Part shown: piece by piece, positions 1 through 31,933 of the stretch
Layout: each line of letters starts with the position of its first letter
Numbering within the stretch: the stretch's first letter is position 1
DNA from: a virus
Reading direction: 5' to 3' (one strand)
Virus record (IMG/VR): IMGVR_UViG_3300037808_001156
Coordinates: 1-31,933 of that record
DNA: 31,933 bases
Translations under genes and position numbers: made by a program
The notes under the pieces: generated by a model
Told to the model about the DNA's origin: nothing
The model's input: only the letters and a program-made list of their open reading frames with translations
Databases searched by the model: none

Positions 1-2195
<2,195 letters not shown>

Positions 2196-2205
2196 GGTGA
2201 ATAAT

Positions 2206-2904
2206 ATGGGTAGACAAGCGTTTAGAAGAAGTAAGAGTGATGGAACATTAGATGATGGAACAGGTGGTGGCGATGGAAATATGTATCCTAGTGGGTTTGG
2301 GCAAGGACATTCTTCTTTTGGATGGTATGAAACAAATCCGCATATAATCGGTAGTTCATCTAATAGAAGCCTATCAACTGTTTTGAGTAGTGGGAGTTCG
2401 TGGTATATGCCTATGTATTCTTATCGAGGTGGAACAGTTGAAAGTTTGGGATTAGCGATTGAAACTGCAACATCAAGCACTGGTGCATTAACTTTGGCTA
2501 TTTATGATTCACACCCAGTAGGAGGTTCATTACGCGCCGGTTATCCAAAAGCAATGTTAGGCAAAATTACTTTCGCTTCAATGGATACTTCATCAGGAAC
2601 TCTCTTACAATCATCAACTTGGTATAATCACAGTGGTAGTAGTATTGGTGGCCCTGAATTAGCGGCTGATACATGGTATTGGGCTTGTTTTTATTGGACA
2701 GGAACAAATAGAAACATTCGTTCGTATAGAACAAGTTATGGAGGTGTGACAATGATTCACGTTCCATTAGTTGCTACATGGGGAAATGGTTGGCAGATTT
2801 TACAACATTCAGGTCAAGCCCCTGCATCATCTCATTCTAATACTATGAATTGGGGTTTTTCAGGGCCAAGTTATTGGCCTGTTTTACGATTTGAATATGA
2901 GTGA
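2206..2904 (+). CDS. putative tail fibre / receptor-binding protein
   Basis: The start is taken at ATG 2206 because GAGGTG at 2194-2199 sits six bases upstream; an in-frame GTG at 2197 overlaps that ribosome binding site. The protein has about 232 residues. Its N-terminus is basic and glycine-rich (RRSKSDGTLDDGTGGG) and looks like a flexible attachment segment. The rest is rich in Ser, Gly, Trp and Tyr, with alternating hydrophobic residues typical of beta-sandwich fibre heads, for example ALTLAIYDSHPVGG and WYWACFYWTG. No signal peptide or membrane segment is seen. It follows the collagen-like fibre gene by ten bases, which suggests a partner or tip protein of that fibre. I recognise no family with certainty, so the function is inferred from position and composition. 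Confidence 0.6.
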   Translation: MGRQAFRRSKSDGTLDDGTGGGDGNMYPSGFGQGHSSFGWYETNPHIIGSSSNRSLSTVLSSGSSWYMPMYSYRGGTVESLGLAIETATSSTGALTLAIYDSHPVGGSLRAGYPKAMLGKITFASMDTSSGTLLQSSTWYNHSGSSIGGPELAADTWYWACFYWTGTNRNIRSYRTSYGGVTMIHVPLVATWGNGWQILQHSGQAPASSHSNTMNWGFSGPSYWPVLRFEYE

Positions 2905-2909
2905 TTATT

Positions 2910-3176
2910 ATGCCTGAACCAGCAAAACACAGAATAACAAATGCAGATACAGGTGAAACTATTGAAGTTGATATGGCTTGGAATGATATTAGAAGCATTA
3001 GAGATGGTTGGTTAGTTGATACAGATTTTTGGATGCTTGCCGATAGATATGCTTCACTTACACCTGAACAACAAATAGAATTAACTGCTTATCGAGAAGC
3101 ACTTAGGAATCTTCCTGAATCAACTGAAGATTCTTCTGATTGTATTTTCCCTGATAAACCATCATGGATAGTCTAA
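2910..3176 (+). CDS. phage tail assembly chaperone-like protein (Phage_tail_APC type)
   Basis: The start is ATG 2910, with GAGTGA at 2899-2904 as a weak ribosome binding site; an in-frame GTG at 2901 is the alternative. The protein is about 88 residues. Its middle reads RDGWLVDTDFWMLADR, followed by LTPEQQIELTAYREALRNLP and a closing FPDKPSW. From knowledge of the family, 'R..R..LL..TDW..L.D.....EW..YRQALRD(I/L)P' ending in a Pro-Trp segment is the signature of small proteins often annotated as tail fibre assembly or tail assembly chaperones, usually encoded just after a fibre gene. The position after two fibre genes agrees. It probably helps fold or attach the fibres. Confidence 0.65.
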   Translation: MPEPAKHRITNADTGETIEVDMAWNDIRSIRDGWLVDTDFWMLADRYASLTPEQQIELTAYREALRNLPESTEDSSDCIFPDKPSWIV

Positions 3177-3190
3177 ACGAGATGATAAAA

Positions 3191-3619
3191 ATGGCTAGAA
3201 CTCAGGATATTATCGATAAGCTGCAATCTCTTATGCAAGCAGATAGTAATTTTGGTGGAATAGCAGACTACTCTCAAAGTGGTTGGAATGCTAATGATTT
3301 TCAATACCCATTATGTCTATTGTTGGTGGAAACAGATACTATCAACATTCTTGGAATGAATAAAACAGAGCACGAATTACGATTAGAAGTGATTTTCGCG
3401 TGCAACCAATTCGGAGACCAAGGAAATCGAATGACTTATCATTTTGCAGATGCGTTAGAAACTCTCTTAATTACTAATCGTAGTTTTGCTCTAGATACAG
3501 GAGAAGTGATGGATGTACGGCTCACCGAAAAAACCTTTGGGTTAGATTTAAGTGACGATGGAAACAATATAGATGGAGTAAATTGTTCAGTAGAAGTCAA
3601 GTTTATGGTGAGCGGATGA
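3191..3619 (+). CDS. possible tail terminator / minor tail protein
   Basis: The frame opens at ATG 3164 inside the previous gene, but GAGATGA at 3178-3184 favours ATG 3191 (MARTQDIIDKL...), giving about 142 residues. The N-terminus is a predicted amphipathic helix (DIIDKLQSLMQ). Beta-rich segments follow (FQYPLCLLLVETDTINILG, ELRLEVIFACNQ), then a helix (FADALETLL) and a final strand (CSVEVKFMV). This helix-strand-helix-strand order and size resemble the tail terminator or tail completion proteins that cap the tail tube in siphoviruses, but no diagnostic motif is visible. It lies next to a gpG-like completion gene, which fits. The fold-level similarity is an inference. Confidence 0.4.
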   Translation: MARTQDIIDKLQSLMQADSNFGGIADYSQSGWNANDFQYPLCLLLVETDTINILGMNKTEHELRLEVIFACNQFGDQGNRMTYHFADALETLLITNRSFALDTGEVMDVRLTEKTFGLDLSDDGNNIDGVNCSVEVKFMVSG

Positions 3620-3864
3620 ATAACGAAGAATTATTTACACTAGTGCAAGAAGTACGAAATGACGTTAAGGTGTTGAAGGACAATCATCTGAAACATATTG
3701 AAGCTGACATGGGAGAGGTTAAAACTGAGCTAAAAGTAATGTCACTTAGAATTGATAAGATTGAAGAGTTTACTAGTGAGATTGAAAGCTTTATTAGGAA
3801 GTACTCGTTCAGAGCGATTACGATAGTTCTGTCGGCTGGCGGAATTGGTGCCCTGATGTTGTGA
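3616..3864 (+). CDS. small coiled-coil protein with C-terminal membrane segment
   Basis: ATG 3616 overlaps the stop of the previous gene (ATGA), so translation is probably coupled. The 82-residue product has a long charged heptad-like helix (EVRNDVKVLKDNHLKHIEAD, then ELKVMSLRIDKIEEFTSEIE). It ends in one hydrophobic stretch (FRAITIVLSAGGIGALML) at the very C-terminus. The layout resembles XhlA-type phage membrane proteins and some holin partners, which carry a soluble coiled coil and a single C-terminal anchor. A role at the host membrane in lysis or DNA entry is possible, but no lysis enzyme is seen nearby. The topology is seen in the sequence; the function is not established. Confidence 0.55.
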   Translation: MNNEELFTLVQEVRNDVKVLKDNHLKHIEADMGEVKTELKVMSLRIDKIEEFTSEIESFIRKYSFRAITIVLSAGGIGALML

Positions 3865-3868
3865 TTCA

Positions 3869-4486
3869 ATGCCTACAAAACAAAACATAACCAAGATGAA
3901 ACTTCAGCTCATCGATTACGATGGAGCGGAGCAGATGATTGAGGGCTTCGATAGGCGTCGGCTTATGCGCCAATTAACTGTACTACAGAGGCAAAATGCG
4001 AAATACATGTTGCGCCAATTTAAGACTGCATTTAAGCGTCAAAGTGACCCAACTACTGGAAAACGCTGGCCACCATTATCTCCTATGACACTTAGAAGGC
4101 GTGAGTTTTCTGGTAGACCAATTCTTACACAGACTGGCGCACTTAGAAGAAGCTTAGACTACAAAGTAATTCCAGTAAGGGGTAGAGTGAATGCCATGAT
4201 TGGAACACAATACCCAACATCAGTAGTACACCAATTTGGTAAGAATCCTAATGTGTCGAAAGTTGGAAACTTACGAATACTCTATAGACCTATTCCACCT
4301 CGTCGATTTGTTGGAATGAGTCCAAAGCATAAGAAGCGAATAGAGAGAAACATAACTGCGTTCCTTAAGGCGAAAGTAAAACCTAAAGGAAAAGGTACAA
4401 GATTGGTAGGGCATGGTAAAGGATTACCGTTCATGGGCTTTTCCAATCAATCAGGTCTTGCTGGCAGATGGGGTATGCGGACGTGA
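3869..4486 (+). CDS. virion morphogenesis / tail completion protein (Mu gpG-like)
   Basis: The protein has 205 residues and starts four bases after the previous stop; an internal ATG at 3896 (MKLQLIDYDG) is an alternative start. The sequence contains SDPTTGKRWPPLSPMTLRRR, then ILTQTGALRRSLDY, then MIGTQYPTSVVHQFG and finally PIPPRRFVGMSPKH. This order (P.TG..W.PLS..T / IL..TG.L..S / .GT...YA..HQFG / IP.R.F.G.S) is the hallmark of the Phage_tail_S / virion morphogenesis family, which acts at the tail-to-head joining end of tailed phages. The strongly basic C-terminus (KAKVKPKGKGTR) is an extension beyond the core. The family call is firm; the exact step in assembly is inferred. Confidence 0.8.
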   Translation: MPTKQNITKMKLQLIDYDGAEQMIEGFDRRRLMRQLTVLQRQNAKYMLRQFKTAFKRQSDPTTGKRWPPLSPMTLRRREFSGRPILTQTGALRRSLDYKVIPVRGRVNAMIGTQYPTSVVHQFGKNPNVSKVGNLRILYRPIPPRRFVGMSPKHKKRIERNITAFLKAKVKPKGKGTRLVGHGKGLPFMGFSNQSGLAGRWGMRT

Positions 4487-4890
4487 ATAATTATTTCGAC
4501 GAAAGTAAATCGGCATTGGTCTTCAATCAAAATCCTAGAAAAGAAGAACAACAGCAGTATTATGCTGCAAACAGATTAGTGAAGCAGGAGAAGATTAGAA
4601 ATAGAATTCGACTACATACATTAAGATTGAACTATATTAAGACAAAAGCTGGATGCACTAGATGCAACGAAAGAGACCCAATGGTTTTAGAGTTTAACCA
4701 TAAGGTTCCGCTCACTAAGCTATTCAACATTGGACGGACCAAAGGCAAATCAAAGTCATGGAACACAATAATGGAAGAGGTTTTGAAATGCGAAATACTC
4801 TGTGCAAACTGTCATAAACGCGTGACCGCGCGAGAACATGGAAGGCTAGGGTACACTTCTCATGTGTGTGACTCGGGCATGCCAACTTGA
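4468..4890 (+). CDS. HNH endonuclease
   Basis: The 140-residue protein begins inside the end of the preceding gene; GTG 4483 is an alternative start. A basic N-terminal half leads into the zinc/HNH unit: CTRC (C63, C66), LEFNHKVP (N77, H78) and LCANCHKR with a later His (C112, C115, H116, H124). Spacing and residues match the common phage HNH family in which two CxxC pairs hold zinc and the beta-beta-alpha metal site cuts DNA. It could be a free-standing homing endonuclease or a nuclease used in genome processing. It sits at the end of a tail operon with no terminase gene visible in this window, so a homing role is at least as likely. The divergent N-terminus gives no target clue. Confidence 0.85.
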   Translation: MGYADVNNYFDESKSALVFNQNPRKEEQQQYYAANRLVKQEKIRNRIRLHTLRLNYIKTKAGCTRCNERDPMVLEFNHKVPLTKLFNIGRTKGKSKSWNTIMEEVLKCEILCANCHKRVTAREHGRLGYTSHVCDSGMPT

Positions 4891-4896
4891 TAGAGT

Positions 4897-4911
4897 AATA
4901 TCTCAGATATT
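4897..4911. terminator. 15-base perfect palindrome between convergent genes
   Basis: AATATCT and AGATATT flank a single C, six bases after the HNH stop and six bases after the end of the leftmost minus-strand small gene. The position between convergent transcripts suggests a bidirectional terminator or a protein binding site. The stem is AT-rich and no long T run follows, so a protein operator is also possible. Confidence 0.4.
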
Positions 4912-4917
4912 TGGATA

Positions 4918-5010
4918 TTAAGCTGTCAGAAATGCATCTCCTGTGCGCATCTCAGGAACTCCTTTCACTGTCACGCGGAAATGATTTTGACTATCCCGGA
5001 TATAAAGCAT
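4918..5010 (-). CDS. 30-residue microprotein, last gene of ligase operon
   Basis: ATG at 5010-5008 shares one base with the TGA of the zinc-ribbon gene (TGATG). The frame runs to TAA at 4920-4918, giving MLYIRDSQNHF... and ending MRTGDAFLTA. The start-stop coupling is the main support. The product has no recognisable motif, and the frame could instead be a read-through remnant. An internal ATG preceded by AAGGAG would give a 10-residue peptide. Confidence 0.35.
   Translation of the reverse strand: MLYIRDSQNHFRVTVKGVPEMRTGDAFLTA
4989..5009 (+). repeat. 21-base exact repeat, copy 1 (other copy at 13276-13296)
   Basis: It lies in the minus-strand 30-residue microgene, just after the zinc-ribbon stop. 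It contains TCCCGGATATAA. The flanking bases differ from the second copy on both sides, so the identity is limited to 21 bases. Confidence 0.6.
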
Positions 5011-5099
5011 CAGGGTTTGCAGGCGGAACAGCGAAAGCGGCGGTCGAGACCAAAAGTATGTACTTTACCACACCATCTACATTTTCTTCTGTTGCGCAT
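5010..5099 (-). CDS. 29-residue zinc-ribbon microprotein
   Basis: The start ATG (5099-5097) comes one base after the TAA of the upstream gene, and the stop is TGA at 5012-5010. The product starts MRNRRKCRWCGKVHTFG and ends FRCSACKP. It holds two CxxC knuckles (C7/C10 and C24/C27) separated by 13 residues, with Arg and Lys around them. This is the classic minimal zinc ribbon. Such micro-proteins are frequent in archaea and their viruses and often bind nucleic acid or a protein partner. It is shorter than usual gene-calling cutoffs. The coupling on both sides and the regular Cys spacing make a chance frame unlikely. The function is unknown; a role with the ligase is suggested only by the operon. 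Confidence 0.65.
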   Translation of the reverse strand: MRNRRKCRWCGKVHTFGLDRRFRCSACKP

Positions 5100-5100
5100 A

Positions 5101-5388
5101 TTACTCACTATTCTTTTCTCGTAGATAGTTTTCGTATTCCTCGCGCGTTAAGGCTTGAATCTCTTCAGTGACTTCAACTTTGAGTTCTTTCTTAAAGAAT
5201 ACGTCGTGTAAGGAAGTGAGCATTTCCATACAGCAATCTACACAATACTTCAACACTCTATCTTGTGCCCAATCCTTTAGGTCTTCACCTATGTCAATAG
5301 TTTTGAGAAACTCAATAGATTCCTCAACCACATAGGGTTTTGTACAATCGTCATTCTGGCATACGCAAATCGAAATATCTTTACTCAT
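5101..5388 (-). CDS. small Cys-rich hypothetical protein
   Basis: The start codon overlaps the last codons of the ligase gene (8-base overlap), so translation is probably coupled. The 95-residue product has a Cys-rich N-terminus (C8, C10, C15 in ISICVCQNDDCTKPYV) and a second cluster YCVDCC (C49, C52, C53). These could form one zinc site bridging two helices. The C-terminal third is charged and helical (TEEIQALTREEYENYLREK). No family is recognised. It ends one base before the zinc-ribbon microprotein, so two consecutive genes in this operon may bind zinc. Confidence 0.65.
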   Translation of the reverse strand: MSKDISICVCQNDDCTKPYVVEESIEFLKTIDIGEDLKDWAQDRVLKYCVDCCMEMLTSLHDVFFKKELKVEVTEEIQALTREEYENYLREKNSE

Positions 5389-6181
5389 AATCTAACCTCG
5401 GTCTCAAATACTTCGGATGTCGAGGAGCCCCTCCATCAGTTAAACCAAAGTATTCGAATGTAATTATGTCGCCGATTTTAGGTGGGTTATCTCGTTCAGC
5501 ATCTGTGAATCCAACTCCAACATGAAATGTTCGCTCATTTCGTTCATCAGTCCATGTGCAGATACATCCTCCAAGTCTTCCTTCATGCCGACCTTTGCCA
5601 GGTAAGTGGTCAATTACTGTTGCTTCTGCATCTTCAAAAATCTTAACTTTCAAAATGTTCTTGCTTCTCTTTCGTTCATATCTGCTGTTGGGATTTCTAA
5701 TCATTACTCCTTCTCCTCCTATCGCAGTATACTCGTCATGAAATGTTTGCAAACTTTCTTTGCTCTGAATTACAGTTTGTTCAACAACTTCAACATAATC
5801 TGGTAGAGCCAATTGCTTAAGATTGTCGTATACTATGTCAAATGTAAACCCATCTAAGTTTGGAGCATCAAACACGAAATAACGAACATTCTTCCATCTT
5901 TCATCTGGATTATGTCTTTTTACTACAGAACATGTCTCTTGGAAATTACCAATGGGACTTCCATGGCTAGTAAATACCAACTCGCCATCTAAGTGACATG
6001 GCACACCTTTTAATGGTTCTGTGAACCATGCAGGAGCGTGTATGATATTATTTCCGCGCGTAAGGAGCTTCTCGCCATCCCAATACGCACGAATACCATC
6101 TATTTTGAAACTCATGAGCCAGGATGTAGGGTCATGTTTACTACTATTGTATTTCTTTGCGAGCATGACTAAATTTGACAT
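5381..6181 (-). CDS. ATP-dependent DNA ligase
   Basis: It joins nicks by the adenylyl-enzyme route, probably sealing Okazaki fragments during viral replication. From ATG 6181 the protein has 266 residues. The nucleotidyltransferase domain shows motif I SFKIDGIRAYW (nucleophile K26), LDGELVF, motif III YFVFDAP, motif IV EGVMIRNP and motif V ILKVKIF. An OB-fold follows (FHVGVGFTDAE... IITFEYFG). This is the minimal two-domain type found in viruses and some bacteria. The frame stays open to an ATG at 6253, but a TATA box at 6205-6210 lies about 26 bases upstream of ATG 6181, and family members begin close to 'LAKKY', so 6181 is preferred and the mRNA would be almost leaderless. It is transcribed against the tail genes on both sides. 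Confidence 0.9.
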   Translation of the reverse strand: MSNLVMLAKKYNSSKHDPTSWLMSFKIDGIRAYWDGEKLLTRGNNIIHAPAWFTEPLKGVPCHLDGELVFTSHGSPIGNFQETCSVVKRHNPDERWKNVRYFVFDAPNLDGFTFDIVYDNLKQLALPDYVEVVEQTVIQSKESLQTFHDEYTAIGGEGVMIRNPNSRYERKRSKNILKVKIFEDAEATVIDHLPGKGRHEGRLGGCICTWTDERNERTFHVGVGFTDAERDNPPKIGDIITFEYFGLTDGGAPRHPKYLRPRLDYE

Positions 6182-6200
6182 ATATCTCGGATAAATACCA

Positions 6201-6216
6201 AGCATATATACTTTCC
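6201..6216 (-). promoter_or_regulatory. archaeal TATA/BRE promoter of ligase operon
   Basis: On the minus strand the sequence reads GGAAAG followed by TATATATG. The centre of the TATA element is about 26 bases upstream of the ligase ATG at 6181, the normal distance from TATA to transcription start in archaea. The purine-rich GGAAAG is in the position of the BRE. This predicts a leaderless ligase transcript. Confidence 0.6.
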
Positions 6217-6235
6217 TAAAATTAGCGTGTAGGGC

Positions 6236-6246
6236 AAGCTTTAATA
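6236..6246 (+). promoter_or_regulatory. possible TATA element for tail tube operon
   Basis: AAGCTTTAATA lies about 37 bases upstream of ATG 6280. With a start site about 26 bases downstream it would leave a leader of roughly 12 bases containing AGGT. It faces away from the ligase promoter, so the 6182-6279 gap would be a divergent promoter region. The match to a TATA box is weak. Confidence 0.3.
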
Positions 6247-6279
6247 AGAACAAAACTCATCAGACTTTAGGTAATAACG

Positions 6280-7266
6280 ATGGCAGTGCGTACAGGCTCG
6301 GATTTACTTCGGATGGGACTAATAAAAGAGGTGACGTATGGGACTGACCCAGGTACGAAACTGTATTCGTGGCCACACGTAATTACGTCGTTTCCAAATC
6401 CTACCGAAGATTATGGAAGAACAATGGTAAGAAGTTTGGGTTCTGGAAGATTGTATGGAATGACATACGATACTAAAGCAGAATTCGCATTCACAGTTGA
6501 GTCATTAGTTAACGACGATGGTGCAGTTAGCCTTCTTGCAGCTGCACTTGGAGCAGGAGCTATTGCTCCAGCAGACACATTAGTGTTAGGAGACTTAGAG
6601 TCATTCACTATCGAAACTGGTCTATCTAACTCTTCAGACCTTTCTTACGAATTATACAAGGGATGCAAAGTTAACACTCTTAGTTTGGAAGCTTCAGAAA
6701 ATGAGCCGCTAAAAATTACTGTAGATTGGATTGCACAGCAAATGACAAGAGCTACATCTCAAGTCACTCGCTCTTCAGGTAGTGGAGTAGGAGCAGTTGG
6801 AGATTTAGTAGACCCAAGTGCAGTTCCTAAGCAAATGGGAGACATCACTATTACTGTGAAGCCTATTACTAATGGAGTTGTTGGAAGTGCGCTGACTGGT
6901 TTAGTTATGCGAAACTTCACATTAGAGATAGCGAATAATTTAGAGAGGATTTATAGTCTTGGTGGAACTAAGTTCCTTGGTAGTCTAATGGAGCAGGGCA
7001 TGGATATTACTGGGTCGTTTGCGCTACTAAGCCAGAATGATACGTTTGCAAACAGATTTGCTGCAGATGGAGCTAACAATGGGGTTCAGTTAGAGATTGT
7101 TATTGCTGATATTGGAAAAGCAGCAGCTGAAGATGTGAAGATTGTTCTTCCAAAATGCCGATTACTGTCGAGAGACTTTGCTAAGGATGTGACAGATGCA
7201 GGACCGATTGAAGAGTCCTATGACTTTCACTGCCAGTCAGCTCCGACAGTGACCATGAATGAGTAG
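6280..7266 (+). CDS. major tail tube protein
   Basis: The 328-residue protein starts at ATG 6280. The N-terminus (GLIKEVTYGTDPGTKLYSWP) and the central YKGCKVNTLSLEASENEPLK are typical of tail tube proteins of the Phage_tube_2 kind, where a 'Y.GC.v..l.l....ge.l..t....' strand pair lies in the tube beta-barrel. Later segments such as FTLEIANNLERIYSLGG, MDITGSFALLSQNDTF and VQLEIVIAD continue the strand-rich pattern. It sits directly before the tail assembly chaperone and tape measure genes, the standard order in siphoviruses. It is predicted to polymerise as hexamer rings around the tape measure. The last segment (GPIEESYDFHCQ) resembles the C-terminal strand of tube subunits. Confidence 0.75.
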   Translation: MAVRTGSDLLRMGLIKEVTYGTDPGTKLYSWPHVITSFPNPTEDYGRTMVRSLGSGRLYGMTYDTKAEFAFTVESLVNDDGAVSLLAAALGAGAIAPADTLVLGDLESFTIETGLSNSSDLSYELYKGCKVNTLSLEASENEPLKITVDWIAQQMTRATSQVTRSSGSGVGAVGDLVDPSAVPKQMGDITITVKPITNGVVGSALTGLVMRNFTLEIANNLERIYSLGGTKFLGSLMEQGMDITGSFALLSQNDTFANRFAADGANNGVQLEIVIADIGKAAAEDVKIVLPKCRLLSRDFAKDVTDAGPIEESYDFHCQSAPTVTMNE

Positions 7267-7307
7267 TAGTAGTTTAGTTAGTTAGAAAAGTTTAGTAGTG
7301 ATTAAGA

Positions 7308-7673
7308 ATGGAATATAAGATAGAAGAAACGACATATACTGTTGCCTTGGGATTCGGCAATGTAATGCAGATACAGGGAATGCTGACATCAGCGTTTTCT
7401 GCCGACACATTTCAGAATATGGATATAACCGAAGATTTAACAATGGAAGACCTGGCTCAAGAAGATAGCCAACAAGCTTTAGCAGCAAGCGCAAAATTAA
7501 TGCCTCTAGTGTTGGGTAAAGTCCTGAAAAAAGTTAATGGTGAACCAGTAGATAGCTCATTTATAGATGAGGATATGCCAATAACACATGGCATGGATTT
7601 GTTTAATCACGTAATGGAGCATATAAGTGAATTAAACGTCCCAAAAGTGAGCGAGGCCTCATCCGACGAGTAA
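7308..7673 (+). CDS. tail assembly chaperone, zero-frame product (gpG-like)
   Basis: The 121-residue acidic protein (MEYKIEETTYTVALGFGNVM...) lies between the tail tube and the tape measure, the position of lambda gpG. Such chaperones coat the tape measure protein during tail assembly and are not in the virion. A canonical slippery heptamer occurs at codons 112-113, nine codons before the TAA, and the next gene lies in the -1 frame. A shifted ribosome would therefore make a longer gpGT-like fusion of about 206 residues (7308-7927). The stop overlaps the ATG of the second frame (TAATG). The sequence itself is not closely similar to known chaperones, so the call rests on position, size and the frameshift layout. 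Confidence 0.75.
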   Translation: MEYKIEETTYTVALGFGNVMQIQGMLTSAFSADTFQNMDITEDLTMEDLAQEDSQQALAASAKLMPLVLGKVLKKVNGEPVDSSFIDEDMPITHGMDLFNHVMEHISELNVPKVSEASSDE

Positions 7674-7685
7674 TGGAAGGAGGCC
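7640..7685 (+). promoter_or_regulatory. programmed -1 ribosomal frameshift site
   Basis: C CCA AAA at 7640-7646 is in the correct register of the zero frame (codons CCA, AAA) and fits X XXY YYZ. Eight bases downstream, GGCCTC (7655-7660) can pair with GAGGCC (7680-7685) across a 19-base loop, giving a stimulatory hairpin at the usual distance. The -1 frame is open from the heptamer through nine codons (AGT GAG CGA ... GTA) to ATG 7673 and on to the end of the second frame. Confidence 0.75.
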
Positions 7686-7927
7686 AGCCTAACGACGTAT
7701 CCACTCCAGTAATGCAGATATTCTTAGTGGATAGAGTCTGTCAAAGATATGGTTGGACCTTCAGTCAGTTCGAACAAGAGTTCGAACGCCATCCTCAATA
7801 CTTCGGATGGCTATTTGAGCTGCTCGAATCGGAAGCAGCCATTAAGACTGAGCAACATGCCGAAATGCAAAGGGAGAGTCGTGGGATGGAGAGTAAAGCG
7901 AGAAAGAATAGGTTGGGGTTAAGTTAG
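7673..7927 (+). CDS. tail assembly chaperone, -1 frame extension (gpT-like)
   Basis: This frame is read mainly as the C-terminal part of the frameshift fusion that begins at 7308. Independent initiation at ATG 7673 (TAATG overlap) is possible but has no good ribosome binding site upstream. Its 84 residues contain FLVDRVCQRYGWTFSQFEQ and YFGWLFELLESEAA, followed by a basic tail (ESKARKNRLGLS). A short helical domain with 'D.....gW.......f..p......l' is typical of the T part of gpGT and of 'DUF-type' second chaperone frames. The T domain is known in lambda to contact tail tube subunits. It stops directly before the tape measure ATG. Confidence 0.75.
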   Translation: MEGGQPNDVSTPVMQIFLVDRVCQRYGWTFSQFEQEFERHPQYFGWLFELLESEAAIKTEQHAEMQRESRGMESKARKNRLGLS

Positions 7928-9775
7928 ATGGCAATGCAAAATCTTCGTGTTGGTATTCTCCTGTCTATGGGAGTGCGAGGATTAGGAGCATTTAAGAAAG
8001 CTGGTGGTGGACTAAAGGGTCTCGCATCTGCAGCAAAAGCAGTCAGAGGAGAGTTTGCATTACTAGCAGCACAAGAAGCATTTGCGTTTATGTCTGATGC
8101 TCTGAGAACGTTTGCTTCGTTCGACCACTCTATGAAGAAAGTGCAAGCGGTGACCGCTGCTACTGGCGACGAATTAGAGAATCTAACAAATCTAGCTCGA
8201 CAACTTGGTCGAGATTTCCCTTTCACAGCGTCTGAAGCTGCAGATGCTATGTTCGAACTATCACTGGCTGGTTTGAAAGTTAACGAAGTGATGGCAACTA
8301 CAGAGACTGTGCTAAAGCTAGCTATGGCTGGTAGCATGGGATTAGCACAATCCGCTAGGATTGCTGTAGCTACGATGAATGCTTATGGAATGGCAGCTGA
8401 AGACATCACATTCATTGGTGACCAACTAACAGCAGCTTTCACAAACAGCGCGATGACACTAGCAGAAGTAGGAGCAGGTCTATCATTCGTAGGTCCTGTT
8501 GCTAAACTAGCCAACGTATCATTAGCCGACAGCGTGACAACGTTAGGTCTGTTTGCAAATGCAGGTGTTGTAGGTGCAAGGTCTGGTACAACCTTTAGGC
8601 AGATGCTATCGAAGATGATTGCTCCAACTACGGATGCTAAACAGAGAATGGCTGAATTAGGATTAGTATTCACAGATACTAATGGACAACTTCTGCCAAT
8701 GATAGATATTCTACACCAGCTAATCGACGCGCAAATGACAGCAAACGATGTTGTTAAGGTATTCGGTATAAGAGCAGCACCTGGTGTTGGTGCTCTTATC
8801 AACCAGGGTATCGAAGGATTCGAGGAGCTGAACCAAGCGGTGATTAACTCTGATGGCGAGCTATCTAGAATATCTGACACTATGGAGTCTTCAGCTGAGA
8901 ACGAATTCAAGAAGTTCACAAGCGCAATGGAAGACTTGAAGATTCAGATGGGGGCAGCACTATTCCCAGTAGTCAAAGGGTTAATCGCACTATTCAGGGG
9001 TGAAGACGGGCTCGGCGTGGCGCTCACCAATATAGTGGTAGCATTTGAAGACATCCTTAATGTGATGGCAACAGTAGTATCTGCTGCTGCACCACTTATT
9101 GGAATGTTTGGCGAACTTACTGGTTGGATTGCGCGACACAATGACTTACTTGAAATCTTGATAGTTTATGCCGTCATAAGTCGGGCTAGGCTGATAGGTC
9201 TTGGATTGGCCAATCTATTTGTTGCAGCAACAGGTGGAGCAGCTTCGCTTTCAATGGCAAATCTTGGAAAGACACTGATGTTTGTGGCGAAAAAGCTGAT
9301 ATGGCTCTATGCCATATTTGTATTGTGGGAAGTAATAATTCACAGTATCGTTTCGTTAGTGGCGCTTCTTGCGTCGCTTCTAGGTAAAGTTGTGAATAGT
9401 ATAGGACAAATGTTTGGCCAAGAATGGAATGTCCTTGGCGCTGGCTCATACAACAGGGGTCCATCGGTTAACGACTATATCGGAAATGCAGTTGGTGGTG
9501 AGACAATTGGAGATGTTGCCTCGCGAATTCCAGCCAGAGCGGACCTTGGATTTGCAGATGGTGGAATGGTTCCAAGCACAGGCTGGTACAAACTACACGC
9601 TGGAGAACTCGTAAAGCGCAGACAGTCACTTACATCTAGCGACGGATATCAAGATTCAAATAGTAGCGCAACATATAACCTAACAGTGAACGCTATGACG
9701 ACATCCCCCTTCATACTTGCTGGCACAATAGGTAAGGAATTACAACGATTCAATATATCAACGCAGGGGAGGTGA
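7928..9775 (+). CDS. tail tape measure protein (TP901 family)
   Basis: The 615-residue protein sets tail length and is carried inside the tube. The N-terminus is a long Ala- and Gly-rich helix. Residues about 60-340 match the TP901 core, including FDHSMKKVQAVTAATGDELE, LGRDFPFTASEAADAMFELS and GLFANAGVVGARSGTTFRQM. This is followed by ALINQGIEGFEELNQAV and MEDLKIQMGAALFPVVKGLI. A hydrophobic section (about 440-490, including WLYAIFVLWEVIIHSIVSLV) probably forms membrane helices used in DNA entry. The C-terminus (GGMVPSTGWYKLHAGELVKR) resembles the Gly-rich 'G.Y..H.GE.V.' ends of such proteins. At about 0.15 nm per residue the tail would be near 90 nm. It starts right after the chaperone stop and ends at the ribosome binding site of the next gene. 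Confidence 0.9.
   Translation: MAMQNLRVGILLSMGVRGLGAFKKAGGGLKGLASAAKAVRGEFALLAAQEAFAFMSDALRTFASFDHSMKKVQAVTAATGDELENLTNLARQLGRDFPFTASEAADAMFELSLAGLKVNEVMATTETVLKLAMAGSMGLAQSARIAVATMNAYGMAAEDITFIGDQLTAAFTNSAMTLAEVGAGLSFVGPVAKLANVSLADSVTTLGLFANAGVVGARSGTTFRQMLSKMIAPTTDAKQRMAELGLVFTDTNGQLLPMIDILHQLIDAQMTANDVVKVFGIRAAPGVGALINQGIEGFEELNQAVINSDGELSRISDTMESSAENEFKKFTSAMEDLKIQMGAALFPVVKGLIALFRGEDGLGVALTNIVVAFEDILNVMATVVSAAAPLIGMFGELTGWIARHNDLLEILIVYAVISRARLIGLGLANLFVAATGGAASLSMANLGKTLMFVAKKLIWLYAIFVLWEVIIHSIVSLVALLASLLGKVVNSIGQMFGQEWNVLGAGSYNRGPSVNDYIGNAVGGETIGDVASRIPARADLGFADGGMVPSTGWYKLHAGELVKRRQSLTSSDGYQDSNSSATYNLTVNAMTTSPFILAGTIGKELQRFNISTQGR
9768..9775 (+). promoter_or_regulatory. perfect anti-16S ribosome binding site deciding a TTG start
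   Basis: GGAGGTGA, the full complement of the archaeal 16S rRNA 3' end, overlaps the tape measure stop (TGA 9773-9775). It lies seven bases before TTG 9783, which supports that unusual start codon. Confidence 0.75.
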
Positions 9776-9782
9776 AGGTACG

Positions 9783-10490
9783 TTGACACAAGAAGAAGCA
9801 GATTCAATCATTGATACAATCAACGACCGTGCAACGGAAGTTCGACAGCTAATAATTACAATAGGCTCTATCCTTGCGCTTCTCATGCCCGCTGTTGAAA
9901 TGCTGGGTATTCTCGACATTACACCCTACGGTCAAGGTGACGATGAGTGGATAGGTGATGATAATTGGGAATGGGAAGATGACTTCACCTGTGGTGATGG
10001 TTCAACTATTCAAGCCTCTTTGGTCGATGACGGCTACAAGAATTGCCGTGATGGTTCCGATGAACCCGATGAGCCTATTGTTATTCCTCCCACAGAAAAC
10101 AATACTACGGTTGTAATACCGCCTGATAACAATAATACGAGCAATCAGACTACCAATGAAACTATTGAAGAAGATTGCGCCCCCAAAATGTGGGATGCCT
10201 TTCATCAATACGACAATAATACCGGCAACATAACCCTACATTGGGATGCCGACCTTACTTGTGATGATGCACCACACAACTTAACCTTGATTTGGACCTT
10301 CTATCATAATGATACAGGGAATTGGTCGGGTATTCAAGAGGAACACACCTATGAAACCTATTATCAGAATTGGGATTATGTGAATATATCATTCGCTGTT
10401 CCCGAAGGTCGATACGACATATTCTCCACTTTCAGATTCAATGATAATTATACAATTGGAACAGATTGGTATGCTGTGGAGTTGTTATGA
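9783..10490 (+). CDS. membrane-anchored protein with LDL-receptor-A-like motif and many N-glycosylation sequons
   Basis: The TTG start is supported by GGAGGTGA seven bases upstream. The 235-residue protein begins with a short acidic helix and one hydrophobic segment (about residues 22-46, QLIITIGSILALLMPAVEML), then an acidic Trp-rich linker. Residues 68-94 read FTCGDGSTIQASLVDDGYKN followed by CRDGSDE. This matches the calcium-binding half of an LDL-receptor class A repeat, with only two Cys (C70, C88) of the usual six. About a dozen N-x-S/T sequons follow (NNTT, NNNTS, NQTT, NETI, NITL, NLTL, NDTG, NWSG, NISF, NYTI). I recall truncated LDLa motifs of this type in surface proteins of Marine Group II archaea. 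Position between tape measure and adhesin suggests a virion or cell-surface role; that role is inferred. Confidence 0.7.
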   Translation: MTQEEADSIIDTINDRATEVRQLIITIGSILALLMPAVEMLGILDITPYGQGDDEWIGDDNWEWEDDFTCGDGSTIQASLVDDGYKNCRDGSDEPDEPIVIPPTENNTTVVIPPDNNNTSNQTTNETIEEDCAPKMWDAFHQYDNNTGNITLHWDADLTCDDAPHNLTLIWTFYHNDTGNWSGIQEEHTYETYYQNWDYVNISFAVPEGRYDIFSTFRFNDNYTIGTDWYAVELL

Positions 10491-10552
10491 TGGAGTTAGA
10501 TGTGCACCCATGGTTAGAATGGATTCTTCGTAAGATAGGAGTGATAATTTAA
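10487..10552 (+). CDS. 21-residue coupled microprotein
   Basis: ATG 10487 overlaps the previous stop (ATGA), and TAA 10550-10552 overlaps the next ATG (TAATG). The frame encodes MMELDVHPWLEWILRKIGVI plus one Ile, a short amphipathic, mostly hydrophobic helix. Its end contains GGAGTGAT, the likely ribosome binding site of the 1791-codon gene. It may be a real membrane peptide, or a leader whose translation opens the next gene. Confidence 0.4.
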   Translation: MMELDVHPWLEWILRKIGVII

Positions 10553-13500
10553 TGGCAGATTTCGTATGGTTAGGTGGTGTGGATACCGATATTGGAAACC
10601 AGAAGAATTGGTGGGATGCTACAGCTAATTCTGGCGCAACACGAACACCAGGTTCAAGTGCCGATAATAACGATAACATTTGGTTTGTCAAATGTACCGG
10701 CCATCGTACTTTAACTGGTCAAATTGCTGGTGGAATTAACGACGCATTTTGGCTAGCAGGTTCTGTCACAAATTACACTATTGGGTCGTTGACAGGACAA
10801 GATGGAATTGTATCGCAATGGGAAGTATATGCAGATATTACATGTGAAGATATGGTAGTTGGATATACTCCTGCTTCTGGAAAGGTTAACACTTCTCATG
10901 GTTTTGCAGCAGACCGAGTTGTATTCAAATCCACAAGCGTAATGGTTTGTGTTGAAGAGGCATTTTTAGTCTCAGGAACGTATGAAGGGTCTTTCACAGG
11001 AGGAGACATGGACTTAGCAAATAGCGCAGTAGATTCATTTGTTGGTACGGCTGGCAAGTTCATATGCGAACCTGGCACAACTGCTAGAACAGTAAAATCG
11101 TGGAGAGCTACAACAGTAAACTCGCTAACTTTTGGTGCTGCACATGTGGCTATCACGCTCGATTGCACGACACACCAGCTTAATGCAAACACATTTACTA
11201 CGTCTAACCGAGTAGCACATCTTTGTGGCGGCACTTCATTACCACTAACCACTGCAGGAACATGCAGAATAAATGGTGGTGAAATTACCATATACACAAA
11301 CAACGTTAAAAATGCAACTGACGTTTTAGAACTTACTGGAACTCAGACTCTAGAGATAATTACTGCATCTCCATCTGTCATGAGTTTAACAGAAATAACC
11401 TGTACTAGAGCGGTATTTCCAATAAACACTACTCTTTCTCTTGGCGGATTCTTATCAATAGCAACAAGTGACGTACAGAACTCAGCATCTACCAGCACAA
11501 CAGCTTCTGACTATACTATGTTTTGTCAAGGAGCATTCATTCTATATTCAGAATCGTGTGCAAGGTTCACTAGCACTAATACCAATACTGCTAAATACAT
11601 TAACCTATATGCAAAAAGTACATGTGCTACAGAACTTGGTGGGTTTGGAATCCCTGCTACACTTAATAATGGGATTCTCAATATAGTCAATGATGATAAA
11701 GCAACACTGATAGGGCCATTTAGCGGCGGAAATAATGGAACTTCATGGACTGGAGAACTTACCGCAGATGTTCGGAATGATGAGCTAGGTGGACATGGAT
11801 TAAAGAATCCAATTAGTATTGGTGGAAATAAGCTCACCTTAAAGATTAGTACTGGAAGTACGTTTGTTGGAGACGCAATTACAGTTTATGACATTAATGC
11901 CACAATTCCTATCGTTCTAGATGGTGGTGCTAACAATGTTAAATACGACTTCAAATACGCTACTGGTGGAACGCCATACAAATTCACAGATTTGACATTT
12001 ACACAAAGTGCGAAATGTGAAGTTGATGCTGATGACGTGATAGAAGTATCTGGAGATTTGACTATCAACGGCGGAGAGTGGGAGTGTAGTGAGACATTCC
12101 AAATAGACAAGGTAGGAACTGCAAAGGTCACATCTACTGCACTAACTACAGGAACTCCTATTCTTAGAATAGGAATTACTAGCGCATCTGCTACAGTGTG
12201 TGAGTATAGTTGGAAATCTTCGGCTTCAGGAACATTCCCACGATTACAGATTCGAGATACCTCTTCAGTCAAACCTATGTTGGCAGAAACTGGAGCAAAT
12301 AGATTAGAAGGAGCGGGCACATTCAATTGGAATGGAGGCCTAACTGCGACTAATCAGTTATTCTACATTATTAATCATACTGGAACTCCAGTAGCCAACA
12401 CAATTCAATACTCAAATGCTAATCATCTTTCAGGATATCGAACCACATTTAGATTTGATTGCCGTCAAAATGGTTCTTACAGTATAACACTACCAACTGC
12501 TATAAGTGGAGACGTGGAACTGGGTTCATCTGGGAGTCCTGGATTATCCTCTGGTAATGACCCAATATACAATTGCCCAGCAGCCTGTGTCATAACCGGA
12601 GGGCTTAAAATTGACTACTCTGGATATGCTAACAGTTCCATATACAATGCTAAGGTAAATGTCGCTTCAGCAACCAATGAACTGCAAGTGACAGGTGATG
12701 TCACGATAGGAGCTAAAGGATATTGTGCTGCACAGATGAAAGTGACTAATGGTGACTTCATAAATAACGGAACTCTATCTTCCAACAAGCTATCACTAAT
12801 TTCAAATAGTGCAGCGACCTATACTGGAAATCTAGGAAGCTCATGCACACTAGCCAGCATGTTGGTAGATGGACAGGGAATCACTTCCATATACAACTTA
12901 AGCGGGAATGCAACAGTATCTGGAACTTATACGCTGACTGATGCTAAAATTGCTCTAACAGATTCTACAATTACGACGGTTCAGAGTTTAACCGTTACGG
13001 GTGCGTCAACATGCACGCCGAATCATCACTTGTTTATCATGTCTGGTGGTGGAAGCATTACTGATAGTAGCACAATTAGTAGAACGGTTGCAGGAATTGC
13101 ATTTACTGGATGCGAATCGCTAGGTGCAATCAAATTATCTACAGGAAATACTGCTATAGTGGGAAGCGTTATTGTTGATTCGATAATCTTGCGAGGCGGT
13201 AGTATAACCCAAAACTCAGGGACTGCTAAGAAATTGTGGATACGTGGAGGCACTCATCCCACAGCTCTCAAGAACGACTATCCCGGATATAAAGCAGGAG
13301 CAAATTTCACCAATGCAGCTGTCAACGCTAAGGGAGGGTCTTTCATCTTCCCATCGAGCGGAACTACACATAACACATCCGACACACTAATCATTGGAAA
13401 TGATAACGCTGCCGGACTTTACTTTGCAGGCGACACCACACTAAAATTAGGATGTAGTCCTGCAAATCTAGATACTAGAACGTTGGTGAAGTGGAATTCG

Positions 13501-15927
13501 TCTAAAGGAATATGCTTTGGACCAGCATCAACATGGTCTGGCGAATGCACTATCAAGCGTTGTGATATTGAAGGAACAGTAGATATGTCTGAAGCTCTTT
13601 TGACTACAGATAATACCGTCACAAGTGGAACCACTAAATTGTTTAGCATATATGATAACACAATACATTCTACTAAAGAAATGGCACTGTTTAGATGTAC
13701 GTCAAAATGGTATAAGTTTAATGTAGCTCGAAATCGATTCAAAGCAAAGGGAAGTTCTACAATCATAAAATACGATACTTGGGGCGGGCTTGATGAAATT
13801 GCTGCAAACACAGATATTTCATATAATCATATACGCTCACTTAGCACTTCAGGAACCATAGTAAATCTTGGTAGCTTGTATAGCGACGAATATCTATTCT
13901 ATGAGAATACATTGTGCAGTGATACTATGACAACTGGAGTAGCGTTAGAATTCGCGCCATCTACTACAGCTCTCCGACCAAATACAATACTAGTAAATCC
14001 AGGAGTGACGCCTATAGATATTAGTCGGACTTGGAATGGAGGAACATTAGACTTAGTTTTGACTGGCTGGTATTTCGACGTAAATACTCCTAACTTTGGA
14101 AAGCGCTGCCAAAATCCTAACGAAACCTGGACAATGGTATCTAGGTTCACAAATGAAGATACCAATAGCAATTATGTTGTATCAGGAATTCGAACATCTG
14201 GTGAACCATTCCTTGTTCAATACGAGAATTATCAAAAGTGGAAAGCAACTACTGGTACGGTCCCGCTATCTACCATAGTACAAAACAACATTACATACAG
14301 ATATGCTAGGTCAGTGGCGAGCGCTCTACAATCTAAAGATTTTTATGTGGGAGACACTGCGCTAAAGCCAACATGGGATGAGTATGATGCAGGCAATCCT
14401 GTAGCAATTGTAGCTAATTATTCTGATGGTGCAACCACTACTACAGAAACTTGTGTAAGTGGAACTACATTAACAGTTCCAGCGAGCTGCGTCAAGCTGT
14501 GGTTTACTGTGACATTAGCAGCATCTGAAGGATTCGGTAATTTTAAGCTTGTAGATGGATTAGATAGAATTGTGTTTACTGATGAATTGTCAACTAACTT
14601 TGGAACGCAAGGCGCGACGCGAGTCGAAGTGGGACCATTCCCAAGCCAGTTTGGATATAGCTCAATAGATAACCCAGCGAACTCTTCATCTATTGTTCCG
14701 CATGTCAGTGCACAGTACACCGACCCTATTAACCAGTCAGTATGGCTTTACGTCAGAGGCAGCAACTTAAATAGTGGTACGCATTTCCGATGGGTGGTTC
14801 TTCTTGGAGAACAAGATAGCAATGATTGGTATCGGTTTACTGTGACACAAGCATCATCTGGAACTAACAATGATATTCTCACAATTGAGAAGAGCGTATC
14901 TGGAACAATTTCTACGCTAATCACAAAGACTAACTGCAATTTCACTGCAGGAGATGCAGAAACTGACACAATAATTAAGGCAACAAGGAACTATGCCACA
15001 AATGCTCTAACTTTATCTATTGAGGGTGCTACTTCAAATGTTGGTTGGTCATTCAATGTAAGCTCTTCAGATTCTACATTTACTACAGGAAAGTGGGGAT
15101 GGGCGACAGATGGTGTCTCTGAGGTTCAGAAAGCAGAAGTGTATGACGGTATAGATGGAGTACAACTACTAATGAATAGTGCTGACTTTACATTCATGCC
15201 CAATTCTCAATGGAAGTTCCCTACTACAGTCACAAATGTAGAGATGCGAGATTGTACTATCAATGGTAATCAAAGTACATTATTGCCCAACCTATATGGG
15301 ACCCATACTACATCAATAAACAATGTGACATTCGTCCAATCTGCGCTTCCTACTAGCATTACTCAACTAATCATCATTAAGGATTCTGAGTTAAGTGTAA
15401 GCGGTGATGTGACAATATCTGGAAGCGGACGATTGCACTTGATAGGCTGTAAAATCACTCCTAGCGTAGATAGATGGAAGTTCGTATATAGTGGAATAAC
15501 ATATATAGACAGTACGCCATTGCTACTACAGGGAAATATGCTAGTTGGAATGCATACTACTATGACACCCAATGGAGAGACCATGTTCATAGTAGATGAT
15601 GCTACAAAGAATACCGCAGTTGTTCGCGCAATACCAACTAAGGATATGAACCTAACGAGAAACGCGGTTCTTGGTTTGAATTATGAGCGTATGGTATTCA
15701 ATGGGTATGATAGTAAAACCATAATGATGACAGTGCAATCCGTTAACGATGCAGGTATTATTGGAAAGCTTGAAGAGATGTTTATGAACCAGACATTAGT
15801 TGAAGTGACTACCCCATATTGTCATCTATGGAAAGCTAAAATAGTTGCATTCACTCCGAGGTATTTGACTTCACATGCTAATGCGTTGCAGGCAATAGTC
15901 ACTTTGGAGGAGTGGAGAGATGACTAG
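10552..15927 (+). CDS. very large beta-rich tail adhesin / tip protein
   Basis: The 1791-residue protein starts with VWLGGVDTDIGNQKNWWDAT, a segment that resembles beta-helix adhesins. Residues 30-1390 are dominated by short strands, Ser, Thr, Asn and Gly, with recurring 'G.....T...L......T' spacing typical of parallel beta-helix or stacked beta domains. Around 1390-1535 a segment (SVWLYVRGSNLNSGTHFRWV ... GKWGWATDG) resembles a concanavalin/laminin-G-like lectin fold. The last 130 residues (NGETMFIVDDATKNTAVVRA ... ALQAIVTLEEWRDD) look like a distal-tail or hub-binding domain that docks on the tail. The gene ends inside the start of the hub gene (8-base overlap), so both likely belong to the tail tip. 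No catalytic motif was seen. Receptor or glycan binding is inferred. Confidence 0.65.
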   Translation: MADFVWLGGVDTDIGNQKNWWDATANSGATRTPGSSADNNDNIWFVKCTGHRTLTGQIAGGINDAFWLAGSVTNYTIGSLTGQDGIVSQWEVYADITCEDMVVGYTPASGKVNTSHGFAADRVVFKSTSVMVCVEEAFLVSGTYEGSFTGGDMDLANSAVDSFVGTAGKFICEPGTTARTVKSWRATTVNSLTFGAAHVAITLDCTTHQLNANTFTTSNRVAHLCGGTSLPLTTAGTCRINGGEITIYTNNVKNATDVLELTGTQTLEIITASPSVMSLTEITCTRAVFPINTTLSLGGFLSIATSDVQNSASTSTTASDYTMFCQGAFILYSESCARFTSTNTNTAKYINLYAKSTCATELGGFGIPATLNNGILNIVNDDKATLIGPFSGGNNGTSWTGELTADVRNDELGGHGLKNPISIGGNKLTLKISTGSTFVGDAITVYDINATIPIVLDGGANNVKYDFKYATGGTPYKFTDLTFTQSAKCEVDADDVIEVSGDLTINGGEWECSETFQIDKVGTAKVTSTALTTGTPILRIGITSASATVCEYSWKSSASGTFPRLQIRDTSSVKPMLAETGANRLEGAGTFNWNGGLTATNQLFYIINHTGTPVANTIQYSNANHLSGYRTTFRFDCRQNGSYSITLPTAISGDVELGSSGSPGLSSGNDPIYNCPAACVITGGLKIDYSGYANSSIYNAKVNVASATNELQVTGDVTIGAKGYCAAQMKVTNGDFINNGTLSSNKLSLISNSAATYTGNLGSSCTLASMLVDGQGITSIYNLSGNATVSGTYTLTDAKIALTDSTITTVQSLTVTGASTCTPNHHLFIMSGGGSITDSSTISRTVAGIAFTGCESLGAIKLSTGNTAIVGSVIVDSIILRGGSITQNSGTAKKLWIRGGTHPTALKNDYPGYKAGANFTNAAVNAKGGSFIFPSSGTTHNTSDTLIIGNDNAAGLYFAGDTTLKLGCSPANLDTRTLVKWNSSKGICFGPASTWSGECTIKRCDIEGTVDMSEALLTTDNTVTSGTTKLFSIYDNTIHSTKEMALFRCTSKWYKFNVARNRFKAKGSSTIIKYDTWGGLDEIAANTDISYNHIRSLSTSGTIVNLGSLYSDEYLFYENTLCSDTMTTGVALEFAPSTTALRPNTILVNPGVTPIDISRTWNGGTLDLVLTGWYFDVNTPNFGKRCQNPNETWTMVSRFTNEDTNSNYVVSGIRTSGEPFLVQYENYQKWKATTGTVPLSTIVQNNITYRYARSVASALQSKDFYVGDTALKPTWDEYDAGNPVAIVANYSDGATTTTETCVSGTTLTVPASCVKLWFTVTLAASEGFGNFKLVDGLDRIVFTDELSTNFGTQGATRVEVGPFPSQFGYSSIDNPANSSSIVPHVSAQYTDPINQSVWLYVRGSNLNSGTHFRWVVLLGEQDSNDWYRFTVTQASSGTNNDILTIEKSVSGTISTLITKTNCNFTAGDAETDTIIKATRNYATNALTLSIEGATSNVGWSFNVSSSDSTFTTGKWGWATDGVSEVQKAEVYDGIDGVQLLMNSADFTFMPNSQWKFPTTVTNVEMRDCTINGNQSTLLPNLYGTHTTSINNVTFVQSALPTSITQLIIIKDSELSVSGDVTISGSGRLHLIGCKITPSVDRWKFVYSGITYIDSTPLLLQGNMLVGMHTTMTPNGETMFIVDDATKNTAVVRAIPTKDMNLTRNAVLGLNYERMVFNGYDSKTIMMTVQSVNDAGIIGKLEEMFMNQTLVEVTTPYCHLWKAKIVAFTPRYLTSHANALQAIVTLEEWRDD
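13276..13296 (+). repeat. 21-base exact repeat, copy 2 (other copy at 4989-5009)
   Basis: These 21 bases are identical to 4989-5009 and include the core TCCCGGATATAA. The core also occurs at about 17482-17493 and 23487-23498 on the same strand. In the adhesin the repeat encodes DYPGYKA. Chance identity over 21 bases in a 32-kb window is very unlikely. Confidence 0.6.
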
Positions 15928-18900
15928 GCCTATATTAAACTCAGATGTTCGACCAACTATGATGGTTAGAAAGCGAACTGGAGTATTTAACACAGGCGAC
16001 TCTGATTACAGAGTAGCAGGACATTTCATTCTTAAGCTTGATGAAAATCGAGGAACTGTTGTTGAAGCAGTACTAGATAATATGCCCCATGTTAATGAAA
16101 CTAGAACTTTAGACGCATTAGATATCAGTGATAAATTGCTTGTAGTTATTGATGGAACAGATAAAGTTGAGACCTCGTTATTCAATGGACTGATAACTCA
16201 AATTATTTATGATAGAGCTACTACAACACTTAAAGTGACTGCTCAAGATACTTCATTTATAGGACAATCAGCAATAATGAATGATATTCTACATCAGAAG
16301 TATGTTGATTCATTTGAAACTACGCTTGATGAATCAGAAACAGGAGAGTTCACAGCGACATTACCTGCAGATACAGATACAGCGGCACCTATAACCGTTC
16401 AAAACAGAGTGGCGTATGGAAATCCGCTTAGAACAATGTTCAATAACAAAACTGCTCTTGATGCAGATTACGTTTATGCTACTCCAAGCTACATTGAATC
16501 TACTTACACATTCAGAGGAGTGTCTGCCATGCCAAACAGTGTAGATGGCGCAAAGAAATATGTAGCTCAAACATTTACCGTTAAACGCGATACACAGCTA
16601 ACCAACATCTTTTTCCCTATTGCGCAATATCAGCGCCTATATCCTGGCGAAATAGCAGAAACTGGCGAATGGCTAAACGTCGGAACTGACGCACTTTACA
16701 ATGTGCTTGATGTTCCTACTGGTGCAGATATTGATACAATAAACTTCTCTATGCCACATACTAGAATGGGACCGCCAAACAAGCTTAGAGTATCATTAGT
16801 GAAATGCGTTAGAACTAGTGGTGCAGAGGCTATCGCGGATAGAAAAACTGTGACTAAATCTGCTAGAGATGTTGAAACTGGTGCCATGGTTCCAAGTTAT
16901 GGTGCGCCTGGAGACGAGCAACTAAGTTATTACGATGGAACTTTCTTTGGAGAAAGCGTAGATGAAATTAGCCGAGATAAAGAAGAAACCATAGTTCTAG
17001 CAACAATCGAAATATCTCCTACTGAACCAATTCAATCACCACATGAGCCAGCTGGAGAGATTCCAAAAATCACTCACACATGGGGAGTATTACATGATGA
17101 TGCACAACCTACAAATAACGAAGCGTATACTATGTTTGGTTGGAATCTAGAATCCAACCCAATAAGTGTAGCTGGTGGAGATATACTAGCATTAGTATTT
17201 GAGCAGCTTGGTAGAAGAGACCATCCGAAACTAACAGATGGAGTAGAACCAACAGACAAATCAAACCCAGATGGATATCTAAGTCCATCTAATTTTTGGG
17301 CAGTAGGAATTGGAAGAAAGCTTGATGGCACTGGGATAACCGAAACAAATGTCTACCCAGGTGGTTCATATATGATGTCGGCGCTTACAGACCTTGACCT
17401 AACTACAAACCCAATGCGAACCTTAGTAGGAACCCATAGCATGGAACAGTATAAGCCTACACTGGATTCCAATTCCATTGGTCCCGGATATAATGGTCTT
17501 TCGGATGCAGGAATATGGGAATATAACGACAAAATAAACTTAATGTCAGATATGGCAAATTGGAACAACGCGCTAGCAGGTGCAATGAACGCGTTAGAAG
17601 CCACAATTAACTTCATAAACGACCCTGCTGGAGTATTCGAGGACGAGGAATTTGTCCACCCAGGAGATTTACCAGATAGTCTACAAACTGGTGGACTATT
17701 CAAAGGTATGCACGACTTATCTTCGATGTACTTTACAGTAGTGACGGGCAATTGGCTTAGACTAGGTAGAGGATTATACTGGGATGTAGATGAGGCTGGA
17801 AAAATCAACTTTAACTATGGTTCTGCAGATTGGACTCCATTTTCGTCAAATAGATTTGGATTGAAAATGGCACGCATGTCGCTTTATGAAAATCCAGCAA
17901 CTGGAGGATTACTTGATGCGAATGCGAAATCATCTGTTTATGATGTAGCAACAGCTATTGTTGAAAAGATTCCAAAGTGGAACTCCATAATAATTGATGG
18001 AATGCTTGATGGAATAGATGATGTAGAAGGTTCAGGTTATAACGACCCAGCTAATTGGCCTCTTTCATATTGGGCTATGCATGAAGAAAGTGCCTGGGCA
18101 AGCCTACAAAGATTAGCAATAGAGAGTGAAGCGTCTATGAGAGTCCAAACAGGGATGAACGATATTACTACTGTACTGTTCGAGAAGCGAATACCTGTAC
18201 GCGACTTTGCATACACTTCACCAGCAGCCAGAGAATATACATTTTCTACTCGTCCTGAAGACCCGAATTGGATGAAGCATGTAGTAAGTTCTAGAATTGA
18301 GCGCGACATAGAAACCATGTATACGAAGTTTAGAGTGATTGGCAAGAAATCAGAAGGAATAAGTGAGGCACACTATTCGATTGGTTTGCCGCTTGGACAA
18401 GACCAACCAATAATCTTTGAACTAAATGTTCCAGAAAACGAAGAAAAACTAGGATTTGAACGGGTAAAAGAGTTCAAGTCAAGTTCAACTATAACAACTC
18501 ACGAACAAGCACTAACAGTTGCTAACGCAGCGAAAACTTTGTACGCAAATGACACATTTAGTGGAATTGTCGAATTATCAGGACTCCATCCACTGTATGA
18601 GCATTCTACTCTTGGTCTAATGTTAGACATGAATTCGATTATTCGATTGATTGATGATGGTTCGCCCTCAGGTAGTGCAGTAAGTGGAACGGACAATGTG
18701 TTTAGAGTGACAGGAATCAATTACAATTCAAGAGAACATAAAACAGACCTAACGATTAGTACGTCCGTCATAAACCGAGAAGTAATGGATGCTAAGTCAA
18801 TACTCGATAATTTGAATAAGAAAACGACTACTGATGAATCCAAACATCTTGTACGTCTTGCACATGACACGTTCTTTACGCTCGACATAAATATCCCTTA

Positions 18901-19231
18901 CGATTATACTGAAGGAACTTTGGAAGTATTCTTAGATTCGTCCAATGGCGGAGGTCCGATAGTAAGCGATGCAATACAAGCTAAATTATTACTAGACCAA
19001 GGAATGGATAAGGTTGCTGGTAGTACGGGCCACATTATTGCAGTGTTTATGCCAGGTACGGCGACCATAGAGAATGATACAGAACCTTGGATATTCGGAG
19101 AAATAGGATATTCTACTACAACATCAGCATTAGCTGGAACTACAGAACCAAATATACTGTTCACTATGCCATCTGCATACAAGTATTCTACTGATACTCT
19201 CACCGTAATTGTCCCAGTGACCCTTGTCTGA
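15920..19231 (+). CDS. tail hub / baseplate-like protein with large insertion
   Basis: ATG 15920 overlaps the end of the adhesin gene by eight bases and is preceded by GGAGGAGTGGAGAG. Early residues (about 65-115, LDISDKLLVVIDGTDKVETS, then LFNGLITQIIYD and LKVTAQDTSFIG) look like the first hub barrel of gpD/gp27-type proteins. A long middle part (about 130-780) holds strand-rich segments. The second hub part, about 786-985, contains RIERDIETMYTKFRVIGKKS, HEQALTVANAAKTLYAND, GIVELSGLHPLYEHSTLGLM and FRVTGINYNSREHKTDLTIS. The pattern '...V.G.p.i..G....V..I.H......T.l.is' is typical of the hub ring that closes the tail tube. The C-terminal 110 residues form a separate beta domain of unknown role. 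No lysozyme or peptidase motif is seen. Confidence 0.65.
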   Translation: MTRPILNSDVRPTMMVRKRTGVFNTGDSDYRVAGHFILKLDENRGTVVEAVLDNMPHVNETRTLDALDISDKLLVVIDGTDKVETSLFNGLITQIIYDRATTTLKVTAQDTSFIGQSAIMNDILHQKYVDSFETTLDESETGEFTATLPADTDTAAPITVQNRVAYGNPLRTMFNNKTALDADYVYATPSYIESTYTFRGVSAMPNSVDGAKKYVAQTFTVKRDTQLTNIFFPIAQYQRLYPGEIAETGEWLNVGTDALYNVLDVPTGADIDTINFSMPHTRMGPPNKLRVSLVKCVRTSGAEAIADRKTVTKSARDVETGAMVPSYGAPGDEQLSYYDGTFFGESVDEISRDKEETIVLATIEISPTEPIQSPHEPAGEIPKITHTWGVLHDDAQPTNNEAYTMFGWNLESNPISVAGGDILALVFEQLGRRDHPKLTDGVEPTDKSNPDGYLSPSNFWAVGIGRKLDGTGITETNVYPGGSYMMSALTDLDLTTNPMRTLVGTHSMEQYKPTLDSNSIGPGYNGLSDAGIWEYNDKINLMSDMANWNNALAGAMNALEATINFINDPAGVFEDEEFVHPGDLPDSLQTGGLFKGMHDLSSMYFTVVTGNWLRLGRGLYWDVDEAGKINFNYGSADWTPFSSNRFGLKMARMSLYENPATGGLLDANAKSSVYDVATAIVEKIPKWNSIIIDGMLDGIDDVEGSGYNDPANWPLSYWAMHEESAWASLQRLAIESEASMRVQTGMNDITTVLFEKRIPVRDFAYTSPAAREYTFSTRPEDPNWMKHVVSSRIERDIETMYTKFRVIGKKSEGISEAHYSIGLPLGQDQPIIFELNVPENEEKLGFERVKEFKSSSTITTHEQALTVANAAKTLYANDTFSGIVELSGLHPLYEHSTLGLMLDMNSIIRLIDDGSPSGSAVSGTDNVFRVTGINYNSREHKTDLTISTSVINREVMDAKSILDNLNKKTTTDESKHLVRLAHDTFFTLDINIPYDYTEGTLEVFLDSSNGGGPIVSDAIQAKLLLDQGMDKVAGSTGHIIAVFMPGTATIENDTEPWIFGEIGYSTTTSALAGTTEPNILFTMPSAYKYSTDTLTVIVPVTLV

Positions 19232-19262
19232 TTTCTGTATATTGTTGAAGAAAAGGGGGCTC

Positions 19263-19277
19263 GCGTGATAAGCACGC
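19263..19277 (+). terminator. candidate hairpin after tail operon
   Basis: GCGTG (19263-19267) pairs with CACGC (19273-19277) around ATAAG, 32 bases after the hub stop. No T run follows, so it may be a processing or terminator-like element and not a simple intrinsic terminator. Confidence 0.3.
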
Positions 19278-19317
19278 AGGGAGACAATTAAATTATCTGA
19301 TTAGCTATTAGGCAGAC

Positions 19318-19410
19318 ATGCTACTCGGCCACGCGCTTAACCTCTGGCATGCTCTTCTGAAGAAGGACATCCTGTTAGCTTGTATACGCGCGTACGTACA
19401 CAATTTCTAA
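19318..19410 (+). CDS. possible 30-residue hydrophobic microprotein
   Basis: ATG 19318 to TAA 19408-19410 encodes MLLGHALNLWHALLKKDI... ending AYVHNF, an amphipathic helix with many Leu. ATTAAATTAT near 19286-19296 is about 26 bases upstream, which would fit a leaderless transcript. The support is only composition and promoter spacing. A 20-codon frame on the other strand (from ATG near 19371) overlaps it, so either or both may be chance. Confidence 0.25.
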   Translation: MLLGHALNLWHALLKKDILLACIRAYVHNF

Positions 19411-19435
19411 CAATTACTCACTGTCCGCGCGCGCG

Positions 19436-19798
19436 TTAAGACTGGAAGATATAGTCCAACGTTAGAAGGAAATATAGAAACTCCTTAATCTTTTCGTACT
19501 CTTCTGCAGAGCAAATGAATTCGGCAAACGTATCGTTTACTTCATAATCGCCATACGTATCATTTGAAACGATAATATAGTATCTCCCATCAAATGTGTC
19601 GTTTACTTCATCATCAACAATGACCACTATACCGTGCAGATTATTTGAATCTGGTATCGGAAAGACCTTCTGTTCTACTTTAGCAGTGAGTGCATCACAT
19701 TCTGGTAATTCGCCACCAGAATCTTGTATGACTGTTCCACCTATCATTGCCACTACCATGAGTAGCGAGATGAGGCACGCTGCAAGCTCATCGGACAC
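19436..19798 (-). CDS. exported / membrane-anchored small protein
   Basis: The 120-residue protein has a six-residue N-terminus followed by a hydrophobic segment (AACLISLLMVVAMIGGTVIQ), a signal anchor. The rest is acidic and probably outside the cell. It holds a short internal duplication, EVNDTF at two places 26 residues apart, and three N-D-T sequons that archaeal oligosaccharyltransferase could use. Two Cys residues (in LPECDA and FICSAE) may form a disulfide. The N-terminus resembles archaeal pilin-like anchors, but no processing site is clear. It is the last gene of the minus-strand region. The function is unknown; a change of the host surface, such as superinfection exclusion, is one guess. 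Confidence 0.55.
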   Translation of the reverse strand: MSDELAACLISLLMVVAMIGGTVIQDSGGELPECDALTAKVEQKVFPIPDSNNLHGIVVIVDDEVNDTFDGRYYIIVSNDTYGDYEVNDTFAEFICSAEEYEKIKEFLYFLLTLDYIFQS

Positions 19799-19835
19799 AA
19801 TAAACTACTGGCTAGCGAGCTATATTAACGCTCAC

Positions 19836-20183
19836 TCACAATAAAGGAAAATCGCCGTTAGTGGACCGTTTTGACTGTCGGTGCCGCGCATCGCGACTCT
19901 TGCCTTCAGTTCCATCGAGGAACTCAGGACAACCTTTTACCATGATTGGTAAGATGGTCTTAAGCTGTCTGCACGCGTTGCCGTTCTTTGACATTATTAC
20001 TGGAAATCCAAGTGACTGTAGATTAACATCATGCACGAAATAGATACACCCAGGGCAGTCGTACTTAGACATTTCGAGTAGTTCTTCTCGTAGTTCTTTT
20101 GAAGTCTTATCCTTCGTGTCCATGTGCCATGCTTCAGCCAACTCAATAAGAGCAGGCTTATTCATATCGTCAAATGTACTCAT
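19836..20183 (-). CDS. small protein with SAP/HeH-like N-terminus and Cys cluster
   Basis: The start overlaps the stop of the upstream AbrB-like gene (ATGA). The first 40 residues (MNKPALIELAEAWHMDTKDK, then TSKELREELLEM) match the helix-extended-helix pattern of SAP, LEM and Rho-N domains, which bind nucleic acid. The middle holds DCPGCIYFVH and two further Cys (NACRQL, KGCPEF), a possible metal site. The C-terminus is basic (SRDARHRQSKRSTNG). A DNA- or RNA-binding role is likely from these features. No family name is recognised. Confidence 0.55.
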   Translation of the reverse strand: MSTFDDMNKPALIELAEAWHMDTKDKTSKELREELLEMSKYDCPGCIYFVHDVNLQSLGFPVIMSKNGNACRQLKTILPIMVKGCPEFLDGTEGKSRDARHRQSKRSTNGDFPLL

Positions 20184-20539
20184 GCTGTAGCTCTCCTAGC
20201 AGCGGCTCTTGCGGCTAGTGGCTGAACATGAAGCTCAAACTCTTTGGCATCGAACTTAACTAGAACTTCTTCACCAATTGCCCACAAGCTATCGAGTTGT
20301 CGTATCATTGCAGTTGGAATGCGCATCCACTTTTGGTCATCATAAGTTGTCCTATTTCGTACGCGAGTAGTGTCGTCTCTAGCATAATCTTCTTCTTCAA
20401 CCAATCGAAAAACCACCGAGTTATCATCGTTGATTAGTCCTTTCCAGTTAGTTCCTTCCACAATTCTCATAGCTATGTGCTTTGGAAGTCCGACGTATCG
20501 TCCTTCTCCTAATCGCACAATCTTCATTGTTCCATACAT
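20180..20539 (-). CDS. tandem AbrB/SpoVT-like DNA-binding protein
   Basis: ATG 20539 is supported by AAGGAG at 20548-20553, eight bases upstream. The 119-residue protein has two related halves. The first, TMKIVRLGEGRYVGLPKHIA, and the second, QKWMRIPTAMIRQLDSLWAI followed by GEEVLVKFD, both show the 'v.iP......l.l..Gd.v.v' pattern of swapped-hairpin AbrB domains. Such proteins bind DNA as transcription regulators or antitoxins, and two copies in one chain could act as a built-in dimer. A basic Ala/Arg tail (AARAAARRATA) ends the protein. The first 92 bases overlap the end of the upstream hydroxymethylase gene in another frame. It may regulate viral early genes. Confidence 0.6.
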   Translation of the reverse strand: MYGTMKIVRLGEGRYVGLPKHIAMRIVEGTNWKGLINDDNSVVFRLVEEEDYARDDTTRVRNRTTYDDQKWMRIPTAMIRQLDSLWAIGEEVLVKFDAKEFELHVQPLAARAAARRATA

Positions 20540-21545
20540 TTTGTTCGCTCCTTATATTTTCGTACCAGACTCTCATTTTATCGTTTACTAGGTATCTGGT
20601 GAAATCTTCGTTTTCGTAGTATTTGCTGCAAATTAGTGCCACTAGCCCTCTTAAGTACGTGTTCTCTATACAGTCAAGGTAGGGTAGTGTATATATAGCT
20701 TTCCCTTCTTCGACACTTGTGTATAAGTCAGTGAGCGCTGCCAAAATCTGATGTTTGTCTTGTAATTTCATAGCAGGACAGAGGCTACCATTCTTATGCC
20801 GACCAGTTTTGTTCATGTAGTAATTAAGTCGGTCATCTAGAAGTTCGAAATCTGACGGATATACGTGAAAGTTGTTTTGGAATACAGAATAGGTACCAAC
20901 TTTTGCTCCTATCTCACTTGCCATCATCATTAGTAAATGAGAATAAAGGAAGCAATCTAGATACCAGCCTTTCAATGCATCTTGCGAGCGCATCATGGTA
21001 GTCAAGCAAAGCTTACCATCTATGAATTGAAAGTGGAAGCCATACGTACAAGGAACAAAGTCACGTTCATGACAAGGAATATCCCAACAAAACATACCAG
21101 CATGTCGAGTATTTGGGTTTGTTCTTAACTTTGAAACGGTGTGGTCCCACTGACTAAAATCGTATCTAGCAATAGGATGCTCCATGTGATGTAGAACCTG
21201 TCCATATGTGTAAGGATATTCACCATTTGGAGATGTGCGCCATTTGTCATAGAACTTCCATTCTTTGTGGATAAAACCTGGGTTGAGACCAAGTATGATA
21301 TCGAAGAACTCAGTAATAATTCCAACATGTTGTAAACCAAAGTGAGAGCCTATGCAATTTTGTGGGTCTGACAACACCATAGTAATGTTGTGCAGTTCTT
21401 TCATTCCTGCAGTTCCGCCTTCCTGCATTGCCCAAGTTCCAACAGTTCTATCCTGTTGAGACCCATGCATCTGTAAAACAAGCAATGCTCGTTCGCTCAA
21501 TTTATCTACGTCACTATCCCATATTGGGTGTATTGGTGTTCTCAT
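20448..21545 (-). CDS. predicted dCMP hydroxymethylase (thymidylate synthase family)
   Basis: The 365-residue protein has the thymidylate synthase fold signature: GEYPYTYGQVLHH (E109), RTNPNTRHAG (R147), DFVPCTYGFHFQF (catalytic C166), MRSQDALKGWYLDCF (R186, S187, D189, G193, D197) and NNFHVY. With no gap, D197 aligns with Asn177 of E. coli ThyA and Asp179 of T4 dCMP hydroxymethylase. T167 after the catalytic Cys matches T4 (Cys-Thr), where ThyA has Cys-His. In this family, Asn prefers dUMP and Asp prefers dCMP. The enzyme should therefore make 5-hydroxymethyl-dCMP, or 5-methyl-dCMP, using methylene-tetrahydrofolate. Its start overlaps the polymerase stop (ATGA). The C-terminal basic tail (IRRRTIRRTSKAH) overlaps the AbrB-like gene and may be an extension or a frameshift artefact. 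Confidence 0.8.
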   Translation of the reverse strand: MRTPIHPIWDSDVDKLSERALLVLQMHGSQQDRTVGTWAMQEGGTAGMKELHNITMVLSDPQNCIGSHFGLQHVGIITEFFDIILGLNPGFIHKEWKFYDKWRTSPNGEYPYTYGQVLHHMEHPIARYDFSQWDHTVSKLRTNPNTRHAGMFCWDIPCHERDFVPCTYGFHFQFIDGKLCLTTMMRSQDALKGWYLDCFLYSHLLMMMASEIGAKVGTYSVFQNNFHVYPSDFELLDDRLNYYMNKTGRHKNGSLCPAMKLQDKHQILAALTDLYTSVEEGKAIYTLPYLDCIENTYLRGLVALICSKYYENEDFTRYLVNDKMRVWYENIRSEQNVWNNEDCAIRRRTIRRTSKAHSYENCGRN

Positions 21546-24025
21546 AGTATCACATCCATTCCTATACGCGCGAGAGTCGCGTCGAGTTTCTTGCCAATGG
21601 CATCATACCAAATACTTTGTCTGTCTACAAAGGGTTCCCAGATTTCTGGAACTCCTGCATCTTCATCAATCGGGATAATTCCTTCATGTTCTGGATAGCC
21701 CTCAGGGCATCCCTTTACCTTAACCATAAAGACCCTATCCCCTTCTCCATATGTCCACGAGAAGGCTTCTTGGCCATATTCCACTGCCTTTATGTGTTGA
21801 GCGCGAACTTTGTATTTATGAAGTGGCTTGCTAATAGATTTGGAAAACGATAACTCATGTCCAGGCTTTGCAAACATTTCTGCCTTCTTCTTGTTAACAA
21901 ACTCTTGAATGTCCTTCGTATCTGCACCATTTAAGAGCAGTCGAAATAGTTCTGCTTGAGCAAATCTAAACATTGTGTGAGTATCACTCTTCACTGTCTC
22001 ATATCCGGTGACATCAATCTCAAAATCTTTATCAACGCCTTCTTCCCATACCTTTAATCCTGCGTATCGCTTCTTAACTCCTTCAACCAGCATAGAAGCA
22101 TATTGTTTTTCAAACTTAAGTGACATAGTATGTTCTTCTACGCCAATCGTGAAATCCATATCGATTATTTCTTCTTCTGTCCATGGCACAAAGTTTAGGT
22201 CTACAGGCTTTGTCATGAAATCATTATATGCGTCGTTGATTGTGTCTTGTAATTTGACGAAATACTCTTGACATTCGTGTTTGTCCCAATCATCTGGTAA
22301 TTTAGCGTAGACTGAATCAGTATCTCCATAAATTGGAACTGCCCATTCATCTTGTTCTACCAACCACCAGGTGTATTTAATTAGGAACTCGCCAGTCCAT
22401 GTAATCGCGCGAGCAATACGCTTATCATTCAACCTGAAGCTAGGCAAGCTTGTCACTCCATAAAACGATAGTTGTAGAGTTTTCCAGGCTCCTTGCTCTA
22501 TCCAGAGCTTTTTGTATAGTGCTTCATCTCCATCTTGCCGAGCCTGAATTGCTGCAGCTCTAGTTTTCTGGCGTTGGTCTAGCACATACGATACTGCTTG
22601 AGGAAGGATTCCTTGCTTATCGAGTCTAAAATAAGTCTCATTTACACAACACTTCGGTCCGCTAAATGAGCTAGGAACCATCGTATCTGGAGAGATATTA
22701 CACGATAGAATGATGTTGATATACATGGCCGCTATGTCTAAACATCCAACATTATGGAACACTCCAGCTGGTGGAAGGAACACTTTTGCGGCTTCGAACG
22801 TTTGCTTTATATACGGCGGCTTTGAGGGAAGTATGGTTTTCCCTTTGAAAGTACGTAGTAATTGAGCATCGATTATTCTAGAGTTCATATTCCATGCATT
22901 CCATGGATAAGGAAATCTGCACTGCTGTGCAACATAATACTCAGTAAGTCCGCACTTTTCATCAATGGCTAATGCAGCTTCCACGTCCACTATGTTATAG
23001 AGAATTAACTCTTCTAAATCTTTTCGATTTCCATCCCATGCTTTATCTATTCTTTTAGTAGGTGGAAGCTTACCCCAACCTAACTCGTATTCAGATACGT
23101 ATTTAAGGCTGTAGGAAGTCAGTTCACGTATCCCATCTTTGTTTACGCTTCTTCTACCGCCAACTAATCTCTCATACGCGACTTTCAAATCGAGTATGTC
23201 TAAACCTTTGATGTGAGGCTCAACATGTTGTGAACCCCTCCGTCTAGATGCCCAAGGTTTTTCACCGTATGGACTCAATGTTTGTGCTAATGGGTCCATT
23301 CCATTACCTTCTAGTCTCAACATTCTATTCACTATATATGACATATCGAAATACTCTACATTCCATCCTGTCACAATGTCTGGTCTGTGTTGCTCCCACC
23401 AATCGCAGAAATCTATCCACATTCTCTCTTCAGAGTTTGATATCCGCACAGTAGTGGCCTTACCCATGCGATGTGAATCATACGAATCCCGGATATAATA
23501 GCCATTAAAATCTGCGGACTCTGCGTCTTCTCCTCCTTCCCACCATCCGACAACAGCAATACTGTCAGTGTAGCTGTCGTGCATAGTCATACACAACACA
23601 GGTTCAGGCGTCTTCTCTGTATTGAGACACATATAGGTCTCAATATCTATGTTGCAAACTCTACGCTCATGTGATAATTCTATCTCTTTGTCTACCAAAT
23701 ATCTAGTGACATATTCGACATCAGCTTCCCATGTTTCTGGGAAAGTATTGAGAACTCCTCTATAGTCTTTCCTAGTCAAAGCATCGACAGTAAGTTTCTT
23801 TAACTTCTCTCCTCGAGAGCCAATGTACTCTCCATCTTCATCTATATCTGTAATCTTTCGATTCGCCATAGTCGAGATATTCGCATCATGCTTAGCGTAG
23901 AAGTAAAGTGGGAACCACTCCTCTTTCTGAACAGTCAGCGTACCGCCATCTCTATGCTGTGTCCATATCTCAGGAATTGAGCGCTTCTTATCTTCGAAGC
24001 GTTGTACTACATTTACGATTCCCAT
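21542..24025 (-). CDS. family B DNA polymerase with 3'-5' exonuclease
   Basis: This is the 827-residue replicative polymerase of the virus. The exonuclease motifs are intact: ExoI NIDIETY (D127, E129), ExoII NVEYFDMSY near 220 and ExoIII YNIVDVEAA near 343. Polymerase motif A is LDIAAMYINII (near 428), motif B KTLQLSFYG (near 518) and motif C IYGDTDSVY (near 565). The catalytic Asp residues are present. Motif A lacks the usual SLYPS, and motif B has Leu where most family B enzymes have Asn (K...NS.YG). ATG 24025 follows GAGGTAT and overlaps the end of the kinase/deaminase gene by 13 bases; the stop overlaps the hydroxymethylase start. The unusual active site could reflect use of modified nucleotides, which is an inference. 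Confidence 0.95.
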   Translation of the reverse strand: MGIVNVVQRFEDKKRSIPEIWTQHRDGGTLTVQKEEWFPLYFYAKHDANISTMANRKITDIDEDGEYIGSRGEKLKKLTVDALTRKDYRGVLNTFPETWEADVEYVTRYLVDKEIELSHERRVCNIDIETYMCLNTEKTPEPVLCMTMHDSYTDSIAVVGWWEGGEDAESADFNGYYIRDSYDSHRMGKATTVRISNSEERMWIDFCDWWEQHRPDIVTGWNVEYFDMSYIVNRMLRLEGNGMDPLAQTLSPYGEKPWASRRRGSQHVEPHIKGLDILDLKVAYERLVGGRRSVNKDGIRELTSYSLKYVSEYELGWGKLPPTKRIDKAWDGNRKDLEELILYNIVDVEAALAIDEKCGLTEYYVAQQCRFPYPWNAWNMNSRIIDAQLLRTFKGKTILPSKPPYIKQTFEAAKVFLPPAGVFHNVGCLDIAAMYINIILSCNISPDTMVPSSFSGPKCCVNETYFRLDKQGILPQAVSYVLDQRQKTRAAAIQARQDGDEALYKKLWIEQGAWKTLQLSFYGVTSLPSFRLNDKRIARAITWTGEFLIKYTWWLVEQDEWAVPIYGDTDSVYAKLPDDWDKHECQEYFVKLQDTINDAYNDFMTKPVDLNFVPWTEEEIIDMDFTIGVEEHTMSLKFEKQYASMLVEGVKKRYAGLKVWEEGVDKDFEIDVTGYETVKSDTHTMFRFAQAELFRLLLNGADTKDIQEFVNKKKAEMFAKPGHELSFSKSISKPLHKYKVRAQHIKAVEYGQEAFSWTYGEGDRVFMVKVKGCPEGYPEHEGIIPIDEDAGVPEIWEPFVDRQSIWYDAIGKKLDATLARIGMDVIL

Positions 24026-25026
24026 CGGTATACCTCTATATTAGTGTGCGATAACAGCTCTTTAGCAACAGCATCGCGATAAGAATTATCGTATATAATG
24101 CGGACAATACCCGAGTTGATTAGCGCCTTGGTGCATTCTCCACATGGTTGAGTAGTTGTGTAGATTGTGCCGCCCCTCAATGAACTCGAGGCGTTGAGTA
24201 TTGCGTTGATTTCAGCATGGACTGTACGCTCAAGGCGTAGATTTTCGCCAGATTGCATGCCAGCTCGTGGATTTACTGTACAATGTGGCACACCGCTTGG
24301 CGCTCCATTGTAGCCAATTCCTACTACCTTGTTATCTAGAGCTATTACTGCACCTACGTGACGTGTAAGTCCTGTAGAGCGTCTCTTAGCTAAATGAGCC
24401 ATGCTCATAAAATAATTTGTCCATGTGATTCGATGCTGATTTAGATGTACCATTATTTGGTCAGCCAATTCTTCAGTTGTTTTTCTGTTAGTGACTACAG
24501 TATCTGCATGTAGTAGTGATGATATTATCCCACTACCGCCAATCTTATACTCTGTATGATGGGTGTTAATTTCGATTACATCGTTGGTTCCACACATCAT
24601 CACGTTAACAATGTCATTCTCAAATGCCTCCAAATCTTGTAATTCCATATCTATGCTTTCATCATCTGCTAATAGCGCATTCCATATTTGTTCTATAGGT
24701 CCATTCCACTTTAGGTAGATGTAAGTACATGGAGTTTCTCCGTCAAGCGCTTGGAATATAGGGAACCACTTATCTGCGCATTCCATTCTATTTCTCCAAG
24801 CACTGAATGCTACAGAGCTTGGTATCTGTCTGTCCATTATCAAATCAGTATTTCGCCAATCAATGTCGGCAAATCCATGAGCTTTTCCTAATACGTACGA
24901 GTCGATTGCATCTTTATGGACTACATCTGGTCTTCTACCATGATGTTTGATATCCATTCTACGTGCTAACTCTTTAGCAAGTGTGGTTTTACCTGTTCGT
25001 GATAGGCCTTCAATTACAATAAACAC
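24013..25026 (-). CDS. fusion of deoxynucleotide kinase and dCMP deaminase
   Basis: The 337-residue protein has two domains. Residues 1-190 form a P-loop kinase of the thymidylate/deoxynucleoside kinase fold: GLSRTGKTT at 7-15, and LIMDRQIPSSVAFSAW with the DR and SS residues of the lid and substrate region. Residues about 205-337 form a deoxycytidylate deaminase: YFMSMAHLAKRRSTGLTRHV, GYNGAPSGVPHC, the zinc motif HAEINAI (near 271) and PCGECTKALINSG (near 295). The deaminase makes dUMP from dCMP. The kinase may phosphorylate dTMP or a modified dCMP. A single chain could channel between the two. It is the second gene of the operon headed at 25129 and lies directly before the polymerase. Confidence 0.85.
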   Translation of the reverse strand: MFIVIEGLSRTGKTTLAKELARRMDIKHHGRRPDVVHKDAIDSYVLGKAHGFADIDWRNTDLIMDRQIPSSVAFSAWRNRMECADKWFPIFQALDGETPCTYIYLKWNGPIEQIWNALLADDESIDMELQDLEAFENDIVNVMMCGTNDVIEINTHHTEYKIGGSGIISSLLHADTVVTNRKTTEELADQIMVHLNQHRITWTNYFMSMAHLAKRRSTGLTRHVGAVIALDNKVVGIGYNGAPSGVPHCTVNPRAGMQSGENLRLERTVHAEINAILNASSSLRGGTIYTTTQPCGECTKALINSGIVRIIYDNSYRDAVAKELLSHTNIEVYRWES

Positions 25027-25030
25027 AGTA

Positions 25031-25129
25031 TCACTTCAGCGCATCCTTGACATCTTGTTCTATTGTGCTACCATGTAATTTAGAAATGATTGACCATGTA
25101 GCTATTGCTTGTAGTATGTTTCCGAGCAT
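25031..25129 (-). CDS. 32-residue microprotein heading the polymerase operon
   Basis: ATG 25129 to TGA 25033-25031 encodes MLGNILQAIATWSIISKLHG and a charged end (STIEQDVKDALK). The ATG lies about 25 bases from the centre of a perfect TATA box, so it would be read from a leaderless mRNA. The stop is four bases before the kinase/deaminase start. The product looks like a short amphipathic helix. Promoter spacing and tight packing support a real gene, or at least a leader peptide. Confidence 0.5.
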   Translation of the reverse strand: MLGNILQAIATWSIISKLHGSTIEQDVKDALK

Positions 25130-25148
25130 ATTATTCCTAAGCCCCCCT

Positions 25149-25160
25149 AGTATATATACG
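25149..25160 (-). promoter_or_regulatory. archaeal TATA promoter of polymerase operon
   Basis: TATATATA at 25151-25158 within CGTATATATACT (minus strand) sits 22-29 bases upstream of ATG 25129, in the short gap after the glycosyltransferase stop. It should drive the microprotein, kinase/deaminase, polymerase, hydroxymethylase and the downstream regulators. Confidence 0.65.
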
Positions 25161-25163
25161 TAT

Positions 25164-26486
25164 CTAATCTTGTTGTGTATCAATTCCACACGTATCCTTC
25201 AGCGCGCGAATGACTTGCGCAGTAGACAGTACAAAGCTTCCCATTCTATGATTAAATTCGTACTTTTCTGCAAGCTCATCAAACCTAGCCTGCCTAATCT
25301 CATTCAACATTCTATCGCAAGATACTGCAATGTCTTGAGCGCTAACCTTACCATTAGCCACATTCACATAACCAGGATATAATGCCGATGCCAATCTTGT
25401 ATACTCATTAGCAAAAGGCATAACTGGTAGAGACTTCAGATGCATTGCTTCTCTACAAGCGCAACCACCATTTGCTTCTTCTACAAATAGTGAGCAATGA
25501 ATAGTAGCATGCGCTAAAAGATTTGCATATTCTACACGGCTGAGATTATCTTTAGATGGCATGAAATAATTTGGTAGCTTAGATAGTTCCTCATTCGTTA
25601 TGTATTTCTGTCCAGGATTGGTAGCAGTCCAAACAAAGTCATCTCGTAGAGTTCCAAGTATTTCCATAGCCTCTTGAAATAGTGCGAAGTTGGTATAGTC
25701 TGGATTAGTAATTCTATTTGGGAACACTATAAGGTCCTTGCCTATAGAATACATATTGTCATCTAGCCTATCCCAACCAACTTCTACTGCAGCGCTAAGT
25801 TCCGTTTCAGAATATCCAAATCTAAATACGTAGGCTTTCTTAGTGAGAGCTTGTACCACATGGTCGGTATGAGTATGTGCTGCACCTTCCATGAATTGGT
25901 TTAGATTTCCATCGCAGCAAAATCCTGCTATATCCGCGCGTAAAGCGCCCTCTACTTGTCTCCACCAGTTTGCAGACATTTCTTTGTAGTCTTGCGCTTC
26001 TGGTGAAGTTTTTGCATGCAAAGGACTATCAAGGAAATAGCAGCAATTCACTATGAAAAGATTGTCTGGAGTTTTTACTTCCTTCTTTGGATGTCTGAGA
26101 TACGATAAGTAATTTCCAGTTTGTTCTGGTATGTTGTTCCAGAAAATGTAATTGTCTGCTTCACTCTGGAACCAGTCATCAATCGTGTGAGTGTTCTTTT
26201 CATTAAAGAAATATCGATATCTGTTAGCATCAACTGGAGCATCTGGAGATGTATGCCATAGAACTACATTATCAAGTGGAATATCCAAGCCCTTTAACAA
26301 CATATCATAATCCAAGCAATTTGGTTCGTCGGGAACCAGAATGTTGAATGTAAGTTCGCAGTCAACTTGCTTGAACAGTTCCTCCATAAATCCCCTCATC
26401 ATATTTGTATTGGAGTCTCCCATTAGGAGCCACTGTTTTCCATCATTTACGCTAGGTTGTAGCGTGTACATTATGCTTAACTTCAT
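25164..26486 (-). CDS. GT-B type glycosyltransferase
   Basis: The 440-residue protein starts at an ATG overlapping the stop of the epimerase gene (ATGA). Its C-terminal half carries the donor-binding pattern of GT-B enzymes: KDLIVFPNRITNPDYTNFAL near 250, the strand FVWTATN, and EEANGGCACREAMHLKSLPV near 333-352. The last element corresponds to the 'E..G....EAM..G.PVi' nucleotide-sugar motif of GT4-like families. The N-terminal half (NILVPDEPNCLDYDMLLKG ... LWHTSPDAP) would form the acceptor domain. No membrane segment or signal is seen, so it is cytoplasmic. The acceptor could be hydroxymethylcytosine in viral DNA, a virion protein or a host glycan. The co-operon enzymes probably supply its donor sugar. 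Confidence 0.75.
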   Translation of the reverse strand: MKLSIMYTLQPSVNDGKQWLLMGDSNTNMMRGFMEELFKQVDCELTFNILVPDEPNCLDYDMLLKGLDIPLDNVVLWHTSPDAPVDANRYRYFFNEKNTHTIDDWFQSEADNYIFWNNIPEQTGNYLSYLRHPKKEVKTPDNLFIVNCCYFLDSPLHAKTSPEAQDYKEMSANWWRQVEGALRADIAGFCCDGNLNQFMEGAAHTHTDHVVQALTKKAYVFRFGYSETELSAAVEVGWDRLDDNMYSIGKDLIVFPNRITNPDYTNFALFQEAMEILGTLRDDFVWTATNPGQKYITNEELSKLPNYFMPSKDNLSRVEYANLLAHATIHCSLFVEEANGGCACREAMHLKSLPVMPFANEYTRLASALYPGYVNVANGKVSAQDIAVSCDRMLNEIRQARFDELAEKYEFNHRMGSFVLSTAQVIRALKDTCGIDTQQD

Positions 26487-27436
26487 CCTTCCTTCCTCTG
26501 TTCATATAGCCAGTCGACATTTTCTTTCAACCCTATTCCAAACGGTTTCATAGGTCTCCATCCAAGTTTCTGGCGAATTTTTGTGGTATCTGGCTTGCGC
26601 TGGACTGTGTCTCCAGCCCATGCGGGTTTGTGTGTGATAGTCAACTGACTCACATCTATAGATAAATAGCGAGCAATCATAATTGCCAGATTCTTAATAG
26701 AAATGTTCTCTTCACTAGCTATATTCAGAGTAGTGTTGATGCATTCTTCATCCAAAGTTGTGCACATCATAGCGAATGCGCGCGCAACATCATCTGCATG
26801 AGTAAATGAGCGGGTCTGCTTTCCGTCTCCATAAAGATACAAGTTCTTTTTGTTGGCTATCAATCGTCTAAACACATCAGGAATAACATGAGCTTTTCCA
26901 TCCTTAATATCTTCATGTTCTCCTGGCCCATATACATTGAATGGCCTACCAATAATAAACTCTCTATCGTACTTCTCACATAAGGCGCGAGTGAATCTCT
27001 CTCCTTGTAGTTTAGTAAAGCCATAGTTATTTGTTGGAGGAGGAATCTTATACTCATCAACATCTGATTCTACACAGATTTCAAATCCATTTTGGAATAC
27101 CATACTAGATGAGCAGTATACGAATCTTCGAGGAATTCGAGACTTCAAGAATGCTTCTAGCACATTCAAATCTACTCGCGCGTTATGCCTGCAAATATCC
27201 CACTCTTCTTCAGCAAGATACTTTCCACCACCTACTTTTGCGGCCATGTGACAGACAACATCAATCTTGTGCATAACTATTGCGGTTGTTAATTCTGTGA
27301 CTGCATAGGATAAGTCTAATGTCTGTGTAGCAGATTCTTGTAAATCCACCGTCACTACGTAATGGCCTTGCTGTTCTAGTATTGTCTTAATTCTCTGGCC
27401 TATAAAGCCTTCTCCTCCTGTGATTAGTATATTCAT
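26483..27436 (-). CDS. NAD-dependent nucleotide-sugar epimerase/dehydratase (extended SDR)
   Basis: The 317-residue protein has the Rossmann motif ILITGGEGFIGQR (6-15), the active-site Ser region VYCSSSMVF (109-111), YGFTK (Y138, K142) and RPFNVYGPGE. YLYGDGKQTRSFTHADDVAR follows in the substrate domain. This is the standard order of extended short-chain dehydrogenases acting on nucleotide sugars. The AAKVGGGKYLAEE segment and GDGKQTRSFTHADD recall GDP-mannose 3,5-epimerase and related UDP-sugar epimerases or UDP-xylose synthases. The exact substrate cannot be read from the sequence. It lies between the dehydrogenase and glycosyltransferase genes with four-base ATGA overlaps on both sides, so the three probably act in one pathway. 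Confidence 0.85.
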   Translation of the reverse strand: MNILITGGEGFIGQRIKTILEQQGHYVVTVDLQESATQTLDLSYAVTELTTAIVMHKIDVVCHMAAKVGGGKYLAEEEWDICRHNARVDLNVLEAFLKSRIPRRFVYCSSSMVFQNGFEICVESDVDEYKIPPPTNNYGFTKLQGERFTRALCEKYDREFIIGRPFNVYGPGEHEDIKDGKAHVIPDVFRRLIANKKNLYLYGDGKQTRSFTHADDVARAFAMMCTTLDEECINTTLNIASEENISIKNLAIMIARYLSIDVSQLTITHKPAWAGDTVQRKPDTTKIRQKLGWRPMKPFGIGLKENVDWLYEQRKEG

Positions 27437-28641
27437 TGTTCATCCTCCCATACAAAATTGGAATTGGTGCCTAGCGTTCCAGACGGGTCTACTACTTTAG
27501 TGTCTCGCCCAAAACTAAGCGAATTCGAATAATCATCGTGCGCAGTGGCCAGAATAACTACATCGGCTTTGGTTATTTTTTCTTGAATATCATCATCGAT
27601 TACAGATATCATATTCATATCGTATCCACGTTCGGTCAATTCTTTATGCACATCTACTATAGGGTCGTGAACGTGTATGTCATAACATTCTTCTGCTATG
27701 CAACTATCGATTATTCTAAAGCTTGGGCTTTCTCTGCAATCGTCTAATCCAGGTTTGTAAGTCAGACCAAGAATCACAACTGACTTTCCAGCCAACGAAG
27801 TATCTGGGAACAGGTCAGTTATCAGTCGTCTGTCTAGTGTCTGATTGTAATGGTCAGCTGCTGATGCAAGAAGCGACTTAGTTCCTGTAGCATGTGCTAA
27901 CATCTGCCAATCTTTGTTTAAGCAATACGACCCAACAAATGAGGGGAAAGATATTCTTCCTCTCTTATAACCATCAGTCATCATGTTTCGAACCACTCGA
28001 TTATTTGCTCCCAACATTTCAAATTGCTCGGATAATTCTGTGCCAGCAGCAAACTCAATGTATCGCATGATGTTATTAGAAATCTTGGCACACTCTGCTT
28101 CGAGCGCTGTTCCAGCTATGAACTTCGGAAAAACCCTACCAAACGCTCGCATGAACTCATTAGTAGTTATTATCTGCGCAGTTCCAGTTGAACCAATAAT
28201 TTGAGGTAGTTCATCTAGTTCATCTAAACCGTGTCCAAGAAGTAATCGTTCTGGTGCATGCCAAATAACTCTGTCGAACTTTTCAGAAATAGCATCACAA
28301 GTTCCAGGTGCTACTGTGGAGCGCAACACAACATTAGTTTCCAATTCTAAGTCCTTTACAATACTCTCTATATGCCTAAGAATAGGATATCCATCTTCTA
28401 CTGGAGTTCCTACAGAAATGAATGTCCACTCACAAGGCTCGTCATCAGTGATGAGATATTCTTCTACTTCATCGTGAAGAGTCTCATTGAGATACGGCTC
28501 TTCCCATGGTAAAGTTCCAGTGATAACCTGATTTAACAGTTCCTCATTGATATCTACGAACTTAACATGATGTCCTTTAGTCATGAGCCACGCTCCTAAA
28601 GGAGCGCCCACTCTTCCTGCACCTATGATTCTGATTCGCAT
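27433..28641 (-). CDS. UDP-glucose/GDP-mannose dehydrogenase family enzyme
   Basis: The 402-residue enzyme oxidises a nucleotide sugar to its uronic acid in two NAD-dependent steps. It shows the N-terminal Rossmann motif RIIGAGRVGAPLG, FISVGTPVEDG, RSTVAPGT and HAPERLLLGHGLDELDELPQ. The helix EAECAKISNNIMR (K187, N190) and the catalytic loop SFVGSYCLNKD (C240, K243, D244) are also present. The C-terminal domain has VVILGLTYKPGLDDCRESPS. All catalytic residues are in place. UDP-glucose and UDP-HexNAc or GDP-mannose specificity cannot be separated by eye. It heads the sugar operon behind a TATA box; AAGGAG at 28648-28653 also precedes the ATG. Confidence 0.9.
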   Translation of the reverse strand: MRIRIIGAGRVGAPLGAWLMTKGHHVKFVDINEELLNQVITGTLPWEEPYLNETLHDEVEEYLITDDEPCEWTFISVGTPVEDGYPILRHIESIVKDLELETNVVLRSTVAPGTCDAISEKFDRVIWHAPERLLLGHGLDELDELPQIIGSTGTAQIITTNEFMRAFGRVFPKFIAGTALEAECAKISNNIMRYIEFAAGTELSEQFEMLGANNRVVRNMMTDGYKRGRISFPSFVGSYCLNKDWQMLAHATGTKSLLASAADHYNQTLDRRLITDLFPDTSLAGKSVVILGLTYKPGLDDCRESPSFRIIDSCIAEECYDIHVHDPIVDVHKELTERGYDMNMISVIDDDIQEKITKADVVILATAHDDYSNSLSFGRDTKVVDPSGTLGTNSNFVWEDEQ

Positions 28642-28664
28642 GTAAATCTCCTTTCTAAACCTGC

Positions 28665-28672
28665 TATATATA
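28665..28672 (-). promoter_or_regulatory. archaeal TATA promoter of sugar operon
   Basis: TATATATA directly follows the helicase stop and is centred about 27 bases upstream of the dehydrogenase ATG (28641). At normal archaeal spacing the transcript would start at or next to the ATG, leaving the AAGGAG at 28648-28653 untranscribed. That site could still serve read-through mRNA from the upstream operon. Confidence 0.6.
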
Positions 28673-29953
28673 CTATTCTATCTTAACGTACTTCTTTCGC
28701 TTTATTGTGGCTTCTACAAGTAAGCCACTGTCTCTAGTCATTCTGTACAGTGTGGAACTTGAAGTCTTTAGTTCCTTTTCCGCGCGAGACCACAAATCCT
28801 TTTTCAATACCCATCCATCATCAGACGGATTGTCTTGTAGAATTGATGCGTATATGCTGCGTAGTTGCTTAGATAGTTTGGATTCTCTAGCATCTTTCCT
28901 TCTAATATGCGCATCCATTTCAAGGAATGGTAGAAGGTAATCCATAATCTCTTTAATCAAGCGATAAGCATAATCAATATCATCCTTAGTAATTTTTGTG
29001 TCGCCTCTAACACTAGCAGAATGAGTAGCTATCACATACATGTGATTGCAATATCTGGAGATAATTGAGGTAGCAATTGCTTGCACTCCTGTGTCTAGCA
29101 TTGTTGTCATGTTCAACAATCTGACATTCAAAGTTTTGACGTATTCCCTAACAGAATCCCAGTTAAACTCGTTAGGTAATCCATTACGTACGCGAGTCCA
29201 CTCATCCTGTGCTTCCTTAGTGAACCATGTTCTTAGTAGTTCCATGTCTTCTGGCACTACACTTTCTATTCCTAACTTTGAGGCATCCAATCGGATATTG
29301 TCGATTCTATTTTGGAATGTTAATCGCTTTGGCAAAACAATTACACGTTGCATTAGACCTTTGTTTAGGAACTCTTCACCTAGGTGTTCTGGTATATACG
29401 ATGTCAGGAATAGACTGAGACTAGAGTAGAACTCGATTGGAGGACCTCTTGCTAATTTCTTCGATATCATATTCTGAGGAGTTCCGATAGGATTCAAAGC
29501 TTTCTCAAGAAAGTTCACTGCCTTTTTCGTATGTGTAGTCTCCATAAATAATGTTGAAGCTTCATCAAAGTGAAGAACATCTGTGGTTTGGAGTATTCCA
29601 GGCTCTAACACTAACTCTCCATTCTCTTCATCATCGTGTTCTTCAGCCTCTCTCCACGTTCCAATAAGACCTGCATCAGTGTAATCATCCAAATCAGCAA
29701 CATCCAAATCGGCAGCTTCCAACATCTGTTTGACAAATCCATATGGTGCAGACTTACCACCACTCGAATCCCAGAACGCGGCAATACTAACTCGCCCATC
29801 TAAACGTTGTGCGCCTTTGACAATAAAGCGACGCTTGTAAATCTGACCAAGAACAAGGTGCATACAAAGCTGAGCATACTTTTCATTGTTGTAGGAATAC
29901 TCGCAGAATACTTTAGTCCAGCGGTCTTGCAAATCGTAGATGTCTTTAAACAT
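28673..29953 (-). CDS. P-loop ATPase, probable replicative helicase
   Basis: The 426-residue protein has a Walker A-like loop AAFWDSSGGKSAP (G66, K67, S68) whose first Gly is missing. The Walker B is DVLHFDEAST (D130, E131), and EFYSSLSLFLTSY lies at the sensor-1 position. Later segments (RVIVLPKRLTF, and a helical region about 250-350) resemble MCM-like and DUF3987-type AAA+ helicases of viruses and plasmids. The C-terminus (KQLRSIYASILQDN... WVLKKDLWSRAEKELKTSSS) is a winged-helix domain, as in archaeal MCM. The start overlaps the primase stop by one base (TAATG), which supports a primase-helicase pair at the fork. The family is inferred; the ATPase core is visible. Confidence 0.7.
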   Translation of the reverse strand: MFKDIYDLQDRWTKVFCEYSYNNEKYAQLCMHLVLGQIYKRRFIVKGAQRLDGRVSIAAFWDSSGGKSAPYGFVKQMLEAADLDVADLDDYTDAGLIGTWREAEEHDDEENGELVLEPGILQTTDVLHFDEASTLFMETTHTKKAVNFLEKALNPIGTPQNMISKKLARGPPIEFYSSLSLFLTSYIPEHLGEEFLNKGLMQRVIVLPKRLTFQNRIDNIRLDASKLGIESVVPEDMELLRTWFTKEAQDEWTRVRNGLPNEFNWDSVREYVKTLNVRLLNMTTMLDTGVQAIATSIISRYCNHMYVIATHSASVRGDTKITKDDIDYAYRLIKEIMDYLLPFLEMDAHIRRKDARESKLSKQLRSIYASILQDNPSDDGWVLKKDLWSRAEKELKTSSSTLYRMTRDSGLLVEATIKRKKYVKIE

Positions 29954-30999
29954 TATATTCCACCATCCGACATGCTACATCCTGGTTCGGTACACATTCC
30001 CTGCGCTTCCATACGTTTACATGAGTATGGATTTAGTATATTATCTATTACATTGGCCACTCTACGCTCTGGCATATACTTTGTCCATTTGCGTTCTGAG
30101 TTGTCGCCAAACTCTTCAATCGCATTACATACTATGCGTGTCGCTTCTCTCCTCGCATCTACGGTGAGAGCAGCTGGCTCTAATCCGTCTCTTGCTAAGA
30201 ACGATAACCAAGAAGCAGTGACTTGTCTTCCAAGGTCATTGACATCTTTATTCTCTAATAGCGCGCGTATGCACGGAGCCAGCTCTTCTTTGTAGATTCT
30301 AGTGACATCTCCAGCTTCCATTTGGATATCATAATCTGTAGCAAAGTCTACTCTTTCTTTGTCGTATGCAGATAAATCCACATCAACAGAACCACGTTTC
30401 CACAGTTTTCGTGAGGTTGTTTTACATATGTCACGGACATTTGCATGCCCTAACCTGATGTCTCGTGTGCTTACCCCGCGGCATACACGGCGGGCCTCTT
30501 CTCGGATATTCATGGTTCCTATTATCCGAATAATTTTAGTCCCGTTTGCTATACTTGTGGGGTCCAGTCCATCTTTAACAGAGAGCGGAATACCTAAGTC
30601 TTTGCACACTTCTTCTTGAAAGTTCCTAACGGCGAAGGATGGACTTTGCAAGTGTGGGTCACAAAAACTGTAGATGTGATAACCTCTTCCACTAAAGACG
30701 TTTGTGTGCAAGATATTTTTCTCTTTGAGGTAGTCGCTAACTTGAAGTGTTAGTTCATTGGCCAGGTCTCCGTGGTTGTCAAAGTCCCAAATCATGCGGT
30801 CCCAGATGCAAGATTCAAATACTGGCTTTCCCCATTCAGTATGTTCTGCATAGTCATACAGATTGGTATAGCAGTTCATTAGCCCATTGTGTCGATTGAC
30901 TGAGTCCCAAAAATCTTCCTCACTCTGAACTATTCTACGCTTTAGTCCAAATTCGCGCGGGAAAGACGAATAGAATCTATCACTCAAGGTCGACATCAT
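29953..30999 (-). CDS. archaeo-eukaryotic primase (PriS-like AEP)
   Basis: The 348-residue protein makes primers for the viral polymerase. The AEP motifs are MIWDFDNHG (D72, D74) for metal binding, NVFSGRGYHIYSF (S103, H108) for nucleotide binding, and KIIRIIGTMNIREEARR near 158 as the third motif. The region after 180 is helical. The C-terminus carries NPYSCKRMEAQGMCTEPGC, three Cys that may hold zinc or cap the protein, similar to PriCT-like ends. ATG 30999 and ATG 30996 are adjacent; either overlaps the upstream nuclease gene by up to 20 bases. Its neighbour is the helicase, so the pair forms a priming module. Confidence 0.85.
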   Translation of the reverse strand: MMSTLSDRFYSSFPREFGLKRRIVQSEEDFWDSVNRHNGLMNCYTNLYDYAEHTEWGKPVFESCIWDRMIWDFDNHGDLANELTLQVSDYLKEKNILHTNVFSGRGYHIYSFCDPHLQSPSFAVRNFQEEVCKDLGIPLSVKDGLDPTSIANGTKIIRIIGTMNIREEARRVCRGVSTRDIRLGHANVRDICKTTSRKLWKRGSVDVDLSAYDKERVDFATDYDIQMEAGDVTRIYKEELAPCIRALLENKDVNDLGRQVTASWLSFLARDGLEPAALTVDARREATRIVCNAIEEFGDNSERKWTKYMPERRVANVIDNILNPYSCKRMEAQGMCTEPGCSMSDGGI

Positions 31000-31933
31000 A
31001 CTGCTCCTTCCAACATATTCGCTTATGTTCTATCGGGCAGTAAGAGCACGGGAAAGGATTTCTCAGCGCTTTCTTGAATCCGCTAAGTGGGTTTTCTTCT
31101 GTTCCTTCTTCAACTGCCAACTTGATTCTGTCTCTTGTAGTTTGAACCTTCTTAATTGCGGAATTGTAAGACCGCGTATTTGGACTTGCGATATCCATTG
31201 TTCCGTCTTTACTCCACAATATGCCTATCTTTGATACTGTCTCATCTGGATTTAGTAGTTCAAACATCCATTTGTATAGGTGGAGCTGAAAGTAATGCTT
31301 GTTAATGTCGGTAATCTTTCCTGTCTTTAAGTCGTAAATACCAATGGTTCCGTCGAGTTCTCTAAAGATTAAATCTATCATTCCAGATATCTCTCCGTTC
31401 TTTACTGTAGTTCCATCTGGAACTTTCATGTAAAGCTCAACACCAACAGGAGCGCCGTATTCTATTAGATTAACCCCAGCTGCGATTAATGTATCAATTC
31501 GCTTTTGGTCGATTGCAAGCACATTATCCATATGCTCGCGCATTTTATCATCGATTACAATTGTTGGGTGGCCTTCATAACTATACTCCTCGATGTATTC
31601 TAAGAATTCGGTTTCTGTTTTGCAGTCCATCATTCCACGATAATACTCTTCCACTATCTGATGGCAGTCAATACCGAAAGTGGTCCAAAGCGCAGAAGAA
31701 CCTTTGACTCCCATGATATTATCAAGTGCCCAAGAGAACTCACACCAATTCATGAAGCCTCCAATCTTAGACTTCGACATGCGCATTGTATGTGGCTTTG
31801 CCACCCCTTGCAACACTTCTGGTTTTCTTGTCAAATGTTCACCTCTTTTTCTACCAACCTTATTGCGCTTCCCATTATGACGCGCAGCTTTGCCCCTAGA
31901 AGGAGCACGCTTAGGAACTCGGTTGCCTGTCAC
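30980..31933 (-). CDS. Cas4-like PD-(D/E)XK nuclease, possibly 5'-truncated
   Basis: The frame reaches the window edge; GTG 31933 could be a start or an internal codon. A highly basic N-terminal 48 residues (KRAPSRGKAARHNGKRNKVG) precede the nuclease. The core shows MNWCEFSW (C64), GIDCHQIVEEYY (H91), GEISGMIDLIF (D187), IGIYDLKTGK (D201, K203) and QLHLYKWM (Q216, Y220). It ends with a Cys cluster FPCSYCPIEHKRIC. One N-terminal and three C-terminal Cys are the Fe-S ligands of Cas4/AddB-type nucleases. No CRISPR genes are near, so the role is probably DNA end processing in replication or recombination. The basic extension may bind DNA. If ATG 31786 or 31780 (MRMSKSKIGG) is the true start, the basic part would be absent. 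Confidence 0.85.
   Translation of the reverse strand: MTGNRVPKRAPSRGKAARHNGKRNKVGRKRGEHLTRKPEVLQGVAKPHTMRMSKSKIGGFMNWCEFSWALDNIMGVKGSSALWTTFGIDCHQIVEEYYRGMMDCKTETEFLEYIEEYSYEGHPTIVIDDKMREHMDNVLAIDQKRIDTLIAAGVNLIEYGAPVGVELYMKVPDGTTVKNGEISGMIDLIFRELDGTIGIYDLKTGKITDINKHYFQLHLYKWMFELLNPDETVSKIGILWSKDGTMDIASPNTRSYNSAIKKVQTTRDRIKLAVEEGTEENPLSGFKKALRNPFPCSYCPIEHKRICWKEQYDVDLE

Follow-up and report, generated by a model that had tools for sequence, protein, structure and literature searches.

The window, i.e. the whole stretch of DNA analysed here (IMG/VR virus record IMGVR_UViG_3300037808_001156, 31,933 bases), encodes a thymidylate synthase homologue that, judged from its residues, very likely uses dCMP as substrate and likely forms 5-hydroxymethyl-dCMP. 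Its gene lies in a replication and nucleotide block together with nucleotide-sugar genes, and the hydroxymethylcytosine is probably decorated with a sugar from an oxidised nucleotide sugar. As best explanation for the enzyme jointly with such a decoration pathway, we favour a deep-branching dCMP hydroxymethylase.

IMG/VR was searched with the hydroxymethylase, the family B DNA polymerase (PolB) and a 440-aa protein of the block, each as single sequence and as alignment. Among 2.9 million viral contigs, these searches found a single relative, IMGVR_UViG_3300030329_006293 (36,770 bases, in the following G001), which from the primase through the tail genes is colinear with the window. Going downstream on the minus strand, the block of the window consists of the following genes:

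30980 to 31933, minus strand: PD-(D/E)XK exonuclease, reaching the contig end (PF12705, E 5e-13)
29953 to 30999, minus strand: archaeal/eukaryotic-type primase-like protein, weak (PF04104, E 0.13; tblastn E 0.002 to a hypothetical protein of HCTV-1; FDNHGD...SGRGYH by eye)
28673 to 29953, minus strand: conserved protein with a P-loop-like SSGGKS (66% identical in G001; no family match)
27433 to 28641, minus strand: nucleotide-sugar 6-dehydrogenase of the UDP-glucose/UDP-ManNAc dehydrogenase family (TIGR03026, E 3.2e-59)
26483 to 27436, minus strand: extended-SDR nucleotide-sugar epimerase (PF01370, E 2.9e-48; YxxxK present)
25164 to 26486, minus strand: 440-aa protein of no known family, candidate glycosyltransferase (position; by-eye motif; 54% identical orthologue at the same place in G001)
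24013 to 25026, minus strand: fusion of an N-terminal P-loop dNMP-kinase-like domain and a C-terminal dCMP deaminase (PF00383, E 5.5e-22; PHROG 174 dCMP deaminase, E 5e-45)
21542 to 24025, minus strand: PolB (PF00136, E 6.8e-26; PHROG 262, E 6.7e-104)
20448 to 21545, minus strand: dCMP hydroxymethylase-type thymidylate synthase homologue, 365 aa (PF00303, residues, MilA profile match)
20180 to 20539, minus strand: small conserved protein that overlaps the hydroxymethylase gene at its end (55% identical in G001; no family match)

Starts and stops overlap at several junctions, e.g. 27433/27436, 26483/26486 and 21542/21545, the last being the 4-base overlap of the PolB stop with the hydroxymethylase start; these overlaps look as in an operon. 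The genes for dehydrogenase, epimerase, 440-aa protein, kinase/deaminase, PolB and hydroxymethylase occur in the same order in G001 with 42–62% tblastn identity, pointing towards a block conserved as a whole in this rare lineage. Pairwise identities amount to 45% for the dehydrogenase, 55% for the epimerase, 54% for the 440-aa protein, 50% for the fusion, 63% for the polymerase and 54% for the hydroxymethylase. The protein with the P-loop-like motif is probably a replication ATPase. An extra gene of G001 between deaminase fusion and PolB (L013, 6535–7116), absent from the window, looks by eye like a nucleotide-binding protein of the SLOG type (YspA-like). The halves of the small protein at 20180–20539 look by eye like AbrB-type swapped hairpins, and it may be a regulator of the hydroxymethylase gene that it overlaps.

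The hydroxymethylase reading frame, which starts with ATG and has exactly the extent first described, gives a product that matches PF00303 (Thymidylat_synt) with E 6.9e-20 and 71.7 bits (cut-off 24.3 bits) and PHROG 160 thymidylate synthase with E 2.1e-25. By these profiles it is a member of the thymidylate synthase superfamily (PF00303). Its catalytic and its substrate-discriminating residue are encoded at:

21048 to 21050, minus strand: codon of the catalytic Cys166 (E. coli C146, T4 C148), followed by Thr167 (alignment, translation)
20955 to 20957, minus strand: codon of the discriminating Asp197 (E. coli N177, T4 D179; alignment, translation)

Aligned with E. coli ThyA, T4 gp42 and further phage enzymes, the window protein shows an intact catalytic set of E79, Y114, C166, R186, S187, D189, H227 and Y229. 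The positions corresponding to Glu58, Tyr94, Cys146, Arg166, Ser167, Asp169, His207 and Tyr209 of ThyA are kept in the window enzyme as well as in the G001 orthologue. C166, T167, R186-S187, D189 and D197 align with C146, H147, R166-S167, D169 and N177 of the E. coli enzyme. In six-frame translation, the window contains the motif C[TH]-x18-RSxD-x7-[DN] at a single place, and 200 base-shuffled windows together yielded one instance. The translation reproduces the spacing reported in the preliminary description, 20 residues from C166 to R186 and 11 from R186 to D197. Since ordinary thymidylate synthases share this spacing, it proves the register and not the specificity, and we dropped it as a specificity argument.

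The diagnostic features are instead Asp at position 177 and Thr at position 147 (ThyA numbering). That both residues are as in T4 had already been pointed out and is borne out by the alignment, in which D197 corresponds to D179 and T167 to T149 of gp42. Among 17 aligned enzymes, Thr at 147 was found in all ten with Asp at 177; the seven with Asn at 177 carry His, Asn or Thr at 147. The signature of canonical dUMP thymidylate synthases, Asn177 with His147, is thus replaced by Asp and Thr in the window enzyme. In MetaGPA, 177 and 147 were the top two positions separating enzymes on modified-cytosine contigs (PMC8670742), and N177D switches ThyA to dCMP with formation of 5-methyl-dCMP, according to mutational work as cited in PMC8670742. 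The window enzyme further contains R147 and S187 (own numbering), i.e. the Arg and Ser that accompany deoxyribose substrates in the MilA paper (PMC5175136), which argues for dCMP rather than CMP as substrate. The proposed switch from dUMP to dCMP is therefore supported by Asp at 177, Thr after the catalytic Cys, the deoxyribose-type Arg and Ser, and the literature on N177D.

Asp197 predicts the base, not whether the final group is methyl or hydroxymethyl. The latter is favoured by the profile matches and by the sugar genes in linkage, since these require a hydroxyl group to act on. A profile of the two orthologues gave the CMP hydroxymethylase MilA as first match in the PDB (E 1.6e-11), with an RB69-type enzyme (9iqu/9iqc) in the top five. 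The best phage BLAST match is Bacillus phage G gp319 with 26% identity. Deep branches of the thymidylate synthase tree lack support, including any grouping with known hydroxymethylases, and the AlphaFold2 model, obtained from a two-sequence alignment, is not interpretable (mean pLDDT 36). The neighbouring "thymidylate synthase" of HF2 was rejected as a relative; it is without thymidylate synthase motifs, looks ThyX-type and is unrelated.

The 6-dehydrogenase matches the three-domain profile TIGR03026 with 200.8 bits (cut-off 189.8). Its catalytic residues Lys186, Asn190 and Cys240 are present, the latter in GSYCLNKD, and its nearest PDB entries are UDP-ManNAc and UDP-glucose dehydrogenases. 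For the epimerase, the nearest solved structures are GDP-mannose 3,5-epimerase and the 4-epimerases of UDP-glucose and UDP-GlcA. Decarboxylating SDRs as a rule carry a TSE motif with a catalytic Glu. A UDP-xylose synthase was consequently rejected for this protein, which has SSSMVF at the place of TSE and thus no such Glu. The 440-aa protein gave no match in Pfam, NCBIfam, PHROGs, PDB sequences or phage records, and chance scores against E. coli GT4, GT9 and Kdo as well as phage DNA glycosyltransferases (hhalign profile-profile, hmmsearch). Its C-terminal EEANGGCACREAMHLKSLPVMP resembles, by eye only, a GT-B motif; the glycosyltransferase role suggested by this motif and by the gene position is unproven. 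Here, too, the AlphaFold2 model was built from a two-sequence alignment and is not interpretable (pLDDT 39), and its Foldseek matches (PDB: LmbT first, E 3e-3; BFVD) were set aside for that pLDDT.

The N-terminal part of the fusion protein shows weak thymidylate kinase matches (PHROG 761, E 3.7e-7; TIGR00041, E 5e-6), and both dCMP deaminase and MafB19-like deaminase models match the protein. In MetaGPA, modified contigs were reported to carry thymidylate synthase domains together with those of dCMP deaminase and MafB19-like deaminase. We regard the fusion as a candidate hm-dCMP kinase and dCMP-removing enzyme. Conserved in G001, it unites two nucleotide-supply steps in one chain. To our knowledge, a dNMP-kinase-like domain and a dCMP deaminase in one chain are unusual. 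Speaking against the favoured reading, a T4-like dCTPase was not recognised among the ORFs scanned, although the window and G001 are both fragments.

From these genes a pathway can be proposed, its first step being the best founded. There are strong grounds to expect that Cys166 attacks dCMP in the presence of methylene-tetrahydrofolate, with Asp197 orienting the cytosine ring, to give 5-hydroxymethyl-dCMP. Phosphorylation of hm-dCMP towards the triphosphate would follow, through a kinase that may be the N-terminal fusion domain, with the deaminase half draining the ordinary dCMP pool, and the adjacent PolB would insert hm-dC instead of dC. The conserved gene order suggests that 6-dehydrogenase and epimerase provide an oxidised nucleotide sugar, i.e. 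a uronic acid or its epimer. In the weakest step, the 440-aa protein might move this oxidised sugar onto the hydroxymethyl group. The viral DNA would thereby be protected against host nucleases. Phages are known to rebuild cytosine to escape restriction and CRISPR.

The preliminary description had suggested that cytosine is replaced or decorated in the viral DNA. This is made likelier by the nucleotide-sugar genes, unmentioned at the time, that are conserved beside the hydroxymethylase in the window and in G001; the sugar itself and its transferase are predictions. In its most specific form, with 5-hydroxymethylcytosine to which a transferase from an unrecognised family joins a sugar acid (glucuronic, galacturonic or another product of an oxidised nucleotide sugar), the proposal is put forward tentatively. 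The sugar genes could also serve another glycan. In particular, DNA with plain 5-hydroxymethylcytosine and sugar genes working for virion or host-surface glycans would fit the 440-aa protein having no detectable glycosyltransferase homology, and nucleotide-sugar dehydrogenases and epimerases do occur in several unrelated phages. We nevertheless consider this arrangement unlikely: in both viruses the three sugar-type genes form part of the replication/nucleotide block, flanked by the ATPase-like gene and the kinase/deaminase, they are coupled by overlapping codons and lie away from the tail genes, and the dehydrogenase genes of the phages Molly_1 and SP-15 adjoin DNA-modification genes.

Less likely still is a dCMP methylase, which would complete the hydride transfer to 5-methyl-dCMP and lead to 5-methylcytosine DNA as in phage XP12 or the halophage PhiN. 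The product of N177D ThyA (as cited in PMC8670742) and the methylated cytosine of the archaeal virus PhiN (PMC4284463) are in accordance with it. However, hydroxymethylases are among the best profile matches, MilA being the first, and what the linked sugar genes produce could not be attached to a methyl group. The position of Trp80 in ThyA matters for hydride transfer. Its counterpart in the window enzyme is ambiguous, Y99 in the phmmer alignment and W96 in that of MAFFT, so it lends no weight to the methylase and was not used to decide between methyl and hydroxymethyl. Ordinary synthesis of dTMP, or of 5-hydroxymethyl-dUMP, from dUMP despite Asp197 is very improbable: although the neighbouring dCMP deaminase could supply dUMP and many of the top phage BLAST matches are Ackermannviridae enzymes of the hmU pathway, both orthologues have Asp at 177 (D237 in G001) and Thr at 147, every panel enzyme known or annotated for dUMP carries Asn at 177, and the literature ties this Asn to dUMP use (PMC8670742).

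Compared with known systems, the preferred dCMP hydroxymethylase shares with T4 gp42 Asp at 177, Thr at 147, the spacing and a gene near that of the DNA polymerase, but the two fall on separate deep branches of the tree, which are without support. T4 relies on host UDP-glucose and a known glycosyltransferase (beta-glucosyltransferase), and no dehydrogenase or epimerase is linked to its gp42 gene. In the RB69-type phage p000v with arabinosyl-hmC, a modification reported for RB69 (PMC6024577), the hydroxymethylase is likewise an Asp/Thr enzyme, and next to its gene lie those for a thymidylate kinase and for viral sugar supply. The latter is thought to proceed via an arabinose-5-phosphate isomerase and a bifunctional protein instead of a 6-dehydrogenase and an epimerase, and the transferase is a different one. 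MilA from mildiomycin synthesis, the best PDB profile match, has the Asp (at 186) and a similar C-terminal extension. In contrast to the window enzyme with Arg and Ser at these positions, it prefers ribose via Lys133 and Ala176 (PMC5175136). Bacillus phage G gp319 carries Asp199 and Thr169 with a dCMP deaminase and also a putative alpha-glucosyl transferase nearby, but no linked dehydrogenase or epimerase is annotated in the region examined. In Microbacterium phage Clock, an Asp-type thymidylate synthase is annotated together with a glycosyltransferase and a thymidylate kinase.

The closest match to the cassette was found in Maribacter phage Molly_1, where gp100–gp103 follow in the order UDP-glucose dehydrogenase, epimerase, glycosyltransferase and thymidylate synthase. 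Its synthase is, however, of the Asn type (hmU type), so this gene order is not specific for cytosine; its epimerase shows TSE in place of the SSM of the window, and the glycosyltransferase shows no detectable homology to the 440-aa protein. The Molly_1 row (L021, 11995–16754; UDP-glucose dehydrogenase, TSEVYGD epimerase, beta-glucosyl transferase and Asn-type synthase) may serve to make xylosyl- or uronyl-hydroxymethyluracil in this cultured phage, and may be a version of the same plan with hydroxymethyluracil and xylose; we found no mention of it in the original Molly_1 paper. Bacillus phage SP-15 likewise has a viral UDP-glucose dehydrogenase in a DNA-hypermodification cluster, where it is used for a glucuronate-bearing base (PMC5977210), but there the modified base is a thymine (DHPU) and the synthases are ThyX-type. 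For Shewanella phage Thanatos, a deoxypentose on cytosine was recently reported (PMC12838424). In Sphingomonas phage PAU (gp182–gp186; L036, 2665–6336), an Asp/Thr-type homologue is located near genes for dTDP-glucose 4,6-dehydratase and dTDP-4-dehydrorhamnose 3,5-epimerase, and a deoxysugar-decorated hydroxymethylcytosine is possible in this phage.

In the open-access literature we found no report of hydroxymethylcytosine carrying a uronic acid, nor of hydroxymethylcytosine in an archaeal virus. The sugar forms on hydroxymethylcytosine known to us are few, namely glucose, gentiobiose and arabinose. If the proposal is true, a virus would combine its own oxidised-nucleotide-sugar pathway with cytosine hydroxymethylation, giving a new and perhaps charged DNA chemistry by a clear, small enzyme set. 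It would also imply a new transferase family, useful in DNA labelling, and extend the modification to viruses of a lineage with archaeal-looking replication genes. If the host is an archaeon, this would be, as far as we could find, the first virus of archaea with DNA based on hydroxymethylcytosine.

The window represents a little-known tailed virus of a rare lineage. It is probably part of a larger genome, since its ends cut through gene modules. Megablast revealed no near relatives among phages, and GTDB genomes contained only distant PolBs, in a Rhodobacteraceae bin. The initial designation as an archaeal virus is not established by these data. By BLAST, PolB is nearest to haloarchaeal tailed viruses (best Halorubrum tailed virus 27, 27% identity), but a tree of ten sequences does not resolve the placement of PolB. 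The matches of the portal and tape-measure proteins come from bacteriophages, and those of the ligase from bacterial and uncultured phages. An archaeal host is thus possible, not shown. The tail region contains a collagen-like tail fibre protein (57–2195) and, within the tail genes on the opposite strand, an ATP-dependent DNA ligase (5381–6253) that occupies the same place in G001 with 66% identity. A further tail-region protein (9783–10490) carries an LDL-receptor class A domain (PF00057, E 3e-5, barely above the cut-off), which is odd in a tailed virus of prokaryotes.

Follow-up and report, generated by a model that had tools for sequence, protein, structure and literature searches.

Glycosylated cytosine is known from bacteriophages, and it blocks restriction and CRISPR nucleases. 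In IMG/VR virus record IMGVR_UViG_3300037808_001156, three adjoining sugar genes lie directly upstream of replication and base-modification genes, which raises the question of whether this virus makes a sugar of its own and places it on cytosine, as an earlier note on this DNA had proposed. We analyzed the whole stretch of 31,933 bases, referred to here as the window. An ORF check placed the three sugar genes on the minus strand at 25164-28641, and the features of this region are as follows.

28665-28672, minus strand: TATA-box-like element TATATATA, 31 nt 5' of the dehydrogenase ATG
Between this TATA box and the dehydrogenase start, minus strand: ribosome-binding site AAAGGAGAT
27433-28641, minus strand: nucleotide-sugar 6-dehydrogenase (UDP-glucose/GDP-mannose type), 402 aa (TIGR03026)
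26483-27436, minus strand: extended SDR, similar to GDP-mannose 3,5-epimerase and GDP-fucose synthase, 317 aa (PF01370, E 3e-48)
25164-26486, minus strand: predicted GT-B glycosyltransferase, divergent and GT4-like, 440 aa (profile comparison; low-confidence folds)
25151-25158, minus strand: second TATATATA, preceding the replication/base-modification operon
24013-25026, minus strand: thymidylate-kinase-like domain fused to dCMP deaminase (PF00383, E 5.5e-22; phrog_174, phrog_761)
21542-24025, minus strand: family B DNA polymerase, PolB (PF00136/PF03104)
20448-21545, minus strand: thymidylate-synthase (TS) homologue, dCMP type (PF00303, E 6.9e-20; equivalents of Cys146, Thr147 and Asp177)

The earlier note had described a three-gene sugar operon with ATGA junctions, one TATA promoter ahead of it, and an operon of kinase/deaminase, polymerase and predicted dCMP hydroxymethylase directly downstream. 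This arrangement was borne out. ORFs, strand, coordinates and overlaps agree, with ATGA overlaps between dehydrogenase and SDR (ACAATGAAT, 27433-27436) and between SDR and transferase (AGGATGAAG, 26483-26486), and the downstream gene order matches. The 8-mer TATATATA occurs at three sites in the whole window, two of which head the sugar operon and the next operon. The sugar operon is carried on the replication strand, between the PolB operon and the gene after a putative primase, whose label comes from sequence reading and which had no match in the databases scanned. The structural genes of the window are on the plus strand, apart from the sugar operon; among them are a collagen-repeat protein (57-2195) and an LDL-receptor class A-like protein (9783-10490).

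A sole relative was found in IMG/VR, contig IMGVR_UViG_3300030329_006293 (G001). Its genes run primase-like, next gene, dehydrogenase, SDR, transferase, kinase/deaminase, an extra ORF, PolB and TS homologue, which is the order of the window bar one gene. The extra ORF (193 aa; 6535-7116 of the G001 stretch, L004), between kinase/deaminase and PolB, was not seen in the window. Protein identity between the two viruses is 45% for the dehydrogenase, 55% for the SDR, 54% for the transferase, 63% for PolB and 54% for the TS homologue. Since G001 keeps the block at 45-55% identity, the operon arrangement reflects more than chance. The expression signals have counterparts as well: TATA-like GGTATATATG / TATATATG at -27 of the G001 dehydrogenase gene, AGGAGGT preceding that gene, and CTTTATATAGG before the next (replication) operon, where the window has its second TATATATA. 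In both viruses an ORF of 25-32 aa, with a TATA-like box ahead of it, separates the sugar and replication operons (window 25030-25130, minus strand; L004 about 5538-5616).

The co-occurrence of operon and predicted hydroxymethylase, proposed as a check in the earlier note, was found in G001, where both stand together and the TS homologue keeps Asp177 and Thr147. Viral scans for further relatives, run with proteins, an alignment and two degenerate motifs, recovered the G001 contig alone, so the co-occurrence amounts to two genomes. Scanning genomes for the motif WWRQVEGA yielded 119 matches attributable to chance, most of them in GC-rich bacteria, and tblastn identified no relative among them. 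In the marine virus AG-345-D19, a PolB match, visual reading revealed neither sugar genes nor TS genes.

We then considered what each enzyme is likely to do. The dehydrogenase scored 200.8 bits against TIGR03026 (cutoff 189.8), and its catalytic Cys lies within VGSYCLNKD, a motif kept in both viruses bar one residue. The Lys-Asp after this Cys resembles UDP-glucose/GDP-mannose enzymes, unlike the N-acetylhexosamine type (WecC, GHCIAVD). As the profile matches were mixed as to substrate type, the sugar substrate is not fixed by the sequence. For the SDR, the best NCBIfam match was GDP-fucose synthase and the best PDB match was GDP-mannose 3,5-epimerase (GME; profile E 9e-35), and it is possible that the sugar donor derives from GDP-mannose. 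Motif alignment shows Tyr-x3-Lys in the SDR, together with the histidine of HVIP, a fucose synthase motif; Met replaces the catalytic Cys of GDP-fucose synthase and GDP-mannose 3,5-epimerase. An arabinosyl route through UDP-glucose dehydrogenase and the SDR, suggested in the earlier note, fared poorly. Both viruses have SSM where ArnA and Maribacter phage Molly have STSE, which puts Met in place of the decarboxylase Glu. Without this Glu of ArnA-type enzymes, a UDP-xylose/arabinose (UDP-glucuronate decarboxylase) route is unlikely.

The transferase copies of the window and G001 had no match in Pfam, PHROG and NCBIfam where tested, nor in PDB by sequence. Its GT-B assignment is a prediction, drawn from profile comparison and weakly from low-confidence fold models. 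Two AlphaFold models, built from a two-row alignment, had a mean pLDDT of 39. With the second model, GT-B enzymes topped the Foldseek list, and matches under 1e-3 came from this model only; in VIA, the models gave Z <8 with other Rossmann folds mixed in. Because the models are poor, we take these results as hints of GT-B and no more. The fold of WecB (UDP-GlcNAc 2-epimerase) topped Foldseek, but a WecB-like identity was rejected at the level of the sequence profile. When 301 Chloroflexota genomes were scanned with the transferase, ten weak matches, a number not above chance expectation, included two queuosine mannosyltransferases.

After this weak genome scan, and thus post hoc, we compared the pair of viral transferases with profiles of three families by hhalign. 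Against a 48-sequence profile of tRNA-queuosine mannosyltransferase (QTMAN), the pair scored 40.4 (E 1.2e-4, 181 columns), while 40 column-shuffled control profiles reached at most 23.4; no match was obtained with a generic GT4 profile (25 sequences) or a WecB profile (30 sequences). As single copies, the G001 transferase scored 42.0 and the window transferase 27.6. When 25 other proteins were run as a panel, scores above 25 came from true GT4 enzymes only and the best non-glycosyltransferase reached 24.2, so the window transferase alone is marginal. True GT4 enzymes such as WcaL likewise match the QTMAN profile, and GT4 membership is therefore supported more firmly than the type of acceptor. 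Of the three profiles tried, the transferase thus appears nearest to QTMAN, a GT4 enzyme whose acceptor is a nucleobase. The GT-B transferase of the earlier note is in this way backed by the QTMAN match and the weak fold hints, and not by any match in Pfam, PHROG or NCBIfam.

In the neighboring TS homologue, the equivalents of E. coli positions 146, 147 and 177 are Cys, Thr and Asp, the last two being the same in G001, and the catalytic Cys (T4 Cys148) and Glu60 are aligned in both viruses. Position 177 is Asp in the window, G001, T4, phage G and RB69, and Asn in ThyA, Vi01 and Molly. In an alignment without RB69, T4 was one column out of register; once RB69 was included, the T4 Asp fell at 177. 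At position 143 (position 145 of T4, near the hydroxymethylation site), T4, phage G, Molly and Vi01 have Asp, whereas the window has Phe with Asp one residue earlier. Trp80 and Leu143, the hydride-transfer residues of ThyA, appear absent from the TS homologue, although the alignment around 80 is loose. Identity to all hydroxymethylases compared is distant (about 20-24%), a tree gave no resolved placement, and by profile score phage G gp319 was nearest (110.9, vs 66.7 for RB69). Bacillus phage G gp319 (L009 2899-3945) is annotated as a thymidylate synthase but has Asp at 177; genes for thymidylate kinase and dCMP deaminase lie near it, and it is itself likely a dCMP-modifying enzyme.

Position 177 is the dUMP/dCMP switch (PMC6400193, PMC5175136, PMC8670742), T4 Asp179 sets dCMP specificity (PMC6400193, PMC5175136), and positions 147 and 177 are the best discriminators between ordinary TS homologues and those on phage contigs with modified cytosine (PMC8670742). 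The enzyme is thus predicted to be a dCMP hydroxymethylase or a related C5-modifying enzyme. The claim of a dCMP hydroxymethylase held for the cytosine-modifying type, through Thr147 and Asp177, and for the product it is a prediction from residues. Related enzymes make 5-hydroxymethyl-, 5-hydroxy- or 5-methyl-dCMP (PMC13390438, PMC5175136), and any of these may be the product; judged from the residues, hydroxymethyl would be the likeliest group.

Several known systems resemble this locus in part. The glucosyl-hydroxymethylcytosine system of T4 likewise groups a dCMP-type TS homologue and PolB with a GT-B transferase: beta-glucosyltransferase is encoded close to genes 42 and 43. T4, however, draws on UDP-glucose from its host and has no sugar pathway of its own, whereas the window virus has sugar genes, and the T4 beta-glucosyltransferase shows no detectable sequence similarity to the window transferase. 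The latter had no match to PF09198/phrog_7922 in these sequence comparisons, which would not reveal a remotely related fold. In the arabinosyl-cytosine system of RB69/Mosigvirus, kinase, TS homologue and sugar-nucleotide genes also lie beside PolB, but the sugar genes are isomerase-, kinase- and nucleotidyltransferase-like, with no 6-dehydrogenase. Molly has the same four functions in a contiguous dehydrogenase-SDR-transferase-TS block (L013 5995-10754), a likely pentose-on-modified-uracil operon of a bacterial phage. It differs in the Asn177 (dUMP type) of its TS homologue, in an SDR with the decarboxylase Glu, and in a T4 betaGT-like transferase unrelated in sequence to that of the window; its block was assembled independently of the window's. 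The hypermodified thymine cluster of SP-15/LIS04 shares a virus-encoded UDP-glucose dehydrogenase accompanied by transferases, with dehydrogenases about 24-26% identical to that of the window and a thymine-derived modified base in SP-15 (PMC5977210). Pairwise profile comparison found no homology between the window transferase and those of T4 (betaGT), RB69 (ORF003c), Molly, SP-15 or LIS04. QTMAN (PF12038 plus a GT4 domain) is colinear with it over the C-terminal GT4 domain plus the stretch just before that domain; the window transferase differs in having no PF12038 match and an N-terminal half that is not recognizable.

The nearest PolB matches in the phage collection were haloarchaeal tailed viruses, and the G001 capsid protein was nearest a Methanobacteriales virus. 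Together with the TATA boxes, these suggest an archaeal host, whereas the G001 portal is nearest bacterial phages. For archaeal tailed viruses, deazaguanine pathways have been reported (PMC8651126), and dC of halovirus phiN is fully methylated (PMC6210493, PMC4284463). A literature search of partial coverage returned no report of a glycosylated base in an archaeal virus.

From the genes, their order, the conserved catalytic residues and the conservation of the block, all of them observed, we infer every reaction, the identity of the sugar and its acceptor. We lean towards the reading that an NDP-sugar made by viral enzymes is transferred to cytosine modified at C5 in the viral DNA, which we consider probable. 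The TS homologue would add a one-carbon or hydroxyl group at C5 of dCMP. The fused kinase/deaminase, a candidate kinase for modified dCMP, would by analogy with T4 phosphorylate this product and trim dCMP, and the viral PolB would incorporate the modified nucleotide into DNA. Meanwhile, the dehydrogenase would oxidize C6 of an NDP-hexose to yield an NDP-hexuronate, and the SDR would epimerize it or form a related isomer, a donor that the host need not supply. The GT4-like transferase may then attach the sugar to modified cytosine in DNA, probably for evasion of restriction and CRISPR. The glycosylated cytosine of the earlier note gains partial support, from the TS type, co-occurrence, location and transferase likeness, and the neighborhoods of T4, RB69, Molly, SP-15 and LIS04 also speak for it; the note's arabinosyl route and its sequon argument for virion glycosylation fell away. 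Weighing against the preferred reading are the basis of two genomes, the transferase's lack of a significant database family and its poor fold models, the post hoc nature of the QTMAN match, the Phe at position 143, and the distance of the TS homologue from the hydroxymethylases compared. More tentatively, and with the balance against so specific a picture, the base would be an undescribed one, in an archaeal virus, with a self-made uronic-acid-type or epimerized sugar on C5-modified cytosine, placed there by a QTMAN-branch DNA transferase of a new lineage.

Glycosylation of the virion or host surface, in which tail or capsid proteins would receive a uronic-type sugar or a host glycan would be remodeled, is an explanation that we regard as unlikely. 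Enzymes of the dehydrogenase, SDR and GT4 types are usual components of surface polysaccharide and archaeal N-glycan pathways, and the family matches of the dehydrogenase include AglM, a UDP-glucose dehydrogenase that serves N-glycosylation in archaea. The operon is, however, on the replication strand and adjoins a dCMP-type enzyme in both genomes, and a Pfam scan of 20 window ORFs gave no match to an oligosaccharyltransferase or flippase family. The virus had also been credited with sequon-rich proteins, yet N-glycosylation sequons are not enriched in the structural proteins, their counts being equal to or below the shuffled expectation; this removes the note's support for virion glycosylation, though that explanation keeps some probability. 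Doubtful to a like degree is a variant of the preferred reading in which a 5-hydroxy-dCMP synthase, such as RB69-type phages have, would supply the 5-hydroxycytosine through which the sugar is joined directly to C5. RB69-type TS homologues are reported to make 5-hydroxy-dCMP, and the RB69-type sugar linkage runs through 5-hydroxycytosine (PMC13390438). RB69 ORF048c shares Asp177, Thr147 and the MRSQ / LD-x-F/Y stretch with the window protein, but the profile score favors phage G gp319.

The two modules could also be independent neighbors, a 5-methyl-dCMP or other nucleotide enzyme beside an unrelated sugar operon, held together by replication-module linkage. The evidence is from two genomes only, replication-module gene order is conserved anyway, and phiN, whose dC is reported as methylated only (PMC6210493), is a known case of an archaeal virus with methylation alone. 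Under the published rule, Asp177 makes a ThyA of the ordinary kind less likely. Trp80 and Leu143 also appear absent, in an alignment that is loose around 80, and we rate this explanation as quite improbable. Action of the transferase on tRNA, at a queuosine-like base, instead of DNA would fit QTMAN as the closest profile tried; with no queuosine genes recognized among the window ORFs scanned, and a dCMP-type TS homologue and no tRNA enzyme as the conserved partner, we consider it very improbable.

If the preferred reading is true, this virus would coat its DNA with sugar much as T4 does, via a differently built sugar pathway. If the virus is also archaeal, building the sugar itself and using an unrelated transferase, the strategy would have arisen more than once and in more than one domain, and hosts among the archaea may possess corresponding defenses. 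The transferase would also offer a new tool enzyme for the labeling of modified cytosine.
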